Shown here: in pieces, positions 1 to 64,000 of the stretch
How positions within the stretch are numbered: position 1 is the first letter of the stretch
Layout of the letters: each line of letters begins with the position of its first letter
Assembly (NCBI GenBank): GCA_016776925.1
Contig: JADHSL010000009.1
Location: 1 to 64,000 of the forward strand
Length of the DNA stretch: 64,000 bases
Direction of reading: 5' to 3'
Origin: Pirellulales bacterium
Lineage (GTDB): Bacteria > Planctomycetota > Planctomycetia > Pirellulales > UBA1268
Translations under genes and position numbers: made by a program
Notes under the pieces: generated by a model
What the model was told of the DNA's origin: nothing
What the model saw: only the letters and a program-made list of their open reading frames with translations
Databases searched by the model: none

Positions 1-430
1 TTTCTGGGCTGGTGCCAGAGGGAGAGACCGAACTGTTTTCAGTGATCGTAGTGATTGGTTGTGCGGTTGGTTGTGCGGTTGGTTGTGCAGTTGGTTGTGC
101 AGTTGGTTGTGCGGTTGGTTGTGCGGTTGGTTGTGCGGTTGGTTGTGCAGTTGGTTGTGCAGTTGGTTGTGCAGTTGGTTGTGCAGTTGGTTGTGCAGTT
201 GGTTGTGTTCCGAGGTCTTGGGCCGAAACAGGTTCGTCTTTTGCAACCTTCTGGCTGGTGGAGCCTGTTCTTTCTTCAGCCGCGACATTTTCCTGTGACC
301 AGACGCGAGCTGTCGTAGAACCAATTGCCATAATGACAACCAGAGGCAGGCAGAGTCCTGCAACGTGACGCGTACGATAGATTTTAAAATTGGGCGGATA
401 TTCCATCCAATTACGTGCGTTCCGAGCCAT
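1..430 (-). CDS. Hypothetical membrane-anchored/secreted protein with (Q-P-T-A)n tandem repeat, truncated by window edge
   Basis: Reverse-strand ATG at 430-428 reads MARNARNWMEYPPNFKIYRTRHVAGLCLPLVVIMAIGSTTARVWSQENVAAEERTGS...DLGTQPTAQPTA...QPITTITENSSVSPSGTSPE with no stop to position 1; hydrophobic segment near N-terminus. Not in the ORF track because it runs off the window. Confidence 0.7.
   Translation of the reverse strand, partial: MARNARNWMEYPPNFKIYRTRHVAGLCLPLVVIMAIGSTTARVWSQENVAAEERTGSTSQKVAKDEPVSAQDLGTQPTAQPTAQPTAQPTAQPTAQPTAQPTAQPTAQPTAQPTAQPTAQPTAQPITTITENSSVSPSGTSPE
57..200. repeat. 12 exact-length 12-bp tandem units (ggttgtgcRgtt), encoding QPTA on the minus strand
   Basis: Direct reading: consecutive units ggttgtgcggtt/ggttgtgcagtt differing only at one position. 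Confidence 0.95.
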
Positions 431-595
431 ATGGTTTTCCTGAATCGAGAAGACCAAGACACTCACAAAAGCGTGTCTGAGCCGTCAACCGGACTTTGTT
501 GCAAAGGAGATAACGAGGCTCCCCAACGTTCTGTAGCTTACCGATGTTAAGCTGTTTACGAAACTGGGGTGAGTGAGCCTCTAAAGACGGAAGAA

Positions 596-2563
596 TTAGC
601 TCGCAGCGTCAAGATATGGGTCCTGGCTCATTTGGATGTGCGACTCAGCTTTTTGTCTTTCCATGTATTCAAGAGCCCTCCGCTGCCGTCGATGTCGAGC
701 CTCAACCCGTTGTTGAGCACGTTGAAAGAAAGCCAGAAGTCGTTCAGGATGACCACCGAGTTGTCGCTGGAGGCGGCGTCCTATTCTCTTGGCACGTTTT
801 GGTCCATACCCCTCAATCAGGATGTCATCGTCAACAGCTAAGAACTGCCGCCATGTTCCGGGGTCGCCCTGACGGCCGCATCGCCCAACCAACTGTCGGT
901 CAATTCGAGCGGAGTCGTGGAGTTCAGTGCAGATGACATGGAGTCCACCAAGTTCCTCAACACCATCTCCTAGCTTTATGTCAGTACCGCGTCCTGCCAT
1001 ATTCGTCGAAACGGTAATCTGGCCACGACCACCTGCTGCGGCAACGATCTCGGCTTCTGAAGCAACATTTCGCGCATTCAAAACAGTGTGGGGTAGGCCC
1101 TCGGATGTCAAGATTTTCGAAAGATCTTCTGATTTATCGATCGATCGTGTGCCAACCAGTATGGGCCTTCCTGTCACGTGAACCGCTTTAATATCATCGA
1201 CGATCTCACGCAATTTTTCATCATAATTTTTACACACCTTTGGCTCGAGGCGTTGACGTACGGCAGGTCTGTTGGTTGGAACGATCGCAATTCCGACATC
1301 GTAGGTGCGACCAATTTCACTCGCGCTTGTCGCGATGGTTCCTGTCATGCCAGCCAGATTGGGCCATCGTGCAAAAAGATCTTGAATTGTTATTCGGGCT
1401 GCATGGCCACCTCGCCCAGTTTTTACTTCCAGCCCTTCTTTTGCCTCAACGGCCTGATGAAGCCCGTCTCGCCATGACCTACCCTCGGCAATACGACCAG
1501 TAAATTCATCGATGATAACGATCTCCTGGCCAGGCTCATCCTGTTTGTCTCGCACGACGTAATGTCGGTCACGAATAAAAGCAATTTTGGCCCGGAGAGC
1601 AAGTTCGACCGAGTCGTAGAGTTCAAGCATGCTCACAGAGTCGACGAATCGAGGCCGTTTTGATGCCCGCACGGCACTGCGACCGACGCCGAGAAGTTCA
1701 GCCGATCTTTTTTGAGGGTCATACTCATAGTGAACATCAGAAACCATGTCGCCTGCCAATTCACAAGCGAATTGAAACAGAGCTGCCTTCCGCTGTTCAC
1801 GCTCTCCCATTTCCCCGTCAGGTGAGGAAATAATTAACGGTGTCCTCGCTTCATCAATCAAAACATTATCGGCTTCATCCACGAGGGCGAACCAGTACGG
1901 CCGTTGGAGAAGCTTCGATTCGCCGGAACGAGCTTCTCCCATGAGGGTGGCCCCAAGATTTACTCGGCCTTCCTTCAATTCTCGCTGCATCAGCCGGTCT
2001 TTCAGGAAGTCGAAGCCAAATTCTTTTGCAGTGCCATAGGTGACATCCGTTGCGTACGCTTTTCGACGAGCGTCAAAATCCATCTGAGACTCAACGATGC
2101 CCACGCTCAAACCAAGTGCTTTAAATATTGGTTCCATCCATTCGGCATCACGTTTCGCAAGATAATCATTTACTGTCGCAAGGTGAGTACCCCGTCCGGC
2201 GAGTGCATAAAGAACCAGTGGCAGTGTCGCGACAAGGGTTTTTCCTTCACCCGTCTGCATTTCTACAATCGAGCCGTTGACGAGTGCGATTCCAGCCAGA
2301 AGTTGCACGTCATAATGTCGCATGCCAAGAGTGCGGCGACCAGCTTCACGAGTTGCCGCAAAGGTTTCAATCAGCAAGTCATCAGTTGGTTCGCCCGCTC
2401 TCGCACGATAGGAGAGAGACCTTCCAAGTCGACGCAGTCTGGTGTCATCCAGAGCCTTCATGCTTTCTTCGAGGCTTTCAATGCGATCAACCATGGCGTA
2501 GGTCGATGCATTAATCGATGAACGGAGTCGCTGTGGAAGTATTGGTTGCCAGTTCCAGAACAT
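596..2563 (-). CDS. SecA-family ATPase, short (655 aa) paralog
   Basis: SecA motifs: MQTGEGKTLVATLPLVLYALAGRGTHLATVNDYLAKRDAEWM, VDEADNVLIDEARTPLIIS, GMTGTIATSASEI, STNMAGRGTDIKLGDGVEELGGLHVICTELHDSARIDRQLVGRCGRQGDPG; no C-terminal zinc-binding tail. Confidence 0.9.
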   Translation of the reverse strand: MFWNWQPILPQRLRSSINASTYAMVDRIESLEESMKALDDTRLRRLGRSLSYRARAGEPTDDLLIETFAATREAGRRTLGMRHYDVQLLAGIALVNGSIVEMQTGEGKTLVATLPLVLYALAGRGTHLATVNDYLAKRDAEWMEPIFKALGLSVGIVESQMDFDARRKAYATDVTYGTAKEFGFDFLKDRLMQRELKEGRVNLGATLMGEARSGESKLLQRPYWFALVDEADNVLIDEARTPLIISSPDGEMGEREQRKAALFQFACELAGDMVSDVHYEYDPQKRSAELLGVGRSAVRASKRPRFVDSVSMLELYDSVELALRAKIAFIRDRHYVVRDKQDEPGQEIVIIDEFTGRIAEGRSWRDGLHQAVEAKEGLEVKTGRGGHAARITIQDLFARWPNLAGMTGTIATSASEIGRTYDVGIAIVPTNRPAVRQRLEPKVCKNYDEKLREIVDDIKAVHVTGRPILVGTRSIDKSEDLSKILTSEGLPHTVLNARNVASEAEIVAAAGGRGQITVSTNMAGRGTDIKLGDGVEELGGLHVICTELHDSARIDRQLVGRCGRQGDPGTWRQFLAVDDDILIEGYGPKRAKRIGRRLQRQLGGHPERLLAFFQRAQQRVEARHRRQRRALEYMERQKAESHIQMSQDPYLDAAS

Positions 2564-2804
2564 CAGAAAACTTCAAGTTGAGTTTAAAAACCCCTGCCGC
2601 CTATATGGTACCAGAGCACGCAATGCCAACGGATGAGATTGGTGCTGCATACTGGTCTTTGAACTACCTTCGAGCCTCTGCCTTGCCAACAGCCCGAGAA
2701 AGACGTATGCCGCAGAGCCCTGGTTCTACACGTCTTGAGAGACAAAAGGATCAAGACTGAGATGAAAGCCGATTCAAAGGAACAGCAGTTGTGGGCTCAG
2801 ACGA

Positions 2805-3548
2805 CTAGTATCTGGGCATAGATGTTGGTGTTGCACGAGCTGGTGGAACGGCATTGGGGTCAGAGAAGGGCCACCAACTTCCATTTGTTGTCTGCTGTTG
2901 AGGTGCTTGCGGAGAGCCTTGGGGATATTGTCCCGTCCACGGTTGTGGCTGTCCTGCTGGGGGTTGCTGGTAGCCGGTTGGCGGAGGTGTCCCGTAACCT
3001 GGATTTGGATTGTATGTAGGAGGTGGTTGTTGCGTCGTGGTAGGTGGTGCCGTGGCTCCATTGGATGGGGCTATCGGTGGCTGTCCGGGGGTGCCGGCTG
3101 GTGGTTGGCTCTGCGACCAATTCCACGCTGAACCGGTTGCTGCCGGAGGCGGCTGCGTTCCTGGTGCTACTGGTTGCGTTGGGGCAGCAGGTGGCGGATA
3201 GCCTGTAGGCGGTGGTGTTGCGCCCTGCCACGTTGAAGCAGGGCCAGGCATTGGTGTTTGGGCGTAAGAAACTTGGGGTGCTCCAACTGGGCCATACGGA
3301 CCTGGTTGGCCAATGGTACCAGTTGGCGGTGGCGGAACCATTGCGCCGTTATAGGTTGGTTGCGTTGGCGTTTGGCATCCAGCCAGCGAGAGCAAAAGTG
3401 CTGCACCCAACGCGACGGTTGCAAATGTAAGGTAGGCACGATGAACTGTTGAACCTCTCCGCTTTGCGTGTTGAGAGATCTCTTGTTCGGCCTGAGCAGT
3501 CATGGTGTTGTCCGTGCGCTGTCCGAGTGTTTTGTGATGTTTTTGCAT
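2805..3548 (-). CDS. Pro/Gln/Gly-rich lipoprotein
   Basis: Hydrophobic segment followed by lipobox LAGC, then low-complexity P/Q/G/T region. Confidence 0.7.
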   Translation of the reverse strand: MQKHHKTLGQRTDNTMTAQAEQEISQHAKRRGSTVHRAYLTFATVALGAALLLSLAGCQTPTQPTYNGAMVPPPPTGTIGQPGPYGPVGAPQVSYAQTPMPGPASTWQGATPPPTGYPPPAAPTQPVAPGTQPPPAATGSAWNWSQSQPPAGTPGQPPIAPSNGATAPPTTTQQPPPTYNPNPGYGTPPPTGYQQPPAGQPQPWTGQYPQGSPQAPQQQTTNGSWWPFSDPNAVPPARATPTSMPRY

Positions 3549-3779
3549 GGCGGTTGAAAGCCCTTGGAGTGGCTAAGACCGAGCTAGCTTGGTTTGAAGC
3601 TAACTACTGGAAAATTTGTGTGCGACAGTGCTGTTTCAGGACAATACTATCTATGCTGTACGAAGCCATAGCAGTTCTGCAGGAAAGCTGTCGAATCATG
3701 CATCAGAAGCCGATGCTCGTGGTGTGCCTTTGAACAATAGAAGTAGCCAGAGTCCGTAGGGCCCCTAGCTTCCGACGAA

Positions 3780-4961
3780 ATGCCAACAAAAATATCCAAC
3801 CAGGACAAAGGCGTAGTTGATGAACTTCAGCAAGAGGCTCATCGTCTCGGGTTTTCACGGCTTGGCATCACGTCGGCAGAACCACCACCACGGCAAGATC
3901 GGTTTGCTCAATGGCTCGATCAGGGGTTTGCGGGTGTCATGGAGAACTGGTTGCGACGACATCTTCCCCTTCGCAGCAGCCCTGAGAGTCTGCTGCCCGG
4001 TACGCAAAGCGTGATCATGCTGGCTACCGATTACGAGGCGAAGACTGTTGCTTCAAGGGAAAGCCCCAATCACGGACAGATTGCTCGATACGCTGTCGGA
4101 CGTGACTATCACGACGTCCTGAGGTCACGTCTGAATCACCTTGGCGGGTGGCTGGAACACGCGATACCGGGTTGCAAAACCCGAGGTGTTGTCGATTCTG
4201 CGCCGCTGGCAGAACGAGAGTTTGCTGCCCGTGCCGGTCTTGGCTGGTTTGGTAAGAACACCATGTTGATTGACCAAGGTGCAGGAAGCTATTTTTTCCT
4301 TTCGGGTCTCCTTGCAACGGTTGCACTTCCGACGCATCAGCCCATAGAGGTTGATCATTGTGGAACGTGTACCGCCTGTCTCGATATCTGTCCGACAGAC
4401 GCTCTGCCTGAGCCTCGCGTTCTTGATGCAACTCGTTGCATTAGTGCCTTAACGATTGAAGATCGAGGGCCTGTTGAGGGCGGCCTCCGCTCACATTTCG
4501 GGAACTGGATATTCGGTTGTGATCTATGCCAGGAGGTGTGCCCGTGGAATCGGCATGCCCCTGGAACCGAAGATCCAGAACTCCAAGCTATAGAAAATGA
4601 AGAGATGCCGTCCCTCATTGAACTCTTACGTCTTGACCAGGCAGCTTTCCGGAAAAAGTTTCATGATTCGCCGATCCTTCGAGCCAAACGAGTTGGGTTG
4701 CTGCGGTCAGCTGCTATTGCACTGGGAAATCATCCATCAGCAAGCGGTGATGTACCGGCCGGCCTGGCGTCCTTGTGTGGTGTCCTTCAGGACAAGGAGC
4801 CTGTTATTCGTGGTGCGGCGGCATGGGCCCTCGGACAATGGCACTACCGTATGCCAGAGATCGCACCCACGATTGTTGACGCTTTAAAAGCTCGGCTTGC
4901 AGAGGAGTACGACGAAACCGTTCGTCAAGAAATTTTTTCAGTACTCAGTCACAAAGAGTGA
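3780..4961 (+). CDS. queG: Epoxyqueuosine reductase
   Basis: Two 4Fe-4S motifs CGTCTACLDICPTDAL and CDLCQEVCPWN, DSAPLAEREFAARAGLGWFGKNT, HEAT-like C-terminus. Confidence 0.93.
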   Translation: MPTKISNQDKGVVDELQQEAHRLGFSRLGITSAEPPPRQDRFAQWLDQGFAGVMENWLRRHLPLRSSPESLLPGTQSVIMLATDYEAKTVASRESPNHGQIARYAVGRDYHDVLRSRLNHLGGWLEHAIPGCKTRGVVDSAPLAEREFAARAGLGWFGKNTMLIDQGAGSYFFLSGLLATVALPTHQPIEVDHCGTCTACLDICPTDALPEPRVLDATRCISALTIEDRGPVEGGLRSHFGNWIFGCDLCQEVCPWNRHAPGTEDPELQAIENEEMPSLIELLRLDQAAFRKKFHDSPILRAKRVGLLRSAAIALGNHPSASGDVPAGLASLCGVLQDKEPVIRGAAAWALGQWHYRMPEIAPTIVDALKARLAEEYDETVRQEIFSVLSHKE

Positions 4962-6133
4962 GAGCGATACGTCAGTGTTGCCACCGAGCGTTCAAGATGC
5001 CGGGTTTGACTCCCAAGCTGATTGGCCGTTTCCTCTATGGTTTCATCGATATCTTCTGAAGGGTCTCTGCCAGGCCCGTCCTGGCTGTAGTATTTCAGTA
5101 AGACTGCCTGCCAGTCGTCTAAGTTTTTTGCAGCAATAAATGCATTTCTGACCGTGAGTGAATCTGGGTGAAGCTTGGCGTACTTGATCGCAAATTTTCT
5201 CATTGTTCGGCTGGCGAGTTGTTCGCCATGGAGCTCTACCGCGAGCCGGAAGTGTTCCGATAGAACATCTCGTTGTGACAGAATTCTTGGCGGCTGAAGG
5301 TCCTCTGCTGAATGCCCGTTGAGCAAGTTCTGTGTCTGCTCGAAGATCCAAGGGTTTCCGATCGCACCTCGGGCTATCGTCACGCCATCGACACCGGTGT
5401 GAGCAAGCATGGACACGCATGCCTGTGCAGAGAAAAGATCCCCGGATCCGAGCACGGTGCGGTCGCCTGCGTGACGCTTCACGGCAGCCAGAAAACCCCA
5501 GTTGCTTGGGCCGTTGTACCGCTGCATAACGCTTCGGCCATGCACAGTAATGGCAGAGATTCCGCGAGAAAATGCCCCATCGAAAATCGTAAAAAACTTG
5601 TCTTGGCTATCTTGTGAGTCGTCAATGCCGCGACGCATTTTCAGGGTGACTGGGAGGTTTGCCGGCACTGCTTCTCGAACGCGGGAAACAATTTCGAGGG
5701 CCGTGTCTGGTGTGCTGAGAAGGAAGCCGCCGCGGCAGCGTCCGAGGACTTTTTTGACAGGGCAGCCAAAGTTGATGTCGATACAGTCAAACCCTGCTTC
5801 AACAAGTCGACGTGCGGCTGGTGCGAAGTCGTCTGGGTTTGCGCCCATGAGTTGACCACCAACAGGATGCTCTTCATCAGCAATGGCAAGTCGGGCAAGG
5901 TTTCTATGGCTGGTGCCCACTCGTGCGAGAAACTGGTCAAGCATGACTTCACAGAGTGTGTACGAAGCTCCAAAGCGTCGAGCCATCACCCTCATTGGCA
6001 GATCGCTGTATCCTGAAAGTGCCGCCTGGACAATCTGGGAATCAAGGGACAAAGAACCGATCTGTAGTTTTTGTTGCCGGGGTCGATTTTCTGGTGGGCT
6101 AAGAAGCATGGATTTCATCTCAGAACAGGGCAT
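4949..6133 (-). CDS. dus: tRNA-dihydrouridine synthase
   Basis: GGQLMGANPDDFAPAARRLVEAGFDCIDINFGCPVKKVLGRCRGGFLL, VTLKMRRGID, ITVHGRS, GVDGVTIARGAIGNPWIF. Confidence 0.9.
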   Translation of the reverse strand: MPCSEMKSMLLSPPENRPRQQKLQIGSLSLDSQIVQAALSGYSDLPMRVMARRFGASYTLCEVMLDQFLARVGTSHRNLARLAIADEEHPVGGQLMGANPDDFAPAARRLVEAGFDCIDINFGCPVKKVLGRCRGGFLLSTPDTALEIVSRVREAVPANLPVTLKMRRGIDDSQDSQDKFFTIFDGAFSRGISAITVHGRSVMQRYNGPSNWGFLAAVKRHAGDRTVLGSGDLFSAQACVSMLAHTGVDGVTIARGAIGNPWIFEQTQNLLNGHSAEDLQPPRILSQRDVLSEHFRLAVELHGEQLASRTMRKFAIKYAKLHPDSLTVRNAFIAAKNLDDWQAVLLKYYSQDGPGRDPSEDIDETIEETANQLGSQTRHLERSVATLTYRSHSL

Positions 6134-7575
6134 AGATCAAACCAGCTTTGTCCTTGTTCGTGCATCCAGGCATTGCTGGCGGCAGGCCCCCAGTCCCCTG
6201 GCCGATAGCTTGGAATCGGAGGCGTGGTGTCGCTGCCCCAGGCACGTACGAACGGATCAATAATTCCCCAGGACTTTTCAACTTCATCAGAGCGAGCAAA
6301 GAGGCTGGCGTCTCCTGTCATACAGTCCAAAAGAAGTGGTTCGTAAGCCTCCGGGAGCCTTCCTGAGAATTCACGAGAGTAGCTGAATTCAAGGTCAGTG
6401 AGTCTCAGTCGCATGCCGTCTCCAGGCACTTTGGTGTGGAAGTGAAGTTGGATGCCCTCTGCCGGTTGAATCTGAATAACAAGACGATTGGCTTCTCGTT
6501 GTGCTTGGGAATTGTCAGCCGCAAAGAGTTCGAGTGGGGGCTGTCGAAAACCAATGACAATTTGTGTCGTTCGGCAACTCATTGCCTTTCCGCTTCGTAA
6601 ATAGAAGGGAACTCCCTGCCATCTCCAGTTGTCTACTTCGAGCCGCACGGCACCGAAAGTTGCGGTATTACTTGCAGGACGCACGCCAGGCTCTTCAAGG
6701 TAGCCCGAATATTGTCCGCGAATGCTGGCATCAGCTACTTGTTCAAGCGTAAGAGGTCGAATCGCATCGAGTACTTTTACTTTTTCATTACGGACGGCAT
6801 CGGCGTTGAAATGTACCGGTGCTTCCATGGCAGTGACCATCAGCAATTGCAGGAGATGGTTTTGGAACATGTCACGGAGTACGCCGGCTGAGTCGTAGTA
6901 ACCGCCTCGTCGGCCAACAGGTACTTCTTCTGCGACTGTAATCTGAACATGATCGATATAGCGGCGGTTCCAGATGGGCTCAAAGATTGTGTTTGCAAAC
7001 CGCAGCGCAAGAATGTTTTGGACAGATTCTTTTCCGAGATAGTGATCGATACGATAGACCTGTGATTCATCAAACACAGTGTGGATGTAATTGTTCAATG
7101 CCTTGGCAGTAGCCAGGTCAGTCCCGAATGGTTTTTCAATAACGATGCGACGAGCACCATGATCCTCCGAGGCCATATTGAGGTTGCCGATCGCTGCAAC
7201 CGCAGGGGTGTAGAAACGCGGTGCTGTAGCAAGATAGTAGACCCGTGGGGTCGGGTTGCCTTCTTCGAGTGAGGAAAGCCTCTGCTGGAGTTTTTCAAAG
7301 TCTTCCGTGCTCTCAATATCACCAGGTTGATAATGAATAATTGGTTCAAAGACACTCCATGCCTCTGGTGAAAATGGTTCCCCGCCAGCATGTTTTTCTG
7401 TCGACTCGCGAAGACTTGCTCTCCACTCGCTATCAGACATTTTTGTCCGCGAAAAGCCGATGATTTTTGTTTCGTCTGGCAAAAGCCCAGCCCGCATGAG
7501 GTTGTAAAGAGCGGGTACCAATTTGCGACTTGTGAGGTCACCAGATGCGCCGAAGATAACAAAGGTGTGCGGCAT
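6115..7575 (-). CDS. zwf: Glucose-6-phosphate 1-dehydrogenase
   Basis: FVIFGASGDLTSRKLVPALYNL, RIDHYLGKESVQNILALRFAN, RGGYYDSAGVLRDMFQNHLLQLL. Confidence 0.95.
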   Translation of the reverse strand: MPHTFVIFGASGDLTSRKLVPALYNLMRAGLLPDETKIIGFSRTKMSDSEWRASLRESTEKHAGGEPFSPEAWSVFEPIIHYQPGDIESTEDFEKLQQRLSSLEEGNPTPRVYYLATAPRFYTPAVAAIGNLNMASEDHGARRIVIEKPFGTDLATAKALNNYIHTVFDESQVYRIDHYLGKESVQNILALRFANTIFEPIWNRRYIDHVQITVAEEVPVGRRGGYYDSAGVLRDMFQNHLLQLLMVTAMEAPVHFNADAVRNEKVKVLDAIRPLTLEQVADASIRGQYSGYLEEPGVRPASNTATFGAVRLEVDNWRWQGVPFYLRSGKAMSCRTTQIVIGFRQPPLELFAADNSQAQREANRLVIQIQPAEGIQLHFHTKVPGDGMRLRLTDLEFSYSREFSGRLPEAYEPLLLDCMTGDASLFARSDEVEKSWGIIDPFVRAWGSDTTPPIPSYRPGDWGPAASNAWMHEQGQSWFDLCPVLR

Positions 7576-7693
7576 CAGTCTGTGTTCTGGAAGGGTGCGG
7601 AGGGGAGGGCTTTAATTGGTGCAAGTAGTGTATTTGATTGAGAGAGCTTTCACTGAATGCTTTGCCGAGTTTCTCAGCCAAAGCTGTTTTCCT

Positions 7694-8476
7694 CTAGATA
7701 CGCATCCCAGTAAAGCCACCGTCTACGTAGATGCTCGTGCCGGTAATAAAACTGCCCGCATTCTTGCTGCAAAGCAGGATGGCAGCACCGATGAGTTCGT
7801 CAGGATTGCCAAAGCGATCCATCGGTGTTTGGCCCATGATCTGTGAAATTCTTTCAGGGGAAAGAATTTTTCTGTTCTGTTCAGCTGGGAAAAAGCCAGG
7901 GCATAAGACATTCACTCGGACGTCTTTCGTGGCAAACTCTCGCGCTACATTTTGCGTGTAATTTACGACCGCAGCTTTTGAGGCCGAATACGCAAAGACC
8001 TTTGAGAGCGGTTTGTCGGCCGAAACGCTACCTATATTAAGGATTGCCCCGCCTCCAGTTGTGGCCATATGGCTGCCGAAAATCTGACAGCCAATGTGTG
8101 TGCTTTTAAGATTTGTGTTCAGGACGCGATCCCAGTCATCATCAGGAATTTCTGCGTAGGGAATGGACGAATTGACTCCGGCACAGTTCACCAGAATGTC
8201 GGCACGGCCGCAGGTGTCGAGGGTTGTTGATAGGAGACTCTCAATACTTTTCCTTTCAACGGCATCTACAGCGATAAAGCAAGCATCTCCCCCGGCTTCA
8301 CGAATAGCAGCAACTCGAGCTTCACCACGTTCCGCATTGCGGCCAGCAACAACAACATTCGCACCAGCCGCTGCGAGCCCATCGGCCAGGGCGCCGCCAA
8401 GCACACCAGTGCCACCAACAACAATCGCTGTCTGGCCGGAAAGCCCAAAGAGTCTGTCAAGATAGTCGTGTTTCAT
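7694..8476 (-). CDS. SDR-family oxidoreductase (sugar-acid dehydrogenase-like)
   Basis: Rossmann TGVLGGALADGLAAAGANVVVAGRN, NCAG, YSASKAAV catalytic motif, VNVLCPGFF, YVDGGFTGM. Confidence 0.88.
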   Translation of the reverse strand: MKHDYLDRLFGLSGQTAIVVGGTGVLGGALADGLAAAGANVVVAGRNAERGEARVAAIREAGGDACFIAVDAVERKSIESLLSTTLDTCGRADILVNCAGVNSSIPYAEIPDDDWDRVLNTNLKSTHIGCQIFGSHMATTGGGAILNIGSVSADKPLSKVFAYSASKAAVVNYTQNVAREFATKDVRVNVLCPGFFPAEQNRKILSPERISQIMGQTPMDRFGNPDELIGAAILLCSKNAGSFITGTSIYVDGGFTGMRI

Positions 8477-8511
8477 TATTTATTTCTGGTAAGAGAATGT
8501 GTTGGCAGGAA

Positions 8512-9990
<1,479 letters not shown>

Positions 9991-10263
9991 AAGACGAAAG
10001 AAAGTTCTCGTCTTGTTGAAAGAAAACGGTCAGTCTTCGTTTCCTGCAGATCATAGCGAGAAATAGGCGATCAAACCACTCCCACTGGTCAATGTTCGGG
10101 GAAAACATCATCAAGAACTTGCGTGGGGCTGCCGATAACCAAAGCCAAGGGTGTGGATGACCGACACATTCGTTTTCATGTGAATCACTAGCGTCGAACG
10201 AACGATCAGTTTTTCTGGCAGCCTTGACCTAATCGTCACTATTGCAATAGCTTTTCACAATAA

Positions 10264-10335
10264 GGCGCCGTAGCCAAGTGGCTAAGGCAGCGGATTGCAA
10301 ATCCGCCATCGTCGGTTCGACTCCGACCGGCGCCT
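10264..10335 (+). tRNA. tRNA-Cys(GCA)
   Basis: Acceptor ggcgccg/cggcgcc, anticodon stem GCGGA/TCCGC with loop TTGCAAA (anticodon GCA), T-arm gtcggTTCGActccgac, discriminator T. Confidence 0.95.
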
Positions 10336-10394
10336 CTTTTTCTTTTCTGCAGAAATGTGTTTTCCCGGTGGGGTCGTCCACGAGGGGTGGGGAA

Positions 10395-10817
10395 ATGGTT
10401 GCATCTCATTCTGGTGATTCAAAGGTGACAAAGCGCACCGTTATGATTGTTGAGGCTGCTGGTAAAAGCCAGGAGTCTCTCCAGAAATTTTTCATGGACC
10501 GGGGGTATCGAGCGTTCATTACTCAGGATCCCGAGCGGGCATTGATGCGATTCAAGACATGGCCTCGACCAGATCTGCTTCTTGTAAGTGCGCAGATAAT
10601 GCAAGAGCCTGTAATGAAGCTCTTCAATTCATTTTCGAAGGACCGTTATCTCGCGCGTGTCCCCGTTTTGATGATTGGAAGTAGACAGCGAAAACAGTTT
10701 TTTATTGATAATGCAAAGACAGACGAACTGCGAAAAGTACTTTTGATCCCCTTTAAGGCGGACACGCTCCTGTCCCTTGTCGAGTCTTTGATTGATCAGT
10801 CGAAATCTGACGAATGA
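10395..10817 (+). CDS. Receiver-like (CheY-fold) domain protein, probably degenerate
   Basis: Start moved from the ORF-track Met at 10278, which lies inside the tRNA. Protein MVASHSGDSKVTKRTVMIVEAAGKSQESLQKFFMDRGYRAFITQDPERALMRFKTWPRPDLLLVSAQIM...VPVLMIGS...LLIPFKADTLLSLVESL resembles a receiver fold. Confidence 0.6.
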   Translation: MVASHSGDSKVTKRTVMIVEAAGKSQESLQKFFMDRGYRAFITQDPERALMRFKTWPRPDLLLVSAQIMQEPVMKLFNSFSKDRYLARVPVLMIGSRQRKQFFIDNAKTDELRKVLLIPFKADTLLSLVESLIDQSKSDE

Positions 10818-10865
10818 CTTCGGAACTGAGTAGCTGAACTTCAGGCACTGCGATTCCAGTCGCCA

Positions 10866-12257
10866 TCAAAGATGGTTGTAGGACCCTTGCTGAGCAGGGG
10901 AGGGGATTGCCTTCTGAGGGTGGAGACGGAGATAAGCGATCGCCTGCTTTATGTCGGCAAGTAAAAGATCAGCCATCTCACGGTTGAAACCACGTTTTAC
11001 GAGAATGCGCTGGAATGCTTTGTGAGCGAGTTCGCCCGTAAATGGGTAGGCGGGAACTTGCCATCCGCGCATTCGAAGTCGGTCTGCTAAATCGTACAGC
11101 GTAAAGCCATGGTCAGACCCCTCAGTTTGTGTCCAGACGACAGTAGGTATGCCCTTTGACGGGGCTCCATCATGGATGATTTCAAAACCATCAACGCTCC
11201 CAATCTCTTGAGCACAGTACTGTGCGATTTCATGGGAGCTACCGTGAATGGCTGTGTAGCCAGCCCTGCCGAATCGCACAAAGTCAAAGTACTGTGCAAT
11301 CACTTGGCCTGCAGGACGCGAAAAGTTGATCTGAAAGGTAGGCATGTCGCCTCCCAGATAGCTAACGTGAAAGACAAGTTCTTCTGGTAAGTCAGCAACA
11401 TCTCTCCAGAGCACCCAGCCGACTCCGAGCGGAGCGAGACCGAACTTATGGCCAGAGGCATTGATTGACTTCACACGTTCAAGCCGAAAGTCCCATGGCT
11501 CGTGATCTGGAGAAGTAAATGGTGCTAAAAAGCCACCACTCGCCGCATCAACATGAATAGGAATATCAATTCCGGTGCGAGCCTGAAAGTCATCGAGTGC
11601 GCGACTAATGCCGGCAACATCCTCGTAGAGACCATGGTATGTCACACCCATTGTCGGTACGACAAAAATAGTATTTTCATCGACTTGTTTGAGCATGGCA
11701 TCCGGTGCCATGCAGAGGTTGCCGGGAGACATTTCAATTTCCCGAAGTTCAATGTCCCAGTAGCGAGCAAATTTTTTCCAGCAAATCTGGACGCTTCCAC
11801 ACACCATGTTCGGGCGATCAGTTGGTTTGCCTGCTGCTTTCTGACGTGCTTTCCACCGCCATTTTGCTGCCATGCCGCCAAGCATTGAGGCTTCGCTTGA
11901 CCCAATTGTTGAGCATCCGACCGGCTTCCCAGGTGAGTGCCAAAGGTCTGCCAGAAGATTGATGCATCGCTCTTCAATTTCGGCTGTCTGGGGATATTCG
12001 TCTTTATCGATCAGGTTTTTATCGATGGCCAAGTCCATTAAATTGCGGACTTGCTGGCTCTCCCACGTCTGACAAAATGTCGCGAGATTCTGCTTGCTAT
12101 TGCCGTCGAGTAGCAATTCTTCACTGAGAATTTGATAGATAATATCGGGATTGCTTGTCCCGTCCGGGAAATGATCGCGAGGAAGCGGTTGAGTGAGGAG
12201 TGGCGTAATCTCAGCGTCTGAGCCTAATGCTGATGAATTCGAAGCCATTGTGATCAT
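10866..12257 (-). CDS. gadB: Glutamate decarboxylase (PLP-dependent)
   Basis: [55 protein letters not shown] (PLP lysine), [12 protein letters not shown]. Confidence 0.95.
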
Positions 12258-12954
12258 CCTTGAGTGAGGTTGCTTAACGTGTTCGCATCGCGTGCAGAAT
12301 GAGACGTATCGTACTCAATGAATGCCGGTGCGTCCCGTGCTTTTTGAAGGTGATTAGGAACAACGTGATGGCAACGGCATGTTAGCCGGATTGCCGACAG
12401 CAATCCGGCTGATGAAGCCATCAGTTTCGTAACGGTGTCGCCACGCAAATAACGAACGGCAGACATAATCTGAAGAAAAAATCTCAAAATCACGGTGTTT
12501 TCTGTCGCCGCTTGACCCGGACGCCGCTGCCGACTAACTTTCCGAATCTGGAAAATGGCTGCTAGCACTGCGGCATGTATGTCTCGTGCTTGGCGTGTTT
12601 TTCATCAAAAGCGGTTCTTTTGAGGCTTTAAACCCGAAGTTCCGTCGCGGTCATTGTGTCTGGTTTGTTTTCAAGCCGTGTTCACATGAAGCTGCTTGGT
12701 TCGTTGACAATTTGGTTGTGGTAATTGGCATCTTGATAGAATGTCGAAGAGAAATGATGTTTCTTATGATTCATCATTGATTCTTTTGCGTTCTCCCAAG
12801 GCAAACAATTTCGTGAGGTTCGTACTGAATCTCACAGAATTTAAGAGCGAGAAAAAAAACGTTACAAAAGGTGAGCCAAGCAATTTTGTTGTATTGGTTC
12901 ATCTGGTTGCGTGATATCCGATAGAAGTTCGCTTTGCGAGCATTCGATTCGGGT

Positions 12955-15862
<2,908 letters not shown>

Positions 15863-15953
15863 GTATCGAGTGCTCACTCTATTGCTCTCTTGCGAAAGCA
15901 TGAGAGTGCCAATTACCACAACATTTTCACCGTGAAAACGGTGACACAAGATT

Positions 15954-16062
15954 TTCCGGTGAACATATTTGAAAGGTCACACCCGTTCCCATCCCGAACA
16001 CGGTAGTTAAGCTTTCAGAGCCGATGGTAGTGCCAAAAGTGCGAGAGTAGGTATTGCCGGAA
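15954..16062 (+). rRNA. 5S ribosomal RNA
   Basis: Terminal stem ttccgg...ccggaa, internal CACACCCGTTCCCATCCCGAACACGGTAGTTAAGC; follows 23S. Confidence 0.95.
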
Positions 16063-16072
16063 ATTTTTTACG

Positions 16073-16110
16073 AACCCCTCGGGCTCCTTTTGGGCCCCGA
16101 GGGGTTTTTG
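16073..16110 (+). terminator. Rho-independent terminator after 5S rRNA
   Basis: Inverted repeat aacccctcgggctccttttgggccccgaggggtttttg followed by T-run. Confidence 0.9.
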
Positions 16111-16113
16111 TTT

Positions 16114-16764
16114 CTATGGTGCTTCAATATGTCGACGAATCAGTTGTTCAATAAATGCAACAGGTAGTCCAACAACGGTGTCGGCGGATCCCTTAAGCAA
16201 ACGAAGGGGTAAAAGACCGTCTTGGAAACCGCATGCGCCCGCCTTGCCGCACCATTCATTTGTTGCAATGTACGAGTCAATTTCTTTTTTGTTGAGTGAT
16301 TCCATAAAAACTTCACTTGAAATACACCCCTCGATCGTTGTGTAACGATGCGGCCGTTCATTCGCATCGGTTGTACCGAGAGCTTCCGGAAACCAAATGC
16401 TCACGCCCGTAAAAACGCGGTGTTTTTCACCGGAAAGTGCTTCAATCATTCGTCGGGCATCATGAGCATTGCTTGGCTTTCCCAGTATTAAGCCATCGAT
16501 TTCACCGACAGTATCGCATGCAAGAATGGCGCGGGCTTCAGGTAGAGGTGCGTGTCGTGATACTGCAGAGGCTTTGACATGAGCCAATCGAGTTACAAAA
16601 TCTGCCACAGTCTCACCTGGCCGGTGCGGCGATGCCGATGCCTCTGCTTGTTCCGGTGGAGGGATAATGGCAACGTCCCAACCTGCAGAAATCGCCAGTT
16701 CTCGGCGACGGCGAGATTGGCTTGCTAGGATCAGAGGGAGTGGCAAAGGTGGTGTCATAGACAA
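16114..16764 (-). CDS. Maf-family nucleoside triphosphate pyrophosphatase
   Basis: LILASQSRRRRELAISAGWDVAIIPP, ILACDTVGEIDGLILGKPSNAHDARRMIEALSGEKHRVFTGV, GKAGACGFQD. Confidence 0.88.
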   Translation of the reverse strand: MSMTPPLPLPLILASQSRRRRELAISAGWDVAIIPPPEQAEASASPHRPGETVADFVTRLAHVKASAVSRHAPLPEARAILACDTVGEIDGLILGKPSNAHDARRMIEALSGEKHRVFTGVSIWFPEALGTTDANERPHRYTTIEGCISSEVFMESLNKKEIDSYIATNEWCGKAGACGFQDGLLPLRLLKGSADTVVGLPVAFIEQLIRRHIEAP

Positions 16765-16805
16765 GTGGTTCGTGGAATGAATGACCGATAGGCTAAGGTA
16801 ATCAC

Positions 16806-17513
16806 ATGAAGGTTCTCCTTGATGATTCAGATATCATCGTTCTCGACAAGCCTGTTGGCCTTGCAACGGCTAACAGTCCACGGGGTGAGACGAGCCTCTA
16901 TGTTGAATTGGTAAGCAGGTTTGGGACCGGGTGTTTCGTTGGAGTCGTAAGCAGATTAGACAAGCCTGTGTCAGGTGTAGTTGTTTTTGGAAAGAACAAA
17001 TCTGCTGCGGCAAGTCTAGCTGAACAGTTCCGTCACCGAACTGTTCAAAAAGAATATGTTGCTATTATTGAAAAACGATTTCCATCAGCTCTCGGCGAAT
17101 GGGTGACCTGGCGAGATCTTATTCATTGGGATGATGCGTCACGTCGTGCTGTTATCGAAGCCACAAGAGGACAGAATAGCACTCAGGCAAGATCACAAAA
17201 AGCTGGGACGAATAGCGGCTCGGCAGAAACTTCGGCACGCGTAATAAAACGGGCAGGAGAAGTCTCGCTTGTCGAGTTGCTGCCAAAAACTGGTCGACGA
17301 CATCAATTGCGTGCTCAGTTGGCTTTCCGGGGATGTCCTATCGTCGGGGACCGTATGTATGGCAGTCGGCTTCCACTGAGTTTTGGAGACGGCATGGCCG
17401 TAGCACTCCATGCTCAGAAACTGACGTTTGAGCATCCAAAGACAGGCGACGAAACGACAGTCGAAGCAGAGATACCAAAGCTTTGGAAGTCACGCTGCGC
17501 GGCCCTGTTTTAA
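16806..17513 (+). CDS. RluA-family pseudouridine synthase
   Basis: DIIVLDKPVGLATANS, VSRLDKPVSGVVVFGKNKSAAASLAEQFR, KTGRRHQLRAQLAFRGCPIVGDRMYGS. Confidence 0.9.
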   Translation: MKVLLDDSDIIVLDKPVGLATANSPRGETSLYVELVSRFGTGCFVGVVSRLDKPVSGVVVFGKNKSAAASLAEQFRHRTVQKEYVAIIEKRFPSALGEWVTWRDLIHWDDASRRAVIEATRGQNSTQARSQKAGTNSGSAETSARVIKRAGEVSLVELLPKTGRRHQLRAQLAFRGCPIVGDRMYGSRLPLSFGDGMAVALHAQKLTFEHPKTGDETTVEAEIPKLWKSRCAALF

Positions 17514-17724
17514 GTGGCAATTCCGTGTGGTTTCGATGCAAGGTGTTCTTCGTCAGGTTTTTAAGAGATTCTGGCGAGAAGTTAATAGATCAAGTCCTTC
17601 GCCGGGTTCTGTGTCACGGAAAACCTTCAGTCGTGATGAGTGATTTGGTAGAGTCTGGCAAGCAATATATTCACGTGATACTCAAGATTCATCACTATAT
17701 TTATTCATTTTTATTTAAATTATC

Positions 17725-19326
17725 ATGTCTCAAAAACCTTCCCTGATTCGACGCTTTCGGCAAGCGGTGATTGATTCAGGATCGATAGAAAAATCAGTAC
17801 TAAACGCTGCAGAGTCATCAGTCCGAACATCTCCAGGGATGACTGCTTCCGATGAGATTGGAATTATTCGTGCGACACTCAATGTACTTGTAACGAAGGG
17901 GCACCTCGGTGAGGCTGATGCTGCAAGCGTCATAGGGTCGACATTAACGCAACTCGACTTGTTTCGTGAAGCATCACTAGCTAGCGGGCTCGGCTTAACT
18001 TCACAGGTACTGAATGATGCGGAAAATGCTGTTCGTTTGTTGCCCGACAACAAATCAGTTGATGAGGCGGCGATTGCAAAAGCCGTAGCGGACCGCCTTG
18101 TTGAGCAGGGACTTCTTACACCTTTTCAGGCAGCCCAGCTTCTCATGGGGCGAAAGAAATTTCAGTTAGGCCATTACCGAATTCTTTCACAAATTGGAAA
18201 GGGTGGAATGGGGCTTGTGTTTCTTGCGGAGCATGAGCTTATGGGGCGAAAAGTAGCAATCAAGGTGTTGCCACGGAAGAAGGTGACGAAGCAGTCAGAA
18301 GAGGCTTTTCGTCATGAGATTCGCATGCTTGGTCGTCTTGATCATGAGAATTTAGTACGGGCGATTGATGCGGGATTTGATGGCAATGTGTTTTATATGG
18401 TGACAGAGTTTATTGATGGTCTTGATCTCAATCGTCTGGTCAAGCAATACGGACGTCTGACCGATGATGTCGCTGCATCAATTATCTCGCAAGCCGCACG
18501 AGCTTTAGGGCATGCGCACGAAAACAAAATTGTGCATCGTGACGTCAAGCCCGGGAATATATTCGTCGGTTTTGATGGCTGTGTGAAACTCCTTGATCTC
18601 GGTCTTGCTCGATCGGAAGCGGATGGGGAGGCCAGTTCGTTTAGCGGTGTAGTTGGGACGATCGACTATATTGCGCCAGAACAGTTGGACAAAAACAGTG
18701 CAGGAAGTGTTGGTTCGGCGGCTGATGTATACAGTCTCGGGTGTACGCTCTACTACACAGTGACAGGGAATCCGCCGTATCCCGGAGGAGATCGTGGGCA
18801 TAAAGCCCGGCGTCATCTCGATCCCAAGCCAATCAGTAAACGTGAAATTCAAGAAAATGCAAAACATAGTAGTACTGGCTTCTGTGATGTGATTTATGGA
18901 ATGCTTTTGAAGGAGCCGAGCGATAGGTACCAGTCTATGGACGAGGTGATCGATTCACTGGGTAATTGGCTTCCACAGAACCCTCAGCAGGCCGTTATGA
19001 ATTGGATGAGTTCGTCGCCTGAAGCCAATCCGCATGATGAATGGGTGCTCTCAGGAGATGATCTTCTCGAGGACGGCAATGAGAACATAGCGCTGGAGCA
19101 GCCTGGGCGTGGTCTGGGGCAGGATCAATCAAGCATGCAAGCAGAAGTGCTGCAAGTAGCAGTACGATCCATTATCGTCGGTGTCGGTGTTAGTGTGTTA
19201 GTGGCTGTTGCGGATTTGTCGTTCCGTGAAGGTGTGAGCTATCGTCCGATCCTTTTCGGCTTGGTTGGTGTAGTTGTAGCTGGATGTGTTCAAGCTCTCC
19301 TGCGGGTCGTGAAGTCAAGCAGCTAG
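17725..19326 (+). CDS. Serine/threonine protein kinase with N-terminal helical region and C-terminal transmembrane segments
   Basis: LGHYRILSQIGKGGMGLVFLAEHELMGRKVAIKVL, IVHRDVKPGNIFVGFDGCVKLLDLGLAR, GTIDYIAPEQ, ADVYSLGCTLYYTVTG; hydrophobic C-terminus. Confidence 0.93.
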   Translation: MSQKPSLIRRFRQAVIDSGSIEKSVLNAAESSVRTSPGMTASDEIGIIRATLNVLVTKGHLGEADAASVIGSTLTQLDLFREASLASGLGLTSQVLNDAENAVRLLPDNKSVDEAAIAKAVADRLVEQGLLTPFQAAQLLMGRKKFQLGHYRILSQIGKGGMGLVFLAEHELMGRKVAIKVLPRKKVTKQSEEAFRHEIRMLGRLDHENLVRAIDAGFDGNVFYMVTEFIDGLDLNRLVKQYGRLTDDVAASIISQAARALGHAHENKIVHRDVKPGNIFVGFDGCVKLLDLGLARSEADGEASSFSGVVGTIDYIAPEQLDKNSAGSVGSAADVYSLGCTLYYTVTGNPPYPGGDRGHKARRHLDPKPISKREIQENAKHSSTGFCDVIYGMLLKEPSDRYQSMDEVIDSLGNWLPQNPQQAVMNWMSSSPEANPHDEWVLSGDDLLEDGNENIALEQPGRGLGQDQSSMQAEVLQVAVRSIIVGVGVSVLVAVADLSFREGVSYRPILFGLVGVVVAGCVQALLRVVKSSS

Positions 19327-19363
19327 CGAGAAGCTCAGCACAAGATGTCTGACCGAATACGAG

Positions 19364-20269
19364 TTAAACTGACAGGATGTCTTTCAAAGCCTCTTTAATG
19401 AACGGGAATTGATAGGCAAAGCCTGTTTCAAGTGCAGCCTGTGGTACGACTTTTTGGGAGGCGAAAAGTACTTTGGCAAATTCACCAAAAACCAGCCGAA
19501 GGCCAAGGTATGGTGCAGGCATAAAAGCGGGGCGTTTCAATTGTGCCGCGAGTGCTTTCGTGAATTCACTATTGCGCACTGGATTGGGAGCAACGGCGTT
19601 CATGGGTCCGTTTATTGAGAAGGTTTCGTTGGCGTGTATGTAAAGTCGTGCCAAATCAGCAACATGTACCCACGGCATCCACTGCCGTCCATTGCCAAGA
19701 GGGCCGCCGGCGCCGAGTCGAAATGGAGTCAGCATTTTGGCTAGTGCACCACCACCCGCCCCAAGTACGATCCCTGTCCGCATCGTGACAACACGGACAC
19801 CTTGTTCGCGAGCAATGTCTGCTTCTCGTTCCCAGTCAATACATACATCAGCGAGAAAGTCATTTCCTGGCGGTGACGATTCAGTTAAATCTTCTTCGCC
19901 TCGATCGCCGTAGTAGCCAACAGCACTGCTCGAAACAAGCGTCTTGATACCTGTTTTATTTTGCAGAATGCCTGAAACAAGATTTTTTGTTCCAAGTATA
20001 CGACTGTCTCTGATCGTGGCTTTCTGTGCAGTTGTCCAGCGGCCCTCAGCAACCGACTCGCCAGCAAGATGAAAAACACAATCAACACCGTCGAACGATT
20101 CAGGTGGCGGAGGTCCTTCCATCGGATTCCAACCGATCACATCTCCTGCGAGGTGGCCAATTTTTTCGGCAGCACGTTCTGGATTTCGTGTGAGTACGGT
20201 TGGTTTGTTAAGAAGTCGTAAGAGGCGTGGGCCAACAAAACCAGTGCCACCGGTGACGAGAGCTTTCAT
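19364..20269 (-). CDS. TIGR01777-type NAD-dependent epimerase/dehydratase
   Basis: MKALVTGGTGFVGPRLLRLL, VDCVFHLAGESVAEGRWTTAQKATIRDSRILGTKNLV, SSSAVGYYGDRGEEDLTESSPPGNDFLADVC. Confidence 0.9.
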   Translation of the reverse strand: MKALVTGGTGFVGPRLLRLLNKPTVLTRNPERAAEKIGHLAGDVIGWNPMEGPPPPESFDGVDCVFHLAGESVAEGRWTTAQKATIRDSRILGTKNLVSGILQNKTGIKTLVSSSAVGYYGDRGEEDLTESSPPGNDFLADVCIDWEREADIAREQGVRVVTMRTGIVLGAGGGALAKMLTPFRLGAGGPLGNGRQWMPWVHVADLARLYIHANETFSINGPMNAVAPNPVRNSEFTKALAAQLKRPAFMPAPYLGLRLVFGEFAKVLFASQKVVPQAALETGFAYQFPFIKEALKDILSV

Positions 20270-20414
20270 GAAGGAAATCTGCCTTTAGAGGATTGGGTGT
20301 GTGCAGTGTTAAATACTTTTAAATAAAAAATCGGTCATGGCTACCCAACCTCGAAGTGTTAAGTGAGGTTGCCACGCATTGATCAAGCCGGGTATTCCAA
20401 GACCAACATAATTC

Positions 20415-21107
20415 TCAGCCAGCAGGAAAGTTGGCTTCATTCGAGAGACTGTTCAAGAAGACTCGTGCCTTGCCATATTCACTCGAAGGATAGTCCTTTA
20501 CGTGTTCTTTGAGGACCTCCATGAATTTTGTGACCGTCTTGCGAATGGCTTGAAAATCTTTGAGCTGAAGGCCACTCCCAGATGAAGCACGGCCTGCAAA
20601 AAGCGAGTCAAGTTCTGAACGATAGGGAGTGAAAATGCTGTCCTGAAGAACAAGAGGGTATTGAATGTGACCGGTAACCGGGTCAAGTTGGGTTGAGCTA
20701 AGACGAGGAGGTGCCACTGATTTCGCAAGACGAATCGCATCTTCGTGTGAAATCCGCGAGGGTGCCTCATCAGCACGAGCTTGTCGGTTCGTCTTTCTCA
20801 TGTCGAAATAGGTTTCAGTCCATTTCTTTCGGTTATCAATTTGCTGGGACTGCGCCGACTGAAGATTCTTTGCAGCTTCTGAATTTTGTAAGTTTTGATA
20901 CCCCTGAGCCTTCATCATGGACGCCATCCCATAGTCTGCTCCCTGCTGCGCGGTCGATGCGAAATTCCCTCCACCCCAGCCACGTCTGCCCATGCCACCC
21001 ATCTGTGCTGCGACTGGTAGCACTAATAAGATCCAGCAAAAGATCCCACATAAAAACCGATGTTCCTTGAGAAGTGAGAGCGTCAGCGGCCAAGTTCGAA
21101 TCTTCAT
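20415..21107 (-). CDS. Secreted hypothetical protein
   Basis: Signal peptide-like FLCGIFCWILLVLPVAAQ; open frame of 230 aa. Confidence 0.6.
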   Translation of the reverse strand: MKIRTWPLTLSLLKEHRFLCGIFCWILLVLPVAAQMGGMGRRGWGGGNFASTAQQGADYGMASMMKAQGYQNLQNSEAAKNLQSAQSQQIDNRKKWTETYFDMRKTNRQARADEAPSRISHEDAIRLAKSVAPPRLSSTQLDPVTGHIQYPLVLQDSIFTPYRSELDSLFAGRASSGSGLQLKDFQAIRKTVTKFMEVLKEHVKDYPSSEYGKARVFLNSLSNEANFPAG

Positions 21108-21317
21108 GGAAGGGGCCTCGTCGAATAAACAGTCAATATTTTGGAAACTACGCTATATAGTTTCAGCGAAAATCTACTGATGATAGTATACTTCGAAAGT
21201 TGAAAAATCGCGACGTGAGCCTCCTGCTGGACACGTGGCCTATGTTTTTAGGTGCCGGATCAAGGGCTTGCTGAAGTGCCTTTGGAATAAAAAACCCACG
21301 CAAATCGGAAAAATATT

Positions 21318-23396
21318 ATGAATTCTTTTCGGATTTTTGGTTCTCTATTGGCTCTTGTTGTCTTGTTCGGTCTTATCGCGGGCTGTTCCCAGTCCAAACA
21401 GGCATCAGGGACTTCTTCTGTCGTCCGAACTGATCAAACGGAAGGTGACGGTGCCACGGACGATCAGCAGACGGCCAGTTCTTCAGAAACAATGAATCCG
21501 AGTGAGAACTCCAAGGAAGCAGCCAAGGAATCAGTCAAGGATCAGCAAGATGAAGTTGTTCCGCAGCAAGCAAAGTCTTCGGAAGATAAAGAAGGAAGCG
21601 GTCCAGTTCTCAGCCCATCGGCATCTGAACAACCAGAGGAACGCGGGCTGAGTATTGACGAGCTTCGTAAAAAACTTTCAGCCGCCACGAATCCAGATGC
21701 TGTCGTTAAGGCGACTGATGCAATTGGTAGGCTTCGAGGCCAGGGACGATCAGCTTTACCTGACCTGCTCAAACTGACAGCAGATGCGGATCCAAGAGTG
21801 CGATGGCACGCTGCGCGTTCCGTTGGACTCATCGGTGAAGATGCAGTCTCATCCATCCCGGCACTTCTCACGCTACTCCAAGATGCTGATCCAGTTGTTG
21901 CAACTCAGGCGGCTGCAGCGATCGGTCATATACGGGAGGACGATGATCTCAAGAGCCTGTCAGATGCTGACAAGGAGTTGTATGCTGACGCTGTAACCCA
22001 ACTTGTGGGAACGCTTGTTCATAATGATGCCCGTGTCCGTCGTGCCTGTTTGCGTTCCCTTCGGTCGCTCGATCCATCTCCAGAGCAGCTCATGCCGGTT
22101 GTGGATACAGTTTTTGCGTCACAGGATCCCGCTAGCATACTGCCTGTCCTTCAAAGTATTGCTGATATGGGGTCAGAGGCAGTGCCGTTCCTAGTCGAGC
22201 GACTCAAGCTTCCTCAGGGACGGTTCTGGGCGAGTGTGGCCATTACTGAAATTGGTCCAGGTGCTGCAGGTGCCACGCAAGCACTTATCGAAGCCCTGCC
22301 AGAGAGTGCGTTAGATGAGCAGCTCCACGAGGTATTTGCCCTGGCCGCGATCGGTGAGGGTGCTCAGAGTGCGGGAGAAGCTCTGGTGAAATTATACAGC
22401 GATGGGGATTCGTCGCTGCATGGTCCAATTTTGTATGCGATAGGAAAGATGAAATACAGAGATGCTGAGTCGGTGCTGACGCAAACGGTTGCAGAGGAAT
22501 CGCCGCTTTCCGCTACGGCAGCGTGGGCTCTCGCCAAAATAAATCCAGATGACTCAGCGCTGGTGGGAGATGCAGTAAAAAGGATGCGTGCTCAGTGCCA
22601 AAGTGAGAGTGTATTTGAACGAGCTGCAGCTGCATCAGCTTTGTCAGACTTGTCGGCCTCTATGGATACAACACAGCGGCAAAGCCTCGGAATCTTTCTT
22701 GAAAACATGCTGGTGGATACATCAGGGCCGGTTCAGGAAGCTGCTGCAGCAGCAATTGTTCGGCTTGGTGGTGACAGTGTTCCTGCTATTCTTTCACTTC
22801 TGAAAGACACGCAGACGCAGTTCTTTGCTCTTGGGATCGCCTCAGCAATTGGTGAACCTGCATCCGAAGCAGTTGCTGATATCGTGGGACTACTTGATTC
22901 GAAAGACGACGAGATTGTTCACGAGGCTATTCTTGCCCTTGCCGCGATCGGTCCCGCATCAGCCGCTGCTTCAGACCGACTTCTTACGATCCTTAATGAA
23001 TCAGTGCGTAATCAGGACGAAGTCGAAACTCGTCTTCATTATGCTGCAGCGTATTGCCTTGGACGCATTGGGTCACCTGCCGCAAAGAAAGCTCTTCCAC
23101 GACTGAAGGAGTTGAGTGCCTCCTCAGATGGCATGCAGGCAACCGTTGCAATTTGGGCAGTTTTGCAAATCACCCCGGATGATCAGGAGCAATTTGAGAA
23201 TGCAGTACCCTTACTCATAGAGGCCTTAACCTCTGAGGTGCAGACCGTTCGCCTTGAGGCGACTATTGCACTTGGTGACTTAGGTCCGCAGGCGAACGAT
23301 GCGGTACCTGCCATCGAGCTAGTCAGCGAAGATGATCCGGTCCGGACGATTCGGTTGGCAGCACAGCAAGCACTTGAAAAAATCCGGGCTGATTGA
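21318..23396 (+). CDS. HEAT-repeat lipoprotein
   Basis: Lipobox IAGC; many helical repeats e.g. LPDLLKLTADADPRVRWHAARSVGLIGEDAVSSIPALLTLLQDADPVVATQAAAAIG. Confidence 0.88.
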   Translation: MNSFRIFGSLLALVVLFGLIAGCSQSKQASGTSSVVRTDQTEGDGATDDQQTASSSETMNPSENSKEAAKESVKDQQDEVVPQQAKSSEDKEGSGPVLSPSASEQPEERGLSIDELRKKLSAATNPDAVVKATDAIGRLRGQGRSALPDLLKLTADADPRVRWHAARSVGLIGEDAVSSIPALLTLLQDADPVVATQAAAAIGHIREDDDLKSLSDADKELYADAVTQLVGTLVHNDARVRRACLRSLRSLDPSPEQLMPVVDTVFASQDPASILPVLQSIADMGSEAVPFLVERLKLPQGRFWASVAITEIGPGAAGATQALIEALPESALDEQLHEVFALAAIGEGAQSAGEALVKLYSDGDSSLHGPILYAIGKMKYRDAESVLTQTVAEESPLSATAAWALAKINPDDSALVGDAVKRMRAQCQSESVFERAAAASALSDLSASMDTTQRQSLGIFLENMLVDTSGPVQEAAAAAIVRLGGDSVPAILSLLKDTQTQFFALGIASAIGEPASEAVADIVGLLDSKDDEIVHEAILALAAIGPASAAASDRLLTILNESVRNQDEVETRLHYAAAYCLGRIGSPAAKKALPRLKELSASSDGMQATVAIWAVLQITPDDQEQFENAVPLLIEALTSEVQTVRLEATIALGDLGPQANDAVPAIELVSEDDPVRTIRLAAQQALEKIRAD

Positions 23397-23561
23397 CAGA
23401 AGCTTCCGTTGAAGTTCTGTCCGAGGGTCTGGCTGACCGTTTTAACCCTACTGGTTGGCACTGAGTCAAGAAACGACCCGCCTTTCGTCGATATCTCCTT
23501 TACTAGGGATATTGGCGTTGCCCGTGTCGCTTTCTCTGATAGCGGGACTTATGGTGTGAAT

Positions 23562-24098
23562 ATGGGTCGAATTGGAATATTCAAAAAATTGTGGCTCCTT
23601 CGATGCTCGCGTTCCGTTGGGGAGCGACCGCTTGTCCGGAGCATTCTTGACGGCCGACCAAAGAAAATTTTAGAGCTTGGGCTCGGTGAGTTGAATCGCA
23701 CGCCGAAGATGCTTTCACTTGCGGCGCAAGCTTCTGATGGTCCGATTCACTATGTCGGACTCGATCGTTTCGAGGCAAGGCTGCCTGAAGATCCTGCCGG
23801 CGTAACGCTTAAGGAGGCCCATAGCTGTTTGCAAAGTTTTGGGCGTGTACAACTTGTTCCAGGCAGCCCCGACTCAACACTTGCTCGTCTGTGTAATCAT
23901 CTCGGCTGGTTCGACCTCATTTTGGTTTCTGCTGCAATCGATCAGGCGACCGTGTCTCGATGTTGGTTTTTTTTGCAGCGTTTAACTCGATCCCATACGG
24001 TTGTTTTTCAGGAAATAGCCGAAGGCGCCTGGGAGCCAGTCTCCCATCAAAATATTGATGATCGGGCAAGTCAGCAGGTCCTTCGCAAGGCCGGATAA
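23562..24098 (+). CDS. Methyltransferase-like hypothetical protein
   Basis: Internal ATG start MGRIGIFKKLWLLRCSRSVGERPLVRS...KKILELGLGELNRTPKMLSLAA...IHYVGLDRFEARL resembles SAM-binding motif I/post-I. Confidence 0.5.
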   Translation: MGRIGIFKKLWLLRCSRSVGERPLVRSILDGRPKKILELGLGELNRTPKMLSLAAQASDGPIHYVGLDRFEARLPEDPAGVTLKEAHSCLQSFGRVQLVPGSPDSTLARLCNHLGWFDLILVSAAIDQATVSRCWFFLQRLTRSHTVVFQEIAEGAWEPVSHQNIDDRASQQVLRKAG

Positions 24099-24203
24099 CC
24101 CGTGGCCGCGTTCATACAGTGGATCGGGGTCTCCTGGTAGCGTCGCCCCTCGCTCCCGGCTACATTAAATGTTTCGTTTCCCTCCTCAATTAAATTCTGA
24201 AGC

Positions 24204-25610
24204 ATGCCAAGTCCGCGAACACTCCTTGATAAAATTTGGGACAATCACCTTATCTGTTCCCCAACAGGTGAGAATCCTTTGATTTATATAGACCGGCACC
24301 TTGTGCATGAAGTAACGAGTGCACAAGCATTCGAAGGTCTTCGATTAGCAGGCCGCCGTGTTCGAAGGCCTGAAGCGACTTTTGCAACGCCGGACCATAA
24401 TGTGCCAACGACGGATCGCCGGTTGCCAATTGCTGATCCAATTTCAAAACAGCAGATAGATACTTTACGAAATAACTGTAAAGAATTTGACATCCGACTT
24501 TTTGATCTAGACGACGCGGATCAAGGTATTGTTCATGTTATCGGGCCAGAGTTGGGTATTACTCAGCCGGGGATGACAATAGTGTGTGGCGATAGTCATA
24601 CCGCAACTCATGGGGCGCTAGGAGCTCTTGCCTTTGGGATTGGTACGAGTGAGGTAGAGCATGTTCTGGCAACGCAGGCACTCCGGCAATCAAAACCAAA
24701 AGCATTAGAAGTGCGGGTGCAGGGAAGCCTGCCCAATGGGGTCACAGCAAAAGATCTTGTGCTGTATATCATTGGTCAACTTACCACCGAAGGAGGGTCC
24801 GGTTATGTCATTGAATACACTGGAGAATGTATTCGTAGCCTTGGGATGGAACAGCGAATGACAGTTTGCAATATGTCAATCGAGGCGGGTGCCCGTGCAG
24901 GCATGATTGCACCAGACGCAGTAACATTTGATTATCTCCGTGGCCGAGATTTCGTGCCAAGGGACTTTGAAAAAGCTGTTCAAGAATGGCAGAAGCTTCC
25001 TTCTGATGAAGGGGCAACTTATGACCGAGTAGAGGTTTTTGAGTCTGCTGATATTGTGCCGCAGGTGACCTGGGGGACCAATCCAGCTCAAGTCGTGGGC
25101 GTTGATGCAGCCGTTCCTAATGTCGGTGCTATGAGTGATCCAAGTGAACGGTCTTCAGGAGTGAAGGCGCTGGAGTACATGGGGCTCTCTTCTGGTACTC
25201 AGATTACAGATATTCCACTTGATCGAGTTTTTATTGGATCGTGCACGAATAGTCGTATTGAGGACCTACGGGCAGCAGCTGCCGTTGTTCGAGGGTACCA
25301 CGTTTCGAGAGATATTCATGCGATGGTTGTACCCGGTAGTGGTCGTGTGAAGCGTCAGGCAGAGCATGAAGGACTCGATAAATTATTTGTAGCAGCAGGA
25401 TTTGAATGGCGAGAAGCTGGTTGCAGCATGTGTCTTGCGATGAATCCAGATACTCTTTCGGCGGGTCAACGATGTGCATCGACGAGTAACCGAAATTTTG
25501 AGGGTCGACAAGGACAGGGAGGTCGAACCCACCTTGTTTCCCCTGCTATGGCAGCGGCGGCGGCAGTTGAGGGACATTTTGTTGATGTCCGAAAATGGCA
25601 GTATCAATAG
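24204..25610 (+). CDS. leuC: 3-isopropylmalate dehydratase large subunit
   Basis: [99 protein letters not shown]. Confidence 0.96.
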
Positions 25611-25666
25611 TTAGCTTGATTTAGTTAGCGTGATTTCAACTGTTTCAAGTTGAAGAGAGGTTTCCT

Positions 25667-26290
25667 ATGCAGTCTTTCACAAAGCATTCGGGTGTTGTCG
25701 CAGCGATGGACCGGTCGAATGTTGATACCGATCAGATAATACCGAAACAATTTTTGAAACGAATAGAGCGAACTGGATTCGGTCAATTTTTGTTTAATGA
25801 TTGGAGATTTCTCTCCGACGGTACGCCAGACCCTAGCTTTGAACTCAATCGTCCTGAGGCAGAGGGAGCAACAATTCTCCTTGCCAGGCGTAACTTTGGT
25901 TGTGGTTCGAGTAGAGAGCATGCTCCCTGGGCTTTAGCTGATTACGGGTTCCGATGTGTCATTGCACCTACGTTTGCAGATATTTTTTATTCCAATTGTT
26001 TTTCGAACAGTATCTTACCAATTCGGCTTTTGGAAGAAGATGTTGAGCAGTTGTTTGAACTTGCGAAAGCGGCGACAGCTAGTAATACAGGAAAGTACGA
26101 ATTGAATATTGATCTCAACGAGTGCACTCTTTTTGACGACGATAGTTTTCAGCGGTCATTTGAGGTGGAGCCATTCCGGAGACGCTGTCTCCTTGAGGGG
26201 CTTGATAACATTTCTTTGTCGCTAAAGCATACGGATGAAATCAGTGCCTGGGAGAAAGCACATGGGCTGCCTTCAGTAGTTTCCGGTTAG
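25667..26290 (+). CDS. leuD: 3-isopropylmalate dehydratase small subunit
   Basis: DRSNVDTDQIIPKQFLKRIERTGFGQFLF, LLARRNFGCGSSREHAPWALADYGFRCVIAPTFADIFYSNCFSNSILPI. Confidence 0.96.
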   Translation: MQSFTKHSGVVAAMDRSNVDTDQIIPKQFLKRIERTGFGQFLFNDWRFLSDGTPDPSFELNRPEAEGATILLARRNFGCGSSREHAPWALADYGFRCVIAPTFADIFYSNCFSNSILPIRLLEEDVEQLFELAKAATASNTGKYELNIDLNECTLFDDDSFQRSFEVEPFRRRCLLEGLDNISLSLKHTDEISAWEKAHGLPSVVSG

Positions 26291-26353
26291 GATAAGTGCA
26301 GCGTGAAGTGACACGAGAAGCAGTTTGAAGAAGTGCTTGAGGAGTGATACGAA

Positions 26354-26674
26354 ATGACACATTCTCGACGTCAAAAAATTGAGGCAATGTTGCAAGATGA
26401 GCCCGATGATATCTTTCTTCGCTACAGCCTGGCTCTTCTTATGGAGGCAGATGGTGAATGGGAGGCGTCGCTTGATATTTTGCAGGAGCTCGCGAGAGGT
26501 GCTCCTCCGTATGTGCCTGCTTATCAGATGGCGGCACAGCACCTTGTCAAATATGGAAAGCCGGAAGATGCACGTCGAGCACTTCGTGAGGGAATTGAAG
26601 AAGCTCGGCGCCAAGACCTGACCCATGCCGCCGGTGAGATGGCAGAATTGCTCGTCTCTATAGGTGATACTTAA
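26354..26674 (+). CDS. Small TPR-like protein
   Basis: 106 aa; DDIFLRYSLALLMEADGEWEASLDILQELARGAPPYVPAYQMAAQHLVKYGKPEDARRALREGIEEAR typical of TPR helices. Confidence 0.65.
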   Translation: MTHSRRQKIEAMLQDEPDDIFLRYSLALLMEADGEWEASLDILQELARGAPPYVPAYQMAAQHLVKYGKPEDARRALREGIEEARRQDLTHAAGEMAELLVSIGDT

Positions 26675-26680
26675 GCAGCC

Positions 26681-27727
26681 CTAGCTGGTCGTCTCCTCTA
26701 AGACAGGCGATGGCTCTGCTGCTTCAGAACCTTTTGTAATAACAAAGCCCATCTCTTTGATCATCCGATAATCGGCCTCAGGAAGCTGCCCTTCTGTAGT
26801 CAGGTAGTCACCAACAAAAATGGAATTGGCGGCATATAAGCCGAGAGGTTGTAGGCTGCCAAGATGAATCTCTCGGCCACCGGCAATACGGATTTCTGCA
26901 GCAGGGTTTATCAGTCGCATCATAGCAAGGCCTCGTAAGCAGTCACGAGGCGAGATCTCATCAACACCCTCAAGGGGTGTCCCGTCAATCGAATTTAAAA
27001 AATTGAGAGGAATTGACTCCACATTCATTTCTTTGAGGGCAAATGCCATGTCAATGAGATCATCAGCAGTCTCTCCCATTCCCATGATCCCACCACTACA
27101 GAGTTGGAGCCCTTCTGAGCGACATGCTTCAAGAGTTGCAATACGATCAGCGTATGTGTGTGTACTACATATTTCTCCGTAATGTCGCTCACTCGTGTTG
27201 AGATTATGATTCACTTTATCAACCCCGGCAGCTGCAAGCTTCTTTGCTTGGTCGGGTGTTAGTAAGCCAAGGCACGCGCATACATTGAGACCATATTGTT
27301 CCTTTATTTGAGGGACAACATGACAAACAAAATCAACTTCACGCTCTGTTGGACCGCGAGCTGAGATTACAATGCAAAATGTTTTCGATTGTCGCTCACT
27401 GGCGAGGCGGGCTGCTTCGAGTAACTTGGGCACGGAGAGCAAGTTGTATCGAGGAATTTCTGCATCAGAAACTTTTGATTGTGAGCAATATCCACAATCC
27501 TCTGGACAGAGCCCACTTTTTGCATTCATGAGAAAGAAAAGCTGAACCGTGTTGCCGAAAAAATGATGTCGTACCTGATATGTCGCTGCAAGAAGGTCGA
27601 GAATTTCGTCATCAGAAGAATTCAGGATTGCTCGAGCATCTTCTTTTTCAAGGGAACGGCCCGCGAGCACACCAGTTGCCATTTGGTGCCAGCGTGAGGC
27701 GGAGGTTGTTTCAAAGCTGCCTGTCAT
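26681..27727 (-). CDS. bioB: Biotin synthase
   Basis: Radical SAM CPEDCGYCSQS, AGVDKVNHNLNTSERHYGEICSTHTY, SIPLNFLNSIDGTPLEG. ORF extends to 27859, but Met at 27727 has an RBS-like ggaaaggaatcttATG. Confidence 0.95.
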   Translation of the reverse strand: MTGSFETTSASRWHQMATGVLAGRSLEKEDARAILNSSDDEILDLLAATYQVRHHFFGNTVQLFFLMNAKSGLCPEDCGYCSQSKVSDAEIPRYNLLSVPKLLEAARLASERQSKTFCIVISARGPTEREVDFVCHVVPQIKEQYGLNVCACLGLLTPDQAKKLAAAGVDKVNHNLNTSERHYGEICSTHTYADRIATLEACRSEGLQLCSGGIMGMGETADDLIDMAFALKEMNVESIPLNFLNSIDGTPLEGVDEISPRDCLRGLAMMRLINPAAEIRIAGGREIHLGSLQPLGLYAANSIFVGDYLTTEGQLPEADYRMIKEMGFVITKGSEAAEPSPVLEETTS

Positions 27728-27913
27728 AAGATTCCTTTCCAGAGCATAGAGAGAGTGTTCAGGATAGTAACCCGTAGACGCCTGATCAGAAAAGGATTTT
27801 GGTCGATTTTCTGGTGTTCTCTCGTTTCCGTAACCTAACGATTGATAGTTTGCAGTCAATTACAGGGCTCGGAATGCCTGCTGTGGGCAGCTGTTTTGGA
27901 ATGCGCTTAAAAA

Positions 27914-27953
27914 GCCTCGTTAGGCACTGCCCGAAATGAGGTGCAGTCGAGGC
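27914..27953 (-). terminator. Intrinsic terminator-like hairpin (or attenuator) on minus strand upstream of bioB
   Basis: GCCTCG/CGAGGC outer stem plus ACTGC/GCAGT inner stem; followed on the minus strand by ggctttttaa. Confidence 0.55.
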
Positions 27954-28204
27954 GTGGCGAGATATGCCGGAGAGACATAGAAAACACTGCAGGTTCTACT
28001 TCAGTCGTGCTGGGAATCATCAGCACGTGCGTTTATGATCCGCTCGTTTTCTATCCCAAAGGACCTGCGAGGAAGTAAAAAGGTGCCTTAGCCATTCCAT
28101 ATTTGATGGTGCTCTTATTAAAACCAAAGACGAGATGAGAGCATGGATAAGAGGACAGACGGTCCATTGCAGAGGTGCGTATTAGATTGCCAATGGCATC
28201 CGTA

Positions 28205-28579
28205 CTAAGAAGGATGGGAATTGTCGTACAGCGCCGCCCGTGAAGAAACGAGCCGTTGCCTTCTTTGAGATTTTGGCAAGGAGGCGAGTTGACCATGAAA
28301 TTGTAGCTGTCGATCATCAATACAATTGAGTAGGGGTTCCGCTAACTCATTCTGTTCGTTTAAGCAGTTCGCAAATTGCTCATGATCAGTGAATAGTTCA
28401 TCGATCGCTTCAACTGTAATAGCCCGAACGATGCATCGCTCGTTGCGGATATTAATTTCATAGTTTTCGGGTGCAGGCTGCTTGCAATCAAACGTCTTGA
28501 GACGATTGAGTCGATGCGTGACATTTTCAAGAAGGGTGTCATGTGGTGTATTTGCCATTCTGTTCTCCACGTGTACCAA
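28205..28579 (-). CDS. Hypothetical protein
   Basis: 124 aa open frame with plausible internal start MANTPHDTLLENVTHRLNRLKTFDCKQPAPENYEINI; no family recognised. Confidence 0.35.
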   Translation of the reverse strand: MVHVENRMANTPHDTLLENVTHRLNRLKTFDCKQPAPENYEINIRNERCIVRAITVEAIDELFTDHEQFANCLNEQNELAEPLLNCIDDRQLQFHGQLASLPKSQRRQRLVSSRAALYDNSHPS

Positions 28580-28839
28580 ATAGGTGCTGATGCGAGTAAA
28601 TGTTTCCTGCTTTGCCGAAAAAGGCTACCGAAACATGAACGAATGGTATGCAGATCCCGTGCCAATCGAAGAAGAAAAAAACATGACGCTGAGCAGGCAT
28701 CACGATTGCGCCAGTCGTCCTACTTTAACGTCTCGTAAGCTTCAGGAGTTGCACGGTCTTCCTATCTTGACGTGAACGACAGGCTCCTTGGGAACATAGT
28801 TTGAAAAAGTTTCAAACCGTTGCCCAATGACCGAAGGCT

Positions 28840-29643
28840 TTAGCAACCACCATTTTCGCATGAAGAGCGTTGGGGCATTGAATCTGAGCGACTTGAGGTG
28901 CTTGGTTCCGTTACTTGCTTGTGGTGCATCTTGTCACGCAGTTGTGCAGCTAATTCATAGTTCTCAGACTTGACTGCTTCAGCAAGTTGCTCATCGAGGG
29001 TGTCGCCTAATTCGAATCTTTTACGGACGCTCTCCCGCATGTCACGAAGACGGACAACAAGTTCGTCATTTTCAAATTGGTCTTCGGCTTCATACTGAAG
29101 AAATAATTCATGAAACGTGTCCAGCCCTTTATTAATCTCAGTAATAGCAAGTTCGGGACCATCATCATCGAGGGCAGCGAGTGCACTTGCCTGGATTCGG
29201 TGAAAGAGCACAAACGGTCGGTATTGTTCGTGCGAAAGAATCCATTCTTCATCAGGTGAGTGCTCCCGAACAAAATCCATGAAAGCAAGGCTGTGGTCGG
29301 CATCTTTTGCTGCTTTGCCGTATTCTCGTAGTGATAACCAGCACAGTCGGCGGTGGTAGTACTGCACGAATTCTCGGTCGGCTTCGGTGCACTGATCTTG
29401 GGAAAGTTCAAATTCTTCGCCTTCTCGTACAACCTCACCCACGAGGTAGTCAAAATAGGTTTCTGCGCCATGTGGCCGCGTGCCGTCGGGACGAAGTTCG
29501 CTTTCCATCTGTAACAGGCCCATATCAACACGCATCTGCAGAAGCTCTCTGCCGTCGCGTGCCGTGACACGACGTGCGTTGACTTCGCCCGGGATATAGT
29601 CCCAGTCTTCGATTACAGAATCGATATCTTGCGGTGATGGCAT
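28840..29643 (-). CDS. UVR-motif (UvrB/UvrC interaction domain) protein
   Basis: C-terminal LDEQLAEAVKSENYELAAQLRDKMHHK matches UVR motif; N-terminal region unclassified. Confidence 0.75.
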   Translation of the reverse strand: MPSPQDIDSVIEDWDYIPGEVNARRVTARDGRELLQMRVDMGLLQMESELRPDGTRPHGAETYFDYLVGEVVREGEEFELSQDQCTEADREFVQYYHRRLCWLSLREYGKAAKDADHSLAFMDFVREHSPDEEWILSHEQYRPFVLFHRIQASALAALDDDGPELAITEINKGLDTFHELFLQYEAEDQFENDELVVRLRDMRESVRKRFELGDTLDEQLAEAVKSENYELAAQLRDKMHHKQVTEPSTSSRSDSMPQRSSCENGGC

Positions 29644-29780
29644 AATATGTTTCTCTAAGGAAAGCTACCCACGACGTCGATGCATCCCAGCGTAATCCAG
29701 CCGCTATAATTTTCTACCAAATGGTCAATCATTCCAATAGAAGTATATCATTCGTCGGCTACTTGTCGGTCTGTAACGCT

Positions 29781-30212
29781 CTAGTCCATTATTTTTCGCC
29801 GGAGTTTTTTGGTTGCACTTCGATGTTTTTTTCTCTCCAGACGCCTAGTTTTTGATGCGCGCGTCGGTTGGGTTGCACGACGGGTTTTTGGTAGATCGAG
29901 TGCTTTTATGAGTAGAGCGGAGAGTTTTGCGAGGCAATCATTAATATTTCGGTTTTGTTCTCTGAACCGCTGGCTTGTGAGGACAAGTTCGCCGGCTGTT
30001 GTGACACGATTGCCGGCTTCAGTTCGTAGTCGTCGGGCAACCGCTGGTGAAAGAAAATCAGTTTGTTGAATATCAATACGGAGTTCCGCTCGTGAATTTG
30101 TTTTGTTGACGTGTTGGCCTCCCGGCCCTTGGCTGCGGGAGAATTGCCAGTGGATTGCATGAGCGGGTATGACAGTCTTGCCAATAAGGATGGATTTTTC
30201 GTCACGAGGCAT
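29781..30212 (-). CDS. arfB: Alternative ribosome-rescue factor / peptidyl-tRNA hydrolase ArfB
   Basis: SRSQGPGGQHVNKTNSRAELRIDI (GGQ) and basic C-terminal tail RKKHRSATKKLRRK. Confidence 0.88.
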   Translation of the reverse strand: MPRDEKSILIGKTVIPAHAIHWQFSRSQGPGGQHVNKTNSRAELRIDIQQTDFLSPAVARRLRTEAGNRVTTAGELVLTSQRFREQNRNINDCLAKLSALLIKALDLPKTRRATQPTRASKTRRLERKKHRSATKKLRRKIMD

Positions 30213-30317
30213 TGTGTTTTCGACTGCTCTGGTTGAAATGATATGGTAGCACCTTCGATTGATGCAGTCTGGCTGGTTGATCTGGCTGGTAGACGCAGGA
30301 GAGGGAAAGGCCTCCAG

Positions 30318-31751
30318 ATGAATGTATTGAGAATATTTGCAAAGTGCCTGATAAGTACTTTTATTGTGTATGGGAGTATATGCGGAAATGGATTCTCTCA
30401 GGACAGGGATGCTGACAGCAAGCCGGGCACGGATGAGCTGAACTCGTTATGGTCGAGGCCCGGCGAAGACTGGTCTTTATTTCTCGGGCCAACCGGAAAT
30501 GGGCGGAGTGAATTACGGGGTTTGGTGGTGCCTTGGGCGGAGACGGGGCCCCAAGTTTGTTGGACTATTGAACTTGGTGAGGGGTATTGTGGACCCTCGG
30601 TTTTCAAAGGTCGTGCGATTGTTTTTGATCGGATTGCAGGCGACGAACGGTTGCGGTGTGTTCATGCAGAAACAGGCGAACTTATTTGGGAGGAAAGGAG
30701 TCCAACGGGCTACGTTGATATGTTTGGGTACGATGGAGGTCCCCGATCATCACCAATACTTTGTGACGGCTACGTTATTTCGTATGGTGCAGAAGGCTTG
30801 TTGGCGTGCCGTCGGCTGGTAGACGGGAGCCTTCAGTGGAAGGTTGAGACAGGGAAAGAATTCCACGTTGTCCCCAATTTCTTTGGTGTGGGCGCGTCGC
30901 CTGTTATCTATAAGACAACTTCAGGCTCACAGAGAAAACTCGTCATTGTTCAGGTTGGTGGGAGTGGCAGTGACGGATCTCCGGCTGATCCGCAGCGACT
31001 TGACCTTGTGAAAGGCTTTGACAGCGGTCTGGTTGCATTTGATATTGAAAACGGAACTGAAGTCTGGCGAACGAGTAATGAGTTAGCGAGTTATAGTACT
31101 CCTCTGCTGAATACCTTCGATGGAGAAGTTCGACTGCTTGCCTGGATGCGTGATCGCTTGCTACTTATCGACCCGGAGTCAGGAGCTGTAAAAGACTCAT
31201 TTTTTTGGCGAGCCAAAGAATTATTTAGCGTTGTTGCCGCCAGCCCAGTTGTTCATGCTGCTGAAGTGCTTTTGTCTGAAACATATGGGCCGGGGAGTGT
31301 GCTTCTTGGTGTTGAGAATGATTTGTTTGTTGAACACCGCCGCGACCCTCCTCGTAGCCGTCACAGGAATTCATTGCGGTGCCATTGGGCGACTCCAGTG
31401 CTACACGATGGTTGTGTCTATGGTACGACAGGCCGTAATGCTGGTGATGCCTTATTTGTTTGTACCGATTGGAGAACAGGCGAATTGCATTGGAAAGAGC
31501 CTGGTCTTGGCAGGGCGGGCTGTGTGCTTGTTGACGGCGTCTTAATTGTTCTCAGTGAATTTGGCGAATTACTTGTCATCAAAGCTTCCAAGAAGACGTG
31601 TGAAATAATCAGTCGCTGTGAACTTGTGGATAGGCAAACCAGAGACACGTTGTTGAGTCCACCATGCTGGGCCTCACCCGTTGTGGCTCACGGGTATCTT
31701 TATATTCGTGGTGCCGGAAAGCTCGTGTGCATTGACCTCATGAATCAATGA
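30318..31751 (+). CDS. PQQ-like beta-propeller repeat secreted protein
   Basis: Signal-like N-terminus MNVLRIFAKCLISTFIVYGSICGNGFSQ; repeats such as VHAETGELIWEERSP, LVDGSLQWKVETG, DIENGTEVWRTS. Confidence 0.85.
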   Translation: MNVLRIFAKCLISTFIVYGSICGNGFSQDRDADSKPGTDELNSLWSRPGEDWSLFLGPTGNGRSELRGLVVPWAETGPQVCWTIELGEGYCGPSVFKGRAIVFDRIAGDERLRCVHAETGELIWEERSPTGYVDMFGYDGGPRSSPILCDGYVISYGAEGLLACRRLVDGSLQWKVETGKEFHVVPNFFGVGASPVIYKTTSGSQRKLVIVQVGGSGSDGSPADPQRLDLVKGFDSGLVAFDIENGTEVWRTSNELASYSTPLLNTFDGEVRLLAWMRDRLLLIDPESGAVKDSFFWRAKELFSVVAASPVVHAAEVLLSETYGPGSVLLGVENDLFVEHRRDPPRSRHRNSLRCHWATPVLHDGCVYGTTGRNAGDALFVCTDWRTGELHWKEPGLGRAGCVLVDGVLIVLSEFGELLVIKASKKTCEIISRCELVDRQTRDTLLSPPCWASPVVAHGYLYIRGAGKLVCIDLMNQ

Positions 31752-32062
31752 TGCCGTCGTCCTATTGCTACAACGAGACTTCGGCAGTGTGGGTGTTTCT
31801 TTTGTCAAGAGCAGGGTGAGAAGAAAATGAACTGTTCCAGTGCTTTCATGACTTCATGAGAGGATCAGAAAAAAATGCTATTTACGCAAGGAAATCCCAT
31901 TCCTGGAATTGTTTCGTCACTACGTAAATTTTCTATAGACAGTTCGGCATTCGGGCGACCATACTTTTCGCTTCGGTTTGACGAGTTCCTAATTTATCGG
32001 TGTGCCAAATTAAGTCTGTCTGACCGGCTTGTTGCTTTGTTCTATGTGCCGTCACGTGCAGG

Positions 32063-33001
32063 GTGAATTCGTTCATTATTCATACATCAGGCGGCACGCC
32101 CGATCCTGGAGAATTCTCGCCTATGCTTTCCTCAACGTCGTTGCGGATCGCAGTTAGTCAACTAGCGACGCTGCGATGGGGTCTTGCGGAAGAACTTTGC
32201 CATTACACTGAGCATGGCTTTGATGCGATCTCACTGTGGCGGCCAAAGTTGTCGGATTTATCTATTTGTGAGGCGAAAGAGCTTCTGGATAGTGCCGGTG
32301 TACGAGTCTCTTCTATTCAGTGGCCAGGAAGCTTTACTGGGAGTGAAGGCCAGACGTTTCGAGAAAGCCTTGAGGATTCCTACGAGGCTATCGACATTGC
32401 AGAGCAACTGGACTGCCCGCTTGTTGTCTTACGTACCGGAGCACGCGCTGGGCATACGCTCTCGCATGCTCGGCGACTGATACGGCTCGCCATTGAAGAA
32501 CTTGCTCCGGCCGCTGAAACAGCCGGAGTCACTCTTGTCATGAAGCCGTCGAAAGCCGAAGCCAGTTTTTTGACAACATTGAGAGACACGCTTGCGATGC
32601 TTGACGCCTCTGGTTGTCCGAATGTTGGCTTAGCAGTCGATCTTTGGTCATTTTCTGAGGAGCTGATTTCTTTACAAAGTGGAACGTCTGTATTCGAACG
32701 GACTAAAATTGTCTCAGTTGCTGATCAGGCCAAAAGTATTTCTTCCTGCTATGAAAGGTTGCCCCCCGGTGCTGGAGATCTTCCACTCACCGGATTGCTT
32801 CGTCTCCTTTTTGAGTCTGGGTACCGCGGTGAAATCGAGTTCGACCCAGTTGGGCAAACCGTTTCTTCCATGGGGTATGAAGAACTTCTAGCTTCACTTC
32901 GTCACTATGTTGATGATGTCCAGAGTGAATTGAATGTTGTCGAATACAACACTCGTCGCAGTAAAAAGCCTCTGGCGATGGCAGAAGTGTTTCCTCGGTA
33001 A
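32063..33001 (+). CDS. Sugar phosphate isomerase/epimerase (AP endonuclease family 2 TIM barrel)
   Basis: YTEHGFDAISLWRPKLSDL, LDCPLVVLRTGARAGHTLSHARRLIRLAIEELAPAAETAGVTLVMKPSKAEASF, GYRGEIEFDPVG. Start may be 32123. Confidence 0.8.
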   Translation: MNSFIIHTSGGTPDPGEFSPMLSSTSLRIAVSQLATLRWGLAEELCHYTEHGFDAISLWRPKLSDLSICEAKELLDSAGVRVSSIQWPGSFTGSEGQTFRESLEDSYEAIDIAEQLDCPLVVLRTGARAGHTLSHARRLIRLAIEELAPAAETAGVTLVMKPSKAEASFLTTLRDTLAMLDASGCPNVGLAVDLWSFSEELISLQSGTSVFERTKIVSVADQAKSISSCYERLPPGAGDLPLTGLLRLLFESGYRGEIEFDPVGQTVSSMGYEELLASLRHYVDDVQSELNVVEYNTRRSKKPLAMAEVFPR

Positions 33002-33009
33002 GAGGGTCT

Positions 33010-33963
33010 TCATTTGGGCTGCGGAGTAGGGTCTCTGAGATTCCACGCCTCGAGCCAAACAGCTTCGGTTGGCTCAAGATTGAAATCCTTGCGGAGTCGC
33101 TGGTCAAAGTCATGCATGTGCGCAGCACCATAGAAGATCGCTATGGACTTGGACCCTTTTTGTAATTGTTGTCGAAGAACAGATAAAGCAGCAGTGTTTC
33201 GGTCTGTAATTAACGATGACCCGTCTTCTCCACCAAAAGCTGTGGTCAATACTTCCATGTCAGAAAACTGCTCTGCGAGTAGTCGTTTCATTCGGAGTTC
33301 TCTATTTGATCCAAAAACAATGCCAAAGAGATCGCCGAGTGACAGGTCGGGTGAGTTCTTCTTTCCTTCTCCGTTCGCCCGATCCATGCTTTCCTGCATT
33401 AATTTTGAAAACATGGTCCACCATGATTCTCCCCTACGCTGCATTGCGGCGCTAAACTGTCGAGGTGAAAGATCTGCGTGGACAAAGTTCCGCGGCTTGT
33501 AATTTATCTCATCGAGTTGGAACTGGAGTCCTAGCAATTTCGTGAGTCCTTGCTGTGCCGTACCAATGGCTCCAGACGGCTTACCGCCAGCTTGTGGAAT
33601 ACGTGCATTTGGCGGAGCGACTAATTCATAGAGAACGGCGTCGTATGTCCGAAAAAGCATGTTTAGAGTTGAAAAGTATTCTCTTTCACCAATATGTACA
33701 GCAGCAACAAGATCCACATGAGTTGGCTGGTCAGACTTGTTCTGCCCGTGGCCGTATCGCACGACAGCAGTTTCAAGAGCGACTGGGCCACCATCCTCGT
33801 TGCGGTGAAGGCGTAAGAACTGAGGAGACTCACTAGGTTTTGAAGGTAATGGTGGGTCGGCTGCAGAAACAGAAAAAATCGTAGCTATGGCAACGTAGGC
33901 AAGAACTGAAGGTGGCGTCAAAAAGGTCCGCATGGCAGTTTGTCTCTGAGAGGTTTGTAACAC
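33010..33963 (-). CDS. TraB/GumN-like secreted protein
   Basis: HVDLVAAVHIGEREYFSTLNMLFRTYDAVLYELVAPP and SIAIFYGAAHMHDFDQRL; signal-like N-terminus. Confidence 0.7.
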   Translation of the reverse strand: MLQTSQRQTAMRTFLTPPSVLAYVAIATIFSVSAADPPLPSKPSESPQFLRLHRNEDGGPVALETAVVRYGHGQNKSDQPTHVDLVAAVHIGEREYFSTLNMLFRTYDAVLYELVAPPNARIPQAGGKPSGAIGTAQQGLTKLLGLQFQLDEINYKPRNFVHADLSPRQFSAAMQRRGESWWTMFSKLMQESMDRANGEGKKNSPDLSLGDLFGIVFGSNRELRMKRLLAEQFSDMEVLTTAFGGEDGSSLITDRNTAALSVLRQQLQKGSKSIAIFYGAAHMHDFDQRLRKDFNLEPTEAVWLEAWNLRDPTPQPK

Positions 33964-34168
33964 TTTACTTTAGCAGGCTTTCTTCCACTCGTTCCGTGGG
34001 GGAGCTCATTGCAGAATGGTAGGGCGGGTGAAATAGGGGGCTTGTCATTCAGAATAATCGTCATTGTTTCTCAACTTTAGTCAATGCGAATGATCGTTAG
34101 GACCGATACCAGAGAAGAATCCGCAGGTGCGGATCGATTTGGATACTGATCCTTGGGACGACTGAGCA

Positions 34169-36277
34169 ATGGTTATTCAGAAGCATTTTTTGAGTCTTAT
34201 TACAAGGTTTTCACGCGTTGCTGTTACGGTGATGCTGAGCGTGGCAATGACTGGGATATCTGGTCCGTGGATGTCAAAAACGACCGCCAGCGATTGGATG
34301 CCAATGTTGCCGGATCAGGACTTTTATGACTTCCAGCTATTCGCACCACCTGATTTAGGTTCATACAACATGTATGAACGCGACGATGATGGTGTCTACT
34401 TTAAATACGATCGTCTGTTTTGGGGTATCACTATTCCTCGAACTGTCCGGACAGCTGAGACTGACAACGGAACTGCAATTATTCCGACGCAACCAATATC
34501 TCCTTTTACGATTGTTGACCTAAATAACGACTATTTGGAATTTTCACGGGACAATCCGATTGTTGTTCAGACGACAGAAGACAACGCACAGACAGAAGTT
34601 AATACGCTTGATAATATTTCATCGAATACCACTCTTTTTGAAGTTGGCTCAGATCCACTTCGACTTGATCTCAATACAAGTTGGATGCGAACCAAGATGA
34701 CAATGGGAAATCGATATGAGGGAGGTTGGTCGTATGGCGGTCGGGGTGTCAACATTTCCTACTTCCAGATTGGCAAGCAGGAACAGACCTTCGGTACATC
34801 GAGTGAGTTCGCGGTTAATTCACCGACACAGACATTCACATTTGAAACATCTCTGGCCGGCGGTGGTGCTGGTGGCGGTGGTGGTACTGGTGGCGGTGGT
34901 ACTGGGGGTAGTTCAGGAACGACTGTTTCCCTTGAAACCACAACCGACAGTCCACAGCCCGATCATGTGATAACTCAGAATCTCTTCCAAAAAAATGCAA
35001 CACAAATCAATTCTGCTGGAGTTTCACTGACGCTGCGGAAACAGTTGGGGAGACGAAAGGGATCAACACGACTCACCTATGCCCTGGGGCCACGCTTTGT
35101 CCAGCTTGAAGATCGGTATGAGCTTGACTATGTGAGTTTTCAGAACACGTTTAATACTCAGGCTGGTGGTGGGGGTGGTACAGGCGGTGGTACAGGCGGT
35201 GGTACGGGAGGCACGACAGGCGGTACCACAGGCGGCACGACGGGCGGCACCACAGGCGGGAACAACAACACCGGCGGGAACAACAACACCGGCGGGAACA
35301 ACAACACCGGCGGGAACAACAATACAGGTGTGACTGGTCCTGGGGGTGATGTTCAGCAGACCTTTACGACAAGTATGGGAGGGGCCGGAATGCTCGGTAT
35401 AACGACCGGAGATCTCCCCTCGACTATTACAGGAGACGGGCCAGGGTCAATCTTTCAGACAGCACAGTGGGATACATTTACGTCCAATAATATGGTTGGC
35501 CCTGAATTCGGCATGATGTTTGAGGGTAGTCAGGGAGCGTGGGACTGGTACGCAGGCGGTTCATTTACAGCCGGATTCAACTGGCAGAATAATATTTATA
35601 AAGGCGCGAATTTGCCCCAGAATCTGGGGGCAGATTATCTGAGAACCAATTTTGCTGGAGGTGGCGTAACCACGGTAAACTTCTCTTCACCAGCACAGGG
35701 AAACGATTCAACTTCGGTGGTTTCTGTTCCAACAAGTCCATTAATCGTTCAAGTATTTCCTACAGGTCAATCAGCTGCGACAAATTCAGCAGAACATGAC
35801 TTCTCGTTCTCTCCTATTGGGGAATGGAGGTTTGGAGGGCGTTACCGAATCTCAAAAGCAATCAGTTTTAATTTTGGTTATACGGGCATGTGGTTATCAC
35901 AAATTGCCCGTGCTAGTTCGAACACCGCATATCGGAGCGTTATCAAGCGGAATCCTGCAGCTGCTAGGAATCAAACAGCAATTATTGAAGACAATGTTGC
36001 TACAAACCCTGGTGCGACTGCAATCGTTAATCCACAAGGGTTTGTAACAGGCTATACGACGACTCCAGTAGCTGCTCTTCCGCCACTTACTGGGGGAGCT
36101 CGTTATGTGCCAGCAACGATCACTTATGGTAATGGGAATGGTGCCCGTACCGTGCGAAACCCCGAAGAATTTCTGGAATTGCAGGAGACAGCGTATACAC
36201 AACAAGTACCAGGGAATTCCGGCAATGAGTATGTGTTTACAAACGGAATCGATTTTGGTCTAGAAATAAAATACTAG
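34169..36277 (+). CDS. Predicted outer-membrane beta-barrel protein with Gly-rich repeat loops
   Basis: Signal-like N-terminus, aromatic C-terminal residue (FGLEIKY), alternating-polarity strands, GGGTGG and GGNNNT repeats. Confidence 0.75.
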   Translation: MVIQKHFLSLITRFSRVAVTVMLSVAMTGISGPWMSKTTASDWMPMLPDQDFYDFQLFAPPDLGSYNMYERDDDGVYFKYDRLFWGITIPRTVRTAETDNGTAIIPTQPISPFTIVDLNNDYLEFSRDNPIVVQTTEDNAQTEVNTLDNISSNTTLFEVGSDPLRLDLNTSWMRTKMTMGNRYEGGWSYGGRGVNISYFQIGKQEQTFGTSSEFAVNSPTQTFTFETSLAGGGAGGGGGTGGGGTGGSSGTTVSLETTTDSPQPDHVITQNLFQKNATQINSAGVSLTLRKQLGRRKGSTRLTYALGPRFVQLEDRYELDYVSFQNTFNTQAGGGGGTGGGTGGGTGGTTGGTTGGTTGGTTGGNNNTGGNNNTGGNNNTGGNNNTGVTGPGGDVQQTFTTSMGGAGMLGITTGDLPSTITGDGPGSIFQTAQWDTFTSNNMVGPEFGMMFEGSQGAWDWYAGGSFTAGFNWQNNIYKGANLPQNLGADYLRTNFAGGGVTTVNFSSPAQGNDSTSVVSVPTSPLIVQVFPTGQSAATNSAEHDFSFSPIGEWRFGGRYRISKAISFNFGYTGMWLSQIARASSNTAYRSVIKRNPAAARNQTAIIEDNVATNPGATAIVNPQGFVTGYTTTPVAALPPLTGGARYVPATITYGNGNGARTVRNPEEFLELQETAYTQQVPGNSGNEYVFTNGIDFGLEIKY
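35255..35326 (+). repeat. 4 x 18-bp tandem repeat (ggcgggaacaacaacacc) encoding GGNNNT
   Basis: Direct reading; preceded by GGT-rich short repeats from about 35160. Confidence 0.95.
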
Positions 36278-36311
36278 GGTTTCGTTCCTGGTACATAATT
36301 TCATGGCTGGG

Positions 36312-36788
36312 TTATCTGTTTCCCGCTGCTATCCATTCTGCCGTCGCACCACGAGTTTTGGTTTCTGCAAGACGCTTGAGAAGAGGGCTCCAAAATGTTG
36401 TATTGGAAGCCGTTTGGATCTTTTCTGGTAATTCAGTGGGCAGACCCTTCTGGTCAACCTGCACAAATCCAAAAAGTCCATCCATCCATGGCAGATCTCC
36501 GTTAGCCAGAGGCATGCCCACAACACCGACAACGATATGACATTGTCGCACCTGCAGAATAGCCCCTTGTATTTCAACAAGGGTGCCCACAGGTACAGTC
36601 CGACGGCACTCCACGCTCAATACTCGTCGCAGCATGAGGTTCGCCTCGGGTCCAACACCTCGTGTAGCGGCTGCATAAGCAGCCTCAAGACCATATTTTA
36701 AGAGACTGCCGGCATAAAGCGTGCCATAGTGGTTCGCATCTGCAGGGAGTACAAGTCGGTGTGTAGTCGTTTCATGGTTTTCGGACAT
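36312..36788 (-). CDS. Acyl-CoA/ACP thioesterase, hotdog fold
   Basis: THRLVLPADANHYGTLYAGSLLKYGLEAAYAAATR...PVGTLVEIQGAILQVRQCHIVVGVVG. ORF extends to 36830. Confidence 0.78.
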   Translation of the reverse strand: MSENHETTTHRLVLPADANHYGTLYAGSLLKYGLEAAYAAATRGVGPEANLMLRRVLSVECRRTVPVGTLVEIQGAILQVRQCHIVVGVVGMPLANGDLPWMDGLFGFVQVDQKGLPTELPEKIQTASNTTFWSPLLKRLAETKTRGATAEWIAAGNR

Positions 36789-36914
36789 CCATCCGTTATA
36801 GCGATGCATTCCAACAAAAACATAGTCCACCTGGTTGGCCGGTGATTAGTGTGTGCTTTTATTCTCGACTGCCGAAGAATGGCGTGCAATTATGTCACTG
36901 TTGGTCTGCAGTGA

Positions 36915-39900
36915 TTAAGCAACTGAAACAGGAGGGTTTTTTTCACGTAGGTGGGCAGCATACGACGGATCAATTTTGAGGAGTTCTTCTCGCACGGCAG
37001 TCACGGTTTTCTTTATTTGATCCGACGTGTGATTTGCTGTGATAAAGAATCGAAGTCGTGCCGCTTTCTCTTCAACGGCAGGATACAAGATCGGCTGCAC
37101 ATTGATGCCTCGTTCAAACAGCGCCCGTGACAACTTCAGGCTGTTAATTGAGTTGCCCAAGATGACGGGTACCACGCCGGACCCACCGGAAGCTCCAGTA
37201 TTCAGCCCAGCTTTCCCTGACAGTTCGATAAAAAGTTTTGCATTTTCCTGAAGTTTTGTGACTCGCTGTGGCTCATTTTTGAGCAGACGCAGAGCTCCCA
37301 AAGCAGCACCCGCTGCTGGTGGTGGTAGGCCAATTGAGTAAACAAACCCCGGCACAGTGTATTTCAGCCACTCAATAAGCGTGGAAGATCCAGCAATAAG
37401 CCCACCACAACTACCAAATGCCTTTGATAACGTCGCCATCCAAATATCAACATCCTTTGGATTCACTCCGTAGTGCTCGCCAATTCCTCGTCCAGTAGGT
37501 CCCATCACCCCGAGTGAGTGGGCCTCGTCTACCATAAGAAGTGCCTTGTGTCGTTTTGCAAGGCCGATGAATTGGGGAAGATCAGCGAAGTCGCCATCCA
37601 TGCTATAGATGCCCTCAATAACAACAAGAACGCGTCGGTATTGGCTCCGGAGTTCCGCAAGCATGGCTTCTGCTGCTTCAAAGTCATTGTGTGGAAAGGG
37701 CCTTCGACGAGCACCTGAGAGAATGGCGCCTTGGAGTAGGCTGTTGTGGGCGAATGCGTCGTGGAGTACGAGATCACCCGGGCCAACCACATGGCCAATA
37801 ACTGTTTCGTTTGTTGCGTGACCTCCAACCATTGTGACGGCATCTTCCGTGCCAATGAAGTCAGCAAATGCTCTTTCAAGTTCTTGGTGGATTGTTTTTT
37901 CCCCAGAGACGAGCCGACTTGCTGAGACACTTGTCCCAAATTGGTCAAGGGCGTCTTTTGCCGCCGCGGTCACAACTGGGTCACCAGACATTCCAAGGTA
38001 GTTGTAGGACGCCCAGCTAATGAGTTCACGACCATCAATCGTTGTCTTGTCAGTTGTTTTTCCTTCGTGCACGCTGAAGTAAGGGTTCTGGAGGCCTGCA
38101 TTCCGAACCATTGTAAAATTCTGTTGAAGAGCTCGCACTTCTGGAAATTGTGAGATGTCATACGAGTCGGGAGTGATCTCTGCCACAATACGGGCAGAAT
38201 GGGAATGTTTATGACCCTCAAGTGGCATGTGGTCAAGAATTGCCTCTGTGACTTCACGACATGTTTCAATAGTGGGCAAGACCTGTTCCGGGAAGCGTGC
38301 ACCAAATGCTTCTTCGAGACTTGAAACAATTTCCATTCGTTCAAGTGAGTCGAGACCAAGTTCGACGATGTTTGTGTCTAGAGTGAGGTTGCCGGCACGT
38401 TCCTTCGCTATTCTTTGAACATGATCAAAAACAGTTTGAACAACTTCAGTTGGAAGTTCTCTGTCTGGTCTATGGCCGCGAGAGTTCTCTCCAAGAGGCC
38501 GCTGCCGCGCAAGCCTTGGGGGCTCAGGAGAAGAAGTTTCTTTGGTTGATTCCAGCCAACTAATGTACTGTTCGATGACAGCGAGCGACTCATCTGAGAA
38601 CTGACGTCGGCACGCATGTCGCTGAATCTTCCCGCTTGAAGTTTTTGGAATGCTGTTTGGTCGCACTAAAACAATAGCTTCCGTCGCAACTTCATGCTCA
38701 GTAGCAAGACGCTTACGAATGGCGTCGAATGCGGCCAGAACGTCCGCCTCCTCTCGCTTGCCTCGTTCCAGTTCTGCCACGATGACGACTCGTTCTCGGC
38801 CATCTATATCTACAGCAAAGGCTGCGACACAGCCTGGCCGAATAAGGGCACTTGCTTCCTCCGCAGAATGTTCAAGGTCTTGAGGGTAGTGATTTCTTCC
38901 TCTGATAATTATCAGATCTTTTAGTCGGCCGGTGACAAAAAGTTCTCCATTGTCAAAGAATCCAAGGTCTCCAGTCCGCATGTACGGTCCTTGGTTCGGC
39001 TTCCATCGCCCAACCTGTCCTGCCGTGGTTGCAGGCAGCTTAAGCATTGCTTGAAAAGTGGATTTGGTTTCATCAGCACGATTCCAGTATCCCTGTGCAA
39101 CACTTGGGCCACTTACCCAGATTTCACCAACTCGATCAGGTGGAAGTGGCTCAAAGGTTTGCGGGTCGACAATTAAAACATCCTGTCCATCCAGTTCCCG
39201 TCCACTGCCAACAAATTGTCGTGCATCGGGGGAAGAGTTTTCATTGAGAGTGACAATTCCAGTCTCGACTGAAAGCGGGTCGAAACGATGAATGACTGGT
39301 GGCTCGAATTTCATGCCACCAGTTACCATCAATGTGCTCTCTGCTAATCCATAGCATGGATAGAAGGCCTCGTTTCGGAAGCCACTGATTGCAAAGGCCT
39401 CAGAAAATGCCTTCATTGTTTCGGCTCGAACTGGCTCGGCACCATTAAATGCGAGTGACCAACTCGACAGATCGAGAGACGCTCGCTGTTCGGGCGTTGT
39501 CTTTCGGACGCAGAGTTCATAGGCAAAATTTGGGCCACCGCTAATTGTCGCTCTGTATTTGGCAATTGCTTGCAGCCAACGGAGTGGTTTTTGAAGGAAT
39601 GCAACCGGAGACATCAGGACGTTGAATTTGCCACCATAAAGCGGAACGAGAATTCCCCCAATTAGCCCCATGTCATGAAAGCTTGGTAGCCAAAAGACTC
39701 CTGATTGGCTTCGGGTAATTTCGAAGGCTTGCATAATACGGAGAGAATTATGCAACAGGTTTTCATGACTCAGCATGACGCCCTTTGGGGTGCCAGTAGA
39801 ACCGCTTGTGTACTGCAGAAAAGCAAGCGTGCTGCCCTTAATGTCAGGGCGATTCCACCGATTCGACCATGATTGGTCGAGTTCATCATTGACTTGCCAT

Positions 39901-40337
39901 ACGAGATGTTCAAGGCTCGGTGCGGAGGCCTTAAGAGACTCGAAACGGTCGAGGACATCTCGGGTAGTGAGCGCTACAGAAGCATTTGCGTCAGCTGCAA
40001 TAGCTTCAATCCGTTCAACCGAGCGGTTTTTGCGTGGAGGATATGCGGGAACGGCAATAGCACCCCCGTAAAGGCAGCCCATGAATGCGGCGATAAAATC
40101 AAGGCCGGAAGGGTAGAGAAGCAGGACTCGTTTGCCTGACATGTCCTGGTCCATCAACCAGGCACCAATTGTTCGAGCTTTCTGGTCAAGTTCAGCGTAC
40201 GTAATGTTGAGTTCTTCGTTTTCCCCATCGACGAGAAATGTAAATGCTCTGTCGTGAGGGCGATACGCCGCTCGTTGACGCAAAAGGTCAACAATGGTTG
40301 GGGCAAAAGAGCCTTCGGGTAAAGGGGTCGGATTCAC
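36915..40337 (-). CDS. Trifunctional FAAL (fatty acyl-AMP ligase) - ACP - PLP alpha-oxoamine synthase fusion
   Basis: FAAL: LQYTSGSTGTPKGVMLSHENLLHN, YMRTGDLGFFDNGELFVTGRLKDLIIIRGRNHYPQDLEHSAEEAS. ACP: NIVELGLDSLERMEIVSSLEEAFGARFPE. Oxoamine synthase: WASYNYLGMSGDP, GTSVSASRLVSGEKTIHQELE, VDEAHSLGVMGPTGRG, MATLSKAFGSCGG. Confidence 0.95.
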   Translation of the reverse strand: MNPTPLPEGSFAPTIVDLLRQRAAYRPHDRAFTFLVDGENEELNITYAELDQKARTIGAWLMDQDMSGKRVLLLYPSGLDFIAAFMGCLYGGAIAVPAYPPRKNRSVERIEAIAADANASVALTTRDVLDRFESLKASAPSLEHLVWQVNDELDQSWSNRWNRPDIKGSTLAFLQYTSGSTGTPKGVMLSHENLLHNSLRIMQAFEITRSQSGVFWLPSFHDMGLIGGILVPLYGGKFNVLMSPVAFLQKPLRWLQAIAKYRATISGGPNFAYELCVRKTTPEQRASLDLSSWSLAFNGAEPVRAETMKAFSEAFAISGFRNEAFYPCYGLAESTLMVTGGMKFEPPVIHRFDPLSVETGIVTLNENSSPDARQFVGSGRELDGQDVLIVDPQTFEPLPPDRVGEIWVSGPSVAQGYWNRADETKSTFQAMLKLPATTAGQVGRWKPNQGPYMRTGDLGFFDNGELFVTGRLKDLIIIRGRNHYPQDLEHSAEEASALIRPGCVAAFAVDIDGRERVVIVAELERGKREEADVLAAFDAIRKRLATEHEVATEAIVLVRPNSIPKTSSGKIQRHACRRQFSDESLAVIEQYISWLESTKETSSPEPPRLARQRPLGENSRGHRPDRELPTEVVQTVFDHVQRIAKERAGNLTLDTNIVELGLDSLERMEIVSSLEEAFGARFPEQVLPTIETCREVTEAILDHMPLEGHKHSHSARIVAEITPDSYDISQFPEVRALQQNFTMVRNAGLQNPYFSVHEGKTTDKTTIDGRELISWASYNYLGMSGDPVVTAAAKDALDQFGTSVSASRLVSGEKTIHQELERAFADFIGTEDAVTMVGGHATNETVIGHVVGPGDLVLHDAFAHNSLLQGAILSGARRRPFPHNDFEAAEAMLAELRSQYRRVLVVIEGIYSMDGDFADLPQFIGLAKRHKALLMVDEAHSLGVMGPTGRGIGEHYGVNPKDVDIWMATLSKAFGSCGGLIAGSSTLIEWLKYTVPGFVYSIGLPPPAAGAALGALRLLKNEPQRVTKLQENAKLFIELSGKAGLNTGASGGSGVVPVILGNSINSLKLSRALFERGINVQPILYPAVEEKAARLRFFITANHTSDQIKKTVTAVREELLKIDPSYAAHLREKNPPVSVA

Positions 40338-40640
40338 GTCTAGAAGGCTCTCCTGACCAACTCCCTCGGCAAAGGAGACCTTTCATGCCGGGCAGCAAGG
40401 TATCAGTTGTTGGTGAACTATGGCCCGCCTGGCCCTGGCACACTACGGCTCGCTCCACTTCCTCCATGGAACTTTCGTGACGCATCCGGCGACACTTTTG
40501 ATGAAATCCGCTGGGAAATCTTCAACTCATTTTAAAATCGGCAGAAACTTCCTGTCAGCAAGAAAGTATAGCGGGGGAGTTGGTGTAATCGATACTTTCG
40601 TCGCGACCAGCCCTGTATAACACGGAAGATCCAACACTTT

Positions 40641-40868
40641 TCAGGCCCACGTGCGGCCGCTGGCACGTTCTGCCCGTTGAGCAAACCCACCAAGAAGGAC
40701 CCCGATAAGGTCCCAGCGGTCATGTCTTCTCACTTCAACGTCACCTTGTTCATTGACTCGGACAAGGCAGGTCTCGGTGAGCCCAACTTGTTGGAGTTTC
40801 TCTGGTGAAACCTCATCTGGTTCAATCATGCTCATTAATGCGTGGCCGGTCATTTCAATAAATTTCAT
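40641..40868 (-). CDS. Small conserved-looking hypothetical protein
   Basis: 75 aa MKFIEMTGHALMSMIEPDEVSPEKLQQVGLTETCLVRVNEQGDVEVRRHDRWDLIGVLLGGFAQRAERASGRTWA; ORF extends to 40901. Confidence 0.6.
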   Translation of the reverse strand: MKFIEMTGHALMSMIEPDEVSPEKLQQVGLTETCLVRVNEQGDVEVRRHDRWDLIGVLLGGFAQRAERASGRTWA

Positions 40869-41034
40869 AGTAGAGCACTCTTTCCCTTGCCGTTTAAGCA
40901 TGGCATGTCTTAGTTGTGGTTACTCAGATGTGTGTACTTAGAATATCTCAACGAGTGAATGAAGAGGGTGTTTCTCAGAAGAATACGACTGCCGGCGTGG
41001 TGCTGGTTTTTTTCATTCGGCTTCTTCTACGGTA

Positions 41035-42084
41035 TCACGAACGTGAAAACTCATGTTCAAGGTGTACAAATGTGTCAGGGTCAATCGACTCGGCACGTAT
41101 GTTTTTTTCAAGTCCAAACGTGTCGTACAGCCGATCAATTCGGCTCACTGCGTCAGGACTTTTTTTCCCTCCTGCTAAAGTCACGAGAACACCACGTAAC
41201 ACCTTCCTGCGATGGCAAAAGATATCGCGGACAAATGTGTGGAACCGTGGCAGGTCAGAGATCTGTGCCCGTCGATGTTCTTCTAGATCTAATCGCACGA
41301 TTGCCGAGTCGATCTTGGGTCGAGGCCAGAATGCTGCAGGCGGAAGGACTCGAATAATCTCACTCCGGCATTGCGAACCAATCCAAATGGAAAGCGCGTT
41401 GTAAGAATGATGGCCAGCTGAAGCAGTCATGCGATCAGCCATTTCGTATTGAACAGTTACAGTGGCAGAAGAAAAGGGCCTCGTTAGCAAGAGATTTGAG
41501 ATGACAGGTGTAGCGACACAATAGGGAAGATTTGCGACAAGAAGAAAACGCCCTTTTTTGCCAGCTGCCTGTCGTTGTTTCTCGGCTTCGTCCAATGCGC
41601 TGAGAACGTGAGGCGATAACCTGTTTTTGCCAGCTAAAACGTCTGTGTTGACGAGGTTGACGTTGTCAGCATCGATGAGCCGGTCGCGAGCCAACGTCGC
41701 AAGTCGACTGTCAATTTCAATTGTGACAACCCGATATGCAGAGCGAGCAAGCCGTTCCGTGAGTGCGGCAGTGCCACTGCCAACCTCAAGGACAATGTCG
41801 TCAGGTTGTATATCAGCTGTCCGCTCAAGCAGGTCGAGCAGGTTTAAGTCAACAAGAAAGTTCTGGCCTTTTTTAGTGTCAATTGAAAAGCCAACTTCTG
41901 AGAAAAGCTTTTTCAGATAAGCAGTAGTTTGTCGAGTGGCCTGTGAAGCCGCAACACTTTGTTCACTCTTTGCGTTTTCGTCAGCTGTAGGCGAGCTGTC
42001 CTGACGCTTTCGGCCAGATCGTTTTTTGTGCACCGTCTTCGGTCGTCCCCGGCCTAATTTTTTCATGAACGTGCTTCCAGCCAA
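41035..42084 (-). CDS. rsmA: 16S rRNA (adenine1518/1519-N6)-dimethyltransferase with basic N-terminal extension
   Basis: KKGQNFLVDLNLLDLLERTADIQPDDIVLEVGSGTAALTERLA, LVANLPYCVATPVISNLL, WPRPKIDSAIVRL. Confidence 0.92.
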   Translation of the reverse strand: MAGSTFMKKLGRGRPKTVHKKRSGRKRQDSSPTADENAKSEQSVAASQATRQTTAYLKKLFSEVGFSIDTKKGQNFLVDLNLLDLLERTADIQPDDIVLEVGSGTAALTERLARSAYRVVTIEIDSRLATLARDRLIDADNVNLVNTDVLAGKNRLSPHVLSALDEAEKQRQAAGKKGRFLLVANLPYCVATPVISNLLLTRPFSSATVTVQYEMADRMTASAGHHSYNALSIWIGSQCRSEIIRVLPPAAFWPRPKIDSAIVRLDLEEHRRAQISDLPRFHTFVRDIFCHRRKVLRGVLVTLAGGKKSPDAVSRIDRLYDTFGLEKNIRAESIDPDTFVHLEHEFSRS

Positions 42085-42656
42085 CGGCAGACATATTTGG
42101 AAATAAGGTCAGTTTCGAGGTTTACTTCGTCTCCAACAGCAAGTTCTCCCAAAGTAGTGTGGCTTAGGGTGTGCGGGATGAGGGCGACGCTGAAAGATGT
42201 CTCGTTGACGTCGACTACGGTCAGGCTCACTCCATCAACAGCGACTGATCCCTTTGCTGCCAACTGTGCAAGCAAGTTTTTTGGGCATGTGAATCGACAT
42301 GTGACCCAATCCTTTTCCTGGATTCGGTCTTCGAGAATACCGAGGCCATCGATGTGACCAGTTACGAGATGGCCATCGAGTCGGTCCTGAAGCGTGAGAG
42401 AGCGTTCAAGGTTAATTGAATCAGCCGCTTTACAAGTTCCAAAATTCGTACGCTGTATTGTTTCAGGGCCGAGCTGGAACTCAAGCGTTTCTCCGTCTGT
42501 TTGCACCACTGACAGACAACAGCCATTCGTACAAATACTGTCACCGATGCGTACGCCCTGAGCCAAGGGGCCAGCGTGCACAGCAAGCCGTACGCCGGGT
42601 GGCTCATGGGCGATGCTGTTTATCGAACCGAGGTATTGCACGAGACCTGTAAACAT
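42063..42656 (-). CDS. ribE: Riboflavin synthase alpha chain
   Basis: MFTGLVQYLGSI, GDSICTNGCCLSVV, NLERSLTLQDRLDGHLVTGHIDG, GSVAVDGVSLTVVDV, HTLSHTTLG, VNLETDLISKY. Confidence 0.93.
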   Translation of the reverse strand: MFTGLVQYLGSINSIAHEPPGVRLAVHAGPLAQGVRIGDSICTNGCCLSVVQTDGETLEFQLGPETIQRTNFGTCKAADSINLERSLTLQDRLDGHLVTGHIDGLGILEDRIQEKDWVTCRFTCPKNLLAQLAAKGSVAVDGVSLTVVDVNETSFSVALIPHTLSHTTLGELAVGDEVNLETDLISKYVCRWLEARS

Positions 42657-42973
42657 TAAGAAGTTGTCCTTCGAAGAGTACTCAGCAGAACCATATTCTT
42701 TTTTACCGTCGAATAGTTCGGGAAGATAGCCAGGCACTCACAGGATTTTTCCTTCCGGCTGACCAGAAGCTTGATTCGTAGCGGTCGTGCGACCTGATAC
42801 GGTTGTGGTGGCTCCAGCGACGACGACTTCGACCGTGCGCCAAATAGCTTTTTTCTGCATGATCCTGCAATGACTACGAGTACGCATGCACAGTTTCGCT
42901 CATCCCCTTGCGTGAGAGTCTCCGGTTGCCACAATACGACGTTGTCGATTGTTTTGAAGCCGATACATTTTGA

Positions 42974-44287
<1,314 letters not shown>

Positions 44288-44384
44288 TAGGTGGCAGTGC
44301 CGCGATTCGGTGGGGTACTCGCATTCGGTCTATCTGTCTTGATGAAATACTTCACAGTGCAGCATCACAATTGAAGGTGGGCTG

Positions 44385-44744
44385 ATGGAGAATAATGACA
44401 CCCCTACTTCGGCCTTTCGGCTGATTGATAGCCCTTGGTTATGGGGGCTCATGTTCTCGTTGATGGCACTTGTTGGCTTGGGGCTTATTCGTCCAAAGTT
44501 TGATGTCCGACAAAGTCAAATTGAAGGGCGCTTCTTAGGTCGTAGACAGTCGACTGTCGAACGCTGGCGGCGACAATCAGGACTCAAGGAGATCGACCTT
44601 GCCGATTCTGCGGTTGACCCTTCAACAGTGAAGCCAAAACGTATTGTTCCTCTATGGACCCTTGCATCGGCTGCAACGATTTCAGTGTGCGGCTGTGGAT
44701 ACATGCTTTATCGCGAGTGGCGAAAAAAAGAGAACGCTCGATAA
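44385..44744 (+). CDS. Hypothetical membrane protein
   Basis: 119 aa with two hydrophobic segments (WGLMFSLMALVGLGLI; LWTLASAATISVCGCGYMLY). Confidence 0.55.
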   Translation: MENNDTPTSAFRLIDSPWLWGLMFSLMALVGLGLIRPKFDVRQSQIEGRFLGRRQSTVERWRRQSGLKEIDLADSAVDPSTVKPKRIVPLWTLASAATISVCGCGYMLYREWRKKENAR

Positions 44745-44786
44745 ACTGCTGGTTATTCCAGCAGCAGGGGCATTGCCATGTTCAGA

Positions 44787-45614
44787 CTATCCGGCTGCAG
44801 CAACTGGCCGAAGAGATGGGAAACGGATTGTAATACCTGTTCCCTTACCAATGCTGCTTTCTACACGAATGCGGCCTTTATGTGACTCGATTATCTCTCT
44901 GCAGGCGGTGAGTCCAAGGCCAGTGCCTCCCTTACCCGTTTCATCAGGACCGGCTTTTGTTGAAAAGTTTGCGTCAAACATTTTCTGCATAACTTCTCGA
45001 GACATGCCACAGCCCATATCACGAACGAGCAGACTCACAGATTGTCTGGCCGGGGTCGTAGCGATACGAAGAATGAGACGTCCGCCATCGGGCATTGCCT
45101 GCCGGGCATTGACTAGAAGGTTCAAGAGTACCTGTTGAAGTTGGCCCGGGTTGGCTAAGACTTTAGGAACTTCTGAAAATTCTCGTTCGACTTGTACCCG
45201 ATATTTCATCATCTCACGTTCAAGCAAGACGAGTACTTCTTCAGTCAAGCTTACAAGGTTCACTGGTTCCATACGATTGGATGACCGATGACTGCGAGAC
45301 ATTGAAAGAACACTCGCTGTTATCTTAGCTGCCCGTGTGCTGGCAGAGAGAATGCGATTGAGGGCCTTGTCGCGGGTTTCTTTGTCTGGATGCCTTATAC
45401 CAAGCCGGGCGTAATTGAGAATGGTTGTCAAGGCATTATTGAATTCATGGGTTGTCGTTCCGAGGAGTTCTCCCAAGGTGGCCTGTTTCCGGGCTTCGAG
45501 GAGTTGTGCCTTGAGGGATTCAATCTCGGTCACTGATGGGGAGATTGCGGCCGACTGTTCGACAGAATCACCCCTTGGATGGGGTGCATCAGGCGTGTGG
45601 CCGGCTATGTGCAT
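44787..45614 (-). CDS. Sensor histidine kinase (soluble HisKA-HATPase)
   Basis: LGELLGTTTHEFNNALTTILNYARLG H-box, QVLLNLLVNARQAMPDGG N-box, VRDMGCGMSREVMQKMFDANFSTKAGPDETGKGGTGLGLTACREI. Confidence 0.92.
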   Translation of the reverse strand: MHIAGHTPDAPHPRGDSVEQSAAISPSVTEIESLKAQLLEARKQATLGELLGTTTHEFNNALTTILNYARLGIRHPDKETRDKALNRILSASTRAAKITASVLSMSRSHRSSNRMEPVNLVSLTEEVLVLLEREMMKYRVQVEREFSEVPKVLANPGQLQQVLLNLLVNARQAMPDGGRLILRIATTPARQSVSLLVRDMGCGMSREVMQKMFDANFSTKAGPDETGKGGTGLGLTACREIIESHKGRIRVESSIGKGTGITIRFPSLRPVAAAG

Positions 45615-45922
45615 GAATATTCCAACAAATGAAAGGCAAATACAAGAAAGGCTGTTTCAGGCATTTTTATGCAAAAACACTCTTCTTTATCCATCGACGA
45701 TCTCTCGTGAGCACTTCATTTCGATAGAAGCGAACATTTTTTGCCACTTGACCGTTGAAGTCACTGTGAGTCGCTCAGGTTTATCCGTTCCGTATTGATG
45801 CTCTGAGTTCTGTAAGTGTTCCCTTCTGGGTTTCCGGCAGGATATGCTTTTATTGCCAGTTCAGGTTTACCGAATGGGTGGATTAGGCGAACATAGAGTT
45901 CATCCTTGAGGAGTTGTGTTGA

Positions 45923-46666
45923 ATGAAACGAAAAGCTTTTACGCTCATTGAGTTATTAGTGGTCATTGCGATCATCGGGCTTATGATCGGTTTGTTGCTT
46001 CCGGCGGTACAACAGGCCCGTGAAGCTGCTCGGCGTGCGTCGTGTAAATCAAATATGAAGCAGATAGGTATTGCCTTCAATTTGTATCTTGATCGAGTCA
46101 ATCGTGGCAAGTTTCCAGTGGCAGCTCAGATGCCAAGTCTCGAGCCCACATTTTACACAAGTGGCAGCCGTCCTCTTTATCCGACTATTGTTTCTCAGCT
46201 TGGTTCGTATATCGAAAATCAAAAGGGAACATTCCGCTGTCCATCAGATATAACGTACTTCGAAAGAAATCCTACGTCACAAGCGGTGCTAGATGCTCAG
46301 AGTGCCCTTGCGTCGATACCAGATTCGGAGAAGCCGGAAGAGTACAAGCCGGCAAATCTTTCCTTGGAGGGAACCAGTTACGAGTACCCACAGCGACGCC
46401 TCACGACGTCTGATCTTAAGTCCCCATACAACATACGTGGTAAGACTCGTGAGGAAGCCCTTTCTTCCCGCCGCACCGGAGATAATCTTGCCTCATCGAA
46501 GCTGTGGATTCTCTACGAGTTTGCTCCCTTTCATGGAGGAGGAGTAGGTTCACTTTTTGGCAGTTCCCAGACCGAATACAACAATCCAGATGATGGCAAC
46601 AACTGGAGTGTTCCGGATGGGGCACGCGTTTTTCTTTATCTTGATGGCCACGTTGAGAATAAGTAA
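45923..46666 (+). CDS. DUF1559-type pseudopilin-like protein
   Basis: Prepilin N-terminus [53 protein letters not shown]-terminal [11 protein letters not shown]. Confidence 0.9.
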
Positions 46667-46669
46667 GCA

Positions 46670-47380
46670 ATGGCAAGCTCTTCCAAGAAAAAAACAGGTG
46701 ACAGTTCTGGGAGTAACAGGTGGTGGCTACCTGCTCTATTTCTCACGGTATTTGTCATCGCTATTTCCGCTTATTTTCTTCTTCGTCCTCGCGACTACTC
46801 CAATGATCCACAAGTCGTTGAAATTCGTGAGATTCAGGAAGAGGCTAGGAAGCGTTATTTGTCGAACGGTGGGCCTTCGACGAAAGCTGAAGCAAGGGCA
46901 TTCGTGCAGTCGATGGAACAAGTCCGAAAAAAAATGGAAGGTTTGCCTTCCGATGCGCGTCGTGAACTCTATCGGGGGGGAGGTAATGTTTTCTATTCCT
47001 CCATGCGGCAACGAATAGATGACTACTTTAATGCTTCTCCTGCCGAGCGGCAGCGAGTACTCGATCAACAGATTCGTCAATCGGATCTGATGAGTAACGC
47101 ATTCTCGGAGGCTCGTGCTGCCCGTGCGGCCGAGGAAAGCTCGGAAAACGGTTCGGCGAGAGAAGGTCAGTCGAGCAATGGTCAGAGCAATGGTCAGAGC
47201 AATGGTCAGAGCAATGGTCGGTCGTCATGGGCGAATCGGCCACAAGGTGACCGTAATGAATGGTTCAAAGATCGAATTCTTGATAGGACCACACCGGAGC
47301 AACGTGCTAAATACGTGGAGTACCGTCGTGCAGCGTCTGAGCGTCGCGAGGAATTAGGGCTTCCAGCAGGTTGGCCTTAA
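46670..47380 (+). CDS. Membrane-anchored hypothetical protein with SNGQ repeats
   Basis: N-terminal TM WWLPALFLTVFVIAISAYFLLRP; QSNGQSNGQSNGQSNGRS; starts 3 bp after the pseudopilin stop. Confidence 0.65.
   Translation: MASSSKKKTGDSSGSNRWWLPALFLTVFVIAISAYFLLRPRDYSNDPQVVEIREIQEEARKRYLSNGGPSTKAEARAFVQSMEQVRKKMEGLPSDARRELYRGGGNVFYSSMRQRIDDYFNASPAERQRVLDQQIRQSDLMSNAFSEARAARAAEESSENGSAREGQSSNGQSNGQSNGQSNGRSSWANRPQGDRNEWFKDRILDRTTPEQRAKYVEYRRAASERREELGLPAGWP
47173..47220 (+). repeat. 4 x 12-bp tandem repeat (gagcaatggtca)
   Basis: Direct reading. Confidence 0.95.
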
Positions 47381-47427
47381 GTCGTCAGGCTTCATTCAGT
47401 TGTGGTGGATAATACAGTATTAAAAAA

Positions 47428-47682
47428 ATGGTTGACACTTTAGGACTTCTAGCTGAAGCAATCCAATTAGCATGTGAATTGGGTTACGACGTTCGAGAAG
47501 AACCGCTTGGCGATACTGCAAGTGGTGAGGTGCGTATTGGTGCTTCCCGACATATTCTCTTAAACGTTTCAGACCTTCCCGCTGACCAATTAGAGCAGCT
47601 TACGAAAATCCTGGCAGCTGATGACCGTTGGAAGACTGTGCCGGTAAGTCACCTCCTGAAGCGAACACTTCGTGGTGACTGA
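47428..47682 (+). CDS. Small hypothetical protein
   Basis: 84 aa intact frame MVDTLGLLAEAIQLACELGYDVREEPLGDTASGEVRIG... Confidence 0.6.
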   Translation: MVDTLGLLAEAIQLACELGYDVREEPLGDTASGEVRIGASRHILLNVSDLPADQLEQLTKILAADDRWKTVPVSHLLKRTLRGD

Positions 47683-47702
47683 CTTCCCACGAAGAAGTGG
47701 CT

Positions 47703-48344
47703 CTACAGTTTTTTCTCAGCTGTGCGGTAAAGCTGTTTGTTGTTAATAAATTGTTCTACATTCCGTGGAGTGCGGAAACGTATGCTGCGTCCGGCTGCTA
47801 CTGCTTTTCGTATCTGGTTTGCCCGGATGCCAATGCCAGGAACCTGAATTCGCTCTGCCTTTATTTGTTGTGACTGCTTGTTACTCAGTAGAGCTTTGAG
47901 CTGAGGTTCTTGAAGTGTCTTTTCAATATCATCAATGCCGTGACGTTCAATCGCAAGAATCCTAACAATGCCCAGGATTTCCTGTGGTTTTCTCCATGAG
48001 GGGAGGTCCCTCAGAGCATCGGGTCCGAGTATGAGTGAAAAGCGATCGTTTGGGTGTCGAGCAACGAGGTCGCTCACTGTGTCGACGGTATAACTAATCC
48101 CACCGCGGTCACATTCATTTAGAGAAAAGTCAAGCTTGTCATGGCTTGCCAAAGCGAGTCTCAACATTTCAATCCTGTCCTCAGGGCACGCCAGCGGACT
48201 GTTTTGTTTGTGCGGTGGGGTCGCCGCAGGCATGAAGAGTACGCGGTCAAGGTGGGCCTGTTCAAGACAGCACTCCGCTATGATCAGGTGTCCGAGATGG
48301 ACCGGATTAAAGCTACCTCCGAAGATTGCCAGTTCTTTTGCCAT
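47703..48344 (-). CDS. nadD: Nicotinate-nucleotide adenylyltransferase
   Basis: LAIFGGSFNPVHLGHLIIAECCLEQAHLDRVLFMPAATPPHKQ, RFSLILGPDALRDLPSWRKPQEIL. ORF extends to 48395. Confidence 0.92.
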   Translation of the reverse strand: MAKELAIFGGSFNPVHLGHLIIAECCLEQAHLDRVLFMPAATPPHKQNSPLACPEDRIEMLRLALASHDKLDFSLNECDRGGISYTVDTVSDLVARHPNDRFSLILGPDALRDLPSWRKPQEILGIVRILAIERHGIDDIEKTLQEPQLKALLSNKQSQQIKAERIQVPGIGIRANQIRKAVAAGRSIRFRTPRNVEQFINNKQLYRTAEKKL

Positions 48345-48424
48345 GACTGCCGCTTTTTGCGCGTATTTCGTTACTATCTGTGGTAGGTAGCCCACCCACT
48401 CGTGTTCTTAGTTGTACTGTAAAT

Positions 48425-50692
48425 ATGCCGTCTGATTCGTCACCTCAGCGAGAACTTTTTACGAATCGCCCAGCTTGGGAAGAGGATGACGTACGGAATG
48501 GCGTGATTGCAACTGTTGTGTTGCCAGAGGGGGTTGAAAAGCCACTTGATTATCTTGTGCCAAACGATTTGGTTGCAGAGGTGGAGCCTGGTCGTCGTGT
48601 TCACGTGCCTCTTGGTAAAGGTAATCGGCGAAGATTGGCGTACTGTGTTGCTGTGCGACATGGAGAGTTGCCACAGCATCCACTGAAGTCTGTGGTTGGA
48701 GTAGAGGATGAGAAGCCACTTCTTTCAGAACGGATGCTCGAACTCACAGGCTGGATGGCTGATCGCTGGATGGCGCGTCGAGGTGATGTGCTTGAAGCGG
48801 TACTTCCTGCTGGAGTGCGTTTACGGCGTCAAGTGAAACGAGTGCCGTTGTTGGTGTCGACAGGAGAGCAGGGTAATCGTCGTCCGACAAAAAATCAAAA
48901 AAAGATTCTTGACGCTGCAAGTCACCCCATACCGTTCGATGAACTCCTAAAAGTTACTGGAGTTTCGCGTGGTGTTGTTCATCGTCTGCTCAAGGCAGGT
49001 CTGTTGTTAGAGAGTGGGTCGATTGAACGTGACACCCAAACAGAGTCCGTAAATGATGGGTTTGTCAGTGATGAATTGCCAGTACTTTCTTCTGATCAAG
49101 AGAAGGCCCTGGAAGCGATTCTGCAGCCATTGCAACAAGGCGAGCATGAGACAGTCGTGTTATTTGGTGTGACTGGAAGTGGCAAAACAGAGGTTTATCT
49201 AAGGGCAGTTACAGAAACTGTCGCGAATGGCAAGCAAGCGATCGTGCTCGTTCCAGAAATCAGTCTTACGCCACAGACCTGCGACCGCTTCCGTTCGCGT
49301 TTTGGTAAAGTAGCGGTGCTCCATAGTCATCTTACGCCAGCCGAGCGTCATACTCATTGGCGAGAGATTGCTGCGGGGCGTGTCAATGTAATTGTTGGTG
49401 CTCGCAGTGCGATTTTTGCTCCCGCTCCGCGTCTGGGTCTCATCGTTATCGATGAAGAACACGAAAATTCCTTTAAGCAGGCGACTTCCCCTCGCTATCA
49501 CGCCCGGGATGTTGCTGAATGGATTGCACGAAAAGAAAAAGTTCCTCTTGTGCTCGGGTCAGCGACACCTTCTCTTGAAACTTTTGCGCGATGTCTATCG
49601 GGTGATTGGAAAATGTGCCGAATGCCGGGGCGAGTTGGCGGATCAGAACTGCCTGCAGTTTTGACAGTTGACTTGCGAGATAGGAAGGCTCGTTCCAAAG
49701 GTGCAATAAGTCCACGATTGGCGGCGGGCATTGAATGGGCATTGAATGCTGGTGGTCAAGTCATGTTGCTTCTCAATCGGCGAGGATTTGCGACTCATCT
49801 GCAATGTAAATCATGTGGTCATGCCTTGCATTGTCCACAGTGTGCTTTGGGTCTCACGCTGCATCAGCCCGGCAACCGAGGGATATGTCATGGCTGTGGT
49901 CTTGTGACGGCAGTGCCTGAGTCCTGTCCCTCCTGTGGAGTCCAGGAGATCGTTCATCGCGGGACTGGCACACAGCGATTAGAGGATCAAGTACGGTCGC
50001 AGTTTCGAGGGATTCGGGTGGCGCGTATGGATACCGATACCATGCGTACTCGCGGAAGCCACGAAAAGACACTCACAGCTTTTCGTAAGCACGAGATTGA
50101 TTTGCTGGTTGGAACACAGATGATTGCGAAAGGTCTCGATTTCCCGAATGTAATGCTTGTCGGAGTCATCAATGCAGATGCGGCACTTCATCTAGCTGAT
50201 TTTCGTGCCTCTGAACGGACGTGCCAACTTGTCACTCAGGTAGCCGGACGGAGTGGTCGCGGGCCTCGTGGTGGTCGTGTGGTTGTTCAAACAAGCACAC
50301 CTGAGCACCCTGCAATGCGGGCCGCTGCAGTTCATGATTACGAAGCATTTGTTCAAAGCGAACTCCCGATTCGGGAATCTCTTCTCTATCCTCCGTTTGG
50401 GAGTGTTGTACGAATCGTTGTTCGAGGGGCTGTCAACGACGCTGCTGCCGATTGGGCGAAGTATCTCGTTCAACGACTTACTAAAAGTGCACAGGAAAAT
50501 GACACGATTCGGATTCTAGGCCCGGCGCCAGCACCAATTTCCCGTATTCGTGATCGCTATCGTTGGCATCTGCAGGTGCATGGGCCAGACCCAGAGATGC
50601 TCCGAAACCTTGTCCGTCGGAGCACGGCTGGTCTCAAAACGCCAAAAGAAATCGCCTGGATTGTTGATGTTGATCCAGTTGAAATGCTTTAA
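48425..50692 (+). CDS. priA: Primosomal protein N' (replication restart helicase)
   Basis: LFGVTGSGKTEVYLRAV, IVLVPEISLTPQTCDRFRSRFG, DEEHENSFKQATSPRYHARDVA, zinc motifs CKSCGHALHCPQC / CHGCG / CPSCG, GTGTQRLEDQVRSQF. Confidence 0.96.
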   Translation: MPSDSSPQRELFTNRPAWEEDDVRNGVIATVVLPEGVEKPLDYLVPNDLVAEVEPGRRVHVPLGKGNRRRLAYCVAVRHGELPQHPLKSVVGVEDEKPLLSERMLELTGWMADRWMARRGDVLEAVLPAGVRLRRQVKRVPLLVSTGEQGNRRPTKNQKKILDAASHPIPFDELLKVTGVSRGVVHRLLKAGLLLESGSIERDTQTESVNDGFVSDELPVLSSDQEKALEAILQPLQQGEHETVVLFGVTGSGKTEVYLRAVTETVANGKQAIVLVPEISLTPQTCDRFRSRFGKVAVLHSHLTPAERHTHWREIAAGRVNVIVGARSAIFAPAPRLGLIVIDEEHENSFKQATSPRYHARDVAEWIARKEKVPLVLGSATPSLETFARCLSGDWKMCRMPGRVGGSELPAVLTVDLRDRKARSKGAISPRLAAGIEWALNAGGQVMLLLNRRGFATHLQCKSCGHALHCPQCALGLTLHQPGNRGICHGCGLVTAVPESCPSCGVQEIVHRGTGTQRLEDQVRSQFRGIRVARMDTDTMRTRGSHEKTLTAFRKHEIDLLVGTQMIAKGLDFPNVMLVGVINADAALHLADFRASERTCQLVTQVAGRSGRGPRGGRVVVQTSTPEHPAMRAAAVHDYEAFVQSELPIRESLLYPPFGSVVRIVVRGAVNDAAADWAKYLVQRLTKSAQENDTIRILGPAPAPISRIRDRYRWHLQVHGPDPEMLRNLVRRSTAGLKTPKEIAWIVDVDPVEML

Positions 50693-50843
50693 GTTCTGCA
50701 TCGAGGCACTGCTGCCAAATCCTGAGTTCGTGAATTTCTTTGAATGTAATTTCATGCATTGGAAGCGTGCTATCGCGATCAGGTGATATAGATTTCGCGG
50801 ACTTCCCGGCGATGCGGTAAGATACGAGCAGAGGTAGTACTAC

Positions 50844-52553
50844 ATGGCGTATCAGTCATTTAAAGAAATTCTTGGTGAAACGAGTCTGGAGAGAAAATGT
50901 CGCTTTCTCTTTGGTCTTTGTTTGCTTCTGCTTATTACGGGAAGTTTTTGGTGGTACGGCCAACGGACTGAGGAAATCGTCTTTACGACAACAAGGAGCA
51001 CCGGAAGACACCTTGTTGACGCGGTGATGATCAATCATCACTGGAAAAATCTTGAGGCCGACAAGAAGTACACGAATCCGATTGAAACACTCGGCAAGAT
51101 GCTTCAAAATCAGCCCTACAGTTGGAGGATTCTTTCTCCGGATGCCTCGCCTGAGGAATTGGCCAGTTACACTCGACTTGATGCAGCTGTTCTCAATTAT
51201 TTTGTTGAGAATCCGCCGCCGAAGAAAGGCGATGAATCCTCAACGAGCCTCTTGCCGACTTCAGACGATGAGTACCGAGAGTACCGGACTGCTGATAAGA
51301 AAGAGTACCACTATTATCAGCCAATTCGTGTTCAGCAGTCGTGTCTTATTTGCCATGAATTTCGTGGCAGTGTTCGGGGAAAAGATGGCGAGGATCCACC
51401 AACCAATCGTCAAGAATATGCCGATGGCGATCTTATGGCCATTGTAAAAGTTGTCATGCCAGATGGAATAACACGACAAGCAATAAATTGGAATCGTGCG
51501 ATCCTGCTAGCGACAGCAATCATAACAGTGTTCCTCGCCATGCTTGCAGCCTATTTGATCGTGCGCTATGTCATTGTGAAGCCACTCGAGCATTTGCGGG
51601 ATGTGAGTGACGAAGTCCGTCGTGGAAATGTTGACGCAAGGGCTGATATTCATACAGCAGATGAGTTTGAGGAACTCGGTGTGGCTTTCAACAGAATGCT
51701 TCGGGGGCTTGTTGAGTCTCAGGAGAAACTGAAAAAAGTGAATGGAGACCTTGATGGCAAAGTTGATGAGCTTGCGAGAGCCAATATGCATCTCTATGAA
51801 ATGAATCGATTGAAGGGCGACTTTCTCGCCACCATGAGCCACGAGTTGCGGACGCCACTCAATAGTATTCTTGGTTTTTCCGATGTGCTTGGGTCCAATC
51901 AATTACTTGATGAGAAGCAGGTTCGGTATGTTGAAAATATTCGGAAGTCCGGCCGCATGCTGCTTGAGATGATTAATGATATTCTTGATCTCGCCAAGAT
52001 GGAGGCAGGCAAAATGGATGTCCGGGCAACCAGTTTTGATCTTGGTTCTATTGTCTCGGCGCAATGTGACATGATTCGTCCGATGGCAGAAAAGAGGAAG
52101 ATTGATCTCACGATAGTGGTGAGTGATGAGATTCTGAAGATTGAACAGGACCAATCAAAGTTGCAGCAAATTTTGTCCAACCTTCTGTCCAATGCCGTAA
52201 AGTTCACCCCAGAGGGTGGTCAGATTTCTGTTGCCGGAAAGCTGCTTGATGCCGAATACTTCGTACTCGAAGTTTCTGATACGGGGGTTGGCATTGCTGC
52301 TGAGGAACAACAGGCTATTTTTGAAAAGTTTAGGCAGAGCAGTGATTTTCAGGCGGGTGATGATGCAATGACGCGAGAGATTTCAGGGACCGGACTTGGG
52401 CTCTCAATTGTTCGGGAACTGTGTCGTTTGCTGGGTGGTGATGTTACTGTTGAGAGTCATCTGGGGCAGGGTAGTAGCTTTCGAGTTCGACTCCCTGTTT
52501 GTCTGAAAGCATGCGGCATGCCACCGGCGATTCCGATTGCTTCATCAGCCTGA
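50844..52553 (+). CDS. Transmembrane sensor histidine kinase with putative c-type-heme-binding sensor domain (Tll0287/DUF3365-like)
   Basis: N-terminal TM, SCLICHEF (CXXCH), second TM, HAMP-like, H-box LKGDFLATMSHELRTPLNSILGFSDVL, HATPase motifs. Confidence 0.88.
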   Translation: MAYQSFKEILGETSLERKCRFLFGLCLLLLITGSFWWYGQRTEEIVFTTTRSTGRHLVDAVMINHHWKNLEADKKYTNPIETLGKMLQNQPYSWRILSPDASPEELASYTRLDAAVLNYFVENPPPKKGDESSTSLLPTSDDEYREYRTADKKEYHYYQPIRVQQSCLICHEFRGSVRGKDGEDPPTNRQEYADGDLMAIVKVVMPDGITRQAINWNRAILLATAIITVFLAMLAAYLIVRYVIVKPLEHLRDVSDEVRRGNVDARADIHTADEFEELGVAFNRMLRGLVESQEKLKKVNGDLDGKVDELARANMHLYEMNRLKGDFLATMSHELRTPLNSILGFSDVLGSNQLLDEKQVRYVENIRKSGRMLLEMINDILDLAKMEAGKMDVRATSFDLGSIVSAQCDMIRPMAEKRKIDLTIVVSDEILKIEQDQSKLQQILSNLLSNAVKFTPEGGQISVAGKLLDAEYFVLEVSDTGVGIAAEEQQAIFEKFRQSSDFQAGDDAMTREISGTGLGLSIVRELCRLLGGDVTVESHLGQGSSFRVRLPVCLKACGMPPAIPIASSA

Positions 52554-52671
52554 AGCAAGGCTGGCAGTCGAAGGTGTTTCCTTCTTGAGTCAGACCTCAT
52601 ATTCTGAAATACGAGTTACAGAGACTAGTGCGACCATTCGATTCTTCAACTTCCATTTGATTAAAAAAGAA

Positions 52672-53157
52672 ATGCCTGCTGAAAAAAAGAAAAAGCCTGA
52701 GGTTTTACTGTTCACCGACGGCGCGTGTAGCGGGAATCCGGGGCCGGGAGGATGGGCTTATATTCTGCGACACCCTGAAACAGGGCGCGAGACTTCAGCG
52801 CAGGGGAGTGAGGCGGATACGACAAACAACCGAATGGAGTTGACTGCTGCAGTTCAGGGTCTTCAGCAATTGAAGCGGCCGACGTGTGTCGAACTTGTAA
52901 CCGATAGTGTGTACGTTGGGACAGGTCTTTCAGACTGGCTGCCAAAATGGAAAAAGCAGGGCTGGAAAAGAAAAGAGCGGGGACGCTTTGTGGCCGTCAA
53001 GAATGAGGATTTATGGCGAGAGTTGGATCGACTGGCAGCATCTCACAGCGTTATTTTTCAACATGTCGCGGGACATTCTGGGCATCCAGAAAATGAGCGG
53101 TGTGATGAAATGGCCGTTGCTGCATACCAGCCACTCTTGCCTGGTTCCAAGAAATAA
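52672..53157 (+). CDS. rnhA: Ribonuclease HI
   Basis: LLFTDGACSGNPGPGGWAYILRH, TTNNRMELTAAVQGLQQL, LVTDSVYVGTGLSDWLPKWKKQGW, HVAGHSGHPENERCDEMA. ORF extends to 52537. Confidence 0.95.
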   Translation: MPAEKKKKPEVLLFTDGACSGNPGPGGWAYILRHPETGRETSAQGSEADTTNNRMELTAAVQGLQQLKRPTCVELVTDSVYVGTGLSDWLPKWKKQGWKRKERGRFVAVKNEDLWRELDRLAASHSVIFQHVAGHSGHPENERCDEMAVAAYQPLLPGSKK

Positions 53158-53166
53158 TGGGCCGGC

Positions 53167-55341
53167 ATGTCGATCGAAGAAGAAAACACAGAAGATGCTG
53201 GTCAGGCTGAGACAGGCTCTGAACTCAGGACTCGCCTCGAACGGTTACCGGGTGTAGGTTCGATTCGAGCGGCCAAACTTGCGAAACTTGGCCTTGTTAC
53301 TGTCCGTGATGCGCTGATGCATTTCCCACGAGACTATCGTGATTTTACTGGAAAGCATTGCCTTGATGAATTGGTTGAAGGTGAGCATGCATCTCTAGGG
53401 GGAACTGTTCTTTCTGCCTTTCTCCGGACGATATCCCGCGGCCGAACAATGCTGGCCGTAGAGGTTGAGACCGAGCAGGGACCAATGAGATGTGTGTGGT
53501 TCAATATGCCCTTTCTTGCACCCCGTTTCACAGTAGGCCGTCGATTCGTAGTAGCTGGCCAGCCTCGACGTAATGGCGCGAAGTGGGAATTTTCACATCC
53601 AGAGGTTCGGTGGCTGGATGAAGCGGAAGACAGTAGTCCCGTTGAGTGGCTTGCGGTGTATCCGCTCACGGAGGGGGTACTGCAATCTCACGTTCGATTG
53701 GCTGTACAGGCTGCCCTTAGTACGGCTGCAGATCATCTTGAAGAGTCACTTCCTAATTCTCTGCTGGAATCAAAGAACCTTATGTCGATTGGAGAGGCAA
53801 TACGCTCGATTCATTGTCCTGAGAGTCGTGATGCGATGGAAGCTGCGCGGAGACGTTTTGTATATCAAGAGCTTCTCATGTTGCAGTTAGCACTTCGGCT
53901 TCACCGTGGGCAGCAGGATGTTCGGCAGACTGCACCATCTATCGACATAGATTCTCGCCTTGATAGTCGCATCAAAGCACTCTTTTCACACGATTTTACT
54001 GCTGCACAAAAGCGAGTGTGTGTAGAAATTGCATCTGATATGCGACAGACAAAACCGATGAATCGACTCCTTCAGGGTGATGTTGGAAGTGGCAAGACGG
54101 CTGTTGCGGCCTATTGCATGCTTGCAACTGCAGCCACATCTGTGCTCGGAGCCAAGTCTGAAGAAGATAGCTCCTCAATGAGCCCATCGGGTCGCTTTCA
54201 GGCAGCGATTATGGCTCCGACTGAGCTTCTGGCACGACAGCACTACCACACACTGACTTCTCTTTTGACGGAACGCGGGTCTTCTCTTCAAGTTGGGCTC
54301 TTAGTAGGCGGACAGCGAGTAGCCGAACGGCGAAAGCTACGAGAACAGATTGAATCAGGTGAGATTCAATTAGTCGTGGGTACGCAGGCTCTTATCTGTA
54401 GTGAAGCTGCATTCGCTAATCTTGGACTAGTCGTTATCGATGAACAGCATCGATTTGGTGTTCTCCAACGGGCGCTCTTACGACAGGGTTCTCGTGACCC
54501 GCACACACTAGTGATGACGGCGACGCCAATACCTCGAACAGTAGCCCATGCCGTGTATGGGGACTTGGACATATCGGTCATTGATGAATTACCTCCAGGG
54601 AGGCAAGAAGTCGCTACATACCGGGTTGCGAACGATCAGGCAGAGCAGTGGTGGGAATTCTTTTGTAAGAAGCTGAAAGAGGGTCGTCAGGGATATGTCG
54701 TAGTTCCAACGGTTGATATATCTGGTCGAGACATGGCGAGTATTTCTTCGGCATTTGAGTCACTCGCAAATGGGCACCTTGAAGCATTTCGACTGGGGCT
54801 TCTTCATGGACGGATGAAACCAGATCAAAAAGCATCTGTGATGGCAGACTTTCGTGATCGGCGTTTTGATGTTCTCGTAGCAACAAGTGTCATTGAAGTT
54901 GGGATTGATGTGCCGAATGCCACACTCATGACGATTCTTGATGCTGAAAATTTTGGACTCGCACAACTGCACCAATTACGCGGGCGAATTGCCCGAGGTC
55001 GTGTGCAGGGTATCTGTGCTGCAGTTACTGATGCAGAGGCAAGTACATCACCCCGCATTGACGCATTCGTCTCAACCGCAGATGGATTTGTATTAGCTGA
55101 GCAAGATCTAATCTTGCGCGGTCCAGGCGATATATTAGGGTCGCGTCAGAGCGGATCCCCTCCGCTGTATCTTGCTGATCTCCTTCGAGATGGGGCCGTG
55201 GCTGCCGAAGCTCGAAGTGACGCAAAGACCATATTTGAGACCGACCCAGCGCTGGATGACCCCAAATTTATACGGCTGAAGAAAGTGTTGTTAGGCCGCT
55301 GGGCTGCGACACTCAACCTTGGCCTGGAGAGGGTAAGTTAA
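53167..55341 (+). CDS. recG: ATP-dependent DNA helicase RecG
   Basis: LPGVGSIRAAKLAKLGLVTVRDALMHFPRDYRDF, LLQGDVGSGKTAVAAYCML, IDEQHRFGVLQR, MTATPIPRTVAHAVYGDLDISVIDELPPGRQEV, QLRGRIARGRVQG. Confidence 0.96.
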   Translation: MSIEEENTEDAGQAETGSELRTRLERLPGVGSIRAAKLAKLGLVTVRDALMHFPRDYRDFTGKHCLDELVEGEHASLGGTVLSAFLRTISRGRTMLAVEVETEQGPMRCVWFNMPFLAPRFTVGRRFVVAGQPRRNGAKWEFSHPEVRWLDEAEDSSPVEWLAVYPLTEGVLQSHVRLAVQAALSTAADHLEESLPNSLLESKNLMSIGEAIRSIHCPESRDAMEAARRRFVYQELLMLQLALRLHRGQQDVRQTAPSIDIDSRLDSRIKALFSHDFTAAQKRVCVEIASDMRQTKPMNRLLQGDVGSGKTAVAAYCMLATAATSVLGAKSEEDSSSMSPSGRFQAAIMAPTELLARQHYHTLTSLLTERGSSLQVGLLVGGQRVAERRKLREQIESGEIQLVVGTQALICSEAAFANLGLVVIDEQHRFGVLQRALLRQGSRDPHTLVMTATPIPRTVAHAVYGDLDISVIDELPPGRQEVATYRVANDQAEQWWEFFCKKLKEGRQGYVVVPTVDISGRDMASISSAFESLANGHLEAFRLGLLHGRMKPDQKASVMADFRDRRFDVLVATSVIEVGIDVPNATLMTILDAENFGLAQLHQLRGRIARGRVQGICAAVTDAEASTSPRIDAFVSTADGFVLAEQDLILRGPGDILGSRQSGSPPLYLADLLRDGAVAAEARSDAKTIFETDPALDDPKFIRLKKVLLGRWAATLNLGLERVS

Positions 55342-55362
55342 CGGAGAGTGTAATCCTACTGA

Positions 55363-56496
55363 TTAGGCCGTGACGATTGCTTCGCCACTCTCCCAGAGAT
55401 GCCCGTTTCGATCCACACGGCGATATAGCGTGTCTCTTTCGATCGGTTCTCTTCCTGCTTCTCGAATTAGATTCTTAATTTTGTCTACAGTGAGGATTTC
55501 AGGTGTCTCGGCCCCGGCATCGTGGTAGATCAATTCATGCCGCACAGTACCGTCGATATCATCTGCACCGTATGCAAGTGCTGTTTGGGCCGTGCCCAAC
55601 CCCAGCATGATCCAATACGCTTTCATGTGGTCGAAGTTGTCGAGCACAAGCCGGCTTATAGCCATTGTTCTGAGGCTCATTGCAGCTGATGGCTTTGGGA
55701 TATGGGATAGTCGCGTGTTGTCTGGGTGGAAAGCCAGAGGGATAAAGGTTTGGAAACCACCAGTTTCATCTTGAAGGTCCCGCAAGCGAATTAAATGATC
55801 TGTGCGGTGGTAGGCATTTTCTAAACTTCCATAGAGCATTGTTGCGTTGGATCGTAAGCCTAAGGAATGTGCGATTCGATGAATCTCAAACCACTCTTTA
55901 GTGTCAGCTTTATGCTCACAAATTTTACTTCTTACTTCGGGATGAAAGATTTCAGCACCTCCACCCGGGAGACTTCCTAGCCCAGCCGACTTCATCTCAC
56001 TCAGAATATCCTTAATGGAACGCTTCGTAAGGTGGCAGAACCAATTGATTTCAACAGGCGTCCATGCTTTTAAATGAAGTGAGGGGTAAGTCTCGTGCAA
56101 GATTTGGATGATGTTGAGGTATGCATCGTACTTTTTTTGGTGATGCAATCCGCCAACGATATGCATTTCGGTACTCCCTGCATCAACAGCTTCCTGCCCT
56201 CGCTGAAGAATTTGTTCGTCTGTCATCCAGTAACCGCGATCGTCTCTTAAATCTGCCCGAAAAGCACAAAAAGAACAACGGTACACGCAAACATTCGTCG
56301 GATTAAGATGTGTGTTGATGTTGTAGTAGCCAGCATCTCCATTTTTTCGTTCCCGCACAAGGTTTGCGAGTTCACCAAGTTCATGAAGATCGACAGAATC
56401 ATCCCAAAGGCTCTCGGACTCTTTGGACGACAATCGCTCACCGCAGACTACTTTTTCACGAATTGAATCAAGTGATCGTTGCACTGCAGATATCAT
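55363..56496 (-). CDS. mqnE: Aminofutalosine synthase (radical SAM)
   Basis: HLNPTNVCVYRCSFCAFRAD, EMHIVGGLHHQKKYDAYLNII, GLGSLPGGGAEIFHPEVRSKIC, FIPLAFHPDNTRLSH. Confidence 0.92.
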   Translation of the reverse strand: MISAVQRSLDSIREKVVCGERLSSKESESLWDDSVDLHELGELANLVRERKNGDAGYYNINTHLNPTNVCVYRCSFCAFRADLRDDRGYWMTDEQILQRGQEAVDAGSTEMHIVGGLHHQKKYDAYLNIIQILHETYPSLHLKAWTPVEINWFCHLTKRSIKDILSEMKSAGLGSLPGGGAEIFHPEVRSKICEHKADTKEWFEIHRIAHSLGLRSNATMLYGSLENAYHRTDHLIRLRDLQDETGGFQTFIPLAFHPDNTRLSHIPKPSAAMSLRTMAISRLVLDNFDHMKAYWIMLGLGTAQTALAYGADDIDGTVRHELIYHDAGAETPEILTVDKIKNLIREAGREPIERDTLYRRVDRNGHLWESGEAIVTA

Positions 56497-56573
56497 GTGT
56501 GGATCCTCAGAATGGAATTCTCGCTGTAACTAAAGATAAAACCGCAAATGAGTAAAAAAAACAACCGAATAAA

Positions 56574-57506
56574 TTACGCCAACCAGAGATCGGCACTGAT
56601 TCCTGCGAGGAGGACAAGGCCAATCACGGCATTTACCGTGAAAAAGGCCTGATTTATACGAGAAAGGTCTCGTGAACTCACTAGAAGGTGTTCAACAACA
56701 AGCAGGACTGCAATCCCGCAGACGGTCGATGTGGTGTAGATGCCAACAAGAGGGGTTGTTTGTGGAAGTGCCAAGAGGGCCACAGTTGCCAGCAGATGAA
56801 AAAAACCGGAGATGTAAAGCGCCCCTTTTATGCCGAAGCGAGCGGGAAGGCTTTGTAGGTGTTCGTTGCTGTCAAATGCAGCATCTTGACACGCGTAAAT
56901 TGTGTCGAAGCCAGCAACCCAGGCAGTAACAGCTAAGGCCAGAACACATGCAGGGACGATGTCTGAAGGATTTGAAAGTACTGCAGGGCCACGGACGGCA
57001 ATCCAGGCAGCGAGTGGAGTCAGGCCAAGTGCTGTACCAAGCCAAACGTGCGCAAATGGTGTAAATCGTTTTGCATAGCTATATCCCAAGAGCCAGGCTA
57101 ACACTGGCAAGGAGAGAGTTGCTGGCAACCAGTTTGGAAGAAACAGCAAAGTTGATCCTATGAATAGAACTGATGATGAATAGACCAGTCTTTGAACGTC
57201 ACTCACGGAAAGGAGGCCTTTTGGCAGATGCCGATCCGCAGTGCGTGGGTTGCGGGCATCTATTTCCCTATCAACGAGGCGATTGAATGCCATTGCCGCC
57301 GTGCGGGCCGTAGCCATGCAGACAACGATACCAATCGCAAGTTTCAGCCAGTGGAATGCTGAGAGTTGTGGGTTCTCAGCTACTTCAATGCGGGCCGCAA
57401 TCATACCCGACATAATTGCGAAAGGCATCGCAAAAATTGTATGTGAGAATCGAACGAGCTCGAGGTACGAGCGAAGTGTCGCCGCCATAGATTTCAATGT
57501 CCCCAA
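56574..57506 (-). CDS. UbiA-family prenyltransferase (menaquinone pathway, MqnP-like)
   Basis: FSHTIFAMPFAIMSGMI, MAFNRLVDREIDARNPRTADRHLPKG, FDTIYACQDAAFDSNEHLQSLPARFG; polytopic. Confidence 0.9.
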   Translation of the reverse strand: MGTLKSMAATLRSYLELVRFSHTIFAMPFAIMSGMIAARIEVAENPQLSAFHWLKLAIGIVVCMATARTAAMAFNRLVDREIDARNPRTADRHLPKGLLSVSDVQRLVYSSSVLFIGSTLLFLPNWLPATLSLPVLAWLLGYSYAKRFTPFAHVWLGTALGLTPLAAWIAVRGPAVLSNPSDIVPACVLALAVTAWVAGFDTIYACQDAAFDSNEHLQSLPARFGIKGALYISGFFHLLATVALLALPQTTPLVGIYTTSTVCGIAVLLVVEHLLVSSRDLSRINQAFFTVNAVIGLVLLAGISADLWLA

Positions 57507-58105
57507 CGGCTGACAAGTTTGTTGGCAATGTTTAGTTGGTCACAAATACGAGCGACAACAAAATTGACAAGATCATCGATGGTTTTCGCATTGTGATAGA
57601 AGCCAGGCGAAGCGGGCAAGACGACGGCTCCGGCTTCATGAATGGACTGCATGTTTTTCAGTTGAGGGAGCGAAAGGGGGCTCTCTCGTGGCACGACAAT
57701 AAGTTTTCGGCGTTCCTTCAGATGCACCTCAGCTGCTCGGTGAATAAGGTTGTCACCCATTGCATGAGTAACAGCGGCGAGCGTACTTCCGCTACATGGG
57801 CAAATCACCATTGCGCTTGTCAGGAACGAACCACTCGCAATCGGTGCCATGAGGTTTTTGTAATGATGGTAGGTGAGGCGACCAGACTGGGGCGTCGCAG
57901 TTCCGAGGAATTGCTCAGTGGAAAAATCATCAAGACCGAGTGACTCGCCGAGCTCCTGCTCAAACACTGCTTTTCCCGAAGGACTCACTGATAGATGTAC
58001 GTCGCAGTTCGCATCAAGAAGCACGTGAAGGAGCCTGCGTGAATAAATCGCTCCTGAGGCACCGGTAACCCCTAATACGATAGGGTGGTGAGAAGTAGTG
58101 CTCAT
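57494..58105 (-). CDS. ubiX: UbiX-family flavin prenyltransferase
   Basis: VLGVTGASGAIYSRRLLHVLL, IASGSFLTSAMVICPCSGSTLAAVTHAMGDNLIHRAAEVHLKERRKLIVVPRESPLS. Confidence 0.92.
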   Translation of the reverse strand: MSTTSHHPIVLGVTGASGAIYSRRLLHVLLDANCDVHLSVSPSGKAVFEQELGESLGLDDFSTEQFLGTATPQSGRLTYHHYKNLMAPIASGSFLTSAMVICPCSGSTLAAVTHAMGDNLIHRAAEVHLKERRKLIVVPRESPLSLPQLKNMQSIHEAGAVVLPASPGFYHNAKTIDDLVNFVVARICDQLNIANKLVSRWGH

Positions 58106-58806
58106 GCGTCGGTAATCTCCTGCTGTGCAGAAACTTCTGTTTTTGTTGCGATTGAAAGCGTAGCTATTCCGAGCGTGAGAGGAAACTGATCAACACGGTC
58201 AAAGCCAGCTTTCTTTATAAGCGTAGCAAGAGCCTCGCCGGACGGAAACTCTTCGACGCTCTGGTTCAGGTAGGTGTAGGCGTCGGAATGGTTGTGGGCA
58301 ATCATGTTTCCAATTCTCGGCAGGACGTTCCGGAAATACCATAAATAGCTTTTTCGAATAAATAGATTTTTTGGTAATGAGAATTCAAGAATCGCCAGGC
58401 GGCCTCCCGGCTTGCATACACGAGCCATTTCAGCGAGGCCACGATCGGTCTCAGCAATGTTGCGTAATCCAAAAGCAACCGTCACAAGATCGAATGCTGC
58501 ATCCGGGAATGGCAGGTTCATGGCATCAGCTTCAATCCATTCAACGGGCACATTGCGTGCCGCAGACTTTTCGATTCCACGGTCAAGCATTGGTTTACAG
58601 AAATCACTACCGACCACACGGACCTGCGAAGATACTTTCGCGGCGTATGTCAGTGCCAGGTCACCTGTTCCGGTACACACATCTAATATGGCTCCTTCTG
58701 AAGGCGGGGCCGCACGCTTGACAGTTATTCTTCGCCACCACGTATCAATCCCGCCCGACAGCATTCGGTTGACAAAGTCGTACCGTGGGGCAATCTCAGC
58801 AAACAT
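58102..58806 (-). CDS. menG: Demethylmenaquinone methyltransferase (UbiE/MenG family)
   Basis: FAEIAPRYDFVNRMLSGGIDTWWRR, ILDVCTGTGDLALTYA, FDLVTVAFGLRNIAETDRGLAEMARVCKPGGRLAILEFS. Confidence 0.93.
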   Translation of the reverse strand: MFAEIAPRYDFVNRMLSGGIDTWWRRITVKRAAPPSEGAILDVCTGTGDLALTYAAKVSSQVRVVGSDFCKPMLDRGIEKSAARNVPVEWIEADAMNLPFPDAAFDLVTVAFGLRNIAETDRGLAEMARVCKPGGRLAILEFSLPKNLFIRKSYLWYFRNVLPRIGNMIAHNHSDAYTYLNQSVEEFPSGEALATLIKKAGFDRVDQFPLTLGIATLSIATKTEVSAQQEITDA

Positions 58807-58892
58807 CCCTTGGACTTTACCACCGCTCTTGTCAACACTTTGGATTGCTTGGCTCGTAATAGCATCACCTCCGCAGGTAGGATGTTGGAATT

Positions 58893-59753
58893 GTGTCCAG
58901 CAGACTCGTTACCGATTTGGTCAAATCAACCAGCATGAACAATAAAGCAGGCCACTCAAAACAGACCATTCGGTGGTATACCCATTGCCTCCCAGATGAT
59001 ATGCCCCGAGAGTCGGTAGCGGGAGGCATTGCGATTATTGTCGATGTTCTGAGGGCATCTACAACGATTGTGACAGCTCTTGAAGCGGGAGCGGTCTTTG
59101 TGAAACCGGTGGTCGAAGTCGAAGAGGCTCGTCGCCTAAGAAGCAGTTCTGATGAGTCTTGCCTTCTCGGTGGAGAACGCGAGGGTGTTCAGATTCCTGG
59201 TTTTGATCTCGGAAATTCACCGGCTGAATATTGCCGTTCGGTTGTCAAAGGTCGTGGCATTTTTATGACAACGACGAATGGAACGCTTGCGATTGAGCGA
59301 TGTTTCGAAGCGGAGGCGGTTCTTGTCGGGAGTTTTTTGAATCGAATCTCTGTCGCAAGGGAGGCTGTTCGTCTGGCGTCGGACCGAGATGTTGACGCAA
59401 TTCATCTCGTATGTGCCGGGACGAATGGTCACGAAACAGAAGAAGATTTTCTTGGTGCAGGAGCGATCATTCATGCGGGCTTGTCAGAATCAGGGAGAGA
59501 CCATTTGCTCGATTCAAAAAGCAAAAAGGCGTCATCAGAGTTTTTTCGTATAGTGAATGGTTCGAATGATACTCAGAGTCAGCTCGTTGCGAGTTTTCGT
59601 CAGTCGCTGGGTGGAAGAAATTTAATAGAGCTAGGGATGGATTCCGACCTTGTTCTTGCGGCAGCTATGGATCAATGCTGCCTCGTGCCGTACCTGTGCC
59701 CGAAGACTGGCCGCCTTGTGTCGTTTGATGCCCTGCAGTGCATCAGGAAATAA
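58893..59753 (+). CDS. comB: 2-phosphosulfolactate phosphatase family (ComB)
   Basis: GIAIIVDVLRASTTIVTALEAGAVFVKPVVEVEEARRL, LLGGEREGVQIPGFDLGNSPAEY, FMTTTNGTLAIERC. Confidence 0.88.
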   Translation: MSSRLVTDLVKSTSMNNKAGHSKQTIRWYTHCLPDDMPRESVAGGIAIIVDVLRASTTIVTALEAGAVFVKPVVEVEEARRLRSSSDESCLLGGEREGVQIPGFDLGNSPAEYCRSVVKGRGIFMTTTNGTLAIERCFEAEAVLVGSFLNRISVAREAVRLASDRDVDAIHLVCAGTNGHETEEDFLGAGAIIHAGLSESGRDHLLDSKSKKASSEFFRIVNGSNDTQSQLVASFRQSLGGRNLIELGMDSDLVLAAAMDQCCLVPYLCPKTGRLVSFDALQCIRK

Positions 59754-59869
59754 GTGGCACTGGGATCCTGAGGTTCTCGGTAGACCCGCCTTCGGTTTGA
59801 TCACTACACTCTTATGGAAATAATGCTCTTAATTGTTTGTCCCTTAACAAAGAAGTCGCCAGTACATTT

Positions 59870-61516
59870 ATGTCAAAGCCTGTTGACCAGTCACGGATGG
59901 ATCGAATTGTTTCACTTGCGAAGCGACGTGGCTTCATATTTCAATCAAGTGAGATTTACGGTGGGTTAAATGGATTTTGGGATTATGGGCCGCTAGGAGT
60001 GGCGCTGAAGCGGAATCTCAAAGAGTGTTGGTGGCAGGACATGGTCGCCGGTCACGATGAGTTGATGACCCTCGCAGGAGCTCCCTCTTCATATGAGATG
60101 ACGGGTCTCGACTGTACGATCATCATGCATCCTCAGGTCTGGAAGTGTTCGGGGCACTTTGATCTGTTTCACGATTGGATGGTTGACTGTCGTGAGTCGA
60201 AGCGACGCTTTCGCTACGATCATCTTCACGGCAGATGGGCCATGTATCGCAATGCAAAAGTTTTTATTACGACAGATGTGTCCGGAGATGATGCAGAACC
60301 TGATCTTATCGCGAAAGCACAAAAGTTTTTTAAGTTACGGGCGAAGCAGATAGGAGACATTGAATGGTCTGGGGAGTTGGTGGCCCTCGCCGGAACGTCT
60401 CCCGATGATTCGATACCCCTCTGTGAGGCAGTTGCTCCTGACGCCAGTGAGAAGGGGACGCTTACCGAACCGCGCGAGTTCAATCTCATGTTTGAAACTC
60501 GTATCGGAGCGCTCGCTGGTGATGATGACGACCGCGCTTTTCTTCGACCAGAAACGGCTCAGGGTATATTTCTGAACTTCAAGAATGTGCTCGACACGTC
60601 GCGAGTGCGCGTGCCCTTCGGGATCGGCCAAATTGGTAAGAGTTTTCGAAATGAGATTACTCCCAGGAATTTCACATTTCGTTCGCGCGAATTTGAACAG
60701 ATGGAAATTGAGTTTTTCTGTCGACCGGATGATTCTCGGAAGTGGTATCAGTTCTGGAGAGATCGCCGTTGGCAGTGGTACCTGAACCTTGGGCTCACAG
60801 AAGGCCGCCTGCAACTGCGAGAACATCATGAAGCAGAGTTAGCACACTATTCATGTGGAACGGCTGATATTGAGTATGCCTTCCCGTTCCTTGCCGATGG
60901 CGAATACGGAGAGCTTGAAGGCATTGCTCATCGAGGTGACTTTGACCTTCGTAGTCACATGGAGGGCAAGCTTGTTCGTGAAGATGGAAAACTGGTTCTT
61001 GAAACTGACTCCAATGGAAAACCAAAGCACCGGGGAAGTGGCCGTGACCTTTCCTACTTTGATGATGTGACCCGGGAGCGTTTTGTGCCGCACGTTATTG
61101 AGCCATCAGCAGGTGCGGATCGAGCAGTTCTGGCTTTTCTCTGCGATGCCTACCATGAAGATAATGTGCCTGATGAAAAAGGAAATCCGCGGGAGCGAAC
61201 AGTGCTCAAATTACACCCACGGCTCGCCCCTCTGAAAGCAGCGATTCTTCCTCTTGTGAAGAAAGATGGCATGCCAGAAGTGGCAGCTGATTTGTACAAG
61301 AAGATCAAGAAACGCATGCCGTGCATGTACGACGCGAAAGGATCAGTAGGCCGCCGCTATGCTCGGCAAGACGAGGCTGGCACGCCGTGGTGCATCACGA
61401 TCGATGGGCAAACAATGAAGGATCAGACGGTTACACTTCGTGATCGAGACTCCCTCAACCAAGAGCGTGTGCCAATTGAAGAATGTGCTGAACTCTTAAC
61501 GGAACGCCTCTTATGA
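59870..61516 (+). CDS. glyS: Glycyl-tRNA synthetase, single-chain dimeric type
   Basis: RRGFIFQSSEIYGGLNGFWDYGPLGVALKRNLKECWW, FNLMFETRIGAL, FLRPETAQGIFLNFKNVLDTSRVRVPFGIGQIGKSFRNEITPRNFTFRSREFEQMEIEFF, DEAGTPWCITID. Confidence 0.96.
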   Translation: MSKPVDQSRMDRIVSLAKRRGFIFQSSEIYGGLNGFWDYGPLGVALKRNLKECWWQDMVAGHDELMTLAGAPSSYEMTGLDCTIIMHPQVWKCSGHFDLFHDWMVDCRESKRRFRYDHLHGRWAMYRNAKVFITTDVSGDDAEPDLIAKAQKFFKLRAKQIGDIEWSGELVALAGTSPDDSIPLCEAVAPDASEKGTLTEPREFNLMFETRIGALAGDDDDRAFLRPETAQGIFLNFKNVLDTSRVRVPFGIGQIGKSFRNEITPRNFTFRSREFEQMEIEFFCRPDDSRKWYQFWRDRRWQWYLNLGLTEGRLQLREHHEAELAHYSCGTADIEYAFPFLADGEYGELEGIAHRGDFDLRSHMEGKLVREDGKLVLETDSNGKPKHRGSGRDLSYFDDVTRERFVPHVIEPSAGADRAVLAFLCDAYHEDNVPDEKGNPRERTVLKLHPRLAPLKAAILPLVKKDGMPEVAADLYKKIKKRMPCMYDAKGSVGRRYARQDEAGTPWCITIDGQTMKDQTVTLRDRDSLNQERVPIEECAELLTERLL

Positions 61517-62358
61517 AGCCTGCCATTTCTACCGTCTGTTCACTCAATGCACCGCTGGAGACAATTCTGGAGGAGTATTCGGCAGGGCAGTGCCATTTTA
61601 TTGAAGTCTGGTTGGGGCATGCAGAACAGTATCTCGATGGAAAGCCCGTGGAAGCACTCAGTGAACTTTTTGTTCAGCACGGCTGCGATCCTGTAGCGGC
61701 TACTTTTCAGGGAGGGTTATTAACAAGCCAGGGCGATGCGCGTCGGGAGCACTGGGCCCACTTTGAGAAGCGTCTCGCACTCTGCTCAGCAGTGTCCATA
61801 CCCACACTAGTTCTCGCTGGAGATGTTCATGGGCCACTCGGACCTGAGGATTTAGGACGACTTTCGGCAAGCCTCGTTGAAGCCGCAAGGCGAGCGGGTG
61901 ACGCTGGCGTGAGGCTTGCTCTGGAATTCGATGCACGAGCTACTTTTCCGAATAACTTGCAGTCTGCGGTTGCACTTATCGAAGATGTCGGGTTGCCGTC
62001 CCTCGGTATTTGTCTGGACTGGTTCCACTTTTCCGTGGGGCCGAGCAAACTCATTGATTTGCATCTTCTCACGCCAGAGATAGTCGCACTCGTTCAGTTA
62101 TCTGATATCGCAGATGTCCCAAGAGAAATGGCAAGTGATGCGGATAGAATCCTGCCAGCGGAGGGAAATTCACCACCGCAACAACTGATAGCACATCTCG
62201 AGGCGATGCAGTACGACGGTCCAATTTCAATTGAACTTCAGAATCCTCAATTATGGCAGGTTCCTCCTCGGCAGTTTGGCGAAATCGCAATCACTTCTCT
62301 GCGGAAGCTGCTTGGTCAAGCGGCGATGGTGGCGACAGATGACCATCAAGCCGAATGA
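61513..62358 (+). CDS. Sugar phosphate isomerase/epimerase-like TIM barrel protein
   Basis: AARRAGDAGVRLALEFDARATFPNNLQSAVALIEDVGLPSLGICLDWFHFSVGPSK, VALVQLSDIADVPRE; ATGA overlap with glyS. Confidence 0.8.
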   Translation: MKPAISTVCSLNAPLETILEEYSAGQCHFIEVWLGHAEQYLDGKPVEALSELFVQHGCDPVAATFQGGLLTSQGDARREHWAHFEKRLALCSAVSIPTLVLAGDVHGPLGPEDLGRLSASLVEAARRAGDAGVRLALEFDARATFPNNLQSAVALIEDVGLPSLGICLDWFHFSVGPSKLIDLHLLTPEIVALVQLSDIADVPREMASDADRILPAEGNSPPQQLIAHLEAMQYDGPISIELQNPQLWQVPPRQFGEIAITSLRKLLGQAAMVATDDHQAE

Positions 62359-63004
62359 TTTTTCTGGGTTCTACATGTTCGGTCAAATTGTTTGAATGGG
62401 CCTCGATCGTGTCGATTGGTCGCAGCTGATCATCTTCAAAGTCATTGGGTAGAAGATTGAAATGTCTGGCTGATGTGAGAGTTTCAATCATTTCCAGGCA
62501 GTAGCCTTGATGAGTTACCCAAAGTGCTGGATCGTATTTCTGCAGATCGATTGATACCGAGTACGTTCGAAGGGTCTTGGATCGTTTCAGTACATACTGC
62601 GGAAAGAATGAAATAGAGAGCTCTCGGAGAGTTCGGTAGATTGGATCTCGGTATCGCAAAAATGGGCTGTTGCTTTTTGAAATTGCTCCCCAATACTGCC
62701 CTCGACGAAACAGGGCGACAACATGATCAACGTCAGCCGCAGACGCCCCCATATCCATAAGAAGGGGCTGACGTCCTGCCATCCAAAGGGCGCATGCCCC
62801 GACAAATGCGCCTTCAACACAATGGGCCTGTCGGAGCCTCAGTACTTCAGAAACGGAGCGAGCAGTGTCTCCGTCTGGCTCGGTATTCCACGGTATCGTA
62901 TTGATAAAGTCCTGAATGAGTTCAGGAATGCGTAATTCGGCTAAGGTAAGCGCGGCCTCTTTCGAGAGGCCAAGTTTCTCGCCAACTTTCACCGCCTTTT
63001 GCAT
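62291..63004 (-). CDS. Conserved-type hypothetical protein, transglutaminase-like Cys/His arrangement possible
   Basis: LRQAHCVEGAFVGACALWMAGRQPLLMDMGASAADVDHVVALFRRGQYWGAISKSNSPFLRYRDPIYRTLRELSISFFPQY. Confidence 0.65.
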   Translation of the reverse strand: MQKAVKVGEKLGLSKEAALTLAELRIPELIQDFINTIPWNTEPDGDTARSVSEVLRLRQAHCVEGAFVGACALWMAGRQPLLMDMGASAADVDHVVALFRRGQYWGAISKSNSPFLRYRDPIYRTLRELSISFFPQYVLKRSKTLRTYSVSIDLQKYDPALWVTHQGYCLEMIETLTSARHFNLLPNDFEDDQLRPIDTIEAHSNNLTEHVEPRKIIRLDGHLSPPSPLDQAASAEK

Positions 63005-63242
63005 TACGCTCGCTTCCAGATCGTTTCATGGGTCTTGGAAAATTCTTGGGGGAAACCCTAGTCTTGGCTCTAAAAATAACGAATCTGGCAATTTCCGTCC
63101 AAATTAAACACCAGGTGTTTTCTGCTTGAGAACACGCTCTGGGTCGCCGTAACGAGAACAGAGGGTATCCTCGTGGTAGTCAGATCATGTGTACGACACG
63201 GTTTGGCTTGGGATTTTTAGGATTCGACGGAGCAGATAACAC

Positions 63243-64000
63243 GTGTCAATTGAGAATAGATCAAGTCCGCCAGGTGATATTCGTCGCATCGATCTCCATA
63301 CCCCTGGTGGTCGGGATGAACTGGAATCTCTTCGTAAGACATTAGTTTCTCAGGGGGACCTCGTTTCACCTGCGGGAAGACAGCGAACAATCGATGTCTT
63401 TGGAGAACCGCTTTCACCAAGACAAGTCGTTGAAAAAATCTGTGAAGACGTAAAGCGAGAAGGACTTGCTGCGGTACTGGATTACACCAAACGCATTGAT
63501 CACGCGAATGTCACCGCAGAGACCTTCCGGGTTCCACTCGAAACTCTTGAAAAAGCCCATCAGAGCGTAGCACCAGAATTTCTTGCAGCGATAAGAAGAG
63601 TCCGCCAGCGAGTCGAACATTTCCAGAAGAAGATTTTGCCATCAGATGTATGCGTTCCACTAGATGGTGGAGGGAGCCTGCGGCAGCGATACCTCCCACT
63701 TGATCGTGTTGGTGTATGTGTGCCTGGTGGTGCAGCAGCATATCCATCAACACTTCTTATGACTGTGGTGCCAGCTCAGGTAGCCGGTGTTCCTGAAATT
63801 GTTGTTGTTGCTCCACCAACAAAGTTTGGCTCGGAAAATGAGCATGTGCTTGCGACGTGCCATGAATTGGGTGTGTCTACTGTTCTTCGGGTAGGCGGAG
63901 CTCAGGCGGTTGCTGCAATGGCCTATGGTGTCGAAAGTCTTCAGCGAGTTGATATTGTCGTTGGCCCAGGGAATCTATTTGTTGCTTTAGCGAAAGAATT
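63243..64000 (+). CDS. hisD: Histidinol dehydrogenase, 3'-truncated by window edge
   Basis: GTG-start frame reads VSIENRSSPPGDIRRIDLHTPGGRDELESLRK...RYLPLDRVGVCVPGGAAAYPSTLLMTVVPAQVAGVPEIVVVAPPT...VLRVGGAQAVAAMAYGVESLQRVDIVVGPGN; absent from the ORF track. Confidence 0.93.
   Translation, partial: MSIENRSSPPGDIRRIDLHTPGGRDELESLRKTLVSQGDLVSPAGRQRTIDVFGEPLSPRQVVEKICEDVKREGLAAVLDYTKRIDHANVTAETFRVPLETLEKAHQSVAPEFLAAIRRVRQRVEHFQKKILPSDVCVPLDGGGSLRQRYLPLDRVGVCVPGGAAAYPSTLLMTVVPAQVAGVPEIVVVAPPTKFGSENEHVLATCHELGVSTVLRVGGAQAVAAMAYGVESLQRVDIVVGPGNLFVALAKE

Follow-up and report, generated by a model that had tools for sequence, protein, structure and literature searches.

Planctomycetes of the order Pirellulales encode a fatty acyl-AMP ligase (FAAL), an acyl carrier protein (ACP), and a PLP alpha-oxoamine synthase (AOS) in one uninterrupted polypeptide. 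We regard this fusion as probably a single-chain, self-loading serine palmitoyltransferase (SPT), and in Pirellulales it apparently takes the place of the canonical SPT. Its catalytic residues are intact and it is conserved order-wide, in genomes where the canonical SPT is absent and downstream ceramide genes are present; from sequence, we infer the SPT activity, the use of serine, the chain length, and a ceramide end product. Carrier-dependent SPT is a known kind of enzyme, and ACP-fed SPTs are established biochemistry (PMC9386255). What is new is the joining of its parts into a single self-loading chain with a polyketide-type AOS, conserved across an order; a search of the open-licence literature returned no description of such a fusion.

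The gene lies in a window of 64,000 nucleotides (the whole stretch of DNA analysed), which is part of a 3.16-Mb Pirellulales assembly (G000). The initial annotation had described a continuous 1140-residue frame of FAAL, ACP, and AOS, with a GLDSLE motif near 38350 and a PLP lysine near 37420. All of this is borne out: the frame opens on GTG and runs through 1140 codons with no internal stop, and both motifs are found (Table 1).

Table 1. Features of the fusion gene and its downstream neighbour, in window positions.
Feature	Position	Strand	Remarks
FAAL-ACP-AOS fusion gene	36915..40337	-	GTG start, 1140 aa
Fatty acyl-AMP ligase domain, residues ~9-590	38568..40313	-	FAAL-specific insertion and A10 lysine Lys570
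Acyl carrier protein domain, residues ~636-699	38241..38432	-	Pfam PP-binding
Ser664, phosphopantetheine attachment serine in GLDSLE	38346..38348	-	invariant, 46/46 aligned sequences
PLP alpha-oxoamine synthase domain, residues ~735-1118	36984..38135	-	Pfam, PDB matches, trees
Lys972, PLP Schiff-base lysine in GTLSK/ATLSK (here TLSKAF)	37422..37424	-	invariant
172-aa gene downstream of the fusion	36312..36830	-	weak likeness to hotdog acyl-CoA thioesterases

Pfam finds four domains along the protein, in the order AMP-binding (E 5.5e-68, residues 20-418), FAAL-type C-terminal domain PF23024 (E 4.4e-10), PP-binding (E 8e-10, residues 636-699), and Aminotran_1_2 (E 5.9e-49, residues 771-1114). 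The N-terminal part has an adenylate-forming core with the ATP motif YTSGSTG at 176 and the A10 lysine, and in an alignment it shares with the E. coli FAAL 3PBK an insertion that is a gap in E. coli FadD. The DSL serine of the carrier domain is Ser664. The synthase domain keeps the PLP lysine, the stacking histidine (His864), Asp937, and the carboxylate arginine (Arg1096). Two phosphopantetheinyl transferase-type genes are present in the G000 genome. As a FAAL, the N-terminal domain would load the holo-ACP and not CoA. An AlphaFold model of the protein (mean pLDDT 72, pTM 0.49, active-site loops <50) is too weak for claims about residues, and none are drawn from it.

The fusion is a stable feature of the order. 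It, or a clear contig-end fragment of it, is present in 52 of 59 Pirellulales genomes; those without it are G012, G030, G036, G037, G040, G046, and G007, the last only 62% complete. Rhodopirellula rubra, R. maiorica, R. sallentina, and Aporhodopirellula aestuarii are among the species that have it, and the gene also occurs on finished or near-finished planctomycete chromosomes; no full fusion was found on plasmid records. Across 46 aligned AOS-carrying sequences (mostly full fusions, with a few other multidomain chains), four positions never vary: the carrier serine, the PLP lysine, the stacking histidine, and Tyr778. The A10 lysine of the FAAL, Arg1094, and Arg1096 are likewise constant in a set of 20 full-length fusions. 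A frameshift or a chimeric assembly of separate genes was considered and rejected, since the same uninterrupted fusion recurs in dozens of independent assemblies, finished chromosomes included. Nothing was found in favour of such an artefact, which is scarcely credible.

The AOS domain of the fusion matches SPT, KBL, BioF, and ALAS chains in the PDB at about 130-230 bits and falls far below every NCBIfam cut-off, with 341 against 426 for bioF and 297 against 460 for KBL. The three canonical SPT equivalogs (NF047599, NF047600, and NF047603) give 265 or 268 against 500, 295 against 640, and 227 against 670. The placement of this domain in a tree, as proposed in the initial annotation, was carried out with 56 AOS domains (LG+C20+F+G4). 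A split with 100/96 support separates KBL, BioF, ALAS-type, and Thermus AOS sequences from canonical SPT, SulA, plant LCB2, and the fusion, which thus falls on the SPT side. The canonical SPTs, for which Sphingobacterium, alphaproteobacteria, and E. coli B supplied the reference sequences, form with SulA a 99/96 clade of their own, planctomycete members included, and the fusion lies outside it.

The fusion AOS belongs instead to a 98/97 clade of 26 sequences, together with AOSs encoded in or beside polyketide synthases (PKSs) of Myxococcota, Pseudomonadota, and actinobacteria. One member comes from a Pseudomonas plasmid locus (L142) with PKS, AOS, SDR, and LTA synthase genes; the sphinganine cluster sgaABC has been described as PKS, AOS, and SDR (PMC12134224). 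Recombinant PfSgaB of P. fluorescens condenses acyl-CoAs with L-serine, virtually exclusively over alanine and glycine (PMC12134224). L142 and L144 are called SgaB-type here from the genes found at their loci, not from identity to the assayed PfSgaB. The active-site columns of the fusion are those of these SgaB-type relatives (SYNYLG, GTSVSASR, HNS, DEAHSLG, TLSK, and AARLRFF). Plant LCB2 is placed with 90/77 support on a long branch. A bolder reading holds that the fusion AOS lineage is nearest to eukaryotic LCB2, that the order replaced its canonical SPT, and that the eukaryotic enzyme has its nearest bacterial relatives among carrier-fed synthases of this kind and not among the canonical SPTs of bacteria; we think this rather unlikely.

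The case for a sphingoid product comes from the company that the fusion keeps. In E. coli BL21, the characterised set comprises AasR (a FAAL), CerR (an epimerase), AcpR (an ACP), and SPT, with the N-acyltransferase YghO adjoining; AasR acylates AcpR only, and SPTs prefer acyl-AcpR (PMC9386255). With the E. coli BL21 sphingolipid proteins as probes, a YghO homologue was found in 54 of 58 Pirellulales genomes, full length and mostly at 32-40% identity. The G000 homologue (C11:78151-79257) is divergent from a CerR-like dehydrogenase, a pair that recurs in loci L148-L151 and L162-L164, and a profile made from the CerR sequences of other planctomycetes matches the frame beside YghO at 1e-31 to 1e-76. 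In other classes of the phylum, a canonical SPT commonly lies between or beside CerR and YghO; in Pirellulales, the pair is kept and the canonical SPT is gone from it. None was found in G000 at 1e-90 or 1e-75. A Black Sea study reported Spt-like proteins from 138 Planctomycetota MAGs (PMC11334938).

Co-occurrence follows the same lines. In a phylum sample of 214 genomes, 80 carry YghO and 69 a canonical SPT (E <= 1e-75 to E. coli B SPT), and no genome has this SPT without YghO; the 4 Pirellulales in this sample all carry YghO and the fusion without canonical SPT. YghO, canonical SPT, and the full fusion are all absent from the 14 Planctomycetales listed (family f21, of the same class). A class sample of 119 genomes at least 90% complete holds 25 with both fusion and YghO, 1 with the fusion only (G362), 1 with YghO only (G036), and 92 with neither; these counts largely follow one order through shared ancestry and are not 119 independent events. 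Within the order, the class sample gives 25, 1, 1, and 2 (both, fusion only, YghO only, neither; p = 0.02, on small numbers), and another Pirellulales sample gives 50, 1, 4, and 3 (p = 0.004). The double losses (G037, G040, and G046) fall in three different families; in G012 and G030, YghO is present and the fusion was not detected. The AOSs listed in the cultured-type genomes G278 and G279 are KBL-type, BioF-side, and the fusion. Since the fusion co-occurs with YghO and stands where the canonical SPT is missing, a sphingoid base is favoured as its product.

The neighbours of the fusion in the window are ksgA, ribE, and enolase, an uninformative operon context, and the window holds no ceramide genes. 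The thioesterase-like gene downstream adjoins the fusion only within the genus, which makes its membership in the system doubtful. YghO mostly lies at a locus apart from the fusion; in G329, the two genes stand tail to tail (convergent), 183 bp apart. In G036, which has no fusion, an SPT-side AOS lies beside YghO. A FAAL-ACP didomain of this genome was considered as the unfused ancestor and dropped because it adjoins another adenylating multidomain gene.

Several other products deserve to be weighed against a sphingoid base. The substrate might be an amino acid other than serine, either glycine or alanine, which would lead to a base of the 1-deoxy type, or a larger one; the resulting aminoketone would serve some other amino-lipid, and the ceramide precursor would come from a second AOS locus. 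Genomes of family f1, G000 among them, do have such a locus (C61); its AOS falls in the same wide clade as that of the fusion, and its ACP-like/AOS protein lies opposite a divergent PlsC-ACP-AMP ligase, that is, beside an acyl-ACP-forming ligase. This AOS could share or take over the role of the fusion; a third AOS (C58) groups on the BioF side. The amino acid choice of an AOS is not securely readable from sequence, and the authors of the Black Sea study, in discussing ceramides of the 1-deoxy and lysine kinds, propose that Spt-like enzymes use other amino acids (PMC11334938). However, C61-type loci turned up in family f1 and relatives of L060 alone, whereas fusion and YghO occur together in many other families. 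The match of the active-site columns to SgaB-type AOSs also argues against another amino acid, and we consider this alternative fairly unlikely.

Cysteate as the amino acid would make the fusion the first enzyme of a sulfonolipid (capnine) pathway. SulA, the cysteate acyl-ACP transferase, is likewise an AOS that depends on an ACP and has the SPT fold, and its Lys281 is the lysine that distinguishes the cysteate enzyme (PMC9304779); in our tree, it also falls on the SPT side. It is a stand-alone protein that groups with the canonical SPTs, and in the alignment its lysine position is Ile1002 in the fusion and Ile or Val in the relatives, which makes a sulfonolipid very improbable. An enzyme of secondary metabolism, supplying an aminoketone for a pyrrole, a pyrazine, or a similar compound as RedL/PigH do in prodiginine synthesis, is suggested by the FAAL-ACP loading modules common in NRPS/PKS genes and by nearest AOSs that sit in PKS genes. 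RedL of undecylprodiginine synthesis also joins ligase, ACP, and AOS in one chain, in the order ligase-ACP-KS-AT-ACP-AOS, and turns a fatty acid into an aminoketone; unlike the fusion, it has KS-AT-ACP in between, uses glycine, and belongs to a secondary metabolite cluster. Biosynthetic clusters are patchy, whereas the fusion is near-universal in the order, a lone gene beside the housekeeping genes, small genomes included; we judge a natural-product role improbable. Of the sphingoid, sulfonolipid-like, or other amino-lipid products named in the initial annotation, the sphingoid one is thus favoured by the YghO co-occurrence and the absence of canonical SPT, and the sulfonolipid one is disfavoured by Ile1002.

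As a self-loading SPT, the fusion would act in three steps. The FAAL domain would convert a free long-chain fatty acid and ATP to acyl-AMP, and the phosphopantetheine carried by Ser664 of the internal ACP would then take over the acyl group. In the AOS, an amino acid (L-serine is the likeliest) would form an external aldimine with the PLP of Lys972, and decarboxylative condensation with the acyl thioester, with loss of CO2, would give 3-oxo-sphinganine or a close analogue. A YghO/bCerS-type N-acyltransferase and a CerR-like dehydrogenase, whose genes form a pair at another locus, could then lead to a dihydroceramide-type lipid. The core of this chemistry (fatty acid activation, holding on the ACP, and condensation with an amino acid) had been proposed at the outset; it fits the three domains and their conserved catalytic residues. 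One chain would thus do the work of AasR, AcpR, and SPT of Proteobacteria, with an AOS from the polyketide-release clade and not a canonical SPT.

Known systems share parts of this design. AasR, AcpR, and SPT of Caulobacter and E. coli BL21 cover these three activities in the same sequence, from a ligase specific for its own ACP to the ACP-dependent, decarboxylative condensation with serine (PMC9386255), and YghO and CerR accompany both systems; theirs are three separate proteins, with an SPT of the canonical clade. The fusion FAAL is distant from AasR: it scores 368.8 against a cut-off of 600 for the AasR family NF006624 (the AasR of E. coli BL21 itself reaches 870 bits and passes), and its top PDB match is the polyketide-associated FAAL 7r7e, with 598 bits against 240 to 3pbk. 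SgaA/SgaB of Pseudomonas fluorescens, a serine-specific SPT acting on a carrier-bound acyl chain (PMC12134224), has an AOS of the same clade as the fusion, and the active-site columns agree in its SgaB-type relatives. Its acyl chain comes from an iterative polyketide synthase, whereas the FAAL of the fusion would load a ready-made fatty acid, with no ketosynthase. BioWF of Corynebacterium amycolatum, which joins pimeloyl-CoA synthetase and BioF, is another natural ligase-AOS fusion (PMC9544090); unlike ours, it has no carrier protein, uses a CoA thioester and an unrelated ligase family, and serves the biotin pathway.

If this assignment is true, a single chain of this kind should lend itself to biocatalysis, requiring no more than fatty acid, ATP, PLP, and an amino acid. 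The prediction is directly testable in cultured relatives (Rhodopirellula and Aporhodopirellula). Surveys based on canonical SPT could miss or misplace such producers. For Pirellulales, the missing first sphingolipid enzyme would be named, and a non-orthologous enzyme dedicated to its own carrier would have displaced SPT; these planctomycetes, abundant in the sea and in fresh water, would be predicted to make sphingoid lipids from free fatty acids.

The gene of the 702-aa repeat protein adjoins the fusion of fatty acyl-AMP ligase (FAAL), acyl carrier protein (ACP), and alpha-oxoamine synthase (AOS) in related genomes too, and a Pfam search with its product was without match. The position of the small thioesterase-like gene beside the fusion is kept only within the genus; hydrolysis of acyl thioesters by this putative enzyme is conceivable.

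Coordinates of the features discussed
Feature	Location	Strand	Remarks
Small hotdog thioesterase-like gene	window 36312-36830		directly downstream of the fusion
702-aa protein	window 34169-36277		long TGG/NNNTGG repeats
Ligase-ACP-AOS fusions	L067:2263-5724; L098:1447-4710		carried by two MAGs, one of Clostridiaceae and one of a distant planctomycete
Second AOS protein, 523 aa	L076:3528-5099	+	own genome, contig C61
PlsC-ACP-AMP ligase, 900 aa	L076:385-3087	-	own genome, contig C61
AOS of the serine palmitoyltransferase (SPT) side, adjoining the ceramide N-acyltransferase homologue YghO	L153:4980-6422; L154:8350-9690		genomes G036, G053

Some Pirellulales, along with a single genome from family f90 within their class, harbor a second type of FAAL-ACP-AOS fusion (loci L103, L207, and L208), about 40% identical; its AOS belongs to a different clade of the AOS tree, and it is possibly an independent fusion event. 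The AMP ligases of the L067 and L098 fusions scarcely match the FAAL query, and their AOSs are placed in a sister clade. Pirellulales-type fusion genes also occur in three records titled Candidatus Kuenenia stuttgartiensis (L028, L032, and L035, the last near-identical to L033 and L021); these are probably mislabelled MAGs.

Plant LCB2 (REF_AtLCB2a) adjoins the carrier-linked AOS clade, apart from the canonical bacterial SPTs, with 90/77 support and on a long branch; the SYNYLG and SCGG motifs are common to plant LCB2 and the carrier-linked AOSs.

The N-terminal carrier-like domain of the second AOS protein reads GIDDARLED, in which the phosphopantetheine serine is missing, as it is in five family relatives; L060 retains it. 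The gene lies divergent from that of the PlsC-ACP-AMP ligase, an arrangement suggesting that the acyl carrier may be provided in trans. The L153 and L154 AOSs make up a separate clade (100/100) on the SPT side of the tree, and represent a possible further SPT substitute within Pirellulales.
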